Shown in pieces: positions 1 to 64,000 of a stretch of 64,000 bases of DNA. A program made the position numbers and the translations under genes. Each line of letters opens with the position of its first letter. The stretch's first letter is position 1. The DNA comes from Aureibaculum flavum. GTDB lineage: Bacteria; Bacteroidota; Bacteroidia; Flavobacteriales; Flavobacteriaceae. Location: positions 248,001 to 312,000 of the forward strand of contig NZ_JAEHFJ010000001.1 of assembly GCF_016406085.1 (NCBI RefSeq), read 5' to 3'. The notes under the pieces are model-generated. The model was not told the DNA's origin. It was given only the letters and a program-made list of their open reading frames with translations, and made no database searches.

Positions 1-568
1 AAGTAGTTGCTGTCTGCATTCTACCTAGTATAGTATTGGTAACTCTAGTAACTTGACCTTGACCATTACATGTACTACAGGTCTTATAAGTAACTCCCTC
101 GGCTTTAACCAAACGCTTTACTTTTACCTTTTTTTCGACACCATTAACAATTTCTTCTAATGTTAATTTGACACGAATTCTAAGATTACTCCCTTTAACT
201 CTAACGCCTCCTCTACTTTGACCACCTCCGCCAAAACCAGAAAATCCGCCGCCGCCGCCGAAAGCACCTCCAAAAATATCTCCAAATTGACTAAAGATAT
301 CATCCATGTTCATACCACCACCGCCAAAGCCTCCACCTTGACCACCTTCAAATGCAGAATGTCCAAATTGATCGTAACGTGCTTTTTTATCAGTATTACC
401 TAATATTTCATAAGCTTCTGCTGCTTTTTTAAATTTTTCTTCCGCTGTTTTATCATCAGGATTTTTATCCGGATGATATTTTATAGCCTTCTTTCGATAC
501 GCTTTCTTTATCTCTGCAGGAGATGCACTTTTTTCAATTCCTAATATTATATAATAATCTTCCTTCAA
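1..568 (-). CDS. dnaJ: Chaperone DnaJ (Hsp40), N-terminal part, cut by window edge
   Basis: Co-chaperone that stimulates Hsp70 (DnaK) ATPase and delivers unfolded clients in the cytoplasm. About 189 residues are visible: a J-domain with the HPD motif at residues 32-34 followed by KNPDDK, a Gly/Phe-rich linker (roughly 71-115), and the start of the zinc region with the first CxxCxGxG motif (CSTCNGQG) near residue 170. The C-terminal substrate domains lie outside the window. No ATG is available: the codon at the expected first position is TTG (568-566) before KEDYYIILG, and an in-frame TAA lies two codons upstream, so TTG is the start. It lies 30 nt after the grpE stop, in the usual grpE-dnaJ heat-shock operon, presumably driven by the promoter before grpE. 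Confidence 0.96.
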
Positions 569-598
569 AATTTAAAATTTAATTACACTGAAAATAAT

Positions 599-1147
599 TT
601 ATTGACCGATAACTACTTTTGGATAGCGAATAATTTTATCACCCAACTTATATCCTTTTTCAGTTACGTCAATAACCTTTCCTTTTAATTTTTTTGATGG
701 AGCAGGAATTTGAGTAATAGCTTCATGTATTTCCGCATCAAATTTATCACCTTGCTTCACCTCTACCTTTGTTAATCCCTTTTGCTCTAAAGTTTTTAAA
801 AGTTTTTGATAAATTAATAATACTCCTTTTCGTAACTCTTCAGCCTCCTTATCGTCTTCTGCATGCGTTAATGCACGTTCAAAATCATCTAAAACTGGCA
901 ATAAAACAGTCATTAAGTCTTGATTTGCAGTTTTAAATAACTCTACTCTTTCCCTTGAAGTTCTTTTCTTATAATTTTCAAACTCAGCAAATAAGCGTAA
1001 ATACTTATCTTTTTCCTTTTGAATTAAATCTTCAGTAGTCGGTTCTGCAGTATCATTCACTTCTTCTCCATTAACTTCTGCCTGACCATCTTGAACATTT
1101 TCTGTATCTTGAATCTCTTCTTGATTTGTATTTTCTTCTGTACTCAT
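599..1147 (-). CDS. grpE: Nucleotide exchange factor GrpE
   Basis: Releases ADP from DnaK to reset the Hsp70 cycle. The protein has 182 residues, a usual length. The first 40 residues are acidic and low-complexity (rich in E, Q, N). A long helix follows with the motif LRLFAEFENYKKRTSRER, and then a C-terminal beta domain containing a GDKFDAEIHEAI-like stretch and VTEKGYKLGDKIIRYPKVVIG, all standard for the family. ATG start at 1147. Directly upstream of dnaJ, which it probably leads in a two-gene heat-shock transcript. A conserved-looking promoter element lies 33-49 nt upstream. Confidence 0.97.
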   Translation of the reverse strand: MSTEENTNQEEIQDTENVQDGQAEVNGEEVNDTAEPTTEDLIQKEKDKYLRLFAEFENYKKRTSRERVELFKTANQDLMTVLLPVLDDFERALTHAEDDKEAEELRKGVLLIYQKLLKTLEQKGLTKVEVKQGDKFDAEIHEAITQIPAPSKKLKGKVIDVTEKGYKLGDKIIRYPKVVIGQ

Positions 1148-1179
1148 CTCTATGAATATTTAACATTAAAAATTTAGTT

Positions 1180-1196
1180 TGCAAAAGTACTGCCAA
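1180..1196 (-). promoter_or_regulatory. Putative grpE promoter: sigma-54-like -24/-12 overlapping a TAnnTTTG box
   Basis: Read on the minus strand the site is TTGGCAGTACTTTTGCA. It contains TACTTTTG, a perfect flavobacterial -7 box, and also TTGGCA and TTGCA with ten bases between the GG and GC pairs, the spacing of sigma-54 promoters. Only two bases of the TGGCACG half differ from that consensus. No good -33 TTG lies 17-23 nt upstream of the -7 box, which favours the sigma-54-type reading, but neither is proven. The predicted transcript start lies 20-30 nt before the grpE ATG. Confidence 0.5.
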
Positions 1197-1324
1197 TTCC
1201 TCTAAAATGCCATAATGTCAGAAGAAAAATTTTAATAGAGAAATATTATCCACATATTTGCTAAAACCATAGTAGAAAACATACTATAATTCAATGGAAA
1301 GGATAAAAGCACTTCACTTTTAAA

Positions 1325-1360
1325 CAAAAAAATCCAATTTTACCGAAATAAAATTGGATT
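1325..1360 (-). terminator. Rho-independent terminator after murA
   Basis: Perfect 12-bp inverted repeat (1331-1342 with 1349-1360) around a 6-nt loop. On the minus strand the stem is followed directly by a run of U (the A-run at 1325-1330). It lies 25 nt after the murA stop, so murA transcription ends before the grpE-dnaJ unit. The rest of the 237-nt gap to grpE shows only a weak 6-bp inverted repeat near 1270-1290. Confidence 0.85.
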
Positions 1361-1384
1361 TATAATTTTTTGGGATTTTTAAAA

Positions 1385-2695
1385 TTAATCTACTCTTATA
1401 ATTTTAGCTCCGATAGCTTGCAAACGTTCATCTATACGTTCGTAACCTCTATCGATCTGTTCTATATTATGAATTGTTGAAGTTCCTTTAGCAGAGAGTG
1501 CTGCAATAAGTAAGGACACTCCTGCTCTAATATCAGGTGAAGTCATCGTTGTAGCCTGTAAGTCAGATTTAAAATCATGACCAATTACAGTGGCTCTATG
1601 TGGGTCACATAAAATAATTTTAGCTCCCATATCTATCAATTTATCAACGAAAAACAAACGACTTTCGAACATTTTTTGATGAATTAATAAACTTCCATTT
1701 GCTTGTGTTGCTACAACCAAAATAATACTCAATAAATCTGGCGTAAATCCAGGCCAAGGAGCATCAGATATGGTAAGTATAGAACCATCTATAAAACTCT
1801 GTACATTATACCCATTCTTATGTTCTGGTATATGAATATCATCACCTTGACGTTCTACTGTTATTCCTAATTTTCTAAAAACGCTTGGTATAACTCCTAA
1901 ATCATCCCAACTGACACCTTTAATAGTTAATTCACTTTTTGTCATTGCTGCCAGGCCAATCCAACTTCCAATTTCAATCATATCAGGTAACATTCTGTGT
2001 GATGTACCACCTAATTCTTTAACCCCTTCTATATGTAACATATTAGAACCTACACCCGTAATTTTGGCTCCCATTCTATTCAACATTTTACATAATTGCT
2101 GTAAATACGGTTCACAAGCGGCATTATAGATCGTCGTTTTTCCTTCGGCCAATACAGCTGCCATGACAATATTTGCTGTACCTGTAACAGAAGCTTCATC
2201 TAGTAACATATATGCTCCTTTCAGAGTTTTAGCCTCTACACCATAAAAATGATCTTCTTTATTAAAGCGGAACTTAGCACCTAACTTCATAAAGCCCTCA
2301 AAATGCGTATCTAAACGTCTTCTTCCTATTTTATCTCCTCCCGGTTTAGGAATATACCCTTTTCCAAAACGTGCTAACAAAGGCCCCACAATCATAATTG
2401 ATCCACGTAAACCACTACCATCTACCTTAAACCTTTCTGACTCTAAATATTCTAAATTAACGTCATCTGCCTGAAAAGTATAGGATCCTTGACCATTTTT
2501 TTGAATTTTTACACCAAAATTCTCTAATAGATTTATCAGCTTGTTTACATCTACAATATCTGGAATATTTGAAATTACAACTTTTTCTGGTGTTAATAAT
2601 ACTGCACACAAAATTTGTAAGGCTTCATTTTTTGCTCCTTGAGGTGTAATTGAACCTTTTAGTTTATGACCGCCTTCTATTTTAAAAGTCCCCAT
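1385..2695 (-). CDS. murA: UDP-N-acetylglucosamine 1-carboxyvinyltransferase MurA
   Basis: First committed step of peptidoglycan synthesis: transfers enolpyruvate from PEP to UDP-GlcNAc in the cytoplasm. The 436-residue EPSP-synthase fold starts with the substrate-binding KNEALQ motif (22-27) and RGS near 97-99. The active-site loop reads GGDKIGRRRLDTH, so the residue matching the catalytic Cys115 of E. coli is Asp121. Such a Cys-to-Asp change is known in other bacteria to give intrinsic fosfomycin resistance. ATG start at 2695. Upstream on the same strand are the DUF4290 gene and uvrD; a strong terminator follows. Confidence 0.97.
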   Translation of the reverse strand: MGTFKIEGGHKLKGSITPQGAKNEALQILCAVLLTPEKVVISNIPDIVDVNKLINLLENFGVKIQKNGQGSYTFQADDVNLEYLESERFKVDGSGLRGSIMIVGPLLARFGKGYIPKPGGDKIGRRRLDTHFEGFMKLGAKFRFNKEDHFYGVEAKTLKGAYMLLDEASVTGTANIVMAAVLAEGKTTIYNAACEPYLQQLCKMLNRMGAKITGVGSNMLHIEGVKELGGTSHRMLPDMIEIGSWIGLAAMTKSELTIKGVSWDDLGVIPSVFRKLGITVERQGDDIHIPEHKNGYNVQSFIDGSILTISDAPWPGFTPDLLSIILVVATQANGSLLIHQKMFESRLFFVDKLIDMGAKIILCDPHRATVIGHDFKSDLQATTMTSPDIRAGVSLLIAALSAKGTSTIHNIEQIDRGYERIDERLQAIGAKIIRVD

Positions 2696-2784
2696 TATTG
2701 ATTGTTAGGTTTTTTAGTTGTGGTTATTCTATTTGATTTACTAAGATGATAAATTAATAGGTTGGTATAAACCTTTACCTATCC

Positions 2785-3435
2785 TTATCTTTTTCTACGA
2801 TTCTTATTTGAATTATTTTTATGCTTATTCGTAGGTTTATTTGTAGATTTATTTGTAGGCTTTTTCCTTAATAAATTTTTAATTTCAGATAACGTTTCAT
2901 CTGAAGTACTCAAATTTATCTTTCCATGAGAAAGTTCTGCTAAATGTTTAAATATAACATCATCATCAACAGTATCTTTATTCCAATTAAGAAAGCATTT
3001 TTTCATGTGGTTAGCAATCGTAAAAATAAGTGCTTCTTTAAGTTCTCCTTCTTCCCATGTCAATGCAGTATCTATCATAGTCTGAATATTATGACCATAA
3101 AACTTATACTTTGATGCTGCTTTCGGATAATCTAACTTATCTGGTTTTGCTGTTAATTCAGCTTGTGACGGAGTTGTATAAGGAGAATCTGCATCCAAAT
3201 TAAAATCAGACATGATAAAAAGCTGATCCCATAATTTATGTTTAAAATCTGGTACATCTCTTAAATGCGGTTGCAAATTACCCATTACATCAATAATGGC
3301 ATTCGCCATTTCGTTACGTTTTTCTTTTGTTTCTAGCTTAATACAGTGGTTTACAAGCTTCTGTACATGTCTACCATATTCAGGTATTATCAAATGTTCT
3401 CTCGCTGAATTGTATTCTAAATCGTAGTCAATCAT
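2785..3435 (-). CDS. DUF4290 family protein
   Basis: Cytoplasmic protein of 216 residues recognised as the Bacteroidota DUF4290 family, whose function is not known. A longer reading from 3504 is possible, but the Met at 3435 (MIDYDLEYNS) matches the family start and avoids an atypical lead peptide. The body is mostly helical, without signal peptide or membrane segments, and contains YGRHVQKLVNHC and NLQPHLRDVPDFKHKLWDQ. The last ~28 residues are a Lys/Asn/Arg-rich low-complexity tail with TNK(P/S) repeated, likely disordered and possibly nucleic-acid binding (inference only). The gene lies between uvrD (92-nt gap) and murA (89-nt gap), likely co-transcribed. Confidence 0.85.
   Translation of the reverse strand: MIDYDLEYNSAREHLIIPEYGRHVQKLVNHCIKLETKEKRNEMANAIIDVMGNLQPHLRDVPDFKHKLWDQLFIMSDFNLDADSPYTTPSQAELTAKPDKLDYPKAASKYKFYGHNIQTMIDTALTWEEGELKEALIFTIANHMKKCFLNWNKDTVDDDVIFKHLAELSHGKINLSTSDETLSEIKNLLRKKPTNKSTNKPTNKHKNNSNKNRRKR
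2825..2860 (-). repeat. Three 12-bp tandem repeats in the DUF4290 tail
   Basis: The coding strand repeats a unit close to CCTACAAATAAA three times, encoding TNK(P/S) units in the basic C-terminal tail. The unit length is a multiple of three, so copy-number changes would lengthen or shorten the tail without shifting the frame. Confidence 0.65.
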
Positions 3436-3527
3436 AGTAATGTATATGTAGTACCCTAACGGATATTTTTTAAAAGTATTTTTATAGTATGCACAAAGAA
3501 ACAATTATTTGTTTAAAGCATAGTGTT

Positions 3528-5879
3528 TTAACCTAAAATTTTAAGTTTGGCAAATTGTAACAGTAATTTTTTACTTCCAACTGAATCAAAGTTTATTTCA
3601 GCTTTCTTATTAGAACCAACACCTTCTAAGTTAACAACTTCACCCTTACCGAACTTGGTGTGTTCAACTACATTACCAACGGTAATATTGCTATCAAATA
3701 GATTTTGATTAATATTACTTACCTTTTTTAGGTTTTTTGGTGTACTTATATGTATCGTTTCTGGAATTGATTTTTGTTTACCTTTAGGTTTAACTACCTC
3801 TCTTTTTACAGGTTTTTTAAAGCGAACTTTATCTTGAGGAACATCACCAAAAATATCTTCATTAATAAATTTATTAATATTTGGAGAAACCTTTGGCGTC
3901 ATAAAATCGATATACTTATCGTCTATTTCTTCTAAGAATCGGCTTGGTTCACAATCTACTAGTTTACCCCAACGGTATCTTGAATGTGCATATGATAAAT
4001 AGGCTTGTTTTTCAGCTCTCGTAAGAGCTACATAAAACAAACGACGTTCTTCTTCTAGCTCACTTCGCGTGTTCATACTCATCGCTGAAGGAAACAAGTT
4101 TTCTTCCAAACCAACAATATATACATATTGAAACTCTAATCCCTTTGCCATGTGCACGGTCATTAAAGAAACACTATCAACATCCTTGTTTTTTTCATTA
4201 TCTAAATCAGTAGCTAAGGCCACATCTTCAAGAAAGTAAGCAAGTGAAGTATCCGTTTTTCTTTCTTCTCCGTCTTCTTTTTCCTCGTTTTGCTCGTCAA
4301 TAAAATCTTTAATTCCGTTTAATAATTCTTGAACGTTTTCAACTTTACTTACAGCTTCTGGAGCTTCATCTTTTTCTAACTCCTTAATTATTTTGGTTTG
4401 TTTAACAACAAAATCAGCTACTTCAAACGCATTCTTTGTTTCTGCTTCTATCTGAAAAGTCTTCACCATCGTTACAAAATTATGTAGTTTTAATTTTGTA
4501 CTTGCATTAATTTTCACATCTACTTTATCTATATTTTCAAGAATTTCAAAAATAGATTTTTTATAATGATTAGCAGCAACACTTAATCTTTCAATAGTAG
4601 TTTGCCCTACTCCCCTTGCCGGATAATTAATTACACGTTTTAAGGCTTCTTCATCATTAGGATTTACAATTAAGCGTAAATAAGACAATATGTCTTTTAT
4701 TTCTTTACGTTGATAAAAGGATAATCCACCAAAAATTCTATAGGTTATATCTTTTTTACGCAAGGCATCTTCAATAGCTCTTGATTGAGAATTGGTTCTA
4801 TACAAAATAGCAAAGTCTTCATTTTTGAGTTGATGATTCATCTTATTATCAAAAATTGAATTCGCCACAAAACGACCTTCTTCCCCTTCTGAGAGCGTAC
4901 GCATTATTTTTACTTTTTCCCCCTTATCATTATCTGTCCAAATTTCTTTATCTAATTTGGTTTTATTTTTATCAATAACACTATTAGCAGCTTCTACTAT
5001 ATTACTCGTAGATCTATAATTTTGCTCTAATTTAAAAATCTTAACCTCTTCGTAATCCCTTTGAAAATTTAAAATATTTTGAATATTTGCTCCCCTAAAA
5101 GCATAAATACTCTGAGAATCATCTCCAACTACACAAATATTTTGAAACCGATCTGCTAAGGCTCTCACAATTAAATATTGAGAGTGATTGGTATCTTGAT
5201 ACTCATCAACCATTATATACCTAAACCGATCTTGATACTTCGCCAAGACATCAGGAAAACGTGTTAAAAGCTCATTGGTTCTCAACAATAAATCGTCAAA
5301 ATCCATCGCACCTGCTTTAAAACAACGATCTACATACTGCTGATAAATCTCACCTATTTTAGGTCGATTTGCCATTTTATCTGTCTCTTGTAATTCAGAA
5401 TTTGCGTAATACGCCTTTACTGTAATAAGACTGTTTTTAAAAGAAGAAATACGGCTCAACACTTGTTTTGACTTATATCTATCCTTGTCTAACTGCATTT
5501 CTTTTATAATCGCAGAAATCAACCTAACAGAATCTTGTGTATCGTAAATAGTAAAATTTCTAGGAAAGCCTAATTTATCTGCTTCTGATCGTAAAATTCG
5601 AGCAAAAACAGAGTGAAAAGTACCCATCCATAAATTTTTAGCCTCACTATCACCTACCATTTTGGCAATTCTGTTCTTCATTTCACGGGCCGCCTTATTT
5701 GTAAAGGTTAATGCCAAAATGCTGAAAGAGTCCACTCCTTGCTTCATAAGATGAGCAATTCTGTATGTCAAAACACGGGTTTTTCCAGAGCCGGCACCCG
5801 CTATAATAATCATAGCACCATCTTTTTGCACAACAGCAGCTCGCTGAGCTTCATTTAATTCTTCTAGGTAGTTCGTCAC
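3528..5879 (-). CDS. uvrD: ATP-dependent DNA helicase UvrD/PcrA type
   Basis: SF1A 3'-5' helicase for nucleotide-excision and mismatch repair. With the GTG start chosen here it has 783 residues. Motifs in order: Q-motif LNEAQRAAV, Walker A GAGSGKTR (about 28-35), motif II VDEYQDTN, motif III GDDSQSIYAFRGA, motif IV QNYRS, motif V VHMAKGLEF, and motif VI VALTRAEK. A C-terminal Tudor-like region (VGNVVEHTKFGKGEVV) is typical of PcrA/UvrD. The frame opens 8 codons earlier at a TTG (5903), but that TTG lies inside a perfect TAnnTTTG promoter box, so the GTG at 5879, just before TNYLEELNEAQ, is the likelier start. First gene of the uvrD-DUF4290-murA group. Confidence 0.94.
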   Translation of the reverse strand: MTNYLEELNEAQRAAVVQKDGAMIIIAGAGSGKTRVLTYRIAHLMKQGVDSFSILALTFTNKAAREMKNRIAKMVGDSEAKNLWMGTFHSVFARILRSEADKLGFPRNFTIYDTQDSVRLISAIIKEMQLDKDRYKSKQVLSRISSFKNSLITVKAYYANSELQETDKMANRPKIGEIYQQYVDRCFKAGAMDFDDLLLRTNELLTRFPDVLAKYQDRFRYIMVDEYQDTNHSQYLIVRALADRFQNICVVGDDSQSIYAFRGANIQNILNFQRDYEEVKIFKLEQNYRSTSNIVEAANSVIDKNKTKLDKEIWTDNDKGEKVKIMRTLSEGEEGRFVANSIFDNKMNHQLKNEDFAILYRTNSQSRAIEDALRKKDITYRIFGGLSFYQRKEIKDILSYLRLIVNPNDEEALKRVINYPARGVGQTTIERLSVAANHYKKSIFEILENIDKVDVKINASTKLKLHNFVTMVKTFQIEAETKNAFEVADFVVKQTKIIKELEKDEAPEAVSKVENVQELLNGIKDFIDEQNEEKEDGEERKTDTSLAYFLEDVALATDLDNEKNKDVDSVSLMTVHMAKGLEFQYVYIVGLEENLFPSAMSMNTRSELEEERRLFYVALTRAEKQAYLSYAHSRYRWGKLVDCEPSRFLEEIDDKYIDFMTPKVSPNINKFINEDIFGDVPQDKVRFKKPVKREVVKPKGKQKSIPETIHISTPKNLKKVSNINQNLFDSNITVGNVVEHTKFGKGEVVNLEGVGSNKKAEINFDSVGSKKLLLQFAKLKILG

Positions 5880-5883
5880 AAAG

Positions 5884-5931
5884 TGTATTTTTGAGTGCCT
5901 CAAAAATACAATTGTAATTGCTTTATAACAA
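5884..5931 (-). promoter_or_regulatory. uvrD promoter with a perfect 12-bp palindrome
   Basis: On the minus strand a TTG (5931-5929) is followed after 20 nt by TATTTTTG (5908-5901), an exact match to the flavobacterial TTG-N17-23-TAnnTTTG promoter. The -7 box forms one arm of a perfect 12-bp inverted repeat with a 3-nt spacer (5884-5895 / 5899-5910). A repressor bound there would cover the -7 box and start site, or the palindrome could fold in the leader. The predicted transcript would begin about 20 nt before the GTG start. Confidence 0.6.
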
Positions 5932-5994
5932 TTATATGGAGTTAAAATTATGAATAATGATTTATGTAAAACAATTATTTAAAAATTTAACAAA

Positions 5995-6051
5995 AAAAAG
6001 CGTAACCACAAGATATACTAAATATCTACATACCAAATGGTTACACTTTTT
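5995..6051 (-). terminator. Terminator hairpin downstream of the GH92/cytochrome cluster
   Basis: A 14-bp stem (5995-6008 with 6038-6051) is fully paired on the minus-strand RNA when one G-U pair is allowed, and ends in UUUUU. The loop holds a second small hairpin (6011-6016 with 6022-6027). The minus strand is the better-paired direction, so it probably ends transcripts arriving from 6302 and above. Confidence 0.65.
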
Positions 6052-6081
6052 AAAACATAATAAACATATTAAAAAAAAATG

Positions 6082-6219
6082 CTATCTAATTATCTTGTCT
6101 ATCTTAAATGCCCATGCATAATTACTTTTGGGGTTATTTCTCAGTTCCTCTGGAATAATTACTTTAAACCCTTTATCTAATTTTTCTAACACTAATCGAT
6201 GCCTTTCAAATAATCCGCT
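6082..6219 (-). pseudogene. Remnant of an unidentified gene (C-terminal ~45 codons)
   Basis: An open stretch with coding character between the GH92 gene and its terminator. It reads SGLFERHRLVLEKLDK, then GFKVIIPEELRNNPKSNYAW, then AFKIDKIIR and a stop. There is no start codon. An in-frame TAA (6222-6220) precedes it, and the same frame continues upstream for about 15 more codons (FSEAIFKV). I do not recognise the family. It looks like the end of a protein whose front was lost, which would fit a rearrangement boundary between the uvrD block and the glycan cluster. A chance open frame cannot be excluded. Confidence 0.45.
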
Positions 6220-6301
6220 TTAAACTTTAAATATCGCTTCTGAAAAACATACGCCACATATATTCAATAATTATGTTAAAAAGTTTAATTTCATGATTTA
6301 C

Positions 6302-8641
6302 TTAATGTTTAATCTTTCTACTTTTTTGGGCCGTACTCAGCGAGTAAGGCGTGTTTTCTGGGTTACTTGCCCACTCCTTATTGGGTGTATTACCCATACT
6401 AAATTTGAGTTCACCTCCTTTTTGCAAATCATCAAATTTTAAAAAACTGTTTTGGTAATCAGCTCCGTTAAGACTCGCTTTTTGAATGTAAAAATTATCC
6501 TTACCATTATTTTCTGCTTCAACAATGAACGTATTTCCATTTTCCAGATGCAATGTAGCTTTATCAAATAAAGGGCTACCAACCACATATTCATCGGCTC
6601 CAGGAGTTACTGGGTAAAATCCTAAAGCACTAAAAACATACCAAGCAGAAGTCTGACCATTATCTTCGTCTCCACAATACCCATCAGGTGTTGCTGAATA
6701 CAATGTTGTTAATACTTTCCTTATTTTCTCTTGTGCTTTATAAGATTTGTTAGCGTAATTATAGAGATAAATCATATGTTGTATTGGTTGATTTCCATGT
6801 GCATAATTCCCCATATTTACAATTTGCATTTCTCTAATTTCATGGATTGTAAATCCATAATAAGAGGCATCAAAAACTGGAGGCATATTAAAGACCTCGT
6901 CTAATTTTTCATCGAACTTATCTTTACCTCCCATCAATTCGATCAATCCATCCACATCATGAAAAACAGACCATGTATAGTGTACACTATTCCCTTCTGT
7001 AAATGCATCTCCCCATTTTAGTGGATTAAAGGGGGTTTGAAATTTACCATCTTTATTTTTACCTCGCATCCAAGAAGTTTCTGGATCAAAAAGGTTTTTA
7101 TAATTCATTGATTTTTTATAATATGTATCTGCAATTTCAGTTTTACCTAACTTTTCAGCCATTTTTGCAATGGTAAAATCTGCATAAGCATATTCTAACG
7201 TTCTGGCAGCATTTTCATTAATTCCCACGTCATATGGAACATACCCTAAATCATTATAATAATCTACGCCTGCCCTACCCACAGAATTTACAGGTCGCCC
7301 TTCACTAACCGTTGCATTTTTTATCAAAGCCTCCATAAGTAGATCCGTATCTAAATCTTTAGCACCTTTTAAAAAGGCATCCGCAATAATCGGTGCAGAA
7401 TTTGAACCAATCATACAATCACGATGACCAGGACTAGCCCACTCTGGCAACCATCCTGATTCTTTATACGTATTTTCTAGACCTTGAACTATTTTACTAT
7501 TTAAATCAGGATACATCATATTAAAGAAAGGAAATACCGCTCTAAAGGTATCCCAAAAACCATTATCAGTAAACATATAACCGGGCAGTACTTCTCCATT
7601 GTATGGACTGTAATGTACTACTTCATTAGCTGCATTAAATTCATAAAATTTTCTAGGGAAAAGCAATACGCGATATAGACTTGAGTAAAAAGTCCTAATG
7701 TTATCAATATTTTGATCTTCAATTTGAATTCTATTTAGTTCTGTATTCCAAGCCTGTTTTGCTTTTTCTTTAGTCTGCTCAAAACTATCCTTTCCTATTT
7801 CCCTATCTAACGTTATTTGAGCTTGCTCTGGACTTATAAAAGAAGATGCCACTTTTACATTGACAGTCTCCCCTTTTTTCGTTTTAAATCCAATAATTGC
7901 ACCCACGTGCTTCCCTTCACTTTCTGTAACATTCTCCAACAATTTCCAATCATCAGTCCATGTATGATTGATTTCGAAATCTTTATCAAATTCTGCTACA
8001 AAATAATTGTGAAAATTTTCAGGAACACCACCACTATTATTTCGACAATACCCAATAATTTTGCGTTCTTTAGGTAATATTTTAACCATAGATCCTTTAA
8101 AAAAAGCATCTAACATTATGTATGACTTTTCAGATTCTGGAAATGTAAATTTAAAATGAGCTGCTCTTTCGGTTGGAGAAACTTCAGCGGTTACATCATA
8201 ATCTGCCAAATACACTTTGTAATGATATGGTTTAACAGTTTCTGCCTTATGCGAAAACCAAGACGCACGTTCATCTTCTTGAAATTTTAAATCGCCTGTA
8301 GTTGCCATAAAAGAAAATGCCGCATAATCATTAATCCACGGACTAGGTTGATGCGTCTGCTTTATCCCTCTAATTTTATTTTCATCGTATTTGTAGGTCC
8401 ACCCATCACCCATTTTAGAGGTCATTGGTGTCCAAAAATTCATTGCCCAAGGTGTCGCTATAGCTGGGTACGTATTACCATTAGATAAACTAAAATCAGA
8501 ATCAGTACCCATTAGAGGATTTACATAATCAACTAAATCTACAATTTGTTTTGTTTTCGTTTCTATGCTACCATTATCCGTTTCCTTTTTACAAGAAATA
8601 ATGGTCATAAATAAGGATACTGCTATAATTTTAATTTTCAT
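6302..8641 (-). CDS. GH92 family alpha-mannosidase, lipoprotein
   Basis: Calcium-dependent exo-alpha-mannosidase family acting on mannose-capped glycans at the cell surface or periplasm. 779 residues; the N-terminus MKIKIIAVSLFMTIISCKK is a lipoprotein signal with Cys17. It begins with VDYVNPLMGTDSDF and GNTYPAIATPWAMNFWTP, and carries YAHGNQPIQH (about 612) and GDEDNGQTSAWYVFSALGFY (about 650-670). The motifs differ from the other two GH92 proteins in this window (GNEPSHH, GNED), so a different linkage preference is likely. It is the last gene of the cluster starting at 16573, 110 nt after the preceding gene, and may also have its own promoter there, though none is clear. Confidence 0.93.
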   Translation of the reverse strand: MKIKIIAVSLFMTIISCKKETDNGSIETKTKQIVDLVDYVNPLMGTDSDFSLSNGNTYPAIATPWAMNFWTPMTSKMGDGWTYKYDENKIRGIKQTHQPSPWINDYAAFSFMATTGDLKFQEDERASWFSHKAETVKPYHYKVYLADYDVTAEVSPTERAAHFKFTFPESEKSYIMLDAFFKGSMVKILPKERKIIGYCRNNSGGVPENFHNYFVAEFDKDFEINHTWTDDWKLLENVTESEGKHVGAIIGFKTKKGETVNVKVASSFISPEQAQITLDREIGKDSFEQTKEKAKQAWNTELNRIQIEDQNIDNIRTFYSSLYRVLLFPRKFYEFNAANEVVHYSPYNGEVLPGYMFTDNGFWDTFRAVFPFFNMMYPDLNSKIVQGLENTYKESGWLPEWASPGHRDCMIGSNSAPIIADAFLKGAKDLDTDLLMEALIKNATVSEGRPVNSVGRAGVDYYNDLGYVPYDVGINENAARTLEYAYADFTIAKMAEKLGKTEIADTYYKKSMNYKNLFDPETSWMRGKNKDGKFQTPFNPLKWGDAFTEGNSVHYTWSVFHDVDGLIELMGGKDKFDEKLDEVFNMPPVFDASYYGFTIHEIREMQIVNMGNYAHGNQPIQHMIYLYNYANKSYKAQEKIRKVLTTLYSATPDGYCGDEDNGQTSAWYVFSALGFYPVTPGADEYVVGSPLFDKATLHLENGNTFIVEAENNGKDNFYIQKASLNGADYQNSFLKFDDLQKGGELKFSMGNTPNKEWASNPENTPYSLSTAQKSRKIKH

Positions 8642-8751
8642 ATTTGATATATAATTTTATCTTATTACTTGCACTTACTACTTAAACCAAAGTCATATTT
8701 TAAAAAAGTATAGACTTCTTTGGCTCTTAATCAAATTAATTAAGCTCAAAT

Positions 8752-10878
8752 TTACCACACAAAAATTTCATCGACAAAAATCCAGGAGTCATTTCCTGCA
8801 CCCTCATGCCATTTTGGTAATACTTTCGGATTTTCAACTATTACTTTAAAAAATCGAGCTTCTGTTTTTGGAATCTTTACGGTGAATTTTTTTCTTTTAG
8901 TGATTCTTTCTTTATCTGTTCTAATAATCTTTAACTCACCAGCAGGTTTAAAAACCCCGTTTTTAGTATTAGAAACTAATACTTTTAACTGTGTAGGAAA
9001 CAATATCCAACTTCCAATATCTTCTAAGCAATTCACAGAAATATTATCCACTTTTTTTACTGCTCCTAAATCAAGAGTAGTATTGACATCATAACCTAAA
9101 TACCCAGTCCAATTTCCATCTTTAAAAGATAAACCTCCTTCTTTTAAATCGAACAATTTACCCGCATCAGGATACCGCTTTTCAGGCTTATCTTTTATGG
9201 TATAATGTGTGATACGATCATTAACTTTAAAATAATCTTTTTGCAACACGTTGCTTGTTAGCCATCCTTTTTTAAATGCTCTCGTCTTTAGCGTTTTCGA
9301 CTTATTAATAATAATTTGTTCATTAAAAATTGCTGATGTTGAATCTGGATCTTCACCGTTGAGCGTATATCTAACCGTAACATCCTTAAATTTACTCTCA
9401 ATGGAAAGGGTTATTGTATCAATAAATAAGGTTTTTTCTGGAATAATTGTTGGCTCTTCTAACTGACTCATTTCGACAAAACCTTCTATTAATCCACTAT
9501 GAATACTCACTTCATGTTCTTTTTCAAGTGTCATTGCCATTTCTTTAGTAACCCCTGTTTGCCAAACATAAATATGATTAGGCTGAATTTCTTTCAATAA
9601 TTCTTTCAATCCATTATTTGTAACCGCTGTATTAAAAAGGTTTAGGACTTCTAAACTTTTAATACTTTTTATATTTCTTACAACCTCATTCGTCACTTTT
9701 GTATTGTCTAATCTGAGCATTTTTAAATGCTGCATTTTTTTAAAAACGCCAGTCATATTATCTGTAATATTTGAATTGCTAAAATCAAGTTCTACGATTT
9801 GCTCACTCAATGCAGACAAACTACTCACTTGAGATTTTGTAATGTCTTTACGTAGTGCTTTTACGCTTAGCTCTGGCTCTCCTGGGACCAATTCTAAGAC
9901 CATGAAGCCTGCCTCGGTTACCTCAGAAATAGCTGACCTGGTTGCTTTGGGAATTACTATTTTATTAAAAACCAAATACTTTTTAAGCAACTTATTTAGT
10001 GTGTCATTTTGAGCAATGTTTTCATAATTACCCTCAAATTTCAATCCACTATCTATCCAATGTTTTAGTAACCAAATCTCATCTTTTGTCAATTGCGACT
10101 TACCTTCTGGTGGCATATGCTCATCATCAGAAATTGGTAACAATAATTGCTTATATAACAAACTGCCATGTGCATTATTTGCTTCGATAGCAATACCATT
10201 TTCTCCCCCTTTTAAAATAACATCTTTAGAAATTAAGGATAGCTCTCCCTTTGTTTTTGTAGGATTATGACATTGAATACATTTATCATCTAAGATCTTA
10301 AAAACAACATCATTAAATACTTGTAAACTATCCACCACCTCAATGGTTCGTTCTTTTTTAGCTGGGCCAGCGTATTCAGTTAAAAAATTGTCACCATGAG
10401 TTAATACACTACCATAATGACCTGCTATGGTTAAACTAATTAGTGTTATTATAAATACTGGTAACACCATTTTTTTAGCTCCATTACCGTGCTTTAAACT
10501 TAAATAAAAAAGTACCGTTGCTAAAATAGCAGTTAAGATTCCTGTATAAAAATGAATGTCTAAAACCTTTTTACCATAACCACCTTCAAGTGATAAAAAA
10601 TAGCCCAAAATACACGCCAAAATTGCAGAAACTGCTGAAAAACCTAAAGCATACGATATAATTTGATTTGGATAGTTCTTTTTTACACGACCCACAATAT
10701 CAATTAAAAACGTAAGTAATAAAGCTCCTATAGGTAAATGCAATGCAACGGGATGAAATCTACCAAAAAATAGTAAAATCCTTGGAGCATCTTCATTATT
10801 CTGAGCATTAACTACCAATCCACTTAGCAATAAGCAAATTAATATGAGATACTGTTTATGTGTATTTTTTATATTCAT
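8752..10878 (-). CDS. Membrane protein with cytochrome-c-like, LRR-like, chitobiase-C and discoidin-like modules
   Basis: A 708-residue composite. Residues 1-170 form a signal/TM and about five membrane helices with conserved His (FHPVALHLPIGAL, LDIHFYTG, AGHYGSVLTHGD), like DUF2231-type domains. Next is a Planctomycete-type cytochrome domain with CIQCH (about residues 200-204) and HMPPEGKSQLTKDE. Leucine-rich-like repeats follow (about 320-450), then a chitobiase/Fn3-associated domain (VRYTLNGEDPDST) and a discoidin-like end (LPKWHEGAGNDSWIFVDEI). It probably anchors electron transfer or glycan binding in the membrane; the exact role is unknown. The ATG overlaps the upstream stop by one base (TGATG), showing translational coupling. 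Confidence 0.85.
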   Translation of the reverse strand: MNIKNTHKQYLILICLLLSGLVVNAQNNEDAPRILLFFGRFHPVALHLPIGALLLTFLIDIVGRVKKNYPNQIISYALGFSAVSAILACILGYFLSLEGGYGKKVLDIHFYTGILTAILATVLFYLSLKHGNGAKKMVLPVFIITLISLTIAGHYGSVLTHGDNFLTEYAGPAKKERTIEVVDSLQVFNDVVFKILDDKCIQCHNPTKTKGELSLISKDVILKGGENGIAIEANNAHGSLLYKQLLLPISDDEHMPPEGKSQLTKDEIWLLKHWIDSGLKFEGNYENIAQNDTLNKLLKKYLVFNKIVIPKATRSAISEVTEAGFMVLELVPGEPELSVKALRKDITKSQVSSLSALSEQIVELDFSNSNITDNMTGVFKKMQHLKMLRLDNTKVTNEVVRNIKSIKSLEVLNLFNTAVTNNGLKELLKEIQPNHIYVWQTGVTKEMAMTLEKEHEVSIHSGLIEGFVEMSQLEEPTIIPEKTLFIDTITLSIESKFKDVTVRYTLNGEDPDSTSAIFNEQIIINKSKTLKTRAFKKGWLTSNVLQKDYFKVNDRITHYTIKDKPEKRYPDAGKLFDLKEGGLSFKDGNWTGYLGYDVNTTLDLGAVKKVDNISVNCLEDIGSWILFPTQLKVLVSNTKNGVFKPAGELKIIRTDKERITKRKKFTVKIPKTEARFFKVIVENPKVLPKWHEGAGNDSWIFVDEIFVW

Positions 10879-11672
10879 CAGTTAAAAATCCATTCGTCCA
10901 TAAATAACCACGCTTTATTTCCATTACCATCGTGCCAAACGGGAATTTGTTGTACATTTTTTACAGTAATGCTTATGGTGTTTACCATTTGATTTATAGG
11001 TATGGTAAAATCCATCATGGCTCTGTCTGTAACCTCAGCCAATGGTTCAAGTTGAAAACTAAATTTTTCTTTATTATTTACAATTACCTCAATTTCAGAG
11101 GGTGGAAAAATCCACGAAGCTGGATCACTTAAATATCCAATATCAATACTCTTCAACTCGATATTTTTATCAAAATCAACAGTTGCTTTTGCGATGGTGT
11201 CAAAACCAACCCATTGTGAATTACTATATTCTAGCGTTGCTTTTTGTCCATTAATTAAAGTTATATCACCTATTCCTTTATATTTTTCATTAGAATCTGT
11301 ATGCCATTTAATAGCACTAGCGGAATACCCTTTCTTATATAATTTAACGACAGCGACTTCACTAGCTTTATACGTATTATGAAAAGCTCTAAATTTAAGT
11401 TCACATGGTGCACTAATTCTTAGTTCTTTGCTGAATTTATATGATTTCTTTGTAGGGTCAGAACCATCACTAGAGTAAAAAACCTCGGCTCCATCAATAT
11501 TTCTATCGGTTTTTATGGTAACAAAAGAATCAATTACTGTATTTGAAGCGATAATTCTAGGCTGTACTAGCTGTATATCTTCTCTCTGTAAAAACGATCC
11601 TTTAGCTTCTTTATCTTTACAACTAAAGATTAGCATACTTAAAAACAACACAACAATTATTCTCTGCATCAT
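10878..11672 (-). CDS. Lipoprotein with chitobiase-C and discoidin-like modules
   Basis: A 264-residue lipoprotein (MMQRIIVVLFLSMLIFSCKD) made only of the two modules found at the end of its downstream neighbour: a chitobiase/Fn3-associated domain (AEVFYSSDGSDPTKKS) and a discoidin-like domain ending IPVWHDGNGNKAWLFMDEW. Probably a surface carbohydrate-binding protein. A longer frame opens at 11714, but the ATG at 11672 overlaps the upstream stop as ATGA and precedes the signal peptide, so it is the better start. The 3' end overlaps the next ATG by one base. Both neighbours are thus translationally coupled to it. Confidence 0.82.
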   Translation of the reverse strand: MMQRIIVVLFLSMLIFSCKDKEAKGSFLQREDIQLVQPRIIASNTVIDSFVTIKTDRNIDGAEVFYSSDGSDPTKKSYKFSKELRISAPCELKFRAFHNTYKASEVAVVKLYKKGYSASAIKWHTDSNEKYKGIGDITLINGQKATLEYSNSQWVGFDTIAKATVDFDKNIELKSIDIGYLSDPASWIFPPSEIEVIVNNKEKFSFQLEPLAEVTDRAMMDFTIPINQMVNTISITVKNVQQIPVWHDGNGNKAWLFMDEWIFN

Positions 11673-12724
11673 ACACGTGTTAATTTTATAGGATAGGTTT
11701 GTCCCGAATTCCATTGTGCAACATAAACATTTTCATCTTCGTCTATACAAACATCGTGTGGGTACTGAAACAACCTGATCGTCTGATACAACTCGTTTAA
11801 TTCATTATTTTTATAGGAAGGTGCAGTTGCTCCGGGACAGGAAACCACTTCGTTTTTTTCGTTCATGATCAACAAAAATCCCGAATCTGCATTTGGAGAT
11901 TCTTTTGATTTTAATACTGCAAAATAAATTTCCTTTTTATGAATTACAGGTCTACAAATTAATGCTCCGGGAACATTTATAGATTCGATGAATTTACCTT
12001 CTAAACTAAAGCGTTTTAAAATGTTCATTTCTCGAGCCGAAATTAACAAACTGGGATTTTTAGCATCTCTATTATCCAAACAAATTCCATGAGCGTTCAA
12101 AAATTGTCCATCTTCAGTTCCTTTTCCTCCAAAAGCATTTACAATATCTCCTTTATGGTTGTAATGTGTGATGTATTGATTTCCATAGCCATCTGCCACA
12201 TAAAAATCTCCATTTTCTAATACTGTCGTTTCTGTAGGCTTATATTCTTCTTTATTTTTATAGTTACCGGTATCAGCAGGATAATCCAATTCAAAAATCA
12301 CCTTTCCATCTATCGTTGTTTTTATTATTTGATGACGCTCATAATCTGTAATTAATAAGAAATCTTCTCCATTTTCTTTTACCAATGTTAAGCCATGAGC
12401 TCCAGGATAATCCGTACCCCAAGTTTCTAATAACTTTCCTGATTTGTCATAAATAATTACATTGTTTTTAGTGTGATTGGTCAATAAAACAATTCTTTCT
12501 TTAGAATCTTGCACCATTTCATGACAATCTTGTACTGGCGTTTTCAATGGGTCTAAATTTCCCCATTTCATATTCACTTTATATTGATGTGAATTGTGTC
12601 CAATAATTAAATCATCATACTTATCAGCATTAAAAGCACTCGCAAACGTTGGATATGCCATAATACCTAAGGATAGACAAGAGGATTGCTTTAAAAATTT
12701 TCTTCGACTTGAGTTGTGGAGCAT
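11669..12724 (-). CDS. Tat-exported NHL-type beta-propeller protein
   Basis: 351 residues with a twin-arginine-like leader (SSRRKFLKQSS, then a hydrophobic stretch ending TFASAF), then repeated propeller blades of the NHL/6-bladed type (NVIIYDKSGKLLETWG, GAHGLTLV, GEDFLLITDYERHQIIK, GQFLNAHGICLD, YPHDVCIDEDENVYVAQWN). Such propellers in this cluster type are usually read as exported binding or scaffold proteins; no catalytic site is visible. Fourth from the end of the cluster begun at 16573; 23 nt after the DUF1501 gene, and coupled by an ATGA overlap to the following lipoprotein gene. Confidence 0.85.
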   Translation of the reverse strand: MLHNSSRRKFLKQSSCLSLGIMAYPTFASAFNADKYDDLIIGHNSHQYKVNMKWGNLDPLKTPVQDCHEMVQDSKERIVLLTNHTKNNVIIYDKSGKLLETWGTDYPGAHGLTLVKENGEDFLLITDYERHQIIKTTIDGKVIFELDYPADTGNYKNKEEYKPTETTVLENGDFYVADGYGNQYITHYNHKGDIVNAFGGKGTEDGQFLNAHGICLDNRDAKNPSLLISAREMNILKRFSLEGKFIESINVPGALICRPVIHKKEIYFAVLKSKESPNADSGFLLIMNEKNEVVSCPGATAPSYKNNELNELYQTIRLFQYPHDVCIDEDENVYVAQWNSGQTYPIKLTRV

Positions 12725-12747
12725 AAAGTTTAGTTGTTATATTTATA

Positions 12748-14205
12748 TTAAGCCAAAACATCATGCACTACATGCCCCGAAACATCAGTCAATCTATATC
12801 TTCTACCTTGATGTTTATGAGTAAATTTTGTATGGTCAACGCCCATTAAATGCATCATTGTTGCTTGTAAGTCATGTACATGCATTGGATCTTTTACAAT
12901 ATTATAGCCAAAATCGTCCGTTTCTCCATAGGTAAATCCTGGTTTTACACCGCCACCTGCCATAAACATGGTAAAACATTTGGGATGATGATCTCTACCG
13001 TAATTTGTATCTGTTAATGTTCCTTGACTATAATTTGTACGACCAAATTCGCCTCCCCAAACTACCAACGTATCTTCTAATAAACCACGTTGTTTTAAAT
13101 CCATTATCAAAGCCGCCGTTGCTTGATCTACATCTTTAGATTGCCCTGCAATTTGCGTTGGTAAATTTTCATGTTGATCCCATCCCATATGATACAATTG
13201 CACAAAACGAACATCACGTTCTATCAATCGTCTTGCCAATAAGCAGTTTGCGGCATATGTACCCGGTACAGTTGCATTAGCACCATACATTTGAATAATA
13301 TGTTCTGGTTCATCGTCAATATTCATGGTTCCAGGAACAGAAGTCTGCATTCTGTATGCCATTTCATATTGTGCAATTCTACTATTTATTTCAGGATCAC
13401 CAAATTCTTCTTCTTGTTTGTGATTGAGTTCACTAATATGGTCTAACATCTTTCTACGCTCTTGACGCGACATCCCTTCTGGATCTTTTAAATACAATAC
13501 AGGGTCCTTTCCTGATCTAAACTGAACACCTTGATGTAATGAACTTAAAAAGCCATTACCCCAAAGTCTAGAATATAATGGTTGTGAAAAAGGTCTCCCT
13601 GTTCCTCTCGATAATAAGACTGTAAATGTGGGTAAATTATTATTTAAACTACCTAAACCGTAACTAAACCATGAGCCCATACTTGGTCTTCCTGGTTGTT
13701 GAGAACCCGTTTGAAAAAATGTAATTGCAGGATCGTGATTTATCGCCTCCGTATGCATTGACTTTACAAAACACAATTCATCAACAATTTTTGAGGTATA
13801 AGGCATCAATTCACTTACCCAAGCTCTTGATTCTCCATATTGTTTGAATTTAAAATTACCACCTACTAAAGGGAAATTGGCTTGACCTGATGTCATTCCT
13901 GTAAGTCGTTGTCCTTTTCTGACGGAATCTGGTAATTCTTGCCCTCTCATTTTATTTAATAAAGGTTTTGGATCAAACAAATCTAACTGCGATGGACCTC
14001 CACTCTGAAACAAATAAATTACACGTTTTGCTTTGGGAGCAAAATGAGGTAAATTCATTCCTGCTAAAGGAGAACCTTCTGCCTCAACAATTGAGGAAAA
14101 AGGATCTAATAAAGAAGCTGCAGCTAATCCGCCAATTCCTAATCCTAATTTTTTAAGAAAATGTCTCCTGTTATTATTTAAAAAATGTTTCGAAAGTTCT
14201 TCCAT
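12748..14205 (-). CDS. DUF1501 family protein, Tat-exported
   Basis: 485 residues, alkaline-phosphatase/sulfatase-like fold by family. Tat leader NNRRHFLKKLGLGIGG at 11-26. Family features visible: RVIYLFQSGGPSQLDLFDPKP, VKSMHTEAINHDPA, RFVQLYHMGWDQHENLP, VVWGGEFGRTNYSQG and GRDHHPKCFTMFMAGGGVKPG. DUF1501 genes nearly always stand next to DUF1549/DUF1553 genes in Planctomycetes, Verrucomicrobia and some Bacteroidota; the reaction is not established. It follows the DUF1553 gene by 4 nt, so the pair is one transcription unit. Confidence 0.93.
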   Translation of the reverse strand: MEELSKHFLNNNRRHFLKKLGLGIGGLAAASLLDPFSSIVEAEGSPLAGMNLPHFAPKAKRVIYLFQSGGPSQLDLFDPKPLLNKMRGQELPDSVRKGQRLTGMTSGQANFPLVGGNFKFKQYGESRAWVSELMPYTSKIVDELCFVKSMHTEAINHDPAITFFQTGSQQPGRPSMGSWFSYGLGSLNNNLPTFTVLLSRGTGRPFSQPLYSRLWGNGFLSSLHQGVQFRSGKDPVLYLKDPEGMSRQERRKMLDHISELNHKQEEEFGDPEINSRIAQYEMAYRMQTSVPGTMNIDDEPEHIIQMYGANATVPGTYAANCLLARRLIERDVRFVQLYHMGWDQHENLPTQIAGQSKDVDQATAALIMDLKQRGLLEDTLVVWGGEFGRTNYSQGTLTDTNYGRDHHPKCFTMFMAGGGVKPGFTYGETDDFGYNIVKDPMHVHDLQATMMHLMGVDHTKFTHKHQGRRYRLTDVSGHVVHDVLA

Positions 14206-14209
14206 ATCG

Positions 14210-16573
14210 TTATGCTTTTACAATAGCTTCATCAAGGTTAAAAACCAAACTTGTTAATACAGATAATCCATATAATTTTTCCGCTTTAATTGATTGATTT
14301 ACTTCGATTAGCTCATTTATTTTTTGTGCCTCTTTTTCGTTATACTCTTGCTCTGCATTTTTCAAAAATGTCAATAATTTTTCTTTTTCTTCTGTGTCTG
14401 GAGTTCTTGAAGTTAATTTTCTAAAAATATGTACTATTCGTTCCTCATCTGTCTTTGCCCCTCCCTCTTTTAACGTATTTAAGGCCATAACTTGAGCTGC
14501 TTCTATTAAAACAGGATCGTTTAACATTACTAAAGCCTGTAAAGGTGTACTTGTTTTCTGACGTTCTACAGTACATAAATCACGTCCAGCAGCATCAAAA
14601 GTCATCATAGCTGGTGGTGGCACTGTCCGTTTCCAAAATGTGTATAAACTTCTTCTATATTGATTACCACCGCTATCCATAAAGTATTTTGTTAATCCTT
14701 GACCTGAAGTTGTTTCTTCCCAAATACCAGGTGGTTGATAGGGTTTCACACTCGGACCTCCTACTTTTTCAACTAACAAACCACTCACGGATAATGCGTT
14801 ATCTCTAATCATTTCTGCCGTTAGTTTATCTCTAGAATTTCGTGCTAAATATTTGTTATTAGGATCTAATTCTAGTAACTTTTCGTTGGTTTTAGACGTT
14901 TGTTGATAGGTATTAGATAGCACCATTCGCTTCATCATTTTTTTCATATCCCACCCCTCTTCTCGAAAAGTAATGGCTAGCCAATCTAGCAATTCAGGAT
15001 GCGATGGTAATGCTCCCTGATTTCCAAAATCAGCACTACTCGAAACTATTCCTACACCAAATATTTGCTGCCACATTCTATTAACGGCAACTCGAGCTGT
15101 AAGACTATTTTCTTCATTAAAGAGCCATTTTGCTAATCCTAATCTATTTCTTTCATATTTCCCTTCAAAAGGAGCCACCATTTCAGGAGCTGCCAATTGC
15201 ACTTCATCCGTTGGAGCGTCATATGCACCACGATTTAAAATATAAGTTTTTCGTTGTGCTTTATTATCTCGCATAACCATAGGCTTAGCTTCCTTAATAC
15301 TGTCGGGCATATTAACAAAACTAAGGGCTTCTTCTATTTCTTTTTGAGTAATGGTAATATTAGGTTCAGGAATTTCATCATAACCTATCAATCCCTTTTC
15401 ATCAACATGATTAAAAAAACCATAAAAGCTATAATACTCTCGTTGTGATATTGGATCATATTTGTGATCATGGCATTGAGCACATTCCATTGTTAATCCC
15501 AATAAGGCTTTTGACGTTGTATTCGCTCTATCCAAGACATATTCAACACGATATTCCTCATCAATTACACCACCTTCTTGGGTTATTTTATGATTTCTAT
15601 TAAAACCTGTTGCTAAAATCTGTTCCAAACTAGCATCAGGTAATAAATCACCAGCCAACTGCCATTCAATAAAATCATTATAAGGTAAATTTCTATTAAA
15701 AGCACTAATTACCCAATCTCTCCAAGGCCACATCACACGCTCTAAATCATCTTGATACCCATGAGTATCTGCATATCTAGCAATATCTAACCAATTGGCA
15801 GACATACGTTCTCCATAAGCCGTTGAAGCCAACAATTTGTCAACTACTTTTTCATAAGCATCAGCACTATCATCATTTAAAAAACTATCCAACGCATCAA
15901 TACTTGGTGGTAAACCAGTCAAATCAAATGACACTCGTCTTATTAGTTTTTCTTTACTCGCCTTTTCAGAAGGTTTCAATCCTTTCTGCTCTAGTGTTTT
16001 TAAAATGAAATTATCTATTTCATTAGCTACCAATTCTGAATGACTAACCGCAGGTAGATCGCTTTTCACAGGAGGAACAAAGGCCCAATGATCTTTCCAA
16101 ACCGCACCTTGTTGAATCCATTTGGTCAATACTTTACGTTCGTAATCTGTTAGAGATAGATTTGAGGTTAATGGAGGCATTCTTTTTTCAACATCTGGAT
16201 TATTGATACGATACACCATTTGACTATTAATGGTGTCACCGGGAATAATGGCATGTCTATCTAATTCCTTACCAATTGCTGCATATGCGTTTTCTTTTAT
16301 GTCCAACCTAAGTCCCGCTTCTCGTGTGCCTTCGTCTGGACCATGACACAAATAACAACGATCAGATAAAATAGGTTTTACATCAAAAATATAATCTACG
16401 TTATCTGGTACCTTCATCTCAGCTGTATCGTAGTTGTTTTCTGAAGTACTACTCAACTTGTTATATCCTTCATTCTTATCTTTTGAAATGTATTTAAAAA
16501 GTAATACAAGTAAAAATGGTACCATAAAATAAAGTAACCATTTGGCAGATTTACTCTTGTTCTTTTTAGACAT
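14210..16573 (-). CDS. DUF1549/DUF1553 protein with Planctomycete-type cytochrome C
   Basis: 787 residues. An N-terminal membrane anchor (WLLYFMVPFLLVLLFKYI) is followed by a Planctomycete cytochrome C domain with CYLCH (about 71-75) and RMPPL. DUF1549 follows with GLPPSIDALDSFLND, NWLDIARYADTHGYQDD and a second heme-type motif ECAQCHDHKYDPIS. DUF1553 completes it (RMWQQIFGVGIV, YRRSLYTFWKRTVPPPAMMTFDA, PLQALVMLNDP). Thought to be an exported heme protein; function unproven. First gene of the cluster, transcribed away from the T9SS gene at 16989. Confidence 0.94.
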   Translation of the reverse strand: MSKKNKSKSAKWLLYFMVPFLLVLLFKYISKDKNEGYNKLSSTSENNYDTAEMKVPDNVDYIFDVKPILSDRCYLCHGPDEGTREAGLRLDIKENAYAAIGKELDRHAIIPGDTINSQMVYRINNPDVEKRMPPLTSNLSLTDYERKVLTKWIQQGAVWKDHWAFVPPVKSDLPAVSHSELVANEIDNFILKTLEQKGLKPSEKASKEKLIRRVSFDLTGLPPSIDALDSFLNDDSADAYEKVVDKLLASTAYGERMSANWLDIARYADTHGYQDDLERVMWPWRDWVISAFNRNLPYNDFIEWQLAGDLLPDASLEQILATGFNRNHKITQEGGVIDEEYRVEYVLDRANTTSKALLGLTMECAQCHDHKYDPISQREYYSFYGFFNHVDEKGLIGYDEIPEPNITITQKEIEEALSFVNMPDSIKEAKPMVMRDNKAQRKTYILNRGAYDAPTDEVQLAAPEMVAPFEGKYERNRLGLAKWLFNEENSLTARVAVNRMWQQIFGVGIVSSSADFGNQGALPSHPELLDWLAITFREEGWDMKKMMKRMVLSNTYQQTSKTNEKLLELDPNNKYLARNSRDKLTAEMIRDNALSVSGLLVEKVGGPSVKPYQPPGIWEETTSGQGLTKYFMDSGGNQYRRSLYTFWKRTVPPPAMMTFDAAGRDLCTVERQKTSTPLQALVMLNDPVLIEAAQVMALNTLKEGGAKTDEERIVHIFRKLTSRTPDTEEKEKLLTFLKNAEQEYNEKEAQKINELIEVNQSIKAEKLYGLSVLTSLVFNLDEAIVKA

Positions 16574-16988
16574 AGCTTTAGAATTTGACAGCAGTTTAGT
16601 TATAATTTTGAATATATCACATTTTTTTCGACGAATGTATTGATTTTCACATTTAAAGATATGAAAATTTGATTAAAATGCAGTTCGAAAAATCTTGTCT
16701 ACCTTACCTTTCTCTCAATAACAATAAAAAGCGTTATTGAATATGTTATTTAGATTATCATTAACTGTGCATATATAAAATACAGGACAGGTTTAACAAA
16801 TCTTAACCATAATTTAGTCAATATCAAGTTTTATTAATTCATTTAAATTTCAAAATTGAACTACAATTAAAAAAACACAATTCCCTTTTATTCTTAATTT
16901 TAAATTACAACATATCAATTGATTATATTATTTTTTAAGGATTTATTAGGATATTTGCTTACTTTTAGCATAAAAATTGCACATTTTA
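16574..16988. promoter_or_regulatory. Divergent intergenic region with an 8-bp palindrome
   Basis: 415 nt between the cytochrome cluster (minus) and the T9SS protein (plus). A perfect inverted repeat TCAATAAC/GTTATTGA (16715-16722 and 16733-16740) with a 10-nt spacer is a possible operator. I find no full TTG-N17-23-TAnnTTTG promoter for either gene; TTTG at about 16955 followed by TAAAAATTG is the nearest on the plus strand. No RNA gene or ORF is visible. Confidence 0.4.
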
Positions 16989-19034
16989 ATGTTTAAGAAG
17001 TCAAACTACTATTTCCTTTTTTTATTCTTAATCTCTTTTTTGGGGTCAGCACAAAATGCTCAAATAAACAATGCGGAATTGAATAGGCAAGCATACTGTC
17101 CATTATCAGAAATTAAAATTGTACCTGTATATACCATAGATAATAAAAAAAGTGTAATAAATACAGTAAATGTAAAAATTACAAGCGGCTATCAAAAAGC
17201 ACATGACATGTTAAAATTGACTAATGCTTTATTGCATTTGTCAATTTCTACAAATTGGAATGTGGCCGAAGGCAAGTTAATACTAACCAGTAGTAAAGAT
17301 AAAATATTGACAATAACCGAATGGATATCAGCAGTTAAGGATGTCGCTTACATTAACAACAGTGCTTCGGTTTCAGGTGACCGAACCTTTTCAGTTTTTA
17401 TAAATAACAACAGTAAGAACACGGTAAATACATATATATTTGTTCCGACGATATCTGAAGTGATTGCAAATGAAAGATGTGGTTCAGGTAGTTTAAAATT
17501 ATCAGCAAAAGCCACTGGAGATGTTTATTGGTATGATTCCCCTTCATTAGGAATACCAATTTTTAAAGGTGAAAATTTTATAACACCTATGCTAACTACT
17601 ACTACCACTTATTATGTAGTTGCCGGTTCTGAAGGGTGCTTAGATGGAAAACGAATCCCAATTACCGCAACGGTTTTTAACCTACCTACAGCTCAGAAAA
17701 AAACAGCATTAATAAATTGCGATGAAGATGGGAAACCTGACGGTTTAACATTCTTTAATTTAAAAGAAGCTACAGAATATATGACCTTAGGATATGTCGA
17801 TGATGTTGATATTAGCTACTATATATCAGAAGCCGATGCCATAACTCAAAGGAATGCAATTATTAATCCTGATAATTTCAGTAATGATAAAGCAATTACC
17901 GTTTATGCAAGAATAGAAAATAAAGCTCATTGTTATTTTATTGCGGATTTAGTTTTAAATGTTTCTACAACTGCTTTTCCAGAGGGTTATCAACGAGAAT
18001 TAGTTGGTTGCGATGGAGACATGGTAAATGACGGAATAACTGCTTTTGATTTAACTATGGCAGGAACCGATTTTATGGCACAATTCCCAAAAGAACAAAA
18101 TTTAGAAGTTTCTTTTTTCAGGAGTTATAATGACGCTTTATTAGAAAACAATAAAATTTTAAATGAAACCAATTATTTTAATAAAACTCCATTTAAAGAA
18201 ACATTGTATGTTAGGGTTGAAAATAAGGATAATGGAGCATGTTATGGAATAGGGGCTCATTTAGTTTTAACGGTTATGGCAACACCTGAATTTAAAGTAA
18301 AACCAACTGCTATTTTATGTTGGGAAGAAGGATCAACTAAATTAGAAACATTTGAAGCCGATGATAATTATCGTTATGAATGGACTAAAGATGGCGTTTT
18401 TATCGGAAATACAAGGACTTTAGAAGTTAAAGATGGGGGTGAATATAAAGTAGTAGGTATTTCTACTTACGGTTGTAGATCTATACCACGAACAATCATT
18501 GTTAGGGAAGTAAATACTGCCGTACCTTATATGGATGACATTTCAATTAAAGATGGTTATTCAGATAATAATACAATAATCTTAAATGACAAAAACTTAG
18601 GATTAGGTGATTACGAATACGCACTAGATTCTTTAAAAGGATCTTATCAACCTAAACCCTTGTTTAAAAACGTCACATCTGGCGTACATACTATTTTTAT
18701 TAGAGAAAAGCATAATTGCGGCACATCTAGTATTAAAATTTTCGTATTTGAATATCCACAAAGCTTCACACCTAATAATGATGGAATTAATGATTTTTGG
18801 AATATTACTGAAGGTCTAGATGATATAGCCCCATATAGTGTTACGATTCTTTCTATTTTTAATTCATCAGGACAATTAGTAACAACTATTAATCCATTTG
18901 ATATCGGATGGGATGGTACTGATAATAAAGATAAAGCAATGCCAGAAGGGGTATATAGTTTTGCACTTAACCTTATTGATAAAGAAGGTAAAAAACTAGA
19001 AAGAAAAGGAAATTTTTATTTAAAGAGAGAATAA
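16989..19034 (+). CDS. Secreted protein with T9SS type-B sorting domain
   Basis: 681 residues from the ATG at 16989 (an upstream TTG gives no better start). Signal peptide MFKKSNYYFLFLFLISFLGSAQ. Ig/Ig-like stretches follow, with two related repeats of about 95 residues (INCDEDGKPDGLTFFNL and VGCDGDMVNDGITAFDL, each ending in a YVRVENK/YARIENK-type strand). The C-terminus is a gliding-motility-associated type-B sorting domain: PQSFTPNNDGINDFW, GWDGTDNKDKAMPEGVYSF, ending in KGNFYLKRE. It should be carried over the outer membrane by the type IX system. It is a neighbour of the curli operon, in convergent orientation. Confidence 0.92.
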   Translation: MFKKSNYYFLFLFLISFLGSAQNAQINNAELNRQAYCPLSEIKIVPVYTIDNKKSVINTVNVKITSGYQKAHDMLKLTNALLHLSISTNWNVAEGKLILTSSKDKILTITEWISAVKDVAYINNSASVSGDRTFSVFINNNSKNTVNTYIFVPTISEVIANERCGSGSLKLSAKATGDVYWYDSPSLGIPIFKGENFITPMLTTTTTYYVVAGSEGCLDGKRIPITATVFNLPTAQKKTALINCDEDGKPDGLTFFNLKEATEYMTLGYVDDVDISYYISEADAITQRNAIINPDNFSNDKAITVYARIENKAHCYFIADLVLNVSTTAFPEGYQRELVGCDGDMVNDGITAFDLTMAGTDFMAQFPKEQNLEVSFFRSYNDALLENNKILNETNYFNKTPFKETLYVRVENKDNGACYGIGAHLVLTVMATPEFKVKPTAILCWEEGSTKLETFEADDNYRYEWTKDGVFIGNTRTLEVKDGGEYKVVGISTYGCRSIPRTIIVREVNTAVPYMDDISIKDGYSDNNTIILNDKNLGLGDYEYALDSLKGSYQPKPLFKNVTSGVHTIFIREKHNCGTSSIKIFVFEYPQSFTPNNDGINDFWNITEGLDDIAPYSVTILSIFNSSGQLVTTINPFDIGWDGTDNKDKAMPEGVYSFALNLIDKEGKKLERKGNFYLKRE

Positions 19035-19129
19035 ATTTTAACAAATAAAGGTCTAATTATTTAGTTTCATTTTTTTAATTTATTCTCTCGTTCAAATTCT
19101 ATAGTATTTTGTTTAATGATATCAACTGG

Positions 19130-20635
19130 TTATTCCCAGTCAGGCATTACACTTTTTTCAAATAATAATGACCTTTCACCATCTAAGATGGTTTGAGTAT
19201 AGATATCTTTTTGAGAAATACCGTCGTTCGAAGTATTTACAAAAATTACCGAAGCTTCATTCGGAGAAAACCGCACATCTAAATCATTAGTTCCAGCTTC
19301 TTTATTGTCTAAAGATAAATCGGAAACGGTATCTGTAGTCAGATTATATATAAAAATATGTGAATCTAATTGTCTACCCGATACATTCTCATAACCTGAA
19401 ATATCACGTGTATATAATAAATTTTGACCATCTACAGATATATTTAACCCTCCAGCTGCACCAGTAACTCCACTAACAATCGTTTTCAAAACGAAACCGC
19501 TCATATCAATAGTAATTATTTTTACGCCGTAACCAATTACATTATTTGTTTTTAAGGCTATAAAACTCTCATCAGAACTCCAATCGACTTCTGTTATAAA
19601 ACTTTCATCAGTGGTTTGATAAACTTGTTGTAAACCGCTACCATCCTTATTGATTACGTATAATTTATCAAAATGAGGGTATAAAAAACGATCTCCATTA
19701 GCAGACCAAGCAAAATCTATTTCATTTTGATTATAACCTGCAATTGAAACCGCAGAAGTTACTTTTTTAATGTTTGAACCATCTGGTTGCATTGTAAATA
19801 AATGAGATTCAGAATTCACTGTTCTTAAAAAACTAATTAATCCCGCAGCTTGGCTGGTTCTTGGTCTCCAACTATTTTGATCGTTTGTGGTTAGTGCTAT
19901 TGCTGAAGTACCGTCTTGATTATTTGAATAAATAATATTGTTTTGATTTATAGAGTCTTGTCTAACATAAAACAATCTATTTTCAGGAAATTGATTAATT
20001 TGGAATTTACTTACGGGTGTTAAAACATCATCATTAACACCATCTGAAACAGTAATTTGCCAAAAATACTTTGCACCATATTTTAAATCCGTTAACGTAT
20101 ATGTGGTGTCTATAATACTTTCTATAAAAATTACACTATCATCAAAATCATTTTTTACCGTAATATCATAAACCAATTCGTCATCTTCATCAGGGTCTTC
20201 AGATGAAAACCATATTAACGGTACTTCAATAGGTAAACCGACAGCATTATCTAAAGGACTATCAATAATTGGAGCTGTTGGAGGCTTGTTTAAGGCATCA
20301 GCATCCTCCATTTCAAAAACCAAATTAATGGTATTGTCAGTTGTAACCGTTGCTGCTTCTATTTTCGCTAAAAAACCATCCTTTTCGGCTTGTGCAGAAT
20401 AATCTCCTGAGGGCACATCAATTAACAGGAAATTTCCTGTAGAATCTGTAAATACCGTATTATTAGTAGGGCTTAACGAAACTTTTACATTCGCTATTGG
20501 TTCAAAACTTTTTGCTTTAACTACCTTACCTGTAATGGTACCTTCTCCAATAGGATTCACCTGATCTTCAGAACAGGCGGTAACCAGTAACCCAGTCACT
20601 ATAAAAATAATTGTTATTTTGTATAAACTTTTCAT
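19130..20635 (-). CDS. Lipoprotein with carboxypeptidase-regulatory-like, Fn3-like and TolB-like propeller domains
   Basis: 501 residues. The lipobox VTGLLVTACSE gives Cys21. A CarboxypepD_reg-like beta domain comes next (ITGKVVKAKSFEPIANVKV, DSTGNFLLIDVPSGDY). An Fn3-like domain follows (PPTAPIIDSPLDNAVGLP, YFWQITVSDG). About 280 residues of PD40/TolB-like blades complete it (NQDGTSAIALTTN, MQPDGSNIKKVTS, DWSSDESFIALK). It lies 26 nt after csgG and ends the curli operon, so it may help assembly or anchor fibres. This role is inferred from context only. Confidence 0.83.
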   Translation of the reverse strand: MKSLYKITIIFIVTGLLVTACSEDQVNPIGEGTITGKVVKAKSFEPIANVKVSLSPTNNTVFTDSTGNFLLIDVPSGDYSAQAEKDGFLAKIEAATVTTDNTINLVFEMEDADALNKPPTAPIIDSPLDNAVGLPIEVPLIWFSSEDPDEDDELVYDITVKNDFDDSVIFIESIIDTTYTLTDLKYGAKYFWQITVSDGVNDDVLTPVSKFQINQFPENRLFYVRQDSINQNNIIYSNNQDGTSAIALTTNDQNSWRPRTSQAAGLISFLRTVNSESHLFTMQPDGSNIKKVTSAVSIAGYNQNEIDFAWSANGDRFLYPHFDKLYVINKDGSGLQQVYQTTDESFITEVDWSSDESFIALKTNNVIGYGVKIITIDMSGFVLKTIVSGVTGAAGGLNISVDGQNLLYTRDISGYENVSGRQLDSHIFIYNLTTDTVSDLSLDNKEAGTNDLDVRFSPNEASVIFVNTSNDGISQKDIYTQTILDGERSLLFEKSVMPDWE

Positions 20636-20661
20636 TTAGTCCGTTTTTTAATCCTTTATTT

Positions 20662-22047
20662 CTAATATTTGGTTTTTGCTTTATTATAAGTTTGCCCTAA
20701 ATAAACAGTGACTCCAAGTCCAAATCTCCAAAAAAAATCATCTCTTTTACCTGCCACTAATCCATCAAGATCATCGTCAAAAAGCACGCTATTTTCCCCA
20801 TACACTTTAAGCCCAATTTTTTTTGTGAGCAAATATTCGAACCCCACACCATATTGCACTTTTGGAGCTTCAAAATCTTTATTTAGTATTATTCCACCAC
20901 CAGCATAAACGAAAGGACTTAAACGATCATAAGGCAAAACAACATACTCTAAATTAGCATCCAAAGCCGTAAATGTTTTATTAAAAATATTTTTATTTCT
21001 CAATTTAAAGATACCTCCATTAACTCCAAAACTAAAATTAGGTCCAAAAAGAAAACTCTTAAACCCAAATGTGGTTTGCAATCCCATTTGTGGGTCGGCA
21101 TAATCGCCATCCATTAAAGAGGTTCCTGCCATGAAATCAAAACCTGTTTTCCCTCTACTATCTCTAAAATTTCTGTCCAATAACTTTGTAGATTCAGCTA
21201 TTGCAGATTCACTTTCATATTCTGCCTTTACTTTGTCGATTACTTTTTGCCCACCTTTAGGTTGCCACAAGCCATCTATAATTCCCTCAACAATAAGATT
21301 TTCCACTGCTTTTTCAATAGCTTCTTTAACAGCCATTTGAGCAGGTTCATTCTGTGTTACTCCAGTTTCAATTTCTAAAAGTCTTTTCACATTTACATAT
21401 CTAAATAAACTAACATCAATTGCTTGAGAAAGAATAGTTTTTGAAATATAAACTGTTTTTAATATTTTACCATTTGATGTTGAAACTGCTCTTAAATATA
21501 TAGAAATGATGTCTTGTCTGTATTGTGTAGAAGCACCAGCACCAAAATATCGAGCTCCAGCACCACCAGTAATCATATTAGAATCGTAAGAAATAATACC
21601 ACCTTCTAATAATATCCCCGCAAAAAGTAATGGAGGTAAGCTGCCTGTTTCATCAACTGGTAGATTATTTTTTCGATTATATTCTTGTCTTGTTGATCGT
21701 ATAATCTGTCTTTCATTTAACAGATTACTCACATTTTCTCTTTCAATTGGAGCAAACCATTTAGAATCATCTAAGGCTTTTATTAGAATTGAGGTCGCCC
21801 CTTGAGTAACCGCTGTACTATAACTAACACCACCTTCAACTAACTTATACTGCCCTGTTTGATCTCTGAATTTATAAACCCCAACTTCTATTGGTTTTAT
21901 GGGGCTTATATCATTTAGTTCACTTTTAAAACTAGTTTCTCCTATACGGGCAGGCTGTGTAGTTAGGGGTTGATTCATATAAGCTCCGCAACCAACCAAT
22001 AGCATTATCATCGCCCAAAGCGTTCCTATTTTAAGTTTTTTCAGCAT
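20662..22047 (-). CDS. csgG: Curli secretion channel CsgG with C-terminal beta-barrel-like extension
   Basis: Outer-membrane lipoprotein channel exporting curlin subunits. 461 residues, against about 277 in E. coli. The lipobox MLLVGCGAYM is followed by the CsgG core (RIGETSFKSELNDISPIKP, GVYKFRDQTGQYKLVEGG, a LLNERQIIRSTRQEY region, GARYFGAGASTQYRQDIISIY, SKTILSQAIDVSLFRYV) to about residue 265. The remaining ~170 residues (from TGFDFMAGTSLMDGDYADP on) are alternating beta strands rich in Gly and aromatics, ending GLGVTVYLGQ, like a small outer-membrane beta-barrel domain. 6 nt after csgF. Confidence 0.92.
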   Translation of the reverse strand: MLKKLKIGTLWAMIMLLVGCGAYMNQPLTTQPARIGETSFKSELNDISPIKPIEVGVYKFRDQTGQYKLVEGGVSYSTAVTQGATSILIKALDDSKWFAPIERENVSNLLNERQIIRSTRQEYNRKNNLPVDETGSLPPLLFAGILLEGGIISYDSNMITGGAGARYFGAGASTQYRQDIISIYLRAVSTSNGKILKTVYISKTILSQAIDVSLFRYVNVKRLLEIETGVTQNEPAQMAVKEAIEKAVENLIVEGIIDGLWQPKGGQKVIDKVKAEYESESAIAESTKLLDRNFRDSRGKTGFDFMAGTSLMDGDYADPQMGLQTTFGFKSFLFGPNFSFGVNGGIFKLRNKNIFNKTFTALDANLEYVVLPYDRLSPFVYAGGGIILNKDFEAPKVQYGVGFEYLLTKKIGLKVYGENSVLFDDDLDGLVAGKRDDFFWRFGLGVTVYLGQTYNKAKTKY

Positions 22048-22053
22048 TAAATA

Positions 22054-22455
22054 TTAATTTGGAATGAATATATCGGACTGCTCTCCTGTCGTTGTATCTA
22101 AAATACCAATAGACAAACCTGTAGACGTTGGAACAAGATCAACAACTAAACTACCAAAAGTAAAGGTACCCTCTTTAAATGACTCATCACCAAAAGTATT
22201 ATTAAACAAATCATTGGTTAATGAACTCAACAATTGACGATTTAAACTCGCAGTAAACTGTTCCAATTCTGTAGCTTGCTCTCCACTACCATCATCTTCT
22301 TTAAATTTATTTTGAGATTCAGCTGAACTCAATAGCCAAGAAGCATTAAAAGGATTACCTCCTAAAAAGGAAGGGTTTGTTGGACTATAGACTAATTGTT
22401 GTGCCGCCATTATACCAGGTATAAAAAACAGTAAAAAAGGGGTTAATTTTTTCAT
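22054..22455 (-). CDS. csgF: Curli assembly protein CsgF
   Basis: 133 residues with signal peptide MKKLTPFLLFFIPGIMAAQ and the diagnostic N-terminal motif QLVYSPTNPSFLGGNPFNAS of the mature CsgF, which in E. coli binds in the CsgG pore and couples secretion to nucleation. The rest (QFTASLNRQLLSSLTNDLF, ending in DTTGEQSDIFIPN) fits the family length. It lies between csgE (11-nt gap) and csgG (6-nt gap) in one operon. Confidence 0.95.
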   Translation of the reverse strand: MKKLTPFLLFFIPGIMAAQQLVYSPTNPSFLGGNPFNASWLLSSAESQNKFKEDDGSGEQATELEQFTASLNRQLLSSLTNDLFNNTFGDESFKEGTFTFGSLVVDLVPTSTGLSIGILDTTTGEQSDIFIPN

Positions 22456-22466
22456 TTTGGTTGGGT

Positions 22467-23192
22467 TTAAAATCTAATTTTTCTCTTGGCTAATAATAAG
22501 CGTTTCCGAGCATACGTATTTATGGCAAAAATTGCCTGTTGTGCCATAATTTCTAAATATTCTTGATTAGGGTTTGTTGTTGTTTTATAAACATCTGTAT
22601 CATCAATAGTTATTGTAATTTCACTATTAATACCAATCATAGGTTTTTCATTTACATTAATGATAAACGGGTATTTTAGACTACTTGAACTGTATTTTTG
22701 ATAAAAATAATCGTAAAAATCTTTGCCTAATTTCGTTATAACGTCATCTACCACTAATCCCATTATTTCAAAATTTTCAGCTTCTGCTTGATTGAATTCA
22801 GTTTTTCTTTTATTTGATATAACGAGTGTGTCTTTAGAAATTAAAAGTTTTTCTTTTCGTATGTACAAAAACAATTTAATTTCTTCATTTGGTTGAATAT
22901 TAATTTTTAGAGTTGATAATTTTTGACTTTCATTTGGTGAAAGTGAAAATATTCCCGCTTGAGAGTTTTTAGAAAGATTACCATTTTCACCATATTTAAG
23001 AGATAATAATAAATATTCAAGATCAGATTGATAGATATTATCTGCATTTTCCGCATACCCATCAATATTAATCAACCCTTCTGAATTTTCTACTTTTAAG
23101 ACTGCTTTTACCGCAATATCGTTTTCTTGTGCCATAAATATGGTACAAAAAAACAAACAAAATCCTGTAAAAAACAAGCGTCTAAAATTCAT
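22467..23192 (-). CDS. csgE: Curli assembly factor CsgE with an extra N-terminal CsgH/CsgC-like domain
   Basis: The C-terminal half (from EAENFEIMGLVVDDVITKLG, with FYDYFYQKY, NEKPMIGINSEITITIDDT and a YLEIMAQQAIFAINTYARKR end) is CsgE, the periplasmic adaptor that caps CsgG and selects curlin clients. The whole protein has 241 residues against about 129 in E. coli. Residues about 25-125 form an added beta-rich domain (NIYQSDLEYLLLSLKYG, NSQAGIFSLSPNESQKLSTL, KLFLYIRKEKLLISKDTL) that resembles the CsgH/CsgC curlin-inhibitor fold by pattern. Signal peptide at 1-21. The fusion is inferred and unverified. Confidence 0.9.
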   Translation of the reverse strand: MNFRRLFFTGFCLFFCTIFMAQENDIAVKAVLKVENSEGLINIDGYAENADNIYQSDLEYLLLSLKYGENGNLSKNSQAGIFSLSPNESQKLSTLKINIQPNEEIKLFLYIRKEKLLISKDTLVISNKRKTEFNQAEAENFEIMGLVVDDVITKLGKDFYDYFYQKYSSSSLKYPFIINVNEKPMIGINSEITITIDDTDVYKTTTNPNQEYLEIMAQQAIFAINTYARKRLLLAKRKIRF

Positions 23193-23239
23193 TTATTATA
23201 TTTTATTTTTTCAAATTAAAAAGTAAATAATTGATTCGA

Positions 23240-23671
23240 TTAATTATAATTAGTTATAAAAATATGTTGATTATCGGTTTTTTGGTTGATAATAATATTT
23301 TTGGATAAACTATTTTCGCCATAAATATAAATACCATTATTATTACCCGTTTGAAATATTTGCATATTACTGTCTTTTGAACCATAAAAACTCATAAATT
23401 CATAAAAATTTTGATCACCATTTTGAGTTACTTCAAGATTATCTTTAACTGAAGTTTTAATATTAATATAATTATAATCTCCATTCTGAAACAAGGTTGT
23501 TTTTGAAAACATGGTGCTTTTTTTCTCATTTTGTTTTATAGGTTTAGTTTCGCTTTGATTCTGATTAAAATAAGCATTTATCAAGGTAGAATTTTCGTCT
23601 TGTAATTGTTGTGCATTACAGAAACTAAAAGAACCTAAGCAAATTAGCAAGGTTATGTATTTTACATTCAT
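23240..23671 (-). CDS. CsgB-like minor curlin subunit
   Basis: 143 residues from the ATG at 23671, which directly precedes a signal peptide (MNVKYITLLICLGSFSFCNA); an open frame to 23755 gives a less likely lead. The mature part has three to five degenerate curlin repeats (FQNGDYNYINI, VTQNGDQNFYEF, IFQTGNNNGIYIYG) with the Gln/Asn spacing of amyloid rungs, and an Asn-rich end (ITNYN). By position just before csgE and by its short length it is the probable nucleator. It follows csgA by 190 nt with an attenuator hairpin between. Confidence 0.78.
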   Translation of the reverse strand: MNVKYITLLICLGSFSFCNAQQLQDENSTLINAYFNQNQSETKPIKQNEKKSTMFSKTTLFQNGDYNYINIKTSVKDNLEVTQNGDQNFYEFMSFYGSKDSNMQIFQTGNNNGIYIYGENSLSKNIIINQKTDNQHIFITNYN

Positions 23672-23812
23672 AATATTGATTTTTAAGGTAATTAGTTGTA
23701 TCTCAAATATAACAATAATAATTAATACCAATTTAACTAAATAATTACGGGTCAAACAGTTACTGTTTTAATTAAATGATCATAACTCTAAAATTAAATT
23801 GGCATTAAAAGA

Positions 23813-23841
23813 AAGGAGCAAAAACCAACCTTCCGCTCCCT
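23813..23841 (-). terminator. Weak terminator/attenuator between csgA and csgB-like gene
   Basis: On the minus strand a 7-bp stem with one G-U pair (AGGGAGC with GCUCCUU) closes a 15-nt loop, and is followed by UUUCUUUUAAU. It starts about 20 nt after the csgA stop. A partial terminator here would give more csgA than csgB/csgE/F/G transcript, as expected for a major fibre subunit. Confidence 0.5.
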
Positions 23842-23861
23842 CTGTTTCCTTTTATTAACTA

Positions 23862-25211
23862 TTAATTAGATTGAATTACACCTGCAACATTACCAGTTCC
23901 TATTTGATTAACAGTATGCATATGGTTACCTCCAAATTGACCTACTAATGATAAGTTACCATAACCAATTTGAGTAGAGGTTACTTTACTGTTCATCCCT
24001 TCTTGCCAAATACCAGAAACATTTAAAATTCCATCTTGAGACACACAAGCTCCATTTCCATTTCCAAATTGAGCAATACCTGAAACGTTTAATAGACCAT
24101 CTTGGTCAACAGTTGCATTATTTCTATTACCCTCTTGATAAATACCGCTTAAGTTTAACTCACCATCTTGACGTACATCAGTAATATTTCTATTACCAAT
24201 TTGCTCTGAATAACTTAAGTTAGTTGTACTAAATGGATCATTTTGACCTTGATAAACATCTGACTCATTTCCATTTCCATCTTGTATTTGAAAAGATGCA
24301 TTTGTCACTCCAGTCTGAGTGGAAGTTGCATCATTGTTATTACCCGTTTGATTTTGTTCGGCTAAATTTTGATTTGAATAAAAATTTTGATTGATCCTAG
24401 CATTATTTCCATTACCCTCTTGCATTTGAATAGCCATATTGTCATCAGAACTCCACCATTCACGACCTTCATTCTGATATACCGCAGCTGTGTTTCTATT
24501 ACCATATTGCGTTTGATCAGACACGTTATTCTCATTTGTTTGATAGGCATAAGCATTATTATTATTACCCAAAGCTTGAACCTGTACAGCAGAATTATTA
24601 TAAGAATAACCTTTACCTTGATCTACTAATGCATAATTTCTGTTACCATAAGCCTGCGTTTGAGATGCATAATTATTACCACCGCGTCCATTTATATTTT
24701 GATATACATCCGCATGGTTTTTATTGCCATACATCTGTGTCTGTTCAGAAACATTAAATTGGTCTCCTTGATAAGCATGAGCCCAATTGCCATTACCTCC
24801 CTCTTGAATTTGTACAGCACTGTTATACGCCGTCCATCTGAAACCTTGTTCTATAATAGCTTCATTATTGTTTCCATTTTGGTATTGTTCTGCATAATTT
24901 GCTCCTCCCAGAGACCTACGACCAATGTTTTGCGAAATTCGGGCATCATTTCCGTTTCCATATTGTGTTTGAAATGCTTCGTTCCAAATTGCAGCTTGAT
25001 TGATACGAGCGGAATTCATCTTACCATTTTGATAAACATCTGCAGAGTTTTCCGCATCAACTTGATCTACATCAGAATTGTTTTGTTGACCAACTTGTAT
25101 AATCATTGCTCCATGATCAGTACCTGATTGATCAAGGGTACTCTGGTTACCTTGAGCATAAGAAAAGCCTGTTGCACCAATTACTAGTGCTGTAATAAAT
25201 AATTTTTTCAT
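23862..25211 (-). CDS. csgA: Major curlin-type amyloid subunit, CsgA-like
   Basis: 449 residues. Signal peptide MKKLFITALVIGATGFSYAQ. The rest is about 18 curlin repeats of about 22-29 residues with the core pattern N-x-A-x-x-x-Q...Q-x-G-N-x-N (for example NHADVYQ, NNARINQ, NYALVDQ). Each is a predicted beta-arch rung. Repeats 4, 5, 7, 8, 10 and 13 carry short insertions. E. coli CsgA has 5 repeats and 151 residues. A single Cys occurs in rung 16 (GNGACVSQ). It leads the operon with csgB, csgE, csgF and csgG. Confidence 0.93.
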   Translation of the reverse strand: MKKLFITALVIGATGFSYAQGNQSTLDQSGTDHGAMIIQVGQQNNSDVDQVDAENSADVYQNGKMNSARINQAAIWNEAFQTQYGNGNDARISQNIGRRSLGGANYAEQYQNGNNNEAIIEQGFRWTAYNSAVQIQEGGNGNWAHAYQGDQFNVSEQTQMYGNKNHADVYQNINGRGGNNYASQTQAYGNRNYALVDQGKGYSYNNSAVQVQALGNNNNAYAYQTNENNVSDQTQYGNRNTAAVYQNEGREWWSSDDNMAIQMQEGNGNNARINQNFYSNQNLAEQNQTGNNNDATSTQTGVTNASFQIQDGNGNESDVYQGQNDPFSTTNLSYSEQIGNRNITDVRQDGELNLSGIYQEGNRNNATVDQDGLLNVSGIAQFGNGNGACVSQDGILNVSGIWQEGMNSKVTSTQIGYGNLSLVGQFGGNHMHTVNQIGTGNVAGVIQSN

Positions 25212-25690
25212 CGTAAAAAATTTTAAGTTAAAAATAAATTGGTTATTAAATAAAAAATTAGTTCATACATTCTTATAATGGTAATAACCATTATAAAAAA
25301 TATGTAATTAGAAAAATTTTATTTTTTTGAAAATTTTCCTAACAGGTCTAAGTTAGAGTTACTTAAAATTCCTGCTATTTAACAAGCATAATGATGTAAA
25401 AAATGTAAATACATTTTTTGGGGGTTTAATCTTTTTCATAGCAGCGAAAATTAATAACTGGGTTACTAAAATTGGTACATATTTAATAATTGCTTAAAAG
25501 CATAAAAAATATGTTTAACTTTTTCAAGTTAGGATCTAAAAAAGCTATTTAAAATTTTTGCTACTTTGTAAGTGTGAAGAAAGCAATGTTGGTTGGTTAA
25601 TTGAAATCTCGTATTTCTTTTCATAGCAAATAAAAATAAATAACACAACAAATTTAACATATTTTCCCTAATTATAACAATAAAATAATA
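25212..25690 (-). promoter_or_regulatory. csgA promoter and long leader with two palindromes
   Basis: A 479-nt upstream region. On the minus strand TTG (25680-25678), a 21-nt spacer and TAAATTTG (25656-25649) match the flavobacterial promoter. This would give a leader of about 430 nt. In the leader are a perfect 10-bp hairpin with a 4-nt loop (25273-25296, TTATAATGGT/ACCATTATAA) about 60 nt before the start codon, and an AT-only 10-bp palindrome with a 2-nt loop (25398-25419, AAAAAATGTA/TACATTTTTT). They could be operators or leader structures. No ORF is visible. Confidence 0.5.
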
Positions 25691-25691
25691 A

Positions 25692-25733
25692 ATAGGGGGT
25701 TTTTCCCCTTTATCAACAGGAAAAACCCCCTAT
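25692..25733 (-). terminator. Terminator of the glycan operon
   Basis: Perfect 15-bp stem (25692-25706 with 25719-25733; ATAGGGGGTTTTTCC) with a 12-nt loop, 100 nt after the stop of the Gfo/Idh/MocA gene. On the minus strand it is followed by UUAUUAUUUUA. It isolates the nine-gene glycan operon from the curli promoter. Confidence 0.85.
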
Positions 25734-25832
25734 AATTATAGAGTTAATGATTACGCTCTGTTTAAATGAAAATATCATACAATAAATTTGTAAATAAAGT
25801 CTACGATATTTAACAAAATGAAACTCTTTTAA

Positions 25833-27161
25833 CTAAAACTCCCGATAAGGAGCCTCCAACAAGGCATTTACTTCCGCTTCTGAGAATTTTGCATTTTCGC
25901 TATCCCAATGCAAGGTTTTATTTGGAAAACGACCTGCAATAACCCCTAATAAAATAGTTTCTGTTAAACGTGAAGCATAAGAAAAGGGTGCAGTACATTT
26001 GTCTTTACCTAGGCAAGCATCAACAAATTGATGGTAATGTTTATTACTTTCTTTGTCATAATCAGTTGTAGGTTTACCTAAATCAGTATATTTTGATAAG
26101 TTTAAATCGACATATTTCCCATCTACAATATGTTTTGGTAATTGCATAAAATGTGGCAATAAAAGACGTCCTTTCTCACCAATAAACATTGCACCTTGAC
26201 CCGGTAATTTTTCTTTATTTGGTAACTTTAAGTCTTTATGCCTTTCAGGTGCACCTTTACCATCATACCAATTCCAAATCATTTCATCAGTCGTATATTT
26301 TGTACCTGGAAAGGTATATTGCACGACGTTTTGTTCAGGAAAACCAAATCCGTTTGGTTTTCTACATGTGTTCTTTATCGTTTTTGGAACGTCCAATTCT
26401 AAAGCATTGTAAGGAGTATCAAAAATATGAACCCCCATATCTCCTAAGGTACCACAACCATAATCTAACAATTTACGCCAGTTCATTGGATGATAATAGC
26501 CTTCTTTATACTCTCTTTCTGCTGAAGTTCCTAACCACAAGTTCCAATCTAATGTTTTAGGAACTGGATCTGAACCTTTTGGTTCGGGACCATCATACCC
26601 CCAATTTTTAGGGGACCAAGCATGAACGGTTTTTACTTTACCTATAATTCCATCTTGAATCAATAAGGTTGCCAGTTTATAGTCATAAAAAGAGTGCACC
26701 TGAATACCCATTTGTGTAACCAAATTCTTATTTTCTGCTATTTTCCTCATGGCTCTTGCCTCCGATACATGATGTGTTAATGGTTTTTGACAATATACAG
26801 CCTTACCATGTTCCATAGCCATCATGGAAGCTGGAGCATGGGTGTGATCTGGTGTAGAAACTATAACCGCATCAATATCATCAGACATTTCTTCAAACAT
26901 AACTCGATAATCAGTGTATGTTTTAGCATTGGGATGTAACTTTTTTGCTGCTGCTAAATAACTAGTATCAACATCGCATAGGGCAACCATATCCACCATA
27001 TCATGACTAGAAATAGCAGCAAGATCTGCTGCTCCCATATTGCCTACACCAATATGAGCGACCCTTAAGCGATCATTTTTAACTAGTGCCCATAATGAAC
27101 TGGGTAAAGCCGCTGTAGCTGCCAATAGTGCTGTATTCTTTAAGAATGTTCTTTTATCCAT
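25833..27161 (-). CDS. Gfo/Idh/MocA family oxidoreductase, exported
   Basis: NAD(P)-dependent sugar oxidoreductase family. 442 residues with a leader of Tat type (MDKRTFLKNTALLAATAALPSSLWA, KR-x-FLK). Nucleotide site HIGVGNMGAADLAAI (about 35-49) and VALCDVDTSY. The catalytic-region motif is CQKPLTHHVSEAR, a QKP variant of the family's EKP. C-terminal features include MNWRKLLDYGCGTLGDMGVH. It is the last gene of the glycan operon, 14 nt after DUF1080. With that partner it may oxidise glycosides at C3 in the periplasm. Substrate unknown. Confidence 0.9.
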   Translation of the reverse strand: MDKRTFLKNTALLAATAALPSSLWALVKNDRLRVAHIGVGNMGAADLAAISSHDMVDMVALCDVDTSYLAAAKKLHPNAKTYTDYRVMFEEMSDDIDAVIVSTPDHTHAPASMMAMEHGKAVYCQKPLTHHVSEARAMRKIAENKNLVTQMGIQVHSFYDYKLATLLIQDGIIGKVKTVHAWSPKNWGYDGPEPKGSDPVPKTLDWNLWLGTSAEREYKEGYYHPMNWRKLLDYGCGTLGDMGVHIFDTPYNALELDVPKTIKNTCRKPNGFGFPEQNVVQYTFPGTKYTTDEMIWNWYDGKGAPERHKDLKLPNKEKLPGQGAMFIGEKGRLLLPHFMQLPKHIVDGKYVDLNLSKYTDLGKPTTDYDKESNKHYHQFVDACLGKDKCTAPFSYASRLTETILLGVIAGRFPNKTLHWDSENAKFSEAEVNALLEAPYREF

Positions 27162-27175
27162 GATAGGTGTTTTTT

Positions 27176-27976
27176 TTATAGTTTTTTAATTTTTATATTT
27201 CTAAACCAAATTGGACTTGAATGATCTTGAAAACCAATATAACCGGTCTTAAAAGTTCCATACAATTTTTCTTCTTTCCACTTACCACCATTCTTTTTAG
27301 CATACCAGTCTTCTGACCATGGAACAAATTCAACCACTTTCTTACCATTTAACCAATACTCAGCTTTTTCGGGTGTAAACAGGATACGCGTGCTATTCCA
27401 TTCGCCTGTTGGATTTAGTCGTTTATTCTCTGGGTTAGCAGCATACATAGCATAATCTGCCGCAGTAGATTGTAAAGGGTGTAACTCCGATGGATTTTCA
27501 TAACCAAGACTTGTATTATATGCTGTAAGGCTGTGAATTTTAGCATAATTTTCATCATCTATCAGTTGATATTCTGGAGCAATATTCGGTGGCCCTGCAT
27601 TTGGAATATTCTCTTTAAGGTGATAAAATATTCCACTATTTCCGCCTTCAGGTATTTTCCATTCTACATACAATTCAAAATTGTCAAATTCTTCATCACC
27701 ATAAATAATATCTTTTCCTCCTTTATAATCTTGCTCTAAACCAAGTTCAGTATCAAAGGTTAAGACACTATCTTTAACAATCCACCCTGGAGGTAAGGCA
27801 TCACCATTATAAGCTCGCCAACCTTTAGTGCTAACGCCATCAAAAAGGGTAATCCAATCATTAGAAGTTTTATTTTCAATTTGTGCTGTATCTTTACTTT
27901 CCACATCTTTTTTTGAATCCTCTTTACAAGAAATAGCACCACAAGACACTATTAAAAACATCATTAATTTTTTCAT
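27176..27976 (-). CDS. DUF1080 (3-keto-glycoside hydrolase-type) lipoprotein
   Basis: 266 residues; lipoprotein signal MKKLMMFLIVSCGAISCKE. The DUF1080 jelly roll starts WITLFDGVSTKGWRAYNGD, with GDEEFDNFELYVEWKIPEGG, NSGIFYHLKE, GEWNSTRILF and ends YIGFQDHSSPIWFRNIKIK. Characterised members are 3-keto-disaccharide hydrolases acting with a Gfo/Idh/MocA dehydrogenase. The oxidoreductase gene follows 14 nt downstream and supports that pairing; GH20 precedes it by 29 nt. Substrate in this operon is not shown. Confidence 0.92.
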   Translation of the reverse strand: MKKLMMFLIVSCGAISCKEDSKKDVESKDTAQIENKTSNDWITLFDGVSTKGWRAYNGDALPPGWIVKDSVLTFDTELGLEQDYKGGKDIIYGDEEFDNFELYVEWKIPEGGNSGIFYHLKENIPNAGPPNIAPEYQLIDDENYAKIHSLTAYNTSLGYENPSELHPLQSTAADYAMYAANPENKRLNPTGEWNSTRILFTPEKAEYWLNGKKVVEFVPWSEDWYAKKNGGKWKEEKLYGTFKTGYIGFQDHSSPIWFRNIKIKKL

Positions 27977-28005
27977 AATTCTTTAATATTTTATTACAAC
28001 ACGTA

Positions 28006-30324
28006 TTATTCTACTAAAATTTCATCTATGAACAAAAATACACCTCCACCAGATGGTGCTTTTTTGAGATTTGTAGCAATTACTTTAATAAATTTAGTCT
28101 CTTGTTTACCAAATTTAATTATAAAATCTTTAAGTTCAGAACCTGCGTTATTGGCATAAGGTCTAACTAAATTTCCAACACTATTAAAATTTTCTCCATC
28201 ATCAGAAACAAATACTTCAATTTTTGTGGGGAAATAAATACTAGGCCCTTGACTCTCTAATGCACCTACAGTAACTTTACTAACAGAAGTTGGTTCATCT
28301 AAATTTATAACCACTTCCATATTTTCATTTAACCACGCTTGCCATTGACCATCATGGAAATTTTTTGTACCTCGTAAAGTATTTACTAAGGTACTCGATC
28401 CAGAGCCTTTATATCTATCGTTATAAGGTATTTCATAATCAACTACTTTGGCTACACCGTTGTGGAATTTTATAGTATCTATAAAAGCTTTTCCAATAGG
28501 CTTATCATTTTCGAATAAAGACGCCTTTACAACGGTAGATTCTGAAATTTCTATTGGATTAACGTACGGAATAGCCTTCTCGCCTAATTTTACATCACCC
28601 AAGACATATCTAATGTCAGATTTTGGAAATTCATTTTGCAACGTTAAATTTATTGATTTTTTGTCCAAATCAATTTCCATGTTAGAAGTTACAATATAGG
28701 CACTTTTTGCATAATTAATAGCTAAGACTTCGTATCTCAAAAATTGTGTTTTTATTCTTTTTGAAAAATCATTCCAGTCTCGTAATTTTATTGGTGACCA
28801 AAGAGTTTCAGATAATGCTGCTAACCTTGGAAAAATCATATATTCAGAATGAGAAGTAGTGGGTATGTGTTCTGCCCATAAATTTGCTTGGCCACCCAAT
28901 ATATGCTTTGCTTCTTTTTCTGACATCCCTTCAACTATCGGATTAAATTGATATACTTTACTCAATGGAAGAAATCCTCCTTGAGCAATAGGTTCTTCAT
29001 TTTGCGGCCCTTGATAATGGTCAAAATAACAGTAACCGCCTGGAGACATAATTACATCATGCCCTTGCTTTGCTGCTTCCTCGCCACCTTTAAAACCTCT
29101 CCAACTCATAACAGTTGCCTCAGGTGCTAAACCACCTTCTAAAATCTCATCCCATCCAATTAATTTTTTACCTTTACTATTGATAAACTTTTCCATTCGT
29201 TTTACAAAATAACTCTGTAATTCATGAACATCTTTTAAACCTTCCGTCTTCATTCTTCTTTGACAATCAGGACATTTCTCCCAATTGGTTTTGGTAGCCT
29301 CATCACCCCCAATATGAATATACTTAGAAGGAAACACTTCCATAACTTCTAACAATACATTTTCTAAAAACTCAAAAGAAGCCTCTTTTCCTGCACAGTA
29401 AATATCAGTAATTGGCCAAACACTTCCAGAAGGAACTGCCACTGGGTTACCATGACATGTCAATTCAGGATAAGCAGCCATAACGCTGGTAACGTGAGCT
29501 GGCATTTCAATTTCAGGAATTACGTCAATATTATTTTGAGCAGCATAAGCCACAATTTCTTTTAGTTCTTTTTGAGTTAAAAACCCTCCATAGGTTCCCT
29601 TTTCTTTAGGGTCATTTTTATCTCGAGCACTCCACGGTTTTTCTTCTTGATCTACTCGCCACGCAGAAACCTCTGTTAATTTTGAATATTTTTTAATTTC
29701 CATTCTCCAACCTTGATCGTCAACCAAATGTAAATGCAAAACATTCATTTTATGCATTGCTAGTCTATCAATGGTTTTTAAGATATATTCTTTAGGAAAA
29801 AAATGACGCGATAAATCAAGCATTAATCCTCTATGACGAAAACGTGGCTTGTCTTTTATTTCAATTGTGGGTAAAATTAAATCTCCATTAGTATCAGTTC
29901 CATAAATTTCAGCCGGAAGTAACTGTAATATACTCTGTACGCCATATAGAAATCCACCTAAGCTATTAGCTGTAACTATAACTTTCTTATCCGTTACAGA
30001 TAATTCATAAGCTTCATTTTCTAGATCTTCTTTAACTACAAATTCAATAAAATTACTTTCCGATCTCTCACTAAAATCTAATTCAATATTTGAAGACGAT
30101 TTCAACTTATCTGTTAATATATTTGCTATGTTTTTTAAACTATCATGAGCTATAATTTTAGTATTTTCATCAATAATAAATGAACCTTTATTTAAAGTCA
30201 ATTCAGCGGGTTTTGGTATAATATTTATATCATTTACCGTAAAATCTTTGCTTTTACTATTATCAGAACATGAGTATAAACTGATTATAAAAATGAGTGT
30301 TAGAAATTTAAAGTGTTGTCGCAT
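28006..30324 (-). CDS. GH20 beta-N-acetylhexosaminidase, lipoprotein
   Basis: Removes terminal beta-GlcNAc/GalNAc by substrate-assisted catalysis. 772 residues. Lipobox FIISLYSCS (Cys19). GH20b domain then the barrel: RGLMLDLSRHFFPKEYILK, LHLVDDQGWRMEIKKY, VIPEIEMPAH, and HIGGDEATKTNW with the catalytic pair Asp341-Glu342. After about residue 545 come a chitobiase-C-like stretch and a discoidin-like domain (KNFHDGQWQAWLNENME) ending GGGVFLFIDEILVE, like the ends of the two proteins at 8752-11672. 9 nt after GH2; removes GlcNAc exposed by it. Confidence 0.95.
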   Translation of the reverse strand: MRQHFKFLTLIFIISLYSCSDNSKSKDFTVNDINIIPKPAELTLNKGSFIIDENTKIIAHDSLKNIANILTDKLKSSSNIELDFSERSESNFIEFVVKEDLENEAYELSVTDKKVIVTANSLGGFLYGVQSILQLLPAEIYGTDTNGDLILPTIEIKDKPRFRHRGLMLDLSRHFFPKEYILKTIDRLAMHKMNVLHLHLVDDQGWRMEIKKYSKLTEVSAWRVDQEEKPWSARDKNDPKEKGTYGGFLTQKELKEIVAYAAQNNIDVIPEIEMPAHVTSVMAAYPELTCHGNPVAVPSGSVWPITDIYCAGKEASFEFLENVLLEVMEVFPSKYIHIGGDEATKTNWEKCPDCQRRMKTEGLKDVHELQSYFVKRMEKFINSKGKKLIGWDEILEGGLAPEATVMSWRGFKGGEEAAKQGHDVIMSPGGYCYFDHYQGPQNEEPIAQGGFLPLSKVYQFNPIVEGMSEKEAKHILGGQANLWAEHIPTTSHSEYMIFPRLAALSETLWSPIKLRDWNDFSKRIKTQFLRYEVLAINYAKSAYIVTSNMEIDLDKKSINLTLQNEFPKSDIRYVLGDVKLGEKAIPYVNPIEISESTVVKASLFENDKPIGKAFIDTIKFHNGVAKVVDYEIPYNDRYKGSGSSTLVNTLRGTKNFHDGQWQAWLNENMEVVINLDEPTSVSKVTVGALESQGPSIYFPTKIEVFVSDDGENFNSVGNLVRPYANNAGSELKDFIIKFGKQETKFIKVIATNLKKAPSGGGVFLFIDEILVE

Positions 30325-30333
30325 TTTTTTAAA

Positions 30334-33480
<3,147 letters not shown>

Positions 33481-35691
33481 TTAATTTATATTTGCTGGTT
33501 TTTTACCCATAGTAAAAATCAATGTACCACCATTCATTATTTCTGAGTGCAAAATTTCATTTCTAAGTAACTCCTCTCCGTTTAATTGGATTGATTGTAT
33601 GTAAATATTATCTTTTGAATTATTTTTTACTTTTATTTCAAATGTTTTACCATCCTTTAAACTCAATTTAGCCTCTTTAATAATTGGCGATCCAAAACTA
33701 TAAACACCTTCTGCAGGGTTGACTGGATAAAAACCCAAGGCACTAAAAATATACCAAGAAGACATTTGCCCACAATCTTCATTTCCACAATGCCCATCAG
33801 GAGTGTTTTTATATTGCGATTCTAAAATTTGTCTGATAATTTTCTGTGTTTTATATGGTTTATCAATGTAATTATAGAGATACCCTACATGATGACTCGG
33901 TTCATTTCCATGAGCATACTGACCAATCATACCGGTACTAAAAATGGGTAATTCATCGGTTGGTAAGGGGTTTAAGGAGAACATTGAATCTAATTTCTCT
34001 TCAAAGCGATCTTTACCACCAGTAACTTCAATTAAACCTTCAATATTTTGCGGAACGGACCAGAAATATTGCCATGCATTACTCTCGCAAAAATATTTCG
34101 AATAATCTTTCGGTACAAAATCTTTTATAAATTCACCATTAGCCAACTTAGGCCTCATAAATGAACTTTCAGCATCATAAACATTTCGCCAATATTCTGA
34201 ACGATTTAAAAAATAATTATAATCCTCATTTTTACCTAGATCTTTTGCAAATTGTGCAATACACCAATCATCATAAGCATATTCTAAGGTCTTTGAAACC
34301 GACCAATTCTCATTTTCCTCATCAACAGGGATGTAGCCCAACTCTTTATACAAATCAATCTTTCTTGTATTATCCATTGCACTGACTTTACAGGCTTCAT
34401 AGGCTAGGTCAACATCAAAATCATTTATTCCTTTAAAATAAGCATCCACAATTACAGGTACTGCATGGTAACCGATCATCATATTGGTTTCATTTCCTTG
34501 CATAGACCATACAGGCAACAAACCTGTTTCCTTATAATGTGCTAACATCGATTTTACAAAATCAGTTACCTTGTCAGGATGTAAAATAGTAAATAAAGGA
34601 TGAGCCGCTCTATAGGTATCCCATAATGAAAATGTATCATAACGATCAAAACCAGAAGCTTTCATAATAGTATCATTTGCTCCTTTATAATTACCATTGA
34701 GATCACTTAGTAAAGTTGGTGCCAACATCGATTGGTAGAGCATTGTGTAAAAAATACGTGTTTGCTCATCTGTGAGCATCGTAACCTTTATTTTTTGAAG
34801 TTGTTCTTCCCAAATTTCGTCTGCTTGCTCTCGATAAGAATCAAAGTTAAAATCTGGAGCTTCAACGTCTAATGACTTTCTAGAACCTTCAATATTTGCA
34901 GTTGAAAGTCCCGTTTTTAAAACTATCTGTTCCTCTTTTTTAGTTGTATAATTTAAAACAATCTTCGTATTTGTGCCTTTTGTGGACACTTCCACTAAAG
35001 TATCATTGTTATATAAATCATAAGAATCAAAATCTTTAGAAAGCTGAATCGTAAAATAAAGACGTTGGTCTTTTGCCCATCCTGAAGATTTACGATAACC
35101 TTCAATAGTGTGATTATTAACAACCTTTATATAGGTATCCGTTGGTCTATCCCAATTTAAAGCATATCCTAAATCGATATGTATTTGAGATAAACTATCT
35201 TTTGGAAAAGTATATCTATGAATTCCTGTCCTTAAAGTTGTTGTCAGTTCTGCTTTAATTCCATAATCTAATAAATCAACCGAATAATATCCTGGTGATG
35301 CCGATTCTTTATCATGAGAGAACTTAGAAAAAGGTTTAAAGTTATTATCTTTAATTCTTTCTTTAAAACGACTATTGGTCGGCATTACCAATAAATCATA
35401 CAAATCACCAGCTCCTGTTCCCGTTAAATGGGTGTGAGAAAATCCAGTAATGATGGAGTCTTGGTAAAAATAGCCCGAAATTCGATCCCATCCAGGGATA
35501 CCGATATCAGGACTCAATTGTACCATTCCATAAGGTACTGTTGCTCCAGGATATGTATTACCGGGACCATCTGTACCAATAAAGGTGTTTACATAAGATG
35601 TTAATTTATTTTCTGGTGGCTGTTCGTTTTTAGAACAAGATAGTCCTATAAAAAAAATTAATGACGCTGCATATATCTTATAGCTAAACAT
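33481..35691 (-). CDS. GH92 family alpha-mannosidase, lipoprotein
   Basis: 736 residues. Lipoprotein leader ending IGLSCSK. N-terminal motif SYVNTFIGTDGPGNTYPGAT, VPYGMVQLSPDIG, W-rich barrel, YAHGNEPSHH (about 600), HCGNEDCGQMSSWY (about 638). The GNEPSHH motif occurs in characterised GH92 alpha-1,2-mannosidases, so that linkage is plausible here. 5 nt after the CBM9-like gene, contiguous with GH2; the third enzyme type for N-glycan trimming in this operon. Confidence 0.94.
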   Translation of the reverse strand: MFSYKIYAASLIFFIGLSCSKNEQPPENKLTSYVNTFIGTDGPGNTYPGATVPYGMVQLSPDIGIPGWDRISGYFYQDSIITGFSHTHLTGTGAGDLYDLLVMPTNSRFKERIKDNNFKPFSKFSHDKESASPGYYSVDLLDYGIKAELTTTLRTGIHRYTFPKDSLSQIHIDLGYALNWDRPTDTYIKVVNNHTIEGYRKSSGWAKDQRLYFTIQLSKDFDSYDLYNNDTLVEVSTKGTNTKIVLNYTTKKEEQIVLKTGLSTANIEGSRKSLDVEAPDFNFDSYREQADEIWEEQLQKIKVTMLTDEQTRIFYTMLYQSMLAPTLLSDLNGNYKGANDTIMKASGFDRYDTFSLWDTYRAAHPLFTILHPDKVTDFVKSMLAHYKETGLLPVWSMQGNETNMMIGYHAVPVIVDAYFKGINDFDVDLAYEACKVSAMDNTRKIDLYKELGYIPVDEENENWSVSKTLEYAYDDWCIAQFAKDLGKNEDYNYFLNRSEYWRNVYDAESSFMRPKLANGEFIKDFVPKDYSKYFCESNAWQYFWSVPQNIEGLIEVTGGKDRFEEKLDSMFSLNPLPTDELPIFSTGMIGQYAHGNEPSHHVGYLYNYIDKPYKTQKIIRQILESQYKNTPDGHCGNEDCGQMSSWYIFSALGFYPVNPAEGVYSFGSPIIKEAKLSLKDGKTFEIKVKNNSKDNIYIQSIQLNGEELLRNEILHSEIMNGGTLIFTMGKKPANIN

Positions 35692-35696
35692 ATCTT

Positions 35697-36767
35697 TTAT
35701 TTTATTATGATTTTACCATCTTCCTTAATAATAATTGTTTTACCAGTAAAAGGGCTTTTTGTACTTATATTGTAACCTGTTGAATGATTCTCCAAAATCA
35801 ATTTTATCATTTTACTCTTACTAGTGAAACTTGAAAAACCTACTTCGCTTAATGATGTCGAAAACTTATTATTTTTATGATAATATGCTTTTTGGTTTCG
35901 ATACAGTTCAAAGAGTTTCCATTTAATTTTTTCGTCATCTGGAATACTAAATGTATCTTTTTCTCCTGCTTTTTTTGTTGAGAAATAAACATAGCCCCAT
36001 TTTTCAGGTTCATGCATATTGATAACTCCCATAGAGGACCAAACCCAATTATATTCAGGAAAATACTTTTCGTTTTCTCCTTTTTTTCTATCATATTTAC
36101 CATTTACCAAATCATAATCCCAATTGACACGAGAAAAATTCACTCTCCAAAACTTATCTCGTGGAACATTATTTTCAAAATAAGTCTTTCTAAATGTTTT
36201 CCATGGAATGGCAATCTCAACAGTCCAACCTTTGTCTGTATCATTGGGGTTATTTAAAGTTCCATCAACATGAACTGCTGTTTTTAACCCCGTAATATTC
36301 CAATCATTAAGTACTTGCTCTCCTGATTCTCTATAAGGTTTGGCCACAAATAATTCCCAAACGGTATTTAAAGCATTAACTTCTATTTCAAAATAATTAT
36401 GTGAATCTCCATCCGGATCAATAAAAATCTCAAAATCATTGTTGTAAAAAATAATAGTATCTCTTTGTTTAAGGTTTGCCCAAACATGTGGCTCCTCTAT
36501 TTTTGCTAAAATGTAATAGTAATTTTCATCCCATAACATTTTAACGTTGGTCTTAAATGTTGGTTTTTCAACTCCTTCTATATCAATAAAATTCTCTGAC
36601 CAAGGTACATTTTGCCAAGTAACTTCATTTGCCAAACCATCAATTGAAATTTCTTCTTTAACCTGATAAGCAATATGAGTACGAGGCACATCTACCTTTA
36701 ATTGAGCACAAGCAATTAATGAAGTAAAAACACTAAATACAAATGTTAATTTTATTATATTTTTCAT
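35697..36767 (-). CDS. CBM9-like carbohydrate-binding protein
   Basis: 356 residues with lipoprotein-like leader (VFSVFTSLIACAQ). Start set at the ATG at 36767 because the frame's 36797 start is a TTG. The DOMON/CBM9-like domain is seen as ISIDGLANEVTWQNVPWSENF, KMLWDENYYYILAKIEEPHVW, FEIFIDPDGDSHNYFEIEVN, GWTVEIAIPWKTF. Binds sugars, probably at the surface, without a catalytic site. Located between GH130 (86 nt) and GH92 (5 nt). Confidence 0.85.
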   Translation of the reverse strand: MKNIIKLTFVFSVFTSLIACAQLKVDVPRTHIAYQVKEEISIDGLANEVTWQNVPWSENFIDIEGVEKPTFKTNVKMLWDENYYYILAKIEEPHVWANLKQRDTIIFYNNDFEIFIDPDGDSHNYFEIEVNALNTVWELFVAKPYRESGEQVLNDWNITGLKTAVHVDGTLNNPNDTDKGWTVEIAIPWKTFRKTYFENNVPRDKFWRVNFSRVNWDYDLVNGKYDRKKGENEKYFPEYNWVWSSMGVINMHEPEKWGYVYFSTKKAGEKDTFSIPDDEKIKWKLFELYRNQKAYYHKNNKFSTSLSEVGFSSFTSKSKMIKLILENHSTGYNISTKSPFTGKTIIIKEDGKIIIK

Positions 36768-36853
36768 GTTTGAGTTATTATTATTTTTAATTGACAATAA
36801 GATGTATCATATAAAAAGTTGATTAATTTAAGGACACTTAATCGCTTCTTTAA

Positions 36854-37843
36854 CTATAAACTATTCTGTTTAGTAAACTCTAAAACATTACTCAATTTTC
36901 CAAATGCTAATGCAACTGCAGTGTCTGCCGCACCATAATAGATAGCCAATTTATCTTGTTCAACATCATGTAAAGCTGCACAAGGAAAAACCACATTTGG
37001 AACATCGCCAACCATTTCATAATCAACAGCAGGTCCTAACAAATAATCTCTAGTTCTATATTTTACCCTATCAGGATTGTCCTTATCTAAAATAGCTGAC
37101 CCCATAGCGTACCTAAAACCATTACAAGTATTGATAACTCCGTGGTAAATCATTAACCAGCCATCATCTGTTAAAATTGGTATTGGCCCAGCTCCAATTT
37201 TAGTACATTGCCAAGCACTTTCCTCAAAAGGTGTAGCTTTCATTACTACTCTATGCTCTCCCCAATATTTCATGTCTGGGCTATAGCTTATATAAATATC
37301 ACCAAAAGGCGTATGTCCATTGTCACTAGGGCGACTTAACATAGCATACTTACCATTTATTTTTTCCGGAAATAAAACCCCATTTCTATTGAAAGGTAAA
37401 AATGCATTTTCACATTGAAAAAACTCCATAAAATCAAATGTATAACCAATACCAATGGTTGGTCCATGATAGCCATTACACCAAGTTATCCAGTACCTAT
37501 CTTCAATAAATACGACCCTAGGATCATATTTATAGGCAGATTCAATCATCTGGGTATTACCAGCCTGCATAATTATAGGTTCATGATTAATATCCCAATG
37601 AATTCCATCTTTACTGAACCCCGCGAAAATATTCATTTGAACGGCCTTGTTATCACATCTAAACACACCTGCATAACCACCTTCAAAAGGTACTACAGCA
37701 CTGTTAAAAATACTGTTTGAACTTGGAATATCATACCTATTAATAATTGGATTTTCTGTATATCTCCAAATGATATCATTATTACCCTCTGGCTGTTCTT
37801 GCCATGGAATGGCCTGTCTTTTTTCTTGTGATTTTGTATTCAA
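36854..37843 (-). CDS. GH130 beta-mannoside phosphorylase
   Basis: 329 residues, cytoplasmic (no signal). Five-bladed fold family: [100 protein letters not shown]130 enzymes cleave beta-mannosides with phosphate, including Man-beta-1,4-GlcNAc from the N-glycan core. The lack of a signal peptide and the neighbouring transporter fit intracellular phosphorolysis of an imported disaccharide. Confidence 0.92.
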
Positions 37844-37909
37844 TGTTGTTTATAATTTATTAATTTAATTTCTGTAAAAAGATAGAAGGCAATGTGACTT
37901 TAAGCCAAT

Positions 37910-39787
37910 TTAATCCTTTATTTTCCTTACTTTATCTAACCATGTATATTTTAATATCACAGAAGTAATCACAAAAATTACTAAGGCTATTAAGGTATTT
38001 TGATAATCTCTTATCATAAAATAAATTGGCAAAACAATCATACTCGATTGCCAGACAATACCAATTAGTACATTAAGCATGTCTAAACTGAAGTGATTAT
38101 TCTTTTCTATAGTCACATCATCCTTTTTCAATTCAGTCAATACAGGTCTCCACCATCCCCAAGGTCGCACATTTTTATAAAATGCTTTCAACACATTCAT
38201 ATCTGTTGGCTTACTCAAAAAAGTACCCAAAAATGAACCTAACAAAGAAACACCAAATATTATTGGAAATAAATAAATAGCATGAATATGCGATAATTCA
38301 TATAAAATTGAACCCTCTGAGAAATTATCTTTGTTTTGGTCCATAAAAAACTGAAAACTAGCTACAATTAAACCAGACAACATGCCCCAAAAATAGCCCC
38401 ATCCATTAAATCGCCACCATATCCATTTTAAAAAATTTGCTGCTACATAACCACCAAATAAAGCACTTGTAATCCACAAGGTTAAGGAATTGATAGAATC
38501 AGCGAAAAAGCCCATAAAAACCCCTAAACCAACTACTGCGAAAGAGGCTATATGACTCGCTTTTATATAATGTTTGGGTGTTGCTTCAGGTTTAAAATAT
38601 TTTTTATAAATATCATTTACGATATAGGCTGGACCTGCATTAACAAATGCTGAAAAGGTAGACATAAATGCCGCTAACAATCCTGCTAATAACAATCCTT
38701 TTATTCCGACAGGCACATGAAAATTGATAACTTTAGGAAGTATCACCTCTAAATCTACACCAGTTAAGTTTGGATTGGCAGCCATCTCTGGGGCTAACAC
38801 AACTAAGGCGATAACAACAATTCCTGCAATTAACAAATATCTCGGTATAAATAGAATTAAATTTGTAAAACCGCTCATGTAAGCCGCTTCTTTAACTGAT
38901 TTCGTAGAAAGTATTCGTTGCATATCAAAACTAGGCACAGGTCCGGCAATACTCGCAAAAAACCCTTTAAAAAGACTCATTCCGATTAAAGCACCAAACA
39001 TTTTATAACCTTCAGTATCAATTAAATCATTAAATTTCTGAAATTGTGCACCCCATTGGGTATCTAGTTCCCAATTAAAAAACACATTCCTCCACTCATC
39101 AGTAATCACATTAGAAATTTCAACATCACTAAAAGCAAAAAATGCATATCCTGCTACTAATATTCCAGCAATTACCATAATTCCATACTGTAACACTTCA
39201 GTTGCAACAACTGAAAACATTCCTCCTTTTATCGTGTAAATTGTTGTTAGGATAATTATCATTAAAGCATAGGATTGCTCAGAATTAAATAAAACAGTAT
39301 CACCAAATTGCAAGGACATATCCCAAGGTAAAATAACCGTCATAAATTTACCAACACCTTCAAAGAAATAGGCTATAAAACCTACGGCAGCAACAACGGC
39401 AAAGATGGCCACTATTAGATGAGAAGCTCTACCAGGCTTATCATCTCCAAACCTGGTTAATATCCATTCAGAACCAGTCATAATATTAGACCGTCTAATC
39501 CAAACGGCAAGAAACATCATTACAAAAATTTGATTCCATATAGGCCAAAGCCACATAAACATAAAGCTTTTTACTCCATAAAGAAATAAAATTCCCACCA
39601 TCCACGCTGTACCAGAAACATCAAACATTCCCGAACCATTACTTAATCCAAGAAAATACCATTTGATATTATTTCCTCCTAAAAAATAAGATTCTAGTCC
39701 TTTTGATGCCTTTTTAGAAACCCAAATACCAACAAATAATGTTAGTAAGACATAGGCAATTATAATACTTATATCAATTATATCCAT
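37910..39787 (-). CDS. Sodium:solute symporter (SSS family)
   Basis: 625 residues with about 14 predicted membrane segments (DIIDISIIIAYVLLTLFVG, YFLGGNNIKWYFLGLSNGSG). Typical SSS motifs: GNNIKWYFLGLSNGSGMFDV, VSGTAWMVGILF and AFMSTFSAFVNAGPAYIVND. Imports sugars with Na+ in many bacteria; the substrate here is probably a disaccharide or GlcNAc/mannose product. The ATG overlaps the GH92 stop by one base; GH130 follows at 66 nt. Confidence 0.94.
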   Translation of the reverse strand: MDIIDISIIIAYVLLTLFVGIWVSKKASKGLESYFLGGNNIKWYFLGLSNGSGMFDVSGTAWMVGILFLYGVKSFMFMWLWPIWNQIFVMMFLAVWIRRSNIMTGSEWILTRFGDDKPGRASHLIVAIFAVVAAVGFIAYFFEGVGKFMTVILPWDMSLQFGDTVLFNSEQSYALMIIILTTIYTIKGGMFSVVATEVLQYGIMVIAGILVAGYAFFAFSDVEISNVITDEWRNVFFNWELDTQWGAQFQKFNDLIDTEGYKMFGALIGMSLFKGFFASIAGPVPSFDMQRILSTKSVKEAAYMSGFTNLILFIPRYLLIAGIVVIALVVLAPEMAANPNLTGVDLEVILPKVINFHVPVGIKGLLLAGLLAAFMSTFSAFVNAGPAYIVNDIYKKYFKPEATPKHYIKASHIASFAVVGLGVFMGFFADSINSLTLWITSALFGGYVAANFLKWIWWRFNGWGYFWGMLSGLIVASFQFFMDQNKDNFSEGSILYELSHIHAIYLFPIIFGVSLLGSFLGTFLSKPTDMNVLKAFYKNVRPWGWWRPVLTELKKDDVTIEKNNHFSLDMLNVLIGIVWQSSMIVLPIYFMIRDYQNTLIALVIFVITSVILKYTWLDKVRKIKD

Positions 39788-42039
39788 TAGTTTTTTGGCC
39801 AGTTTTTATTAGGTTCAGCACTCATTTCCAATTCCAATATTCCACCAGCCACCAATTCTTTGTGCGTTATGTAGGTCCTGGTTAATTCCTTATCATTTAA
39901 TTTGGCAGACTTTATATAAAAATTTTTATCTGAATTATTTACTGCGACAATTTTGAATTCCGTATTATTTGAAGTTTTTATAATAGCTTCATCAAAAACA
40001 GGGCTACCAATTTCGTATTGCCCAGAAGCTGGATTCATTGGATAGATACCTAAGGAACTCATTACATACCAAGCTGACATTTGTCCAGCATCTTCGTTTC
40101 CACTTAACCCATTAGGCAATGTACTGTATTGTGTATCTAAAATTTTGCGAACCCAATATTGCGTTCGCCATGGCTGTTTTGCCTTATTAAACATATAAGC
40201 AATATGATGACTCGGTTCATTACCATGAGCATATTGTCCAATTAAACCTGTAATATCTGCTGAAACATTATGACCAACCAACTCAGAACTTTCTACAAAC
40301 AATTGGTCTGTCATCTTGACAAAAGCTTCATTACCTCCATGTAATTCAATTAAACCTTCAGCATCGTGCATTACATTCCAACTATGTTGCCATGCATTAC
40401 CTTCTGTGTAATCCGTATCCTCTATATGGTTAGACATTTTTGGATCAAAAGGTTCGTGAAAATCGACTTCGTTAGAAGACTTTCCTCTTAAAAAACCAGA
40501 TTTACTATCATAGAAATTCTTATAGGCTTTTGAGCGATTTAAAAAATAATTATAATCATCTTTTTTACCTAAATCCTTTGCTATTTGAGCAATACAGAAA
40601 TCATTATACGCGTAATTCAAAGAAATTGAAACTGATTGATCTAATTTATCAAATGGTATATATCCATACTTTTTATAATAATTTAAACCATTGGCATCAC
40701 TCATCATCGTTTTCTTCATCGCTTCATAAGCCTTTTCTATATCATAATCTCTTATCCCTTTTAAATAGGCATCTGAAATTACCGAAATGGAATGATAACC
40801 TGGCATAGTACCTGTTTCATTACCAGATAACACCCAAACTGGTAAGGCTCCATTCACATCATAATAGGTTAACATTGATTGGATCATATCATTTAATGTC
40901 TTCGTATCAATAATAGATAACAAAGGGGTCTCTGCTCTAAACACATCCCACAAAGACAATGTTGAATATGCTTTGTAATTCGAAGCTTTTGCAATACTAT
41001 CATTTTGTAATCGAAAATCACCATTAACATCACTGTATAAAACTGGAGCAACCTGAGTGTGATATAAGGCACTATAAAAAATAGTTTTTAAACTATCTCT
41101 ATCCGTTTTTACTTGAACTTTTGATAAAGCATTGTTCCATATTTCTTCAATTTGCACTTTTGCTTTATCAAAAGCAACATTACTACCTTTTTTCTCAAGA
41201 TTTTCTAAGGCATTAGTTAAACTAACCGATGATAAGGCTATTTTTATTTCAACTTCATTTATAGCTTTATCGAAAAAGAATTGACCACCTGTTTTAATAC
41301 CCTTAGAAGAATTTACATCTGATAAAATGACTCCATCCTCTACAAATTTTGAAGCCTTAATTGGCTCAGAAGTTTCTATCACAAAAAACACCTTTTGGTT
41401 TTTTGCCCACCCTGTACTGAATCTTGTTCCTGTAATTCTATTATCGCCGACTAATGCAACACTACTTGATGTTGGTTTGTCCCAATTAATAGCAAAACCT
41501 AAATCTATAATAAATGATGGTGCTTTATTATTTTCAAAGGTATACTTATGAAATGCAACATAGTCATTGGCCGTTAATTCTACTTTTATTTTCGGATCAT
41601 TTAACCTTACACTATAATAACCTGGCGATGCCATTTCATTACCATGCGAAAAACTACTTTTATAAGGTAAGCTATCCTTTTTCTTACCAAACATAGTAAG
41701 ATCAACTTCTTTATTTGTAGGCATTAACAAAACATCTACTAAATCTCCTATACCCGTTCCACTTAAATGTAACTGGCTAAACCCAGAAATTATCGTATCC
41801 GTAATATGATAACCAGAACACCAATCCCAACCTTGAGTACCATTATCGGGACTTGGTTGTACCATTCCAAAAGGTGCAGTAGCCCCGGGATATGTATGAC
41901 CATGACCTCCAGTGCCAATAAATGGATTAACGTAAGAGGTTAACTGTTCTTCTTTTGATTTTTTTAAATCTTTTTCTTTTTTACATGAGAAAAAAGAAAA
42001 AAACAACAAGAATAAAATTATAATTTTAAAATGTTTCAT
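39787..42039 (-). CDS. GH92 family alpha-mannosidase, lipoprotein
   Basis: 750 residues, lipobox LLFFSFFSCKKE. Motifs SYVNPFIGTGGHGHTYPGAT, APFGMVQPSPDNG, YAHGNEPSHH (about 608), SGNEDAGQMSAWYVMSSLG (about 650). The GNEPSHH motif is shared with the GH92 at 33481 and differs from that at 6302. First gene of the glycan operon, opposite to LytS, so expression should depend on the intergenic region at 42040-42182. Confidence 0.94.
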   Translation of the reverse strand: MKHFKIIILFLLFFSFFSCKKEKDLKKSKEEQLTSYVNPFIGTGGHGHTYPGATAPFGMVQPSPDNGTQGWDWCSGYHITDTIISGFSQLHLSGTGIGDLVDVLLMPTNKEVDLTMFGKKKDSLPYKSSFSHGNEMASPGYYSVRLNDPKIKVELTANDYVAFHKYTFENNKAPSFIIDLGFAINWDKPTSSSVALVGDNRITGTRFSTGWAKNQKVFFVIETSEPIKASKFVEDGVILSDVNSSKGIKTGGQFFFDKAINEVEIKIALSSVSLTNALENLEKKGSNVAFDKAKVQIEEIWNNALSKVQVKTDRDSLKTIFYSALYHTQVAPVLYSDVNGDFRLQNDSIAKASNYKAYSTLSLWDVFRAETPLLSIIDTKTLNDMIQSMLTYYDVNGALPVWVLSGNETGTMPGYHSISVISDAYLKGIRDYDIEKAYEAMKKTMMSDANGLNYYKKYGYIPFDKLDQSVSISLNYAYNDFCIAQIAKDLGKKDDYNYFLNRSKAYKNFYDSKSGFLRGKSSNEVDFHEPFDPKMSNHIEDTDYTEGNAWQHSWNVMHDAEGLIELHGGNEAFVKMTDQLFVESSELVGHNVSADITGLIGQYAHGNEPSHHIAYMFNKAKQPWRTQYWVRKILDTQYSTLPNGLSGNEDAGQMSAWYVMSSLGIYPMNPASGQYEIGSPVFDEAIIKTSNNTEFKIVAVNNSDKNFYIKSAKLNDKELTRTYITHKELVAGGILELEMSAEPNKNWPKN

Positions 42040-42182
42040 TGGTATTTTAACTATATTTATCTTTTAATAAGATAGATTATTTATAAAGTATAAATATGTG
42101 TGAATTTTACAGTATAAAAAATAATATTAGACGGATAACACTGTAAACAAGATAAACATCAAAAATCAATAAAATAATACAT
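42040..42182. promoter_or_regulatory. Divergent control region with paired LytTR-like half-sites
   Basis: Between GH92 (minus) and LytS (plus). TTTACAGT at 42106-42113 and its exact reverse ACTGTAAA at 42140-42147 lie 34 bp centre to centre. TACAGT resembles the core bound by LytTR regulators such as AgrA. A second palindrome TATTTATA-aag-TATAAATA lies at 42078-42096. TACATTTG (42178-42185) resembles a -7 box but has no TTG 17-23 nt upstream and overlaps the LytS start codon. Control by the neighbouring LytTR regulator is inferred. Confidence 0.5.
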
Positions 42183-43253
42183 TTGTTCAACTTAAACAGC
42201 AACTCAAAACTTTACTATTACACAAAAATTACTTGGAAATATCACCTTATTTTTTGGCTTATATATTTTACAATAAACACATTACGTTGGGGTAGTTATT
42301 ATGGCGATTATCTTTATTCTTTGCGTTCAAACTTATTAGGCTTTCCAATTCATTTAACATTGAGTTATTTAAATGTTTACGTTTTAATGCCATTTTTGGT
42401 ATTTCGAAAAAAATATTTAATTTATATAATTGTCCTTTTGTCTGCCATATTTGTTATGGTTTCAATAAAATTCAACCTCACCTATTATTTATTAAACACG
42501 AATGTTTGGCCTGAAGGACCCGAAGTAACTAGCACGTTAACTGTCGATTATGTTGTTGACATGATGATTGGTGAATTGTATGTAATTACATTTGTTACCG
42601 CTATTAAAATCACTGCAGATTGGTTAAAAGAACACAAAAGGCTTACCGATTTAGAAAAGCTACAAATGGAAACAGAATTATTGTTCTTAAAAACGCAAGT
42701 ATCTCCACACTTCTTTTTTAACACCTTAAATAATATTTATTCTTTATCAATAGAAAAATCTGATAAAACTCCAAAAATCATTTTAAAGCTATCTGAATTA
42801 ATGCGTTACCTGCTTTATGAAACAAAACGCAAGAGACAAAGCTTGTCTAAAGAAATAATTTGTCTCCAGAATTATTTAGAATTAGAAAAAATTAGACATG
42901 GGGAAGATTTAGTAGTGAATATGGATATTAGTGGAGATATTTCAGGTAAAAGGATTGCTCCCATTCTATTGCTTTCATTTGTAGAAAATGCTTTTAAACA
43001 TGGTGCTAATAAAAACATCGGTAAAGTTAATATCAATATTGATTTTAATATTAAAGAAGATTTCCTTTACTTTACCATTACAAATCCAACCCCAGCAGAT
43101 TCTGAATACGAACAACGATTAAACACCACTGGAGGCATCGGATTAAAAAATGTTAAAAAAAGATTGGCTTTAGGTTATAAAAAAGATCAATACGATTTAA
43201 ATATTGAAAATGGTCAAAATTTATTTACAGTAAAATTAAAAATAAAAGTATAA
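42183..43253 (+). CDS. LytS-type sensor histidine kinase
   Basis: 356 residues. Four membrane helices (YHLIFWLIYFTINTLRWG, LGFPIHLTLSYLNVYVLMPF, YIIVLLSAIFVMVS, MIGELYVITFVTAIKI) then a His_kinase domain (PF06580 type) with LKTQVSPHFFFNTLNNI (phosphoacceptor His176) and a HATPase region (VENAFKHGANKNIG, GGIGLKNVKKRL). The only in-frame start near the N-terminus is TTG at 42183, followed by no ATG for about 70 codons. The exact start is uncertain. The stop overlaps the regulator ATG by one base. Confidence 0.92.
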   Translation: MFNLNSNSKLYYYTKITWKYHLIFWLIYFTINTLRWGSYYGDYLYSLRSNLLGFPIHLTLSYLNVYVLMPFLVFRKKYLIYIIVLLSAIFVMVSIKFNLTYYLLNTNVWPEGPEVTSTLTVDYVVDMMIGELYVITFVTAIKITADWLKEHKRLTDLEKLQMETELLFLKTQVSPHFFFNTLNNIYSLSIEKSDKTPKIILKLSELMRYLLYETKRKRQSLSKEIICLQNYLELEKIRHGEDLVVNMDISGDISGKRIAPILLLSFVENAFKHGANKNIGKVNINIDFNIKEDFLYFTITNPTPADSEYEQRLNTTGGIGLKNVKKRLALGYKKDQYDLNIENGQNLFTVKLKIKV

Positions 43254-43954
43254 TGAATGTTAAATGTTTAATTATTGACGATGAACCTTTAGCGGTAAAT
43301 GTCATTAAGAATTATTTATTACAAGTTAATGATGTAACATTAGTTAATACTTTTAACAATGCCGTTGATGCATTAAACTTTTTGAAAAACAATAAAGTAG
43401 ATCTAATTTTTTTAGATATCAACATGCCATTATTAGATGGTTTAAGTTTTATAAAAAGTTTAGATAAAAAACCTGAAATAATCATAACGAGTGCTTATGA
43501 AGAATATGCTGTTGAGTCGTTCGAGTTAGATGTTTTAGATTATTTAGTTAAACCTATTTCATTTCCAAGATTCTTAAAGGCAATGAACAAAGTTTATAAA
43601 ATATTTAGTGATAAAAATTCAAATAATTTAATTCAAGAAAGACCCTATATTTTTATAAAAATAGATAAAAAGAAATTGAAAAAAATATATTTAGATGAAC
43701 TTTTAATAATTGAAAGTCTTAAAGATTATTTAAAAATCACAACTGAAACGAATCGATATATTATACATCAAACTTTGAGTAGCTTTACCGATCAACTACC
43801 CTCCGACAATTTTATTAGAATACACAGATCCTACACCATAGCAATAGACAAGGTTGATACTGTTGAAGGTAACAGCATTGAAATTGCCGGCATAAGATAC
43901 ACGATTGGTCGTACTTATATAGACGACGTTAAAAATAAAATTTTAAATATCTAA
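43253..43954 (+). CDS. LytTR-family response regulator
   Basis: 233 residues. Receiver domain with DDEP (9-12), phosphoacceptor Asp55 in LIFLDINMP, and TSAYEEYAVESFELDVLDYL; LytTR DNA-binding domain about 125-233 (LDELLIIESLKDYLKI, FIRIHRSYTIAIDKV). Translationally coupled to the sensor (TAATG). It is the likely regulator of the divergent glycan operon. Its TAA stop directly abuts the stop of nagB on the other strand, so the transcripts overlap tail to tail. Confidence 0.95.
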   Translation: MNVKCLIIDDEPLAVNVIKNYLLQVNDVTLVNTFNNAVDALNFLKNNKVDLIFLDINMPLLDGLSFIKSLDKKPEIIITSAYEEYAVESFELDVLDYLVKPISFPRFLKAMNKVYKIFSDKNSNNLIQERPYIFIKIDKKKLKKIYLDELLIIESLKDYLKITTETNRYIIHQTLSSFTDQLPSDNFIRIHRSYTIAIDKVDTVEGNSIEIAGIRYTIGRTYIDDVKNKILNI

Positions 43955-45865
43955 TTAAAATATATAACGTTTAAAAGCTTCAATTGCGGCATAATCCGCT
44001 AATCCGAGATTATTATATTTTTGAGCTGTCAATTTATTTCTATCTTCTACTCGCACCCAAAATTCTCTTGAATCATCTCCTTGAAACATCGCACCATCTT
44101 TTTGAGATTGATGATAAAAAATTGCAGTCCTTTTTTTCAATACTTGATCAGGACTCATAGGCACTGCCATTTCAATTTCATGCGTTTCCCATTCATGCCA
44201 TGCTCCTCTATACAACCAAACCCAACAATCATCCATAAATTTCTGAGACTTCAGCTCATCTATTGACATAAAAAGTGCATCTAAACATACTTTATGTGTT
44301 CCGTGAGGATCGGCTAAATCCCCCGCCGCATATATTTGATGTGGCTTTATCTCCTCAATTAAAGAACTTATTATTTGAACATCTACAGTGGAGAGCTTAC
44401 TTTTTTTAACGGTACCTGTTTCATAAAAAGGCAAATCTAAAAAATGAACATTCTCATCAGCAACACCAAGGTATCTTGTCGCTGCAATTGATTCACTTCT
44501 TCGTATCATTCCTTTTAACTTTCTAACCTGTAAAGTGTCAATACTATTTTTTTCTTTTGAATTTATACTTGTAATAATAGTTTCGACATCCTTAGTAGAT
44601 TTAGACATATATTTACAAACTTCGGCGAACTTTAAAGCTTCCGTATCTGCTACGGCAAAATTACCTGAAGTTTGATAAGCTACATGTACTTCATGTCCCT
44701 GCTCCACAAGTCGATCAAACGTACCTCCCATTGAAATAACATCATCATCAGGGTGAGGACTAAAAATAATAATCCTTTTTTTAGGTGGATTTGCTCTTTC
44801 AGGTCTATTGGTGTCATCAGCATTCGGCTTACCCCCAGGCCATCCTGTAATTCCATGTTGCAAAACATTAAACATTTTTATATTTAAATCATAAGCAGTG
44901 CCTTCTTCAACTAATAAATTTGACATACCATTATCATTATAATCCTTATCCGTCAGTTTTAAAATGGATTTACCTAACAACTCACTAAGCCAAACCACAG
45001 CTTTTCTTTTAAGATGTTTGTTCCAAATTAAAGCCGTTACTAACCATGGAGTTTTAACTCTAGTTAATTCTGAAGAAGCCTCATCATCCAATATGAAAGT
45101 CACATTATTGTGTGACTGCAAATACGTTGCCGGAATTTGAGATGAAATTTCTCCTTCAATTGCTGTTTTAACAACACCAGCCTTATTAATACCCCAAGCC
45201 AATAAAACTATTCTTTTAGCTTTTCTAATAGTCGCGATACCCATTGTAATTGCTTTTCTAGGTACTTTATCAATACCTAAGAACGATGGTGCAGCATCAG
45301 CTCGTGTCACATAATCTAGTGTAATAGTTCGTGTCCCTGAATTATAATGCGAACCAGGTTCATTAAAACCAACATGTCCCGTTCTACCTATACCCAATAA
45401 TTGAAAATCTAAACCACCTGCCTCATCAATCTTTTTATCATAGGACATACAGTATTTGTAAATATCCTTTTCTATTGTTCCATCAGGTATATATATATTT
45501 TCTGGAAGAATATCAATATGATCAAAGAGGTGATCATGCATAAAGTAATAATAACTTTGTATATTTTCTTTTTCCATTGGATAATACTCATCCAGATTAA
45601 AAGTAATTACATTTTTAAAACTTAAACCCTCTTCTTTATGCATTCGAACTAATTCGTCATAAACTTTTACAGGAGAAGAACCCGTTGCTAAACCTAAGAC
45701 ACATTTCTTATTTTGCGACTGTTTGCTTCTTATTAAAACGGCTATTTCATTTGCCACTAAAATTGATGCATCGTTAGAACTTTCGAAAATTACATTATGA
45801 ATTTTTTCAAATCGTGTTTCTTCAAATTTTCCTGCTGCTTGGTGAAGGATTGATTGTTTTGACAT
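43955..45865 (-). CDS. nagB: NagB-like glucosamine-6-phosphate deaminase fused to a PIG-L/LmbE deacetylase domain
   Basis: 636 residues. N-terminal NagB domain: GLATGSSPVKVYDELV, FNLDEYYPM, LGIGRTGHVGFNEPG (catalytic His in GHVGFNEPG). C-terminal PIG-L/LmbE domain: IIFSPHPDDDVISMGG, ADPHGTHKVCLDALF. The first converts GlcN-6-P to fructose-6-P and ammonia; the second may deacetylate or be vestigial as in related Bacteroidota proteins. No signal peptide, cytoplasmic. It would feed GlcNAc released by GH20 into glycolysis. Confidence 0.93.
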   Translation of the reverse strand: MSKQSILHQAAGKFEETRFEKIHNVIFESSNDASILVANEIAVLIRSKQSQNKKCVLGLATGSSPVKVYDELVRMHKEEGLSFKNVITFNLDEYYPMEKENIQSYYYFMHDHLFDHIDILPENIYIPDGTIEKDIYKYCMSYDKKIDEAGGLDFQLLGIGRTGHVGFNEPGSHYNSGTRTITLDYVTRADAAPSFLGIDKVPRKAITMGIATIRKAKRIVLLAWGINKAGVVKTAIEGEISSQIPATYLQSHNNVTFILDDEASSELTRVKTPWLVTALIWNKHLKRKAVVWLSELLGKSILKLTDKDYNDNGMSNLLVEEGTAYDLNIKMFNVLQHGITGWPGGKPNADDTNRPERANPPKKRIIIFSPHPDDDVISMGGTFDRLVEQGHEVHVAYQTSGNFAVADTEALKFAEVCKYMSKSTKDVETIITSINSKEKNSIDTLQVRKLKGMIRRSESIAATRYLGVADENVHFLDLPFYETGTVKKSKLSTVDVQIISSLIEEIKPHQIYAAGDLADPHGTHKVCLDALFMSIDELKSQKFMDDCWVWLYRGAWHEWETHEIEMAVPMSPDQVLKKRTAIFYHQSQKDGAMFQGDDSREFWVRVEDRNKLTAQKYNNLGLADYAAIEAFKRYIF

Positions 45866-46340
45866 TTGGTGGTTTATTATAATTAATCGATAAATTTAAA
45901 AATATTATATTAATTCAACATTAAAATTCGACCAACTACATACTACGATAGATTAATTCAATAAATAGTGATACAATAATAAATTTATAAAACTTAAAAC
46001 AATTTCAATTACTATTTAAACTTTGAAACGATTGGAAAAGCGTTTTAAACTATTAAGAAAAAAATATAAAAATTATTACATCTATAATCGATTTTTTTCA
46101 GCCACCTAAATATGGTAACATGATTTACAAAAAATATTTAAAAAAGGCTTATGTTTGCCATGTGGTTCTAACTTAAAATATTATGATCTAGAACATATAA
46201 AAACTGTAATTAATAATTGTTTAGTCATTTAAGGTGCTCATAATTAATATATTTAACACATAATAATATGTTAATAACTAACGTTAATAAATTGTAAAAA
46301 AAAATAAAAATAACTCTTACTTTTGCAAAAATTCTCAATA
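45866..46340. promoter_or_regulatory. Intergenic region before wza-like gene, with promoter
   Basis: 475 nt between nagB (minus) and wza-like (plus). TTG (46292-46294), a 23-nt spacer and TACTTTTG (46318-46325) form a good flavobacterial promoter 15 nt before the ATG, giving a very short leader. Just upstream lies a near-palindrome TTAACACAT-aata-ATATGTTAA (46253-46274; one mismatch), and GTTAATAA repeats twice at 46270-46290, a possible operator. The remainder has no ORF or RNA gene that I see. Confidence 0.6.
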
Positions 46341-47138
46341 ATGAAGAAAAAGATAAAATTACCATTTCTAAAAAAAAGTTTTTTAATTATTGGCTTAGCC
46401 ATATTAACTTATTCTTGCGGAAGCAGACAAGACATCGTTTACTTTCAAGATGTTGATTTAGCTGCAATTAGCAAACCTATCGAAAATTACAGTCCTATTA
46501 TAAAACCTGATGATGCCTTAACAATTACGGTTTCATCATTAGATGTTCAAGGGGTTAGACCTTTTAATTTATCTTCTGTTACATATAATGATAATGAGGG
46601 TGGTATGGGTAGATCTGTTTTACAAAGTTACTTAGTAGATTCTAATGGGAATATAGATTTTCCAGTATTAGGAACCTTAAAACTGGCTGGATTAAATAGA
46701 ATTCAAGCTACAGCGATGATCAAAGATATGCTAAAAGAGTATTTAACAGATGCCATTGTGATTATTAGAAATGTGAATTTTAAAGTTTCCGTTTTAGGTG
46801 AAGTGAGAAATCCCGGCGTCTATACCATTCAAAATGATAGAATAACCATATTGGAAGCATTGGCAATGGCTGGAGACTTAAATATACAAGCTGAAAGACA
46901 TAATGTCTTAGTGGTAAGAGAAGAAGGTAATAAAAAAACATACAATCGCATCAACTTGACTTCAGAAGAAATCTTTAATTCCCCTATGTATTATTTAACT
47001 CAAAATGACGTTATTTATGTTACACCTAACAACTCTGTAGTAAGAGGGTCAACAATTGGACGAAGTACAGGAACGACATTAACTGCTATTTCTATTTTAT
47101 TAACTGCGGCTGCAATTGTTGTTAGTATAACTAAATAA
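46341..47138 (+). CDS. Polysaccharide export outer-membrane protein, Wza-like
   Basis: 265 residues from the ATG at 46341 (the frame begins with TTG at 46323). Lipoprotein signal ending LTYSCGS. Poly_export domain (PDDALTITVSSLDVQGVRPF, GNIDFPVLGTLKLAGLNRIQ) and an SLBB-like part (KVSVLGEVRNPGVYTIQNDR, ILEALAMAGDLNIQAE). A C-terminal helix TLTAISILLTAAAIVVSITK would anchor it. Exports polysaccharide through the outer membrane with the downstream Wzc-like protein. 19-nt gap to it. Confidence 0.94.
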   Translation: MKKKIKLPFLKKSFLIIGLAILTYSCGSRQDIVYFQDVDLAAISKPIENYSPIIKPDDALTITVSSLDVQGVRPFNLSSVTYNDNEGGMGRSVLQSYLVDSNGNIDFPVLGTLKLAGLNRIQATAMIKDMLKEYLTDAIVIIRNVNFKVSVLGEVRNPGVYTIQNDRITILEALAMAGDLNIQAERHNVLVVREEGNKKTYNRINLTSEEIFNSPMYYLTQNDVIYVTPNNSVVRGSTIGRSTGTTLTAISILLTAAAIVVSITK

Positions 47139-47157
47139 TTATTTAATTTTTTTATAA

Positions 47158-49584
47158 ATGGAATTTGAAAAAGGAAGAGGTATCGAAAAAGATGACGGAA
47201 ATGAAAACAGCCTAGATCTCAGAGAACAAGTTGAAAAGTATTTAAGAAATTGGAAATGGTTTGCGATAGCAATTTTAATCTCATTCCTTTATACTTTATA
47301 CACTCTAAATTTTAAAAGATCGAGTTACGAGGCGGTATCTACTATTAAGATAAAAAATGAAAAGAATGGTGATAAATCTGCATTATCAGCTTTTCAAGAT
47401 ATGGGGATAATGAGTAACTCTAATGATAATATCGATGATGAAATTGAAGTTCTAAAATCCAAAACATTAATTTCCGAAGTAATAACAACACTTAAATTAA
47501 ATATTCAATTTTTTACGAAGAAAAATGGGTTAAGTGAATTTTTAGATAGTAACATTGGTTTTAACACAGAATTTTACGAAGTAGAAAACTATGAAAACCC
47601 TCCGATTGATTTAAATTTTTTTATTAGTGATACCGCTTTGTATAAAACGAGTGCTCAGTTTATAATAAAAATAAATTCTGAGAATCAATACACTTTTACT
47701 ACAACAGATGAATCTATAGTAAAAACACAATCGTTTGGTGAAAAAATAACGACTAATTTTGGTGATTTAATTATACTTCCAAATGTAGACTTTAAAGAAA
47801 ATAATCTTATTGGGGAAAATATATTTGTAAGTATAACTCCTGTTGCTAACATGACTAACGCTTATCTAGATGGATTAGCTATTGAGCCAAAAGCGGAGTT
47901 CTCAAATGTTTTAAGTTTATCAGTGACGGATAGTCATAAAAAGAAAGCGGAAAATTTTTTAGATGAATTAGTGCATAGATATAATTTAAGAGCAATACGT
48001 TTAAAAGAAGAATTATCACAAAACACTTCTGAATTTGTAAGTGAAAGGTTAAAGAAAATATCAGAAGAGCTAGCTGATGTAGATGAAAATGTTGAAAATG
48101 TCAAGTCTAAGTATGGTGCTTCATCAGTAGCTTCTAGTGCTGGTTTAAACATGCAAGCTGCCAAACAAATAGAGCAAGAAAAAAATCAAACAGCGACACA
48201 ATTAAATCAAATCAAACAAGTAAAAGAAATTGTTGCGACTAAAGGTAAAAATGAAATGATACCTAGTGTAGGTATTGCAGATGCCAATGTAGCAAATAGT
48301 GTGGCCAAGTATAATGAACTTTTAATTGCCAAACAAACGAGATTAAAAGGAGGCTCGACGGAAAAGAACCCTATTGTTGTTGCTTTGGATGATCAACTTA
48401 AGTCTCTAGAAACGACAATTAATAAAGGTTTACAAAATGCAGAAGCTTCTACAAAAATTGCGTATGATGCTTATAGTCAGCAATATAATATCGCACAAGG
48501 TAGAATTTACGGTGCTCCTCAGCAAGAAACCCAAATTAGGGATGTTACTCGTAAACAACAAACGAAAGAAGCTCTTTATTTATATTTACTGCAAAAAAGA
48601 GAAGAAACTGCTATTACATTAGGAGTTGCAGATCCCAATGCTAAAATAATTGACAAAGCAGAAAGTAATCCAAATCGAGTAGCTCCAAAAAAGAAAATGG
48701 CATTTATATTTGCCATTCTTATAGGGTTGTTAATTCCTTTTTCTATTATTTACCTAAGAGACATTTTAGACTCAAAAATACATACTAGAGAAGATATTGA
48801 AAGAGTATTAAATATTCCAATTATTGCCGATATACCGAAGCTAGATGGAAAAAAATCAAGATACTTGATTAAAAAAGAAGACCATTCTGGTGTTGCCGAG
48901 GCATTTAGAATTTTACGAACAAATATTAGTTTTATACTTCCAAAAACAGCAGAAAGTAATGCTGGTAAAGTTATTTTTGTCACTTCATCCATTGCTCATG
49001 AAGGAAAATCTTTAGTGTCTACTAACTTGGCTACAGCTCTTTCACACGCAAATAAGAAAACGATAATTCTTGGGTTAGATATTAGAGCACCTAAGATTGA
49101 ACCTTATTTAGGTGTTAGAAGTAAACAAGGAGTTACTAATTATATTATTAATTCAGATATTAAACCAGCTGACCTTGTTGTATCGGCTCCTGAAAATGAC
49201 TACCTTGATATTATCACATCAGGGGATTTAGCTCCTAATCCTGCTGAATTATTAATGAATGCAAGAATAAAAGAATTATTTGATTTTGCTAAGGAAAATT
49301 ATGAATATGTTATTGTAGATACTGCCGCATTTAGCATGGTAACAGACACCTTATTATTATCCAAATTTGCTGATGCCTTTATATATGTAATCAGGGCAAA
49401 CTTTGTTGATAAGAGAATGTTGAAATATGTTAACTTTTTATATAAAGAGCAAAGATTACCTAATATGGCTCTATTACTTAATGGAGTTGACCAAAAGAAA
49501 ACTTATGGCTATGGCTATGGTTATGGTTATGGTACGGCTTTTGAAAATTCTCAAAAAAAGTGGTGGCAATTTGGAAAATCATAA
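47158..49584 (+). CDS. Wzc-like chain-length/tyrosine-kinase protein
   Basis: 808 residues. Wzz domain between two TM helices (WFAIAILISFLYTLYTL and FIFAILIGLLIPFSIIYL), long coiled region, then a BY-kinase domain. The Walker A position reads SSIAHEGKSLVSTNLA, with a nonstandard Ile-Ala-His in place of the usual Pro-Gly, and Walker A' is IILGLDIRAPKI. The C-terminus holds a Tyr-rich run (YGYGYGYGYG), a plausible autophosphorylation cluster. The pair is followed directly by a strong terminator, so no other polysaccharide genes are linked. Confidence 0.92.
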   Translation: MEFEKGRGIEKDDGNENSLDLREQVEKYLRNWKWFAIAILISFLYTLYTLNFKRSSYEAVSTIKIKNEKNGDKSALSAFQDMGIMSNSNDNIDDEIEVLKSKTLISEVITTLKLNIQFFTKKNGLSEFLDSNIGFNTEFYEVENYENPPIDLNFFISDTALYKTSAQFIIKINSENQYTFTTTDESIVKTQSFGEKITTNFGDLIILPNVDFKENNLIGENIFVSITPVANMTNAYLDGLAIEPKAEFSNVLSLSVTDSHKKKAENFLDELVHRYNLRAIRLKEELSQNTSEFVSERLKKISEELADVDENVENVKSKYGASSVASSAGLNMQAAKQIEQEKNQTATQLNQIKQVKEIVATKGKNEMIPSVGIADANVANSVAKYNELLIAKQTRLKGGSTEKNPIVVALDDQLKSLETTINKGLQNAEASTKIAYDAYSQQYNIAQGRIYGAPQQETQIRDVTRKQQTKEALYLYLLQKREETAITLGVADPNAKIIDKAESNPNRVAPKKKMAFIFAILIGLLIPFSIIYLRDILDSKIHTREDIERVLNIPIIADIPKLDGKKSRYLIKKEDHSGVAEAFRILRTNISFILPKTAESNAGKVIFVTSSIAHEGKSLVSTNLATALSHANKKTIILGLDIRAPKIEPYLGVRSKQGVTNYIINSDIKPADLVVSAPENDYLDIITSGDLAPNPAELLMNARIKELFDFAKENYEYVIVDTAAFSMVTDTLLLSKFADAFIYVIRANFVDKRMLKYVNFLYKEQRLPNMALLLNGVDQKKTYGYGYGYGYGTAFENSQKKWWQFGKS

Positions 49585-49631
49585 CACAAAAAAAAAGGCT
49601 AGAAATTATTTCTAGCCTTTTTTTTTGTGTT
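49583..49631. terminator. Bidirectional terminator, perfect 23-bp inverted repeat
   Basis: Arms 49583-49605 and 49609-49631 pair perfectly (AACAC, nine A, GGCTAGAAA) around TTA. The stem is flanked by A and T runs in both directions, so it can terminate both the wzc-like gene and the converging ppk2 genes. It begins inside the stop codon of the wzc-like gene. Confidence 0.93.
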
Positions 49632-49638
49632 GAAGTAA

Positions 49639-50427
49639 TTATATTTTTAAATTTTTATCATAAGGTATTGCCGATAATATATACTCAATAGCATTAACCC
49701 TAGCGATAGTTTTTCTATTTGCTTTTATTACTTTAAAAGGAATACCACCTTTCTGAGTATTTTCGAACATTAATTTTTTATATCTGGTATAGACATCCCA
49801 AAGATCTTGAGCCTTTTCATCAACTGCTGTCATTTTCCAATGTTTCAGTGGGTCCGTTTTAATATCCTCAAAACGTTCAGCCTGTTCAGATTTAGAGATA
49901 GACATGTATATTTTCACTAAGATAATACCTGATTCTGTTATCATACGTTCGAAATCATTAACTTGATTCATGAATATATCATATTGTTTTTCCGTGCAAA
50001 AACCATTTACGGGCTCAACCACTGCCCTATTATACCAGCTTCTATCAAAAAAGACCATTTGCCCTGCTCGAGGAAATTGATTTACATATCGCTGAAAATA
50101 CCACTCCGTTTTCTCCTCTTCAGTAGGTTTAGGTAATGCTACAATTTTAATATGTCTAGGGTTAATCCGTTCCGTAATTCTACGAATAGCTCCACCTTTA
50201 CCTGCAGCATCTCTTCCTTCAAAGACAACAATAATACGTTCGTTATTTTGAATTGCCCAAGTTTGCAGTTTTACCAACTCTACCTGTAGCTTTTTTAATT
50301 TTTTTTCATAATTAATAAACCGTAGTGCCTTTGATAAATTGTAAGGTTCTTTAGCCAAAATCGCCAATAACCCCTTATTTGTATTTAATTTTTTAACGTC
50401 TAAATCTTTTAAATTATATTTCTCCAT
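49639..50427 (-). CDS. Polyphosphate kinase 2 (PPK2), second copy
   Basis: 262 residues. Walker A FEGRDAAGKGGAIRR (about 69-83), FFDRSWYNRAVVEPVNGFC, lid and base motifs HWKMTAVDEKAQDLWDVYT. Transfers phosphate between polyphosphate and nucleotides. It lies 3 nt after another PPK2, and ends at the bidirectional terminator. The two copies are similar in motifs but differ in the lid (DIKTDPLKHWK here, DARLETPLKRWK upstream), so nucleotide specificity may differ. Confidence 0.95.
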   Translation of the reverse strand: MEKYNLKDLDVKKLNTNKGLLAILAKEPYNLSKALRFINYEKKLKKLQVELVKLQTWAIQNNERIIVVFEGRDAAGKGGAIRRITERINPRHIKIVALPKPTEEEKTEWYFQRYVNQFPRAGQMVFFDRSWYNRAVVEPVNGFCTEKQYDIFMNQVNDFERMITESGIILVKIYMSISKSEQAERFEDIKTDPLKHWKMTAVDEKAQDLWDVYTRYKKLMFENTQKGGIPFKVIKANRKTIARVNAIEYILSAIPYDKNLKI

Positions 50428-50430
50428 AAA

Positions 50431-51294
50431 TCAATAATCAATTTGTTCAGCAGATCTAAAATATCTCATAATAATATTAGGATCTGGTAATAATGTAGTT
50501 AATGCCTTGTCTTTATCTGGATATTCAAACTGTGATAACACATACCTCATACTTTCTAGTCTGGCTGTCTTTTTATCATTTGCTTTAACAATAATCCATG
50601 GACAATACGTAGTATGAGTCTTACTAAACATTTGTTCTTTATAAGAGGTATACGTATCCCACAATTCTTGTCCCTTTTGATCTACAGGACTAAATTTCCA
50701 CCTTTTTAACGGAGTTTCTAATCGTGCATCAAATCTTGCTTTTTGTTCTTCCTTTGATATTGAGAACCAAAACTTAATGATTTTTACGCCATCTTCATAT
50801 AACATATGCTCAAATTCAGGTACTTGCAGCATAAATTTGCGATATTGCTCTTGCGTACAAAACCCCATTACGGGTTCTACCACTGCTCTATTATACCAGC
50901 TTCTGTCAAAAAACACAATTTCACCAGGATTGGATAATTCTTTTATGTAGCGTCTAAAGTACCATTGTCCTCGCTCCACTTCTGTTGGCTTAGTCAAGGC
51001 TACCAAATTCATAGAACGTGGATTTAAATGCTCTGTAAAACGTCTTATATTACCACCTTTACCAGCGGCATCTCTTCCTTCAAAAATAACCACAACACGC
51101 TTTTTACTCGTGGAAATCCACTGTTGTAATTTTACTAATTCTATTTGGAGCTTTTTTAACTCATCTTCGTACTTAAGCCTCTTTAAAATAGAATCAATAT
51201 TTCTACCTTTACTGTTGATTAAAGTTATCAATTCTTTGTTTGAAGAGACTCTTTCAAAATCTTCTTTTGTAAGTTTTATTTCGTTTTTATCCAT
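50431..51294 (-). CDS. Polyphosphate kinase 2 (PPK2), first copy
   Basis: 287 residues. Walker A FEGRDAAGKGGNIRR (about 71-85), FFDRSWYNRAVVEPVMGFC, lid RFDARLETPLKRWKFSPVD, then WIIVKANDKKTARLESM. No signal peptide, cytoplasmic. It is followed at 3 nt by a second PPK2 and preceded at 8 nt by a small NTF2-like protein gene, all in one operon headed by rocD. Confidence 0.95.
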   Translation of the reverse strand: MDKNEIKLTKEDFERVSSNKELITLINSKGRNIDSILKRLKYEDELKKLQIELVKLQQWISTSKKRVVVIFEGRDAAGKGGNIRRFTEHLNPRSMNLVALTKPTEVERGQWYFRRYIKELSNPGEIVFFDRSWYNRAVVEPVMGFCTQEQYRKFMLQVPEFEHMLYEDGVKIIKFWFSISKEEQKARFDARLETPLKRWKFSPVDQKGQELWDTYTSYKEQMFSKTHTTYCPWIIVKANDKKTARLESMRYVLSQFEYPDKDKALTTLLPDPNIIMRYFRSAEQIDY

Positions 51295-51302
51295 CTACAT
51301 TA

Positions 51303-51758
51303 TTAATTACAATTATCTTTTCTTCTAGTATCAATGATATAAATAATTTTCCAGTTTCCTTCAATTTTGATTAATTGAAAAGAATTTATACCGCAATGAC
51401 TGAGTTCTGAATTTATATAAAATTCATAAGGAGCCCAAGCATTCGCCATGACTCCATCTAATTTTATATTTAAAGATATTATTTTTTCTTTAATTTTGGT
51501 TGTTTCAGGATTAATACTAGCAATATTTTTTAAAAAATCACTAAAAATTACGGACTTCAGCCCTGAATCATTCACAGATTGCATAATAACCTTACCGCCT
51601 ACTGTTTCTTTTATTTTTAAAGTATCTCCGGCATGCAATCCCTCAAAAAATACATCAATCACTTCTTTTATTTCAAGTTCATCATTAGATTGAGCAAATG
51701 TCAATTGAAACATTAAAAAGAATCCGAAAAAACACAAAAGAGACCTTTTGGCAAACAT
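51303..51758 (-). CDS. Secreted NTF2-like (DUF4440-type) protein
   Basis: 151 residues with signal peptide MFAKRSLLCFFGFFLMFQLTFAQ. The mature part has the alpha+beta cone pattern ELEIKEVIDVFFEGLHAGDT, GVMANAWAPYEFYIN, NSFQLIKIEGNWKIIYIID. No catalytic residues stand out. Gene sits between rocD (3 nt) and ppk2 (8 nt), clearly co-transcribed; no link to their functions is evident. Confidence 0.75.
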   Translation of the reverse strand: MFAKRSLLCFFGFFLMFQLTFAQSNDELEIKEVIDVFFEGLHAGDTLKIKETVGGKVIMQSVNDSGLKSVIFSDFLKNIASINPETTKIKEKIISLNIKLDGVMANAWAPYEFYINSELSHCGINSFQLIKIEGNWKIIYIIDTRRKDNCN

Positions 51759-51761
51759 CTT

Positions 51762-53042
51762 TTATTTTTTAAAATTAATTATTGTTTCGCTTATGATAGA
51801 TATACAATCTTCTAACTGAACCTCCGTCATAACCAATGGGGGGGCAAATCTAATTATGTTGCCATGAGTTGGCTTTGCCAACAGTCCCTTTTCCTTTAAT
51901 GCCACACAAATATTCCAAGCTGTAGAACTATCTTCACTATCATTGATAACAATAGCATTTAATAAGCCCTTTCCCCTAACTAATTTGACTAAATCTGACT
52001 TATTTATCAAATCTTGCATACCTTTTCTAAATTGTACGCCTAATTTAAAAGCATTTTCAGCAAGATTTTCTTCTTTTACAACATCTAAAGCTGCCATTGC
52101 TACTGCACAAGCCAATGGATTTCCGCCAAAGGTAGAGCCGTGATTACCTGGTTGAATGACTTCCATGATGTGATTATCAGCTAAAACAGCTGAAACTGGA
52201 AATACTCCACCCGAAATAGCCTTACCTAAAATTAACACATCAGGTTTTACATCAGGTGTACTAGAACAATTTTTATCTTTACATGAACAATTGCCACAAG
52301 AGGCTAACAAACGACCAGTCCTCGCAATCCCTGTCTGCACTTCATCTGCTATAAAAAGTACATTTTTTTCTTTACAAATAGCAAAAGCATTTTTTATATA
52401 ATCTTCATCAGGCACAAAAACTCCAGCTTCACCTTGAATAGGTTCCACTAAAAATGCGGCAACATTATCATCTTTTACAGCTTCCCTTAATGCATCAAGA
52501 TTATTATATTTTATAGAAACAATACCCGGGGTAAAAGGTCCAAAATTTTCAGTAGCGACGGGATCATTAGATGCAGAAATGATTGTTACTGTTCGTCCAT
52601 GAAAATTATTTTCACATACTATAATTTTAGCTTTATTAGAAGGAATTCCTTTTTTTTCATACCCCCATTTTCTTGCTATTTTTATTGCAGTTTCTACAGC
52701 TTCCGCACCAGTATTCATGGGTAAAACTTTTTCAAAACCGAAATAATCAGTTACATACTTTTCATATTGACCTAATTTATCGTTATAAAAGGCCCTTGAG
52801 GTAAGTGTTAACGTATCTGCTTGCTCTTTTAAGGCATTTATTATTTTGGGATGACAATGCCCTTGATTTACCGCGGAATACGCAGACAAAAAATCGTAAT
52901 ACTTTTTACCTTCCAAATCCCAAACAAAAACACCTTTACCTTTATTTAATACTACAGGTAATGGGTGATAATTATGAGCTCCATATTTGTTCTCTAATTC
53001 AATTGCTTGTTTTGATGTAATTTGCTCTTCTAAGACCATCAT
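51762..53042 (-). CDS. rocD: Ornithine aminotransferase with Cys-rich insertion
   Basis: 426 residues, class-III PLP aminotransferase converting ornithine plus 2-oxoglutarate to glutamate semialdehyde. PLP lysine is Lys274 in [21 protein letters not shown] and [14 protein letters not shown] are typical. Just before the PLP region a Cys-rich insertion (residues 249-259, [11 protein letters not shown]) departs from the standard family sequence. Two Met codons open the frame; 53042 or 53039 would serve. Heads the operon with the NTF2-like and ppk2 genes; 62 nt after lgt. Confidence 0.95.
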
Positions 53043-53104
53043 TTAAAATTTTAAAATTTAACACTTAAAATTCCTTCTTACGGGAGAGAAATCATCCATT
53101 CATA

Positions 53105-54019
53105 TTATACCGTTTTTACAGGTCTAAACATAAAAAATAAACCAACCAATACCAAAGGTATACTCAATAATTGACCTGTATTTAGATTTACATTAAATAG
53201 CGTTTCTATACCTCCTTGCCATTCTTTATAAAATTCTATGATAAATCTAATGGACCATAACATTACCATGAAAACTCCAAATAAGTAACCATGTTTTTGT
53301 TTTTTATCTGTTTTCCAATAAATATACCAAAGCACAAAAAAAGTTATTACGTATCCTGTAGCTTCGTAAATTTGTGTAGGATAGCGATTTGGCACTTCAG
53401 CTAGAACCTCCTTAAAACGAGAACTATTAGCTATAAGATCATAGGCTTTATTTACAGTCTTGGCTTGAGTAATTGCCATCGCTTTATACTCACTTATATC
53501 ATTTCTAATAAATTTAAATCCAAAATCTGTACCCGTTGCCTTACCAACAATCTCTGAATTAAAGAGATTTCCAAGTCGTACAAACATTGCCCCTAATGCC
53601 GTTGGTATTACCAATCTGTCTAAGGTCCATAGCAATGGTTTTTTCACTACCTTTTTGCTATAAAAGTACATGGCAATAATTATTCCAATAGCTGCTCCGT
53701 GACTTGCTAACCCTTGAAAACCTGTATATTCAAATGGATCTAATTTAAAAGGTAAAAAAACTTCCGCTAAAGTGTAATCCTCTTCATAAAAAACATAATG
53801 CCCAATCCGTGCTCCTAAAAGCATGGCAATAACCGTATAAATAAAAATTGAATCTAATTTTTCTAAAGAAATATTATCCTTAGTATAAATACGTTTCATC
53901 AATTGTAAACCAACAATGAAGGCTAATACATACATTAAACTATAATATTTAATAGGAAAAGAGCCTATTTTTATAATATCAGGATTAAAATTCCAGTCTA
54001 TCGCAAGTGAAAAAATCAT
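53105..54019 (-). CDS. lgt: Prolipoprotein diacylglyceryl transferase Lgt
   Basis: 304 residues, seven membrane segments. Transfers diacylglycerol to the lipobox cysteine of prolipoproteins, matching the many lipoproteins in this window. Active-site region LASHGAAIG (His107), VRLGNLFNSEIVG (Arg148, Asn151), GARIGHYVFYE. ATG at 54019. The gene is 62 nt before rocD on the same strand. Upstream is a 400-nt intergenic region with a micro-ORF on the other strand. Confidence 0.97.
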   Translation of the reverse strand: MIFSLAIDWNFNPDIIKIGSFPIKYYSLMYVLAFIVGLQLMKRIYTKDNISLEKLDSIFIYTVIAMLLGARIGHYVFYEEDYTLAEVFLPFKLDPFEYTGFQGLASHGAAIGIIIAMYFYSKKVVKKPLLWTLDRLVIPTALGAMFVRLGNLFNSEIVGKATGTDFGFKFIRNDISEYKAMAITQAKTVNKAYDLIANSSRFKEVLAEVPNRYPTQIYEATGYVITFFVLWYIYWKTDKKQKHGYLFGVFMVMLWSIRFIIEFYKEWQGGIETLFNVNLNTGQLLSIPLVLVGLFFMFRPVKTV

Positions 54020-54267
54020 ATATCTAAATTTGACCGTAAATATAGTTATTGTTAAATTATTTTATGATTAATGAAAGGAAGATTTTTTTAATCCTATATA
54101 AGAGCAATTTCAACTATAAAATCAAGATTTCAAATAAATAAAGCTTTTTTTTAACAAAATCTTTGCAAAATTTCTTTTATAATGTTAAAATTTAGTTAAT
54201 ACATTGCACTTAATGCAACTTAATTGAACTTAGGACGTCTTACCCATTCAATTTAAAAACAAAAAAT
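54020..54267. other. Intergenic region upstream of the micro-ORF
   Basis: No gene is seen. On the minus strand TATATTTA near the lgt start is a weak -7 box; on the plus strand TTTG-N20-TAAAATTTA is a degenerate promoter for the micro-ORF. TTGCA-cttaa-TGCAA (about 54204-54218) is a small inverted repeat. Nothing stronger. Confidence 0.3.
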
Positions 54268-54339
54268 ATGACAACTTTAAAATTAAGTTTACAAAATAGC
54301 ACGAGTAATGTTTGGAATAAAAAAAGACGTTACCGTTAA
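54268..54339 (+). CDS. Possible 23-residue basic micro-protein
   Basis: A short ORF MTTLKLSLQNSTSNVWNKK plus RRYR with a basic Arg-rich end, no signal peptide. It lies alone between lgt (minus) and the GIN-domain gene (minus), is preceded by an A-rich stretch (AAAAACAAAAAAT) like ribosome sites in this phylum, and is followed 22 nt later by a strong terminator. The flanking ~200 nt has no clear promoter, though TTTG at 54162-54165 may serve. It could also be part of a non-coding RNA. Homologues were not searched. Confidence 0.35.
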   Translation: MTTLKLSLQNSTSNVWNKKRRYR

Positions 54340-54360
54340 AGCTTAAAATTATTTAAAAAT

Positions 54361-54396
54361 AAAAGGGATCCGTTCAAGTTGAACAGATCCCTTTTT
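54361..54396. terminator. Bidirectional terminator between micro-ORF and GIN gene
   Basis: Hairpin AAAAGGGATC-c-GTTC / GAAC-a-GATCCCTTTTT (54361-54396) with one mismatch and a 5-nt loop; U-runs on both strands. It ends the plus-strand micro-ORF unit and the minus-strand GIN operon. Confidence 0.82.
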
Positions 54397-54416
54397 CATT
54401 GATCATTTAAGATAAA

Positions 54417-55130
54417 CTAGATAGACCTTATACTCCCAGATCCACTTACTTTTGAACTATTTTTTTGAGGGTTCCCTTTATAACGTATATCACCAGATCC
54501 TGAAACTTTAGCATCTAATTCATCTTTTACATGAATAGAAACATCACCAGAACCTGCAATACGAACTGTGGCAATATCTGAAACTAACATCTCGGCATCT
54601 ACATCTCCTGAACCAGAAATAGCACAATCAAAAGTTGCAGCAACTCCGCTTAGATTCATATCTCCTGATCCCGATATAGAAGATTTAAGCATATTTACCT
54701 TAAGCTTTAAATTAAAATCACCGGAACCTGAAAGAGCTGCTTTAAAATTATCTGCATGAATAACATCATTAGAAATTACATCTCCCGAACCAGCCAAAGC
54801 AACTTCTTCAATATCTTTAAAAGGAATAGTAATCACTATTTTTTTCTTTGTTTTAATATTAATTCCTTTTTTCCATTTAATTTTTAAATGGTCTCCTTCT
54901 ACTTTGGTAATTAAATATTCTAAAATATTATCTTCCGCCACAATGGTAAGTTTACCTTCGTTACCAGCTACGAGTTTAATATCAAATGAACCTGAAATAC
55001 CAATTTTATCATATTCAGAAACAGTTCTAGTAGTTGTTGTTACATTGCCATTACCTTTTATTTTTTTCCATTGAGCATTGGAAGGAATACTAAATGCTGT
55101 AATTACTAATAAGACGATTAATTTCTTCAT
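54417..55130 (-). CDS. Head GIN (DUF2807) adhesin-like protein
   Basis: 237 residues with signal peptide MKKLIVLLVITAFSIPSNAQ. The DUF2807 beta-solenoid has about eight rungs marked by SGSGD, for example LSGSGDFNL, ISGSGDMNL, ISGSGDVDA, IAGSGDVSI, VSGSGDIRY. Likely surface or periplasmic. Last gene of the sigma/anti-sigma operon, 31 nt after the related solenoid gene; ends at the bidirectional terminator. Confidence 0.92.
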   Translation of the reverse strand: MKKLIVLLVITAFSIPSNAQWKKIKGNGNVTTTTRTVSEYDKIGISGSFDIKLVAGNEGKLTIVAEDNILEYLITKVEGDHLKIKWKKGINIKTKKKIVITIPFKDIEEVALAGSGDVISNDVIHADNFKAALSGSGDFNLKLKVNMLKSSISGSGDMNLSGVAATFDCAISGSGDVDAEMLVSDIATVRIAGSGDVSIHVKDELDAKVSGSGDIRYKGNPQKNSSKVSGSGSIRSI

Positions 55131-55161
55131 TTTTTAAGTTTTTAGAATTTTAGTTATAGTT

Positions 55162-56244
55162 TTAATAAAAAGTTACACTTCCGTATCTTGAATCTATAAA
55201 TATTTTTGATTGTAAATTTGATTTCCCATAAGATCCTTGATATGATTTAGAGCTTGATTTCACAATCTGACTACTAAAATCCACCATGTCTTTGTCATAT
55301 TTAAAACCTCCATAGCTGAGTTTAATATCAAAACTGAAGCCTTTAGTTTTTGGCACTCCAATTTTAATTCCTGTATAGCTACCATCAATATCTACGCGAC
55401 TAAAACCAACTAGTAGATTTTCAATTTTTACAGAACCATAATCAGCTTCAATTTCTACTTTATTTGAAATAGACCCCATTTTTAATGATAAGTAATCACC
55501 TACTCCTTCCACATTTTCTGCATTGTCAACTTTAAGACTCCCGTAATCACAATTGTAATCTAGGCTTTTTACATTTTCAAAAACTGAGGTGGTGTAATCT
55601 GCATTTAGATCAATGTTTCCTGCTTTTTCTACTGTGAACTTTGAATAATCAGCATTTATAGAACCTCCATTCATCAAACCAATAGTGGAATTTGTAGAAT
55701 AATCTAAATTTATATCATTATTGTTACTATGTAAGTCTCCAATAATAATAGATCCATAATCACAGTTGATCGTACAGTCTCCTTTCAATTCATTCAAGGT
55801 TATATTACCATAATCATTTTCTAAATCGACTTTATTGGTAATTGGTATTTTTATTTTATAATCAATTTGGTAATTAACATTACTATTTTTACCTGATCCC
55901 CAAGACCAAGAAGATGATTTTTTTTCAATAATCGTTTTGGCATAAACCACACTTTTATTGGCATCAAAATCAATACGTATCGTATTCAAGCGATTTACAA
56001 CCTTATCTTCATCATTCCCTTTAACGGTAATTTTAACTTCTATTTCAACTGAATTACCATCCCAAGAAACAACATCTATGTTACCATATCTATTATCAAT
56101 TCTAACTAAGGCGTTACTATTTACCGTATAAATCTTTTGTATTGTTTTTGATTTTTCGTGTTTAAAATCTCCTTTTTCATTTGCATGCATCAAAAGGGGA
56201 AAGCACAATAAAAATAATACTATTTTATATAATTGTTTCTTCAT
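55162..56244 (-). CDS. DUF4097-like beta-solenoid protein
   Basis: 360 residues, signal peptide MKKQLYKIVLFLLCFPLLMHA. Repeated strands marked by DYG or DYS/T/L turns (NDYGNITL, CDYGSIII, NLDYSTNS, NADYSKFT, NADYTTSV, CDYGSLKV, EADYGSVKI, DSRYGSVTF) make a beta-helix. Similar to DUF4097 proteins often paired with ECF sigma operons. Overlaps the anti-sigma gene by 20 nt. Role in envelope stress response is inferred. Confidence 0.83.
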   Translation of the reverse strand: MKKQLYKIVLFLLCFPLLMHANEKGDFKHEKSKTIQKIYTVNSNALVRIDNRYGNIDVVSWDGNSVEIEVKITVKGNDEDKVVNRLNTIRIDFDANKSVVYAKTIIEKKSSSWSWGSGKNSNVNYQIDYKIKIPITNKVDLENDYGNITLNELKGDCTINCDYGSIIIGDLHSNNNDINLDYSTNSTIGLMNGGSINADYSKFTVEKAGNIDLNADYTTSVFENVKSLDYNCDYGSLKVDNAENVEGVGDYLSLKMGSISNKVEIEADYGSVKIENLLVGFSRVDIDGSYTGIKIGVPKTKGFSFDIKLSYGGFKYDKDMVDFSSQIVKSSSKSYQGSYGKSNLQSKIFIDSRYGSVTFY

Positions 56245-56782
56245 TATTCGTGTTTTTAAATTGTTCTATTTCATCTAATTGTTCTAGCACAAACTGTAAT
56301 ACTTCTATACGCTGTTGATAATTAGAGATCATTGCATAAATAATTCGCTTGTCCTTATTACTCGTTTTAAGTTCAACAGTGAGCTCTTCATAATTTTTCT
56401 CAAGCTTGTCTAATTGTTTTAGAGCATCATCTATAACCTGTTTGTTATCATCATTCCTTTTTAAATTAATTTGCTCTAATTCACTCTGTATCGTCAATAC
56501 AAAAAAGCTTTGTGTCTCTTCCATTTTAGGTGAAACATCTGCCAATTCAAATCCTTCTGGTTCCACCGTAAAAGAATTAAAGCTAAGGCTAAAAACCAAA
56601 GCAATTGATGCCGCAACGGCGAGCCACTTCCAAGTATTTGGGTTCCATTTCGATTTTGTGACGTCTTGACTAGCAAGTTTAGCCTCAAATCTATTAAAAT
56701 GCCCTATATCAGGTTCTTCTATATCAAATTGACCATTTAACTCAACTAGCCTTTCTTCTAAATTGTCTTTTTTATCTTGCAT
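56225..56782 (-). CDS. Anti-sigma-factor-like membrane protein
   Basis: 185 residues. N-terminal cytosolic domain of about 50 residues (QFDIEEPDIGHFNRFEAKLA), one TM helix (WLAVAASIALVFSLSF), then a helical periplasmic part (a coiled region DDALKQLDKLEKNYEELTVE). Overlaps the sigma gene by 11 nt and the downstream gene by 20 nt, the arrangement of ECF sigma and anti-sigma pairs. No zinc-binding HxxxCxxC motif is visible. Confidence 0.82.
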   Translation of the reverse strand: MQDKKDNLEERLVELNGQFDIEEPDIGHFNRFEAKLASQDVTKSKWNPNTWKWLAVAASIALVFSLSFNSFTVEPEGFELADVSPKMEETQSFFVLTIQSELEQINLKRNDDNKQVIDDALKQLDKLEKNYEELTVELKTSNKDKRIIYAMISNYQQRIEVLQFVLEQLDEIEQFKNTNNEETII

Positions 56783-57323
56783 AATCTGTCGCTAAAATCC
56801 TTCTTAATTTATTCTTTGCCCTTGAAATTGTTGTTCTAGAATTCTGATTTGTAATTTTCATTATTTCAGAAATTTCCTCATAATCATACCCCTCTATTAA
56901 ATTTAAAGTCAACGCCACTCTATAATTATCTTTCAATTGATTGATTCCATTAATAATCACTTTTGGATTAATAGCTTCATAATTTACATTCTCACTATTT
57001 TCTTCCGCTTGTTCTTTAACAACTTCTAAAGGCACTTCTTGAATCCTATTGTTTTTTCTAATTTGCGTAATACTCTTATTAATTACAATTCTTTTTAACC
57101 AAGCTCCAAAAGTTACTTCTCCTTTAAAAGTGCTCAATTTTGTAAATGCAATTAGAAACGACTCCTGCATTACATCTTCAGCTTCAAAACTGTCTTTTAA
57201 AATCCGTAACGCTGCATTATACATTGCTTTATAGTACAACTTATAGATCTCGAATTGAGCACTTTGTTTTCCATTTTTGCATTGCTGCAAAAGCTGTGTA
57301 ATATGTTGTTGGTTATCTCGCAA
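56772..57323 (-). CDS. ECF RNA polymerase sigma factor
   Basis: 183 residues. Region 2: YYKAMYNAALRILKDSFEAE, DVMQESFLIAFTKLSTFKG, TFGAWLKRIVINKSI. Region 4: LKDNYRVALTLNLIEGYDYE, EISEIMKITNQNSRTTISRA. The start codon is TTG (57323); no ATG exists upstream in frame and the next Met lies deep in region 2. Heads an operon with anti-sigma and two solenoid proteins. Confidence 0.94.
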   Translation of the reverse strand: MRDNQQHITQLLQQCKNGKQSAQFEIYKLYYKAMYNAALRILKDSFEAEDVMQESFLIAFTKLSTFKGEVTFGAWLKRIVINKSITQIRKNNRIQEVPLEVVKEQAEENSENVNYEAINPKVIINGINQLKDNYRVALTLNLIEGYDYEEISEIMKITNQNSRTTISRAKNKLRRILATDYAR

Positions 57324-57744
57324 TGTATCGTTTCTGAATAAAAGACAAAGTAAGTTTTTATTTGTTACAGTTTTATGAAAAATAAATTAATTTAGTGAAT
57401 AGTTAATTGATTTTTAGACTAATAAATATATGGAAACAGATAACTATATTAAAAACTTAGTTCATTTCTTTCATAATGAGAAAGAGAAAATGACTTTAAC
57501 TTATCTTTCAAATTAATTATCAGCTCAATTTTAAAAATTGTACTTTTTAAAAATAACTTCTCACAACCCAATAACTACAATTTTAAACGCCCTTCTTCCC
57601 CATTGGCACAACTATTGAAACATATATTTTGAAAATACATTTACGAATAGCTATTAAATTAATTATCAGTTATTTAATTATTCAATTGTAATGTATTATT
57701 TTATTATTATAAACGTTTAATGTCATATTGACCTATATATACAT
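57324..57744. other. Intergenic region between sigma operon and lon
   Basis: 421 nt. A 28-codon ORF (57430-57516) is possible but has no supporting signal. TTACTTTG (about 57350, minus) is an imperfect -7 box for the sigma gene. No clear promoter for lon was found. No RNA gene seen. Confidence 0.3.
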
Positions 57745-60186
57745 ATGAGTGATCCAAAATTTTTAAATATTGACAATCTGTCACTTCAAAACATGCTTGA
57801 TGAAGATTCTGAATTAATTCCGTTAATGACGCCTGAAGATGAAGAAGAAATCAAAAATGAAGCTATACCTGAGGTATTACCCATTTTAACTTTAAAAAAC
57901 ACAGTGCTATTTCCGGGGGTTGTAATTCCTATTACTGCGGGTAGAGACCAATCTATAAAATTAATTAAAGAGGCCAATGCTGGTGATAAAACCATTGGTG
58001 TTGTGGCTCAAAACAATGAGTCTGTAGAAAACCCTACGCGTAAAGATTTACACAGTATTGGTACTGTAGCTAGAATTTTACGAGTATTAAAAATGCCTGA
58101 CGGTAATACTATGGTTGTTATTCAAGGTAAAAAACGCTTTGAATTGGGCGAATTTGTGCAAACAGAGCCTTATATAAAAGCTACAGCCAAAGAATTGGTA
58201 GAAGAAATTCCAGAAATAACAGATACCGAGTTTACAGCAATCATAGATTCTATTAAAGATATCGCACTTAAGATAATTAAAGAGAATCCGAACTTACCTT
58301 CAGAGGCTTCTTTTGCTATAAAAAATATTCAAAGTAACTCTTTCTTAGTGAATTTTGTTTCTTCTAACATGAACTTAGGAGTTAAAGAAAAACAAACTCT
58401 TTTAAACACTAATAGTTTAAAAAAGAGAGCATTAGAAACGTTAAAAAAGATGGATGCTGAATTGCAACATCTTGAATTGAAAAATGTTATCCATTCTAAA
58501 GTCCGTGAGGATATGGATCAGCAACAGCGTGAATATTATTTACACCAACAAATGAAAACCATTCAAGAGGAATTAGGTGGTGCATCTTATGATGAGGAGT
58601 TGGAAGAAATGCGTCAAACTGCGAAAAAGAAAAAGTGGAGCAAAGAAGTGTCTGAAACGTTTGATAAAGAATTAAGTCGTTTGCAACGCATGAACCCACA
58701 GGCTGCTGAATATTCGGTACAACGCAATTATTTAGACTTATTACTAGAATTACCTTGGGAAGAATATTCTAAAGATAAATTCGATTTAAAACGTGCTGAG
58801 AAAATACTAAATAGAGATCATTTTGGACTCGAAAAAGTAAAAGAACGTATCATAGAACATTTGGCAGTCCTTAAATTAAAAGGAGATATGAAATCGCCAA
58901 TTATTTGTTTATACGGTCCTCCTGGTGTAGGTAAAACTTCATTAGGTAAATCGGTTGCTGAATCTCTAGGAAGAAAATATGTAAGAATGTCCTTAGGTGG
59001 TTTGCGTGACGAAGCAGAAATACGTGGACATAGAAAAACCTATATTGGTGCTATGCCAGGTAGAATTATTCAAAATATTAAAAAAGCAGGAACTTCCAAT
59101 CCCGTTTTTGTTTTAGACGAAATTGACAAATTAGTAAGTAACAATAATGGTGACCCTTCTTCGGCCATGTTAGAAGTACTAGACCCAGAGCAAAACAATG
59201 CTTTTTATGATAATTTTTTAGAAGTAGGTTATGACCTATCTAAAATTCTATTTATTGCTACGGCAAATAATTTGGGTAATATTCCTTGGGCTTTACGCGA
59301 TAGAATGGAAATGATAAATGTTTCTGGATATATTATTGAGGAAAAAATTGAAATTGCTAAAAAACACCTCTTACCAAAACAATTAAAAGCACATGGTTTA
59401 ACTTCTAAAGACATTAAAATTGGGAAACCTCAATTTGAACGTATTATTGAAGGGTACACTCGAGAATCAGGAGTTAGAACGCTTGACAAAATGATAGCAA
59501 AAGTGGTCAGATATGCTGCTAAGTCTATTGCAATGGAGCAAGAATATCAAGTTAAAATTAGCAATGATGATCTCATAAAAATACTAGGAGCTGCAAACTT
59601 AGAACGTAATAAATACGAAACCAATGAAGTTCCTGGCGTTGTAACCGGATTAGCTTGGACAAGCGTTGGAGGTGATATTTTATTTATTGAATCTATTCTA
59701 TCAAAAGGTAAAGGTAATTTAACCATTACCGGTAATTTAGGAAAAGTAATGAAAGAGTCAGCAACCATAGCCATGGAATTCATCAAAGCAAATGCAGATG
59801 AATTTGGAATTGATATGGAAGATTTACAGACTAAAAATGTACACATACACGTACCTGAAGGAGCTACTCCAAAAGATGGTCCCAGTGCAGGTATAACCAT
59901 GTTAACTTCGTTAGTTTCTTCATTTACTGGTAGAAAAGTAAAATCACACTTAGCCATGACTGGAGAAATGACCTTACGTGGAAAAGTTTTACCTGTTGGT
60001 GGTATAAAGGAAAAGATTTTAGCAGCTAAAAGAGCTAACATCAAAGAAATTATCTTATGTAAAGATAATCAAAAAGACATTGATGAAATTAAAGAGGAAT
60101 ATTTAAAAGGCTTGAAATTTCATTTTGTTGAAAATATGAAAGAGGTAATTGATATTGCTTTATTGAAACAGAAAGCAAAGAAGTAA
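57745..60186 (+). CDS. lon: ATP-dependent protease Lon
   Basis: 813 residues. LonN substrate domain ([19 protein letters not shown]), AAA+ domain with Walker [10 protein letters not shown] and Walker [10 protein letters not shown], and the Ser-Lys protease domain: DGPSAGITM gives Ser714, and Lys757 (GGIKEKIL) completes the dyad by the known 43-residue spacing. Cytoplasmic quality-control protease degrading misfolded and regulatory proteins. Ends 20 nt before a strong terminator. Confidence 0.97.
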
Positions 60187-60206
60187 TTCGTTTTAATTTC
60201 AATATT

Positions 60207-60243
60207 AAAGGCGTTGTAAAGATAATTTACAACGCCTTTTTTT
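60207..60243 (+). terminator. Terminator of lon
   Basis: Perfect 14-bp stem AAAGGCGTTGTAAA / TTTACAACGCCTTT (60207-60220 / 60226-60239) with loop GATAA and a U-tract. A TATATTTG box (60243-60250) for the next gene begins in its tail. Confidence 0.92.
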
Positions 60244-60268
60244 ATATTTGTAAAAACCCACTACAGAA

Positions 60269-61087
60269 ATGGAATCCTTTTTACAATTCTTTGAGCAAAT
60301 GCCATCATGGCAAAAACTAGTTTGGATATTGGCTTGTCTCTTATTCAGTTGGTTTTTAGAAGGAATTTATCCATTAGTAAAACTAAATTATAAAAAATGG
60401 AAACATGCGGGGGTTAACTTGGTATTCTTGGGTACAAGTTTAACTATTAATATAGTATTTGGATTACTAACTATTGGTGTCTTTAGTTATATAGGCACAC
60501 ATCAAATAGGTATTTTACATTGGGTTCATTTACCTATATGGGCAGAATTATTCATAACAATTCTCTTTTTAGATTTTGTAGCACAATATGCTGTTCATTA
60601 TTATTTACATAAAGTAAGTTGGATGTGGAGATTCCACATGATACATCATAGCGATACTAAGGTTGACGCTACCACAGGCACAAGACATCATCCTGGTGAT
60701 TATGTTTTACGAGAAATTGCAGCCCTAATAGCCATTGTAATTATTGGTGCTCCGTTTGCTTTTTATGTTGTCTATAAAATAGTAACCATTCTATTTACGT
60801 ATCTCACACATGCCAATATAAATGTACCAGTGTGGATAGACAAACCTATGAGTTTCATTTTTATTACACCGAACATGCATAAATTCCATCATCATTTTGA
60901 AAGACCTTGGACAGATACTAATTTTGGTAATATTTTTTCATTTTGGGATCGTATTTTCGGCACCTTTGTCTACGGTAATCCGAATAAGGTAATTTACGGA
61001 CTTGATGTTTTAGATGGGAAATTAGACGAAAATGTAGGTTATCAATTTAAAATTCCTTTTGATGAGAGGATAAAGACAGATTATTGA
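60269..61087 (+). CDS. Sterol desaturase/fatty acid hydroxylase family protein
   Basis: 272 residues, several TM helices. Histidine boxes for a di-iron site: HYYLH (110-114), HMIHH (123-127), RHH (139-141), and HKFHHHF near 205. PF04116-type membrane oxygenase that hydroxylates lipids; substrate unknown. A TATATTTG -7 box lies 19 nt upstream, without a well-spaced -33. Just after the lon terminator. Confidence 0.9.
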   Translation: MESFLQFFEQMPSWQKLVWILACLLFSWFLEGIYPLVKLNYKKWKHAGVNLVFLGTSLTINIVFGLLTIGVFSYIGTHQIGILHWVHLPIWAELFITILFLDFVAQYAVHYYLHKVSWMWRFHMIHHSDTKVDATTGTRHHPGDYVLREIAALIAIVIIGAPFAFYVVYKIVTILFTYLTHANINVPVWIDKPMSFIFITPNMHKFHHHFERPWTDTNFGNIFSFWDRIFGTFVYGNPNKVIYGLDVLDGKLDENVGYQFKIPFDERIKTDY

Positions 61088-61184
61088 ATTTAGAAAAATA
61101 TGTTAAACTGGGTAAATTCATGCTAGTTAACATTAAAGATTACGCAACCTTTCTTGCTAAAAGATATCTTCTTAATAAAGAGTT

Positions 61185-61712
61185 ATGACAAAACAAATTT
61201 TTCTGATTCTACTAACGGCCTTATTTATAAGTTGTTCACCAAACGATGTTGAAATCACTGGGAATTATAAATTTGAAGGAATGGGCGGGATAAAATGTGA
61301 AGTTGACGGGATCCTCTTGAAACCTAATTTTAAATTATATGGTAATGCCCGTGCTCGAGGTGATTCTTACCTTGATGGAACTCATTTTTTAAGTATCAGC
61401 TTCAATAACGATACGAATACTGACATGGGTATTCAGTATATTCGTTTGCTATCAATGGATGCCGATACTCGAATCGACTTAACGGGAAGAATATTTATTT
61501 TGGGAGAAAAAGAAAACGGACAAAGTTATGCAGAGTATAGGTCAATTGAATTTGATGGAGCAACTAGTGCCAGTTATAATGGAAAACTTGAAATTCTTTA
61601 TCACGACACACAAGAAAGGATAATAGGAGGGAAATTTTGGTTTGATGCAGCCAACGAAAACAATGAAATACGCGAGATTCGAAAAGGAGAATTTGATATG
61701 TTTATTAACTAA
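61185..61712 (+). CDS. Small lipoprotein, unknown function
   Basis: 175 residues. Lipobox LTALFISCSP (Cys17). Beta-rich: GNYKFEGMGGIKCEVDG, KLYGNARARGDSYLDGTHFL, FNNDTNTDMGIQYIRLLSMD, GGKFWFDAANENNEIREIRK. I do not recognise a specific family; the layout resembles DUF6252-like lipoproteins. Preceded by an AAGATATCTT palindrome (about 61160). Confidence 0.7.
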   Translation: MTKQIFLILLTALFISCSPNDVEITGNYKFEGMGGIKCEVDGILLKPNFKLYGNARARGDSYLDGTHFLSISFNNDTNTDMGIQYIRLLSMDADTRIDLTGRIFILGEKENGQSYAEYRSIEFDGATSASYNGKLEILYHDTQERIIGGKFWFDAANENNEIREIRKGEFDMFIN

Positions 61713-61728
61713 AGAAATCTTTAAAACG

Positions 61729-61965
61729 ATGACAGAAGAATTAGAATTATCCATTTCAATTGGATAAAATATTAAAAATGCTAGAGAAAGTCATGTGTTC
61801 GCAAAACTCCGTTTTAAAATAAACAGAAAATCAATCATTTATTTCTTCCATAACGAAATGGTCTTTAAAATGACACATAAAGATCATTTTAAGGCATTGA
61901 ATTATTTGACTCATCGAGTAAAAAACACCTGTAAAAAAAATGATTTCAAGTTTCTTATGATATAA
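61729..61965 (+). pseudogene. Interrupted ORF, possible decayed gene
   Basis: ATG at 61729 gives MTEELELSISIG then TAA (61765). The same frame continues open for 65 codons to a TAA at 61963, reading ARESHVFAKLRFKINRKSII then YFFHNEMVFKMTHKDHF and more. It may be a gene broken by a single stop, or a chance open frame in AT-rich DNA. No family recognised. The rest of the gap to 62085 shows nothing else. Confidence 0.3.
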
Positions 61966-62085
61966 ACTACTGGTTAAAGAGTGTAGTGTGTGTTTATGGA
62001 AAATTCATAGATAAGGTGAAAAGTACCAATATTTTAGCTCAGCTAACTTACCTGCCTTCTTTGGTCAAACTATCTCAAGTCAAAC

Positions 62086-62583
62086 TCATATCTTCCCTTT
62101 CTGTTCCTTCTCTGTTTCCTCCTTTTTTTTATTAGGAAAAGTTAGCTCACTGCTATTATAAGTAGTTCCATAAGTTAAGGCGGCTGTATATACTTGGTTA
62201 ATGGCACTTAAAATTTCATCTTTTTGTAATTCTTTCAACGGATGTACAAACAATGACCATAATAAATCATCGGCTATAGCATATCTGGCGTCTAGAGCTG
62301 TATAGGAGTTGGCCTCCATAAGCTTCAGTAAATCTATATGAGCTAATTTTTTCTGCTCAATAATGGGCGACATAATTCGAAGTCGGTTATTGGTTGTATC
62401 TGTAATACAGGCTAGCATTCTACCTTTGATCATAAATTGCCAATTACCCGATTCTCCTCTAATACTATCAGAAACTACATAAATAATTTTTTCTAAGTCA
62501 CTGTTGGTCATGTTTTGCGACTGTACAGAAAACGAACCCGCAAATAAGAAAATTGCAAAGAATGATGCTAAATTTATACTCAT
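62086..62583 (-). CDS. Small secreted protein, unknown function
   Basis: 165 residues from the ATG at 62583, which precedes a clean signal peptide MSINLASFFAIFLFAGSFSV; the frame extends to 62625 with 14 more codons, but a possible -7 box overlaps that region. Mature part LEKIIYVVSDSIRGESGNWQ, LRIMSPIIEQKKLAHIDLLK, LWSLFVHPLKELQKDEILSA, ending in a Lys/Glu-rich tail. Function unknown. Confidence 0.72.
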   Translation of the reverse strand: MSINLASFFAIFLFAGSFSVQSQNMTNSDLEKIIYVVSDSIRGESGNWQFMIKGRMLACITDTTNNRLRIMSPIIEQKKLAHIDLLKLMEANSYTALDARYAIADDLLWSLFVHPLKELQKDEILSAINQVYTAALTYGTTYNSSELTFPNKKKEETEKEQKGKI

Positions 62584-62785
62584 ATTTTTTGTAATGGTTG
62601 TTGTACGATAATGATTTTCAGGCATAATACAAATTAGTTAATTTTTGTTTCGTCTCTTACTAAAACGCTTACTTACAAGATTTACTATTTCATTCAAAAA
62701 AATATTTTTAAAAATTGCAAAAGAATATGTAATAAGAATAGTCAATATCTAATATTTTACTATTTTTGACAAATCATTTTGAACA

Positions 62786-64000
62786 ATGCAATTTAAGCAT
62801 CCCGAGTTACTTTACGCCTTATTTTTGCTTATTATCCCTATATTAATTCACTTATTCCAGTTACGCCGTTTTCAAAAAGTAGCCTTTACCAATGTCAAAT
62901 TCTTAAAAGAAGTTGAATTACAAACGCGGAAAAGCTCTCAGCTTAAAAAATTTCTAATCCTTTTTACTAGGTTATTATTATTTACAGCCATTATTCTCGC
63001 TTTTGCTCAACCTTTTATTGCTGCTTCTAAAACCAATAACCCAACACATACTTCTATATATTTAGACAATTCCTTCTCCATGCAAGCAAAAGGAAGTGAA
63101 GGTCAATTATTAAAAAGAGCTGTACAAGATATTATTGAGAATACGCAACAATTAGAACCTGTTAATCTTTATACCAATAACAATGTATATGAAAATTTAT
63201 CTGCTAAAGAACTAAAAAATACGTTATTAGAAATTGAATACTACCCTATCAAAACAGATTTGTCTGCCATTTTATTTAAAATTAAAAACAATATTAAAAA
63301 ATCTAAAGCTTTACATAATGTATTTTTAATTTCTGATTTTCAGCACTATACGACTGAGAATAAATTAGAAACAGATAGTTTAAACTCGTATTATATTACT
63401 CAAATTTCGCCCCAAGAAGTCTCAAACCTAAGTGTTGATAGCGTCTATATCTCAAATCAAAATAATGAATCTATACAACTAACAACTCTTGTAAAGAATT
63501 ACGGAAGCTCAAAAGAAAATATTTCGGTTAGCCTGTATAATAACGATTTGTTAGCAGGTAAATCAACCGTTAACCTTACTGAAGATGAGACTGGTAAAAT
63601 CAACTTTAATATACCTAATTCAGGAAAATTTAAGGGTAAACTACAACTTGAAGATGAAAACCTAACTTTCGATAATGATTTATATTTTAACATTGATAGG
63701 CCTGAAAAAATTAACGTAACTGCTATTGGTAGTGCTACTAATTTTTTATCTAAAATTTACACTAATGACGAGTTTAATTTCACTTCCACAACACTAAATA
63801 ATCTTGATTATAATACTTTAAATCAACAAAATTTAATACTACTTAACGAGTTAGAAAACATCCCTACTGCGTTAAACCCAACCCTAAAAACCTTCGTTAA
63901 CAATGGAGGTAGCTTGGTTATTATTCCTTCTTTAAATATAAATTTAAATTCTTATAACACAGCTTTAGCAAACTTAAAGATAGGCAAGGTATTAGGTCAG
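62786..64000 (+). CDS. BatA-like membrane protein with vWA domain, cut by window edge
   Basis: 405 codons visible. N-terminal BatA/aerotolerance-type region HPELLYALFLLIIPILIHLF, TM LLLFTAIILAFAQPF, then a vWA-like domain with LDNSFSM (MIDAS-type DxSxS) near 95. A C-terminal part is truncated. Linked in many Bacteroidota to batABC-like operons. Preceded by a TATTTTTG -7 box (62761-62768) without a well-spaced -33. Confidence 0.88.
   Translation, partial: MQFKHPELLYALFLLIIPILIHLFQLRRFQKVAFTNVKFLKEVELQTRKSSQLKKFLILFTRLLLFTAIILAFAQPFIAASKTNNPTHTSIYLDNSFSMQAKGSEGQLLKRAVQDIIENTQQLEPVNLYTNNNVYENLSAKELKNTLLEIEYYPIKTDLSAILFKIKNNIKKSKALHNVFLISDFQHYTTENKLETDSLNSYYITQISPQEVSNLSVDSVYISNQNNESIQLTTLVKNYGSSKENISVSLYNNDLLAGKSTVNLTEDETGKINFNIPNSGKFKGKLQLEDENLTFDNDLYFNIDRPEKINVTAIGSATNFLSKIYTNDEFNFTSTTLNNLDYNTLNQQNLILLNELENIPTALNPTLKTFVNNGGSLVIIPSLNINLNSYNTALANLKIGKVLGQ

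Follow-up and report, generated by a model that had tools for sequence, protein, structure and literature searches.

A CsgE adaptor with a CsgC/CsgH-like N-terminal domain in Aureibaculum flavum, and a candidate recoding site at the domain junction of its split relatives

The window analysed here, a stretch of 64,000 nucleotides of the Aureibaculum flavum genome (contig NZ_JAEHFJ010000001.1, positions 248,001 to 312,000), contains a curli gene cluster on the minus strand, in which two curlin genes are followed by the gene of a CsgE fusion protein, csgF and csgG. The first curlin gene (23862..25211) encodes a curlin subunit of 449 aa with 10 curlin-repeat matches (Pfam PF07012, E 3.8e-29), which also matched the NCBIfam CsgB model at E 5.2e-36, under the cut-off. 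The second (23240..23755) encodes a small curlin-like protein, CsgA/CsgB-like, that matched the NCBIfam CsgA model NF007470 (E 6.5e-5, under the cut-off); its listed start codon is TTG and may not be the true start. The fusion protein of 241 aa is encoded by a single uninterrupted frame at 22467-23192, and its nearest named relative found was a protein of Aureibaculum marinum, with 78% identity over residues 5-241. Then come csgF (22054..22455; Pfam PF10614, E 2.2e-37) and csgG, the gene of the outer-membrane secretion channel (20662..22047; Pfam PF03783, E 5.9e-61). About 195 residues of CsgG beyond the CsgG domain hinted at an outer-membrane beta-barrel, with a non-significant match to Pfam OMP_b-brl (E 0.51). 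Directly after csgG, on the same strand, the frame at 19130-20635 encodes a CarboxypepD_reg domain with weak fn3 and beta-propeller hints, and its product is a possible operon partner. Just beyond the curli genes, on the opposite strand, lies the gene of a protein with a terminal CHU_C type IX secretion signal domain (16977-19034). The region upstream of the curli genes on their own strand (25833-30324) encodes a GFO/IDH/MocA oxidoreductase, a 3-keto-disaccharide hydrolase and a GH20 glycosyl hydrolase.

The fusion protein starts with a signal peptide, followed by a beta domain of seven strands, a linker and a CsgE domain, all encoded on the minus strand. The signal peptide (residues 1-22; 23127..23192) is a hydrophobic N-terminus that formed a helix at residues 2-21 in the AlphaFold2 model. 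It ends in ...FMAQ, an end assigned without a cleavage-site predictor, and Q22 is at least 90% conserved. The second part, residues 27-126 (22815..23114), is a CsgC/CsgH-like seven-strand beta-sandwich, identified by NCBIfam, Pfam, a PDB-sequence profile, and the structural model with Foldseek; it is called the N-domain below. The linker (residues 127-142; 22767..22814) was modelled with low confidence at residues 130-140 (pLDDT <50). The CsgE domain (residues 143-241; 22470..22766) matched Pfam PF10627 at 143-231 (E 3.8e-18) and passed the curated cut-off with 66.1 bits vs 25. It adjoins csgF and csgG, and the family profile of this part matched CsgE 2na4 among the PDB sequences at E 1.6e-12.

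The relationship of the N-domain to CsgC and CsgH was detected at the level of sequence. The initial annotation had proposed an extra CsgH/CsgC-like domain on CsgE and pointed to three patterns in it, and all of them were present in the translation: LLSLKYG at residues 62-68, SQAGIFSLSPNESQKLS at 77-93 and KLFLYI at 106-111. The proposal itself was borne out by the NCBIfam, Pfam, PDB-profile and Foldseek matches. The window protein alone matched the NCBIfam models of CsgH (NF041112, residues 32-113, E 1.2e-5) and CsgC (NF007507, residues 64-111, E 2.4e-4) and the Pfam family Tafi-CsgC (PF10610, residues 62-110, E 0.004). The three scores fall under the curated cut-offs (25.2 of 35 bits for NF041112, 21.2 of 75 for NF007507 and 17.6 of 25 for PF10610), and annotation at these cut-offs would therefore miss the domain. 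Some fused relatives, for example G518, G502, G514 and G609, passed the cut-off of NF041112. Among the 34 full-length relatives of alignment A1, CsgH was matched by 26 (best E 1.5e-11), CsgC by 15 and Tafi-CsgC by eight at E <= 0.1. When a profile of the N-domain only was compared with the PDB sequences, CsgC (E 6.6e-4 and 7.1e-4) was the sole match below E 1; the single N-domain sequence also found CsgC first (E 0.017), with unrelated chains starting from E 0.32.

The predicted fold pointed to the same proteins. The AlphaFold2 model of the fusion protein had a mean pLDDT of 89.8, with seven strands within residues 28-126; by 10-residue blocks, the pLDDT was 77 at 21-30, 92-97 across 31-120 and 81 at 121-130. 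The CsgE part was modelled as mixed helices and strands. Since the pTM of the whole model was 0.49, the two domains were not placed relative to each other. A fold like that of CsgH and CsgC had been expected, and among 350,542 PDB chains these two were indeed the top two Foldseek matches, with CsgH 2n59 at rank 1 (E 2.7e-6, TM by target 0.67) and CsgC 2xsk at rank 2 (E 5.9e-6, TM by target 0.79). The matches that follow are other beta-sandwich proteins, including GH2 enzymes, transglutaminases and Spo0M, at E 1e-5 to 1e-4 and with poor target coverage. The upstream protein of one split relative described below (L057) was also modelled with seven strands (mean pLDDT 83.4) and gave CsgH at rank 1 and CsgC at rank 5, with GH2 chains between them, and three of the 34 relatives matched DUF1425 in Pfam. 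These results could suit a generic beta-sandwich, Ig-like or of the GH2 type, with no more than a resemblance to CsgC/CsgH, but this is highly improbable: the TM by target was 0.67 and 0.79 for CsgH and CsgC vs 0.07-0.29 for the other 48 matches listed, CsgC/CsgH were found by sequence-only searches, and the gene sits among curli genes. A generic beta-sandwich unrelated to CsgC/CsgH was rejected on the PDB profile search and the Foldseek ranking.

The source genome (4.75 Mb, 40 contigs, 100% complete by tool estimate) was searched for a second CsgC or CsgH and none was found, in a search that a strongly divergent inhibitor would escape; it contained one CsgE, one Tafi-CsgC match and one CsgH match, the latter two both on the fusion frame. 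In a draw of 395 genomes across the phylum, 41 had CsgE (the CsgE match of G468 contains a stop), and the NCBIfam CsgH model, which was built independently, matched 21 of the 41 at E <= 0.01. In the window's order, 15/16 CsgE genomes were matched, at the N-domain of CsgE or, where the locus is split (two cases), directly before it. Elsewhere the match was found in 6/25 CsgE genomes (G406, G621, G434, G544, G468 and G579, the last with two copies), always on a frame separate from CsgE and near csgE-F-G. These stand-alone csgH genes lie on the csgE-csgF-csgG strand beyond the curlin genes; in G544, in which no curlin was found, csgH lies beyond csgG. Outside the order, separate csgH genes were located at the distal end of the curli loci, at L134:8523-8936, L135:8366-8776, L136:2916-3455, L138:5713-6441 and L139:2583-2957, that of L138 forming the last part of an open frame of 243 aa, and L137 carries two copies in a row (7819-8262 and 8266-8718). 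A custom profile of the N-domain, to which six of the order's 16 CsgE genomes had contributed, added the sixteenth genome of the order (G160) and found five of the six stand-alone cases. Weak matches of this profile were not counted (the CsgE frame of G398, E 0.025; L140, E 0.18; L148, E 0.027; and G272, which is without CsgE, E 5.2e-4).

A fused and a stand-alone CsgH were found together in none of the 41 CsgE genomes of this draw. The fusion had been put forward as the explanation for the missing separate csgC/csgH gene, and this held in part: the sole CsgC/CsgH match in the genome is the fusion frame, and the 0/41 co-occurrence fits replacement. In 19/41 CsgE genomes of the phylum draw, neither the CsgH model nor the custom profile detected a CsgC/CsgH, so CsgE systems appear able to do without an inhibitor that can be recognised. 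Another domain was also seen ahead of CsgE outside the window's class, namely LysM, in four of ten proteins scanned (L034, L037, L046 and L048); as a guess, it might anchor the adaptor to peptidoglycan.

Within the window's family, the fusion was the rule. Of 249 genomes drawn from the family, 56 had CsgE, and the N-domain profile matched within the open frame of CsgE in 55 of them; 29 of the 56 had contributed to the profile and so match by construction, and 27 are independent. The remaining genome (G033) gave a match in a local search of its open frames (E 1.1e-8). Two of the 56 carry caveats, namely a partial match in a frame cut by a contig end (G232) and a stop inside the CsgE match (G242). 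The idea that the fusion is a peculiarity of the source genome was rejected, as all 56 CsgE-bearing family genomes drawn have the domain. One genome (G171, L150:4008-5222) encodes two tandem CsgH-like domains before CsgE in one frame of 405 aa.

Some relatives carry the two parts in separate frames. The first cases came from the phylum draw, in which G551 and G559 had short CsgE frames and a CsgH-like frame directly upstream. From the genus of G551 (g127), which we infer to be Flavobacterium, 249 genomes were drawn, 60 of them with CsgE; 27 of the CsgE frames were of 112-129 aa (split) and 33 of 241-275 aa (fused). The split set (n=28) comprised these 27 and G559 (L057, L058, L154-L166, L168-L172, L174, L177 and L181-L186), and the fused set (n=35) comprised the 33 fused cases except G758, which makes 32, and three loci of the phylum draw (G522, G574 and G382). 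In all 28 split loci, the product of the upstream frame, 132-142 aa long when counted from the chosen ATG, is CsgH-like: it matched NCBIfam CsgH at E <= 0.01 and has its own ATG and, by inspection, a signal-like N-terminus. The CsgH-like and CsgE frames overlap at a run of exactly 10 A followed by G, with an identical offset in 28/28 loci, and this A10-G is always read in the upstream frame as GAA or CAA, AAA, AAA, AAG. The short CsgE frames were considered as assembly errors, and this was rejected on the run and phase shared by 28/28. Of the 24 split CsgE frames checked, 12 had no ATG, GTG or TTG ahead of the core, and no signal peptide was seen by inspection in any of the 24. With starts missing in half of these frames and no signal peptide, translation of the CsgE frame by itself would not be expected to bring CsgE to the periplasm.

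In the split relatives, the slippery run is conserved, the two frames stand in a constant relation and the CsgE frame is under selection, which suggests from the sequences that the junction is a likely recoding site, where slippage or frameshifting would give both a free chaperone and the fusion. As to a possible stimulatory structure for -1 frameshifting, the RNA downstream of the run was more stable than shuffled sequences, with a mean z of -1.66 for the 70 nt from +4 and 11/28 loci below -2, and in a scan with 60-nt windows the mean z right after the run (-1.08) was the lowest of 31 windows, followed by -0.98 and -0.96. No common stem downstream of the run was seen by eye in the 28 loci. 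Instead of recoding, the junction might reflect phase variation at a contingency site, decay of the gene or an error in sequencing the homopolymer. Homopolymers are mutable, a fused relative (L175) has 11 A, and phase variation was among the frame transitions in the GeneTack study, in the part of it available (PMC3711429). In a tree of 70 sequences (35 fused, 28 split and 7 outgroup rows), fused and split forms were mixed: the clade that holds most split loci also holds four fused genes, three of which have a junction run of A10 or A11 and the fourth none, and the tree needs four changes of the split label, two of them forced by well-supported branches. However, 27/28 split loci fell into that one clade with support of 100/99, with L186 elsewhere, and the run has exactly 10 A in the same frame relation in 28/28 loci, though Lys codons elsewhere in the split genes are AAG in 101/607 cases (AAA in 506/607). 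The split CsgE parts, with pairwise identities down to 0.42, were still under purifying selection (median dN/dS 0.10; 201/378 pairs, pS under 0.70), and of the frames checked, half have no start codon ahead of the core and none showed a signal peptide on inspection. On this evidence, an origin of the junction in phase variation, decay or sequencing error is doubtful, and recoding is the reading that we prefer. The window gene has no A10 run at its own junction, so the recoding idea is not applicable to it.

A run of 9-11 A was retained at the junction in 7/35 fused genes examined, the A11 gene L175 included. In these seven, shifting the frame forwards or backwards at the run of the junction led to a stop within five codons (14/14 shifts); a second run in L179, of 9 A, gave stops after 0 and 17 codons, one of the two within five. 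As controls, ordinary codon positions of the 35 fused genes gave a stop within five codons in 49% of single shifts and in 21% for both directions, and the N-domain end of the 28 fused genes without a run did so for 27/56 single shifts and, in both directions, for 6/28. Because these genes are related to one another, the nearby stops can only suggest that slippage would release a free chaperone from them.

The charge of the N-domain bears on whether it still acts as an inhibitor. CsgC and CsgH have a pI more than 2 units above that of CsgA, the weaker inhibitor AgfC is only 0.5 above it, and mutants of CsgC indicate that positive charge on the large sheet is critical for potency (PMC4838910, in the parts available). 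In the window, the N-domain has a pI of 4.78, the large curlin 4.34 (a gap of 0.44) and the CsgE half 8.18. By alignment to the PDB profile and the numbering of PMC4838910, Arg40, Lys57 and Lys60 of CsgC correspond to Glu59, Ser77 and Gly80 of the window protein. The N-domain of the window protein contains no cysteine, and any Cys was found in only 1/34 relatives, so neither a CxC motif nor a CsgH-type disulphide is present; the C37S mutation had little effect on the potency of CsgC (PMC4838910, same parts). Net basic character relative to curlin and the basic residues tied to potency were not found in the window N-domain. With an acidic domain that has no Cys and no basic residues at the CsgC positions, the window protein could inhibit only weakly or in a differently tuned way.

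Along the same line, the N-domain could descend from CsgC/CsgH but no longer block nucleation, and now help the protein to oligomerise, extend the CsgE cap for docking to CsgG or simply act as a spacer. Its acidity, which most relatives share (median pI 5.51 among the 34, above 7 in just 11), and Glu59 in the place of Arg40, in view of the charge patch that matters in the CsgC mutants, would agree with this. Against it, the Arg40 position is Arg or Lys in 22/34 relatives, a stand-alone csgH was never found alongside the fusion in the 41 CsgE genomes, the domain of the split loci is separable from CsgE with a start and signal-like N-terminus of its own, and G171 carries two tandem copies. We consider a loss of inhibition unlikely.

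Our results are best explained if the window protein is a covalent CsgH-CsgE chimera, in which a periplasmic curlin chaperone domain of the CsgC/CsgH type is fused to the CsgE adaptor, and we regard this as very likely, with the chaperone role as a putative one. The homology and predicted fold of the N-domain, the homology of the CsgE part, the gene context, the lack of any other CsgC/CsgH found and the conserved arrangement were computed here, and we infer that the N-domain inhibits curlin amyloid formation. CsgC and CsgH are described to suppress the nucleation of CsgA at low ratio via transient, charge-driven contacts, and CsgE to bind CsgA and cap CsgG as a nonamer (PMC5135000, PMC6957492, PMC6050966, PMC4838910, each in part). 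After Sec export, the N-domain of the fusion would transiently bind unfolded curlin and suppress nucleation, and the CsgE domain, a nonameric cap under CsgG in E. coli, would dock the curlin-bound complex at CsgG. Up to nine chaperone domains on flexible linkers could then ring the pore entrance and feed non-aggregated subunits into the channel, and a chaperone tethered to the CsgE cap would be the simplest reading of the fusion. In the split relatives, the default product would be the free CsgH-like chaperone, and the CsgH-CsgE fusion would arise where RNA polymerase slips and adds one A or where the ribosome shifts by -1, which suggests that soluble and adaptor-bound pools of chaperone are both useful. 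Taken as a whole, it is probable that Flavobacteria merged an anti-nucleation chaperone with the adaptor, that the invariant A10-G of one lineage sets the ratio of free to pore-bound chaperone by slippage or -1 frameshifting, and that fused genes with A9-A11 would release free chaperone.

How aggregation-prone curlin stays soluble and reaches the CsgG pore is an unsettled question, and it is this question that the fusion addresses. In E. coli, chaperone and adaptor are two different proteins, CsgC and CsgE, and the sequence in which they act has been inferred. A fusion found in nature is evolutionary evidence that chaperone and adaptor act on the same subunit in the same place, and it offers a single polypeptide for testing the hand-over. 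The split lineage, too, can serve as a natural experiment, one where the recoding site may determine how much of the chaperone is free and how much is fused, and recoding in an envelope assembly system would be an unusual use. All Bacteroidetes genera were stated to lack csgC in a survey seen in part (PMC3521004). The fusion partly explains this, in that the domain lies inside csgE in the window's family and scores under curated cut-offs. A CsgH-like sub-family in Bacteroidetes has been noted in PMC4838910, whose main text has no occurrence of "fusion" or "fused"; this sub-family may correspond to the fused domains described here. In the open-licence papers, no description of a CsgC/CsgH-CsgE fusion was found, nor one of recoding of csg genes. 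No curli gene was mentioned among recoded genes in the searched parts of PMC5009743, PMC1088944 and PMC3711429. The parts are known; what appears to be undescribed is their architecture, the fact that it is the rule in the family, and the split form with A10.

Recoding of the dnaX type takes place at A-runs or A_AAA_AAG sites. The recoded A-run genes of bacterial IS elements, as far as PMC1088944 was available, resemble the split relatives, in which A10-G likewise holds A_AAA_AAG in the zero frame and two products are possible from one start. The alphaproteobacterial CsgH (2n59; NF041112) has its fold, its sequence family and its presence in a curli cluster in common with the window N-domain. 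However, CsgH is encoded by a separate gene, whereas the window domain is the acidic N-terminal half of a CsgE protein. E. coli CsgC (2xsk, 2y2t; PF10610) is like the N-domain in its fold and in a sequence match of about 50 residues. Compared with CsgC, the window protein is fused to CsgE, has no CxC, and is not basic at the positions of Arg40, Lys57 and Lys60. CsgE (2na4; PF10627), whose fold differs from that of CsgC/CsgH (PMC5135000, in part), is like the C-terminal 100 residues of the window protein, but CsgE of E. coli is without a CsgC-like domain. The LysM-CsgE proteins of other Bacteroidota also carry an extra N-terminal domain, but in them it is LysM, not CsgC/CsgH.
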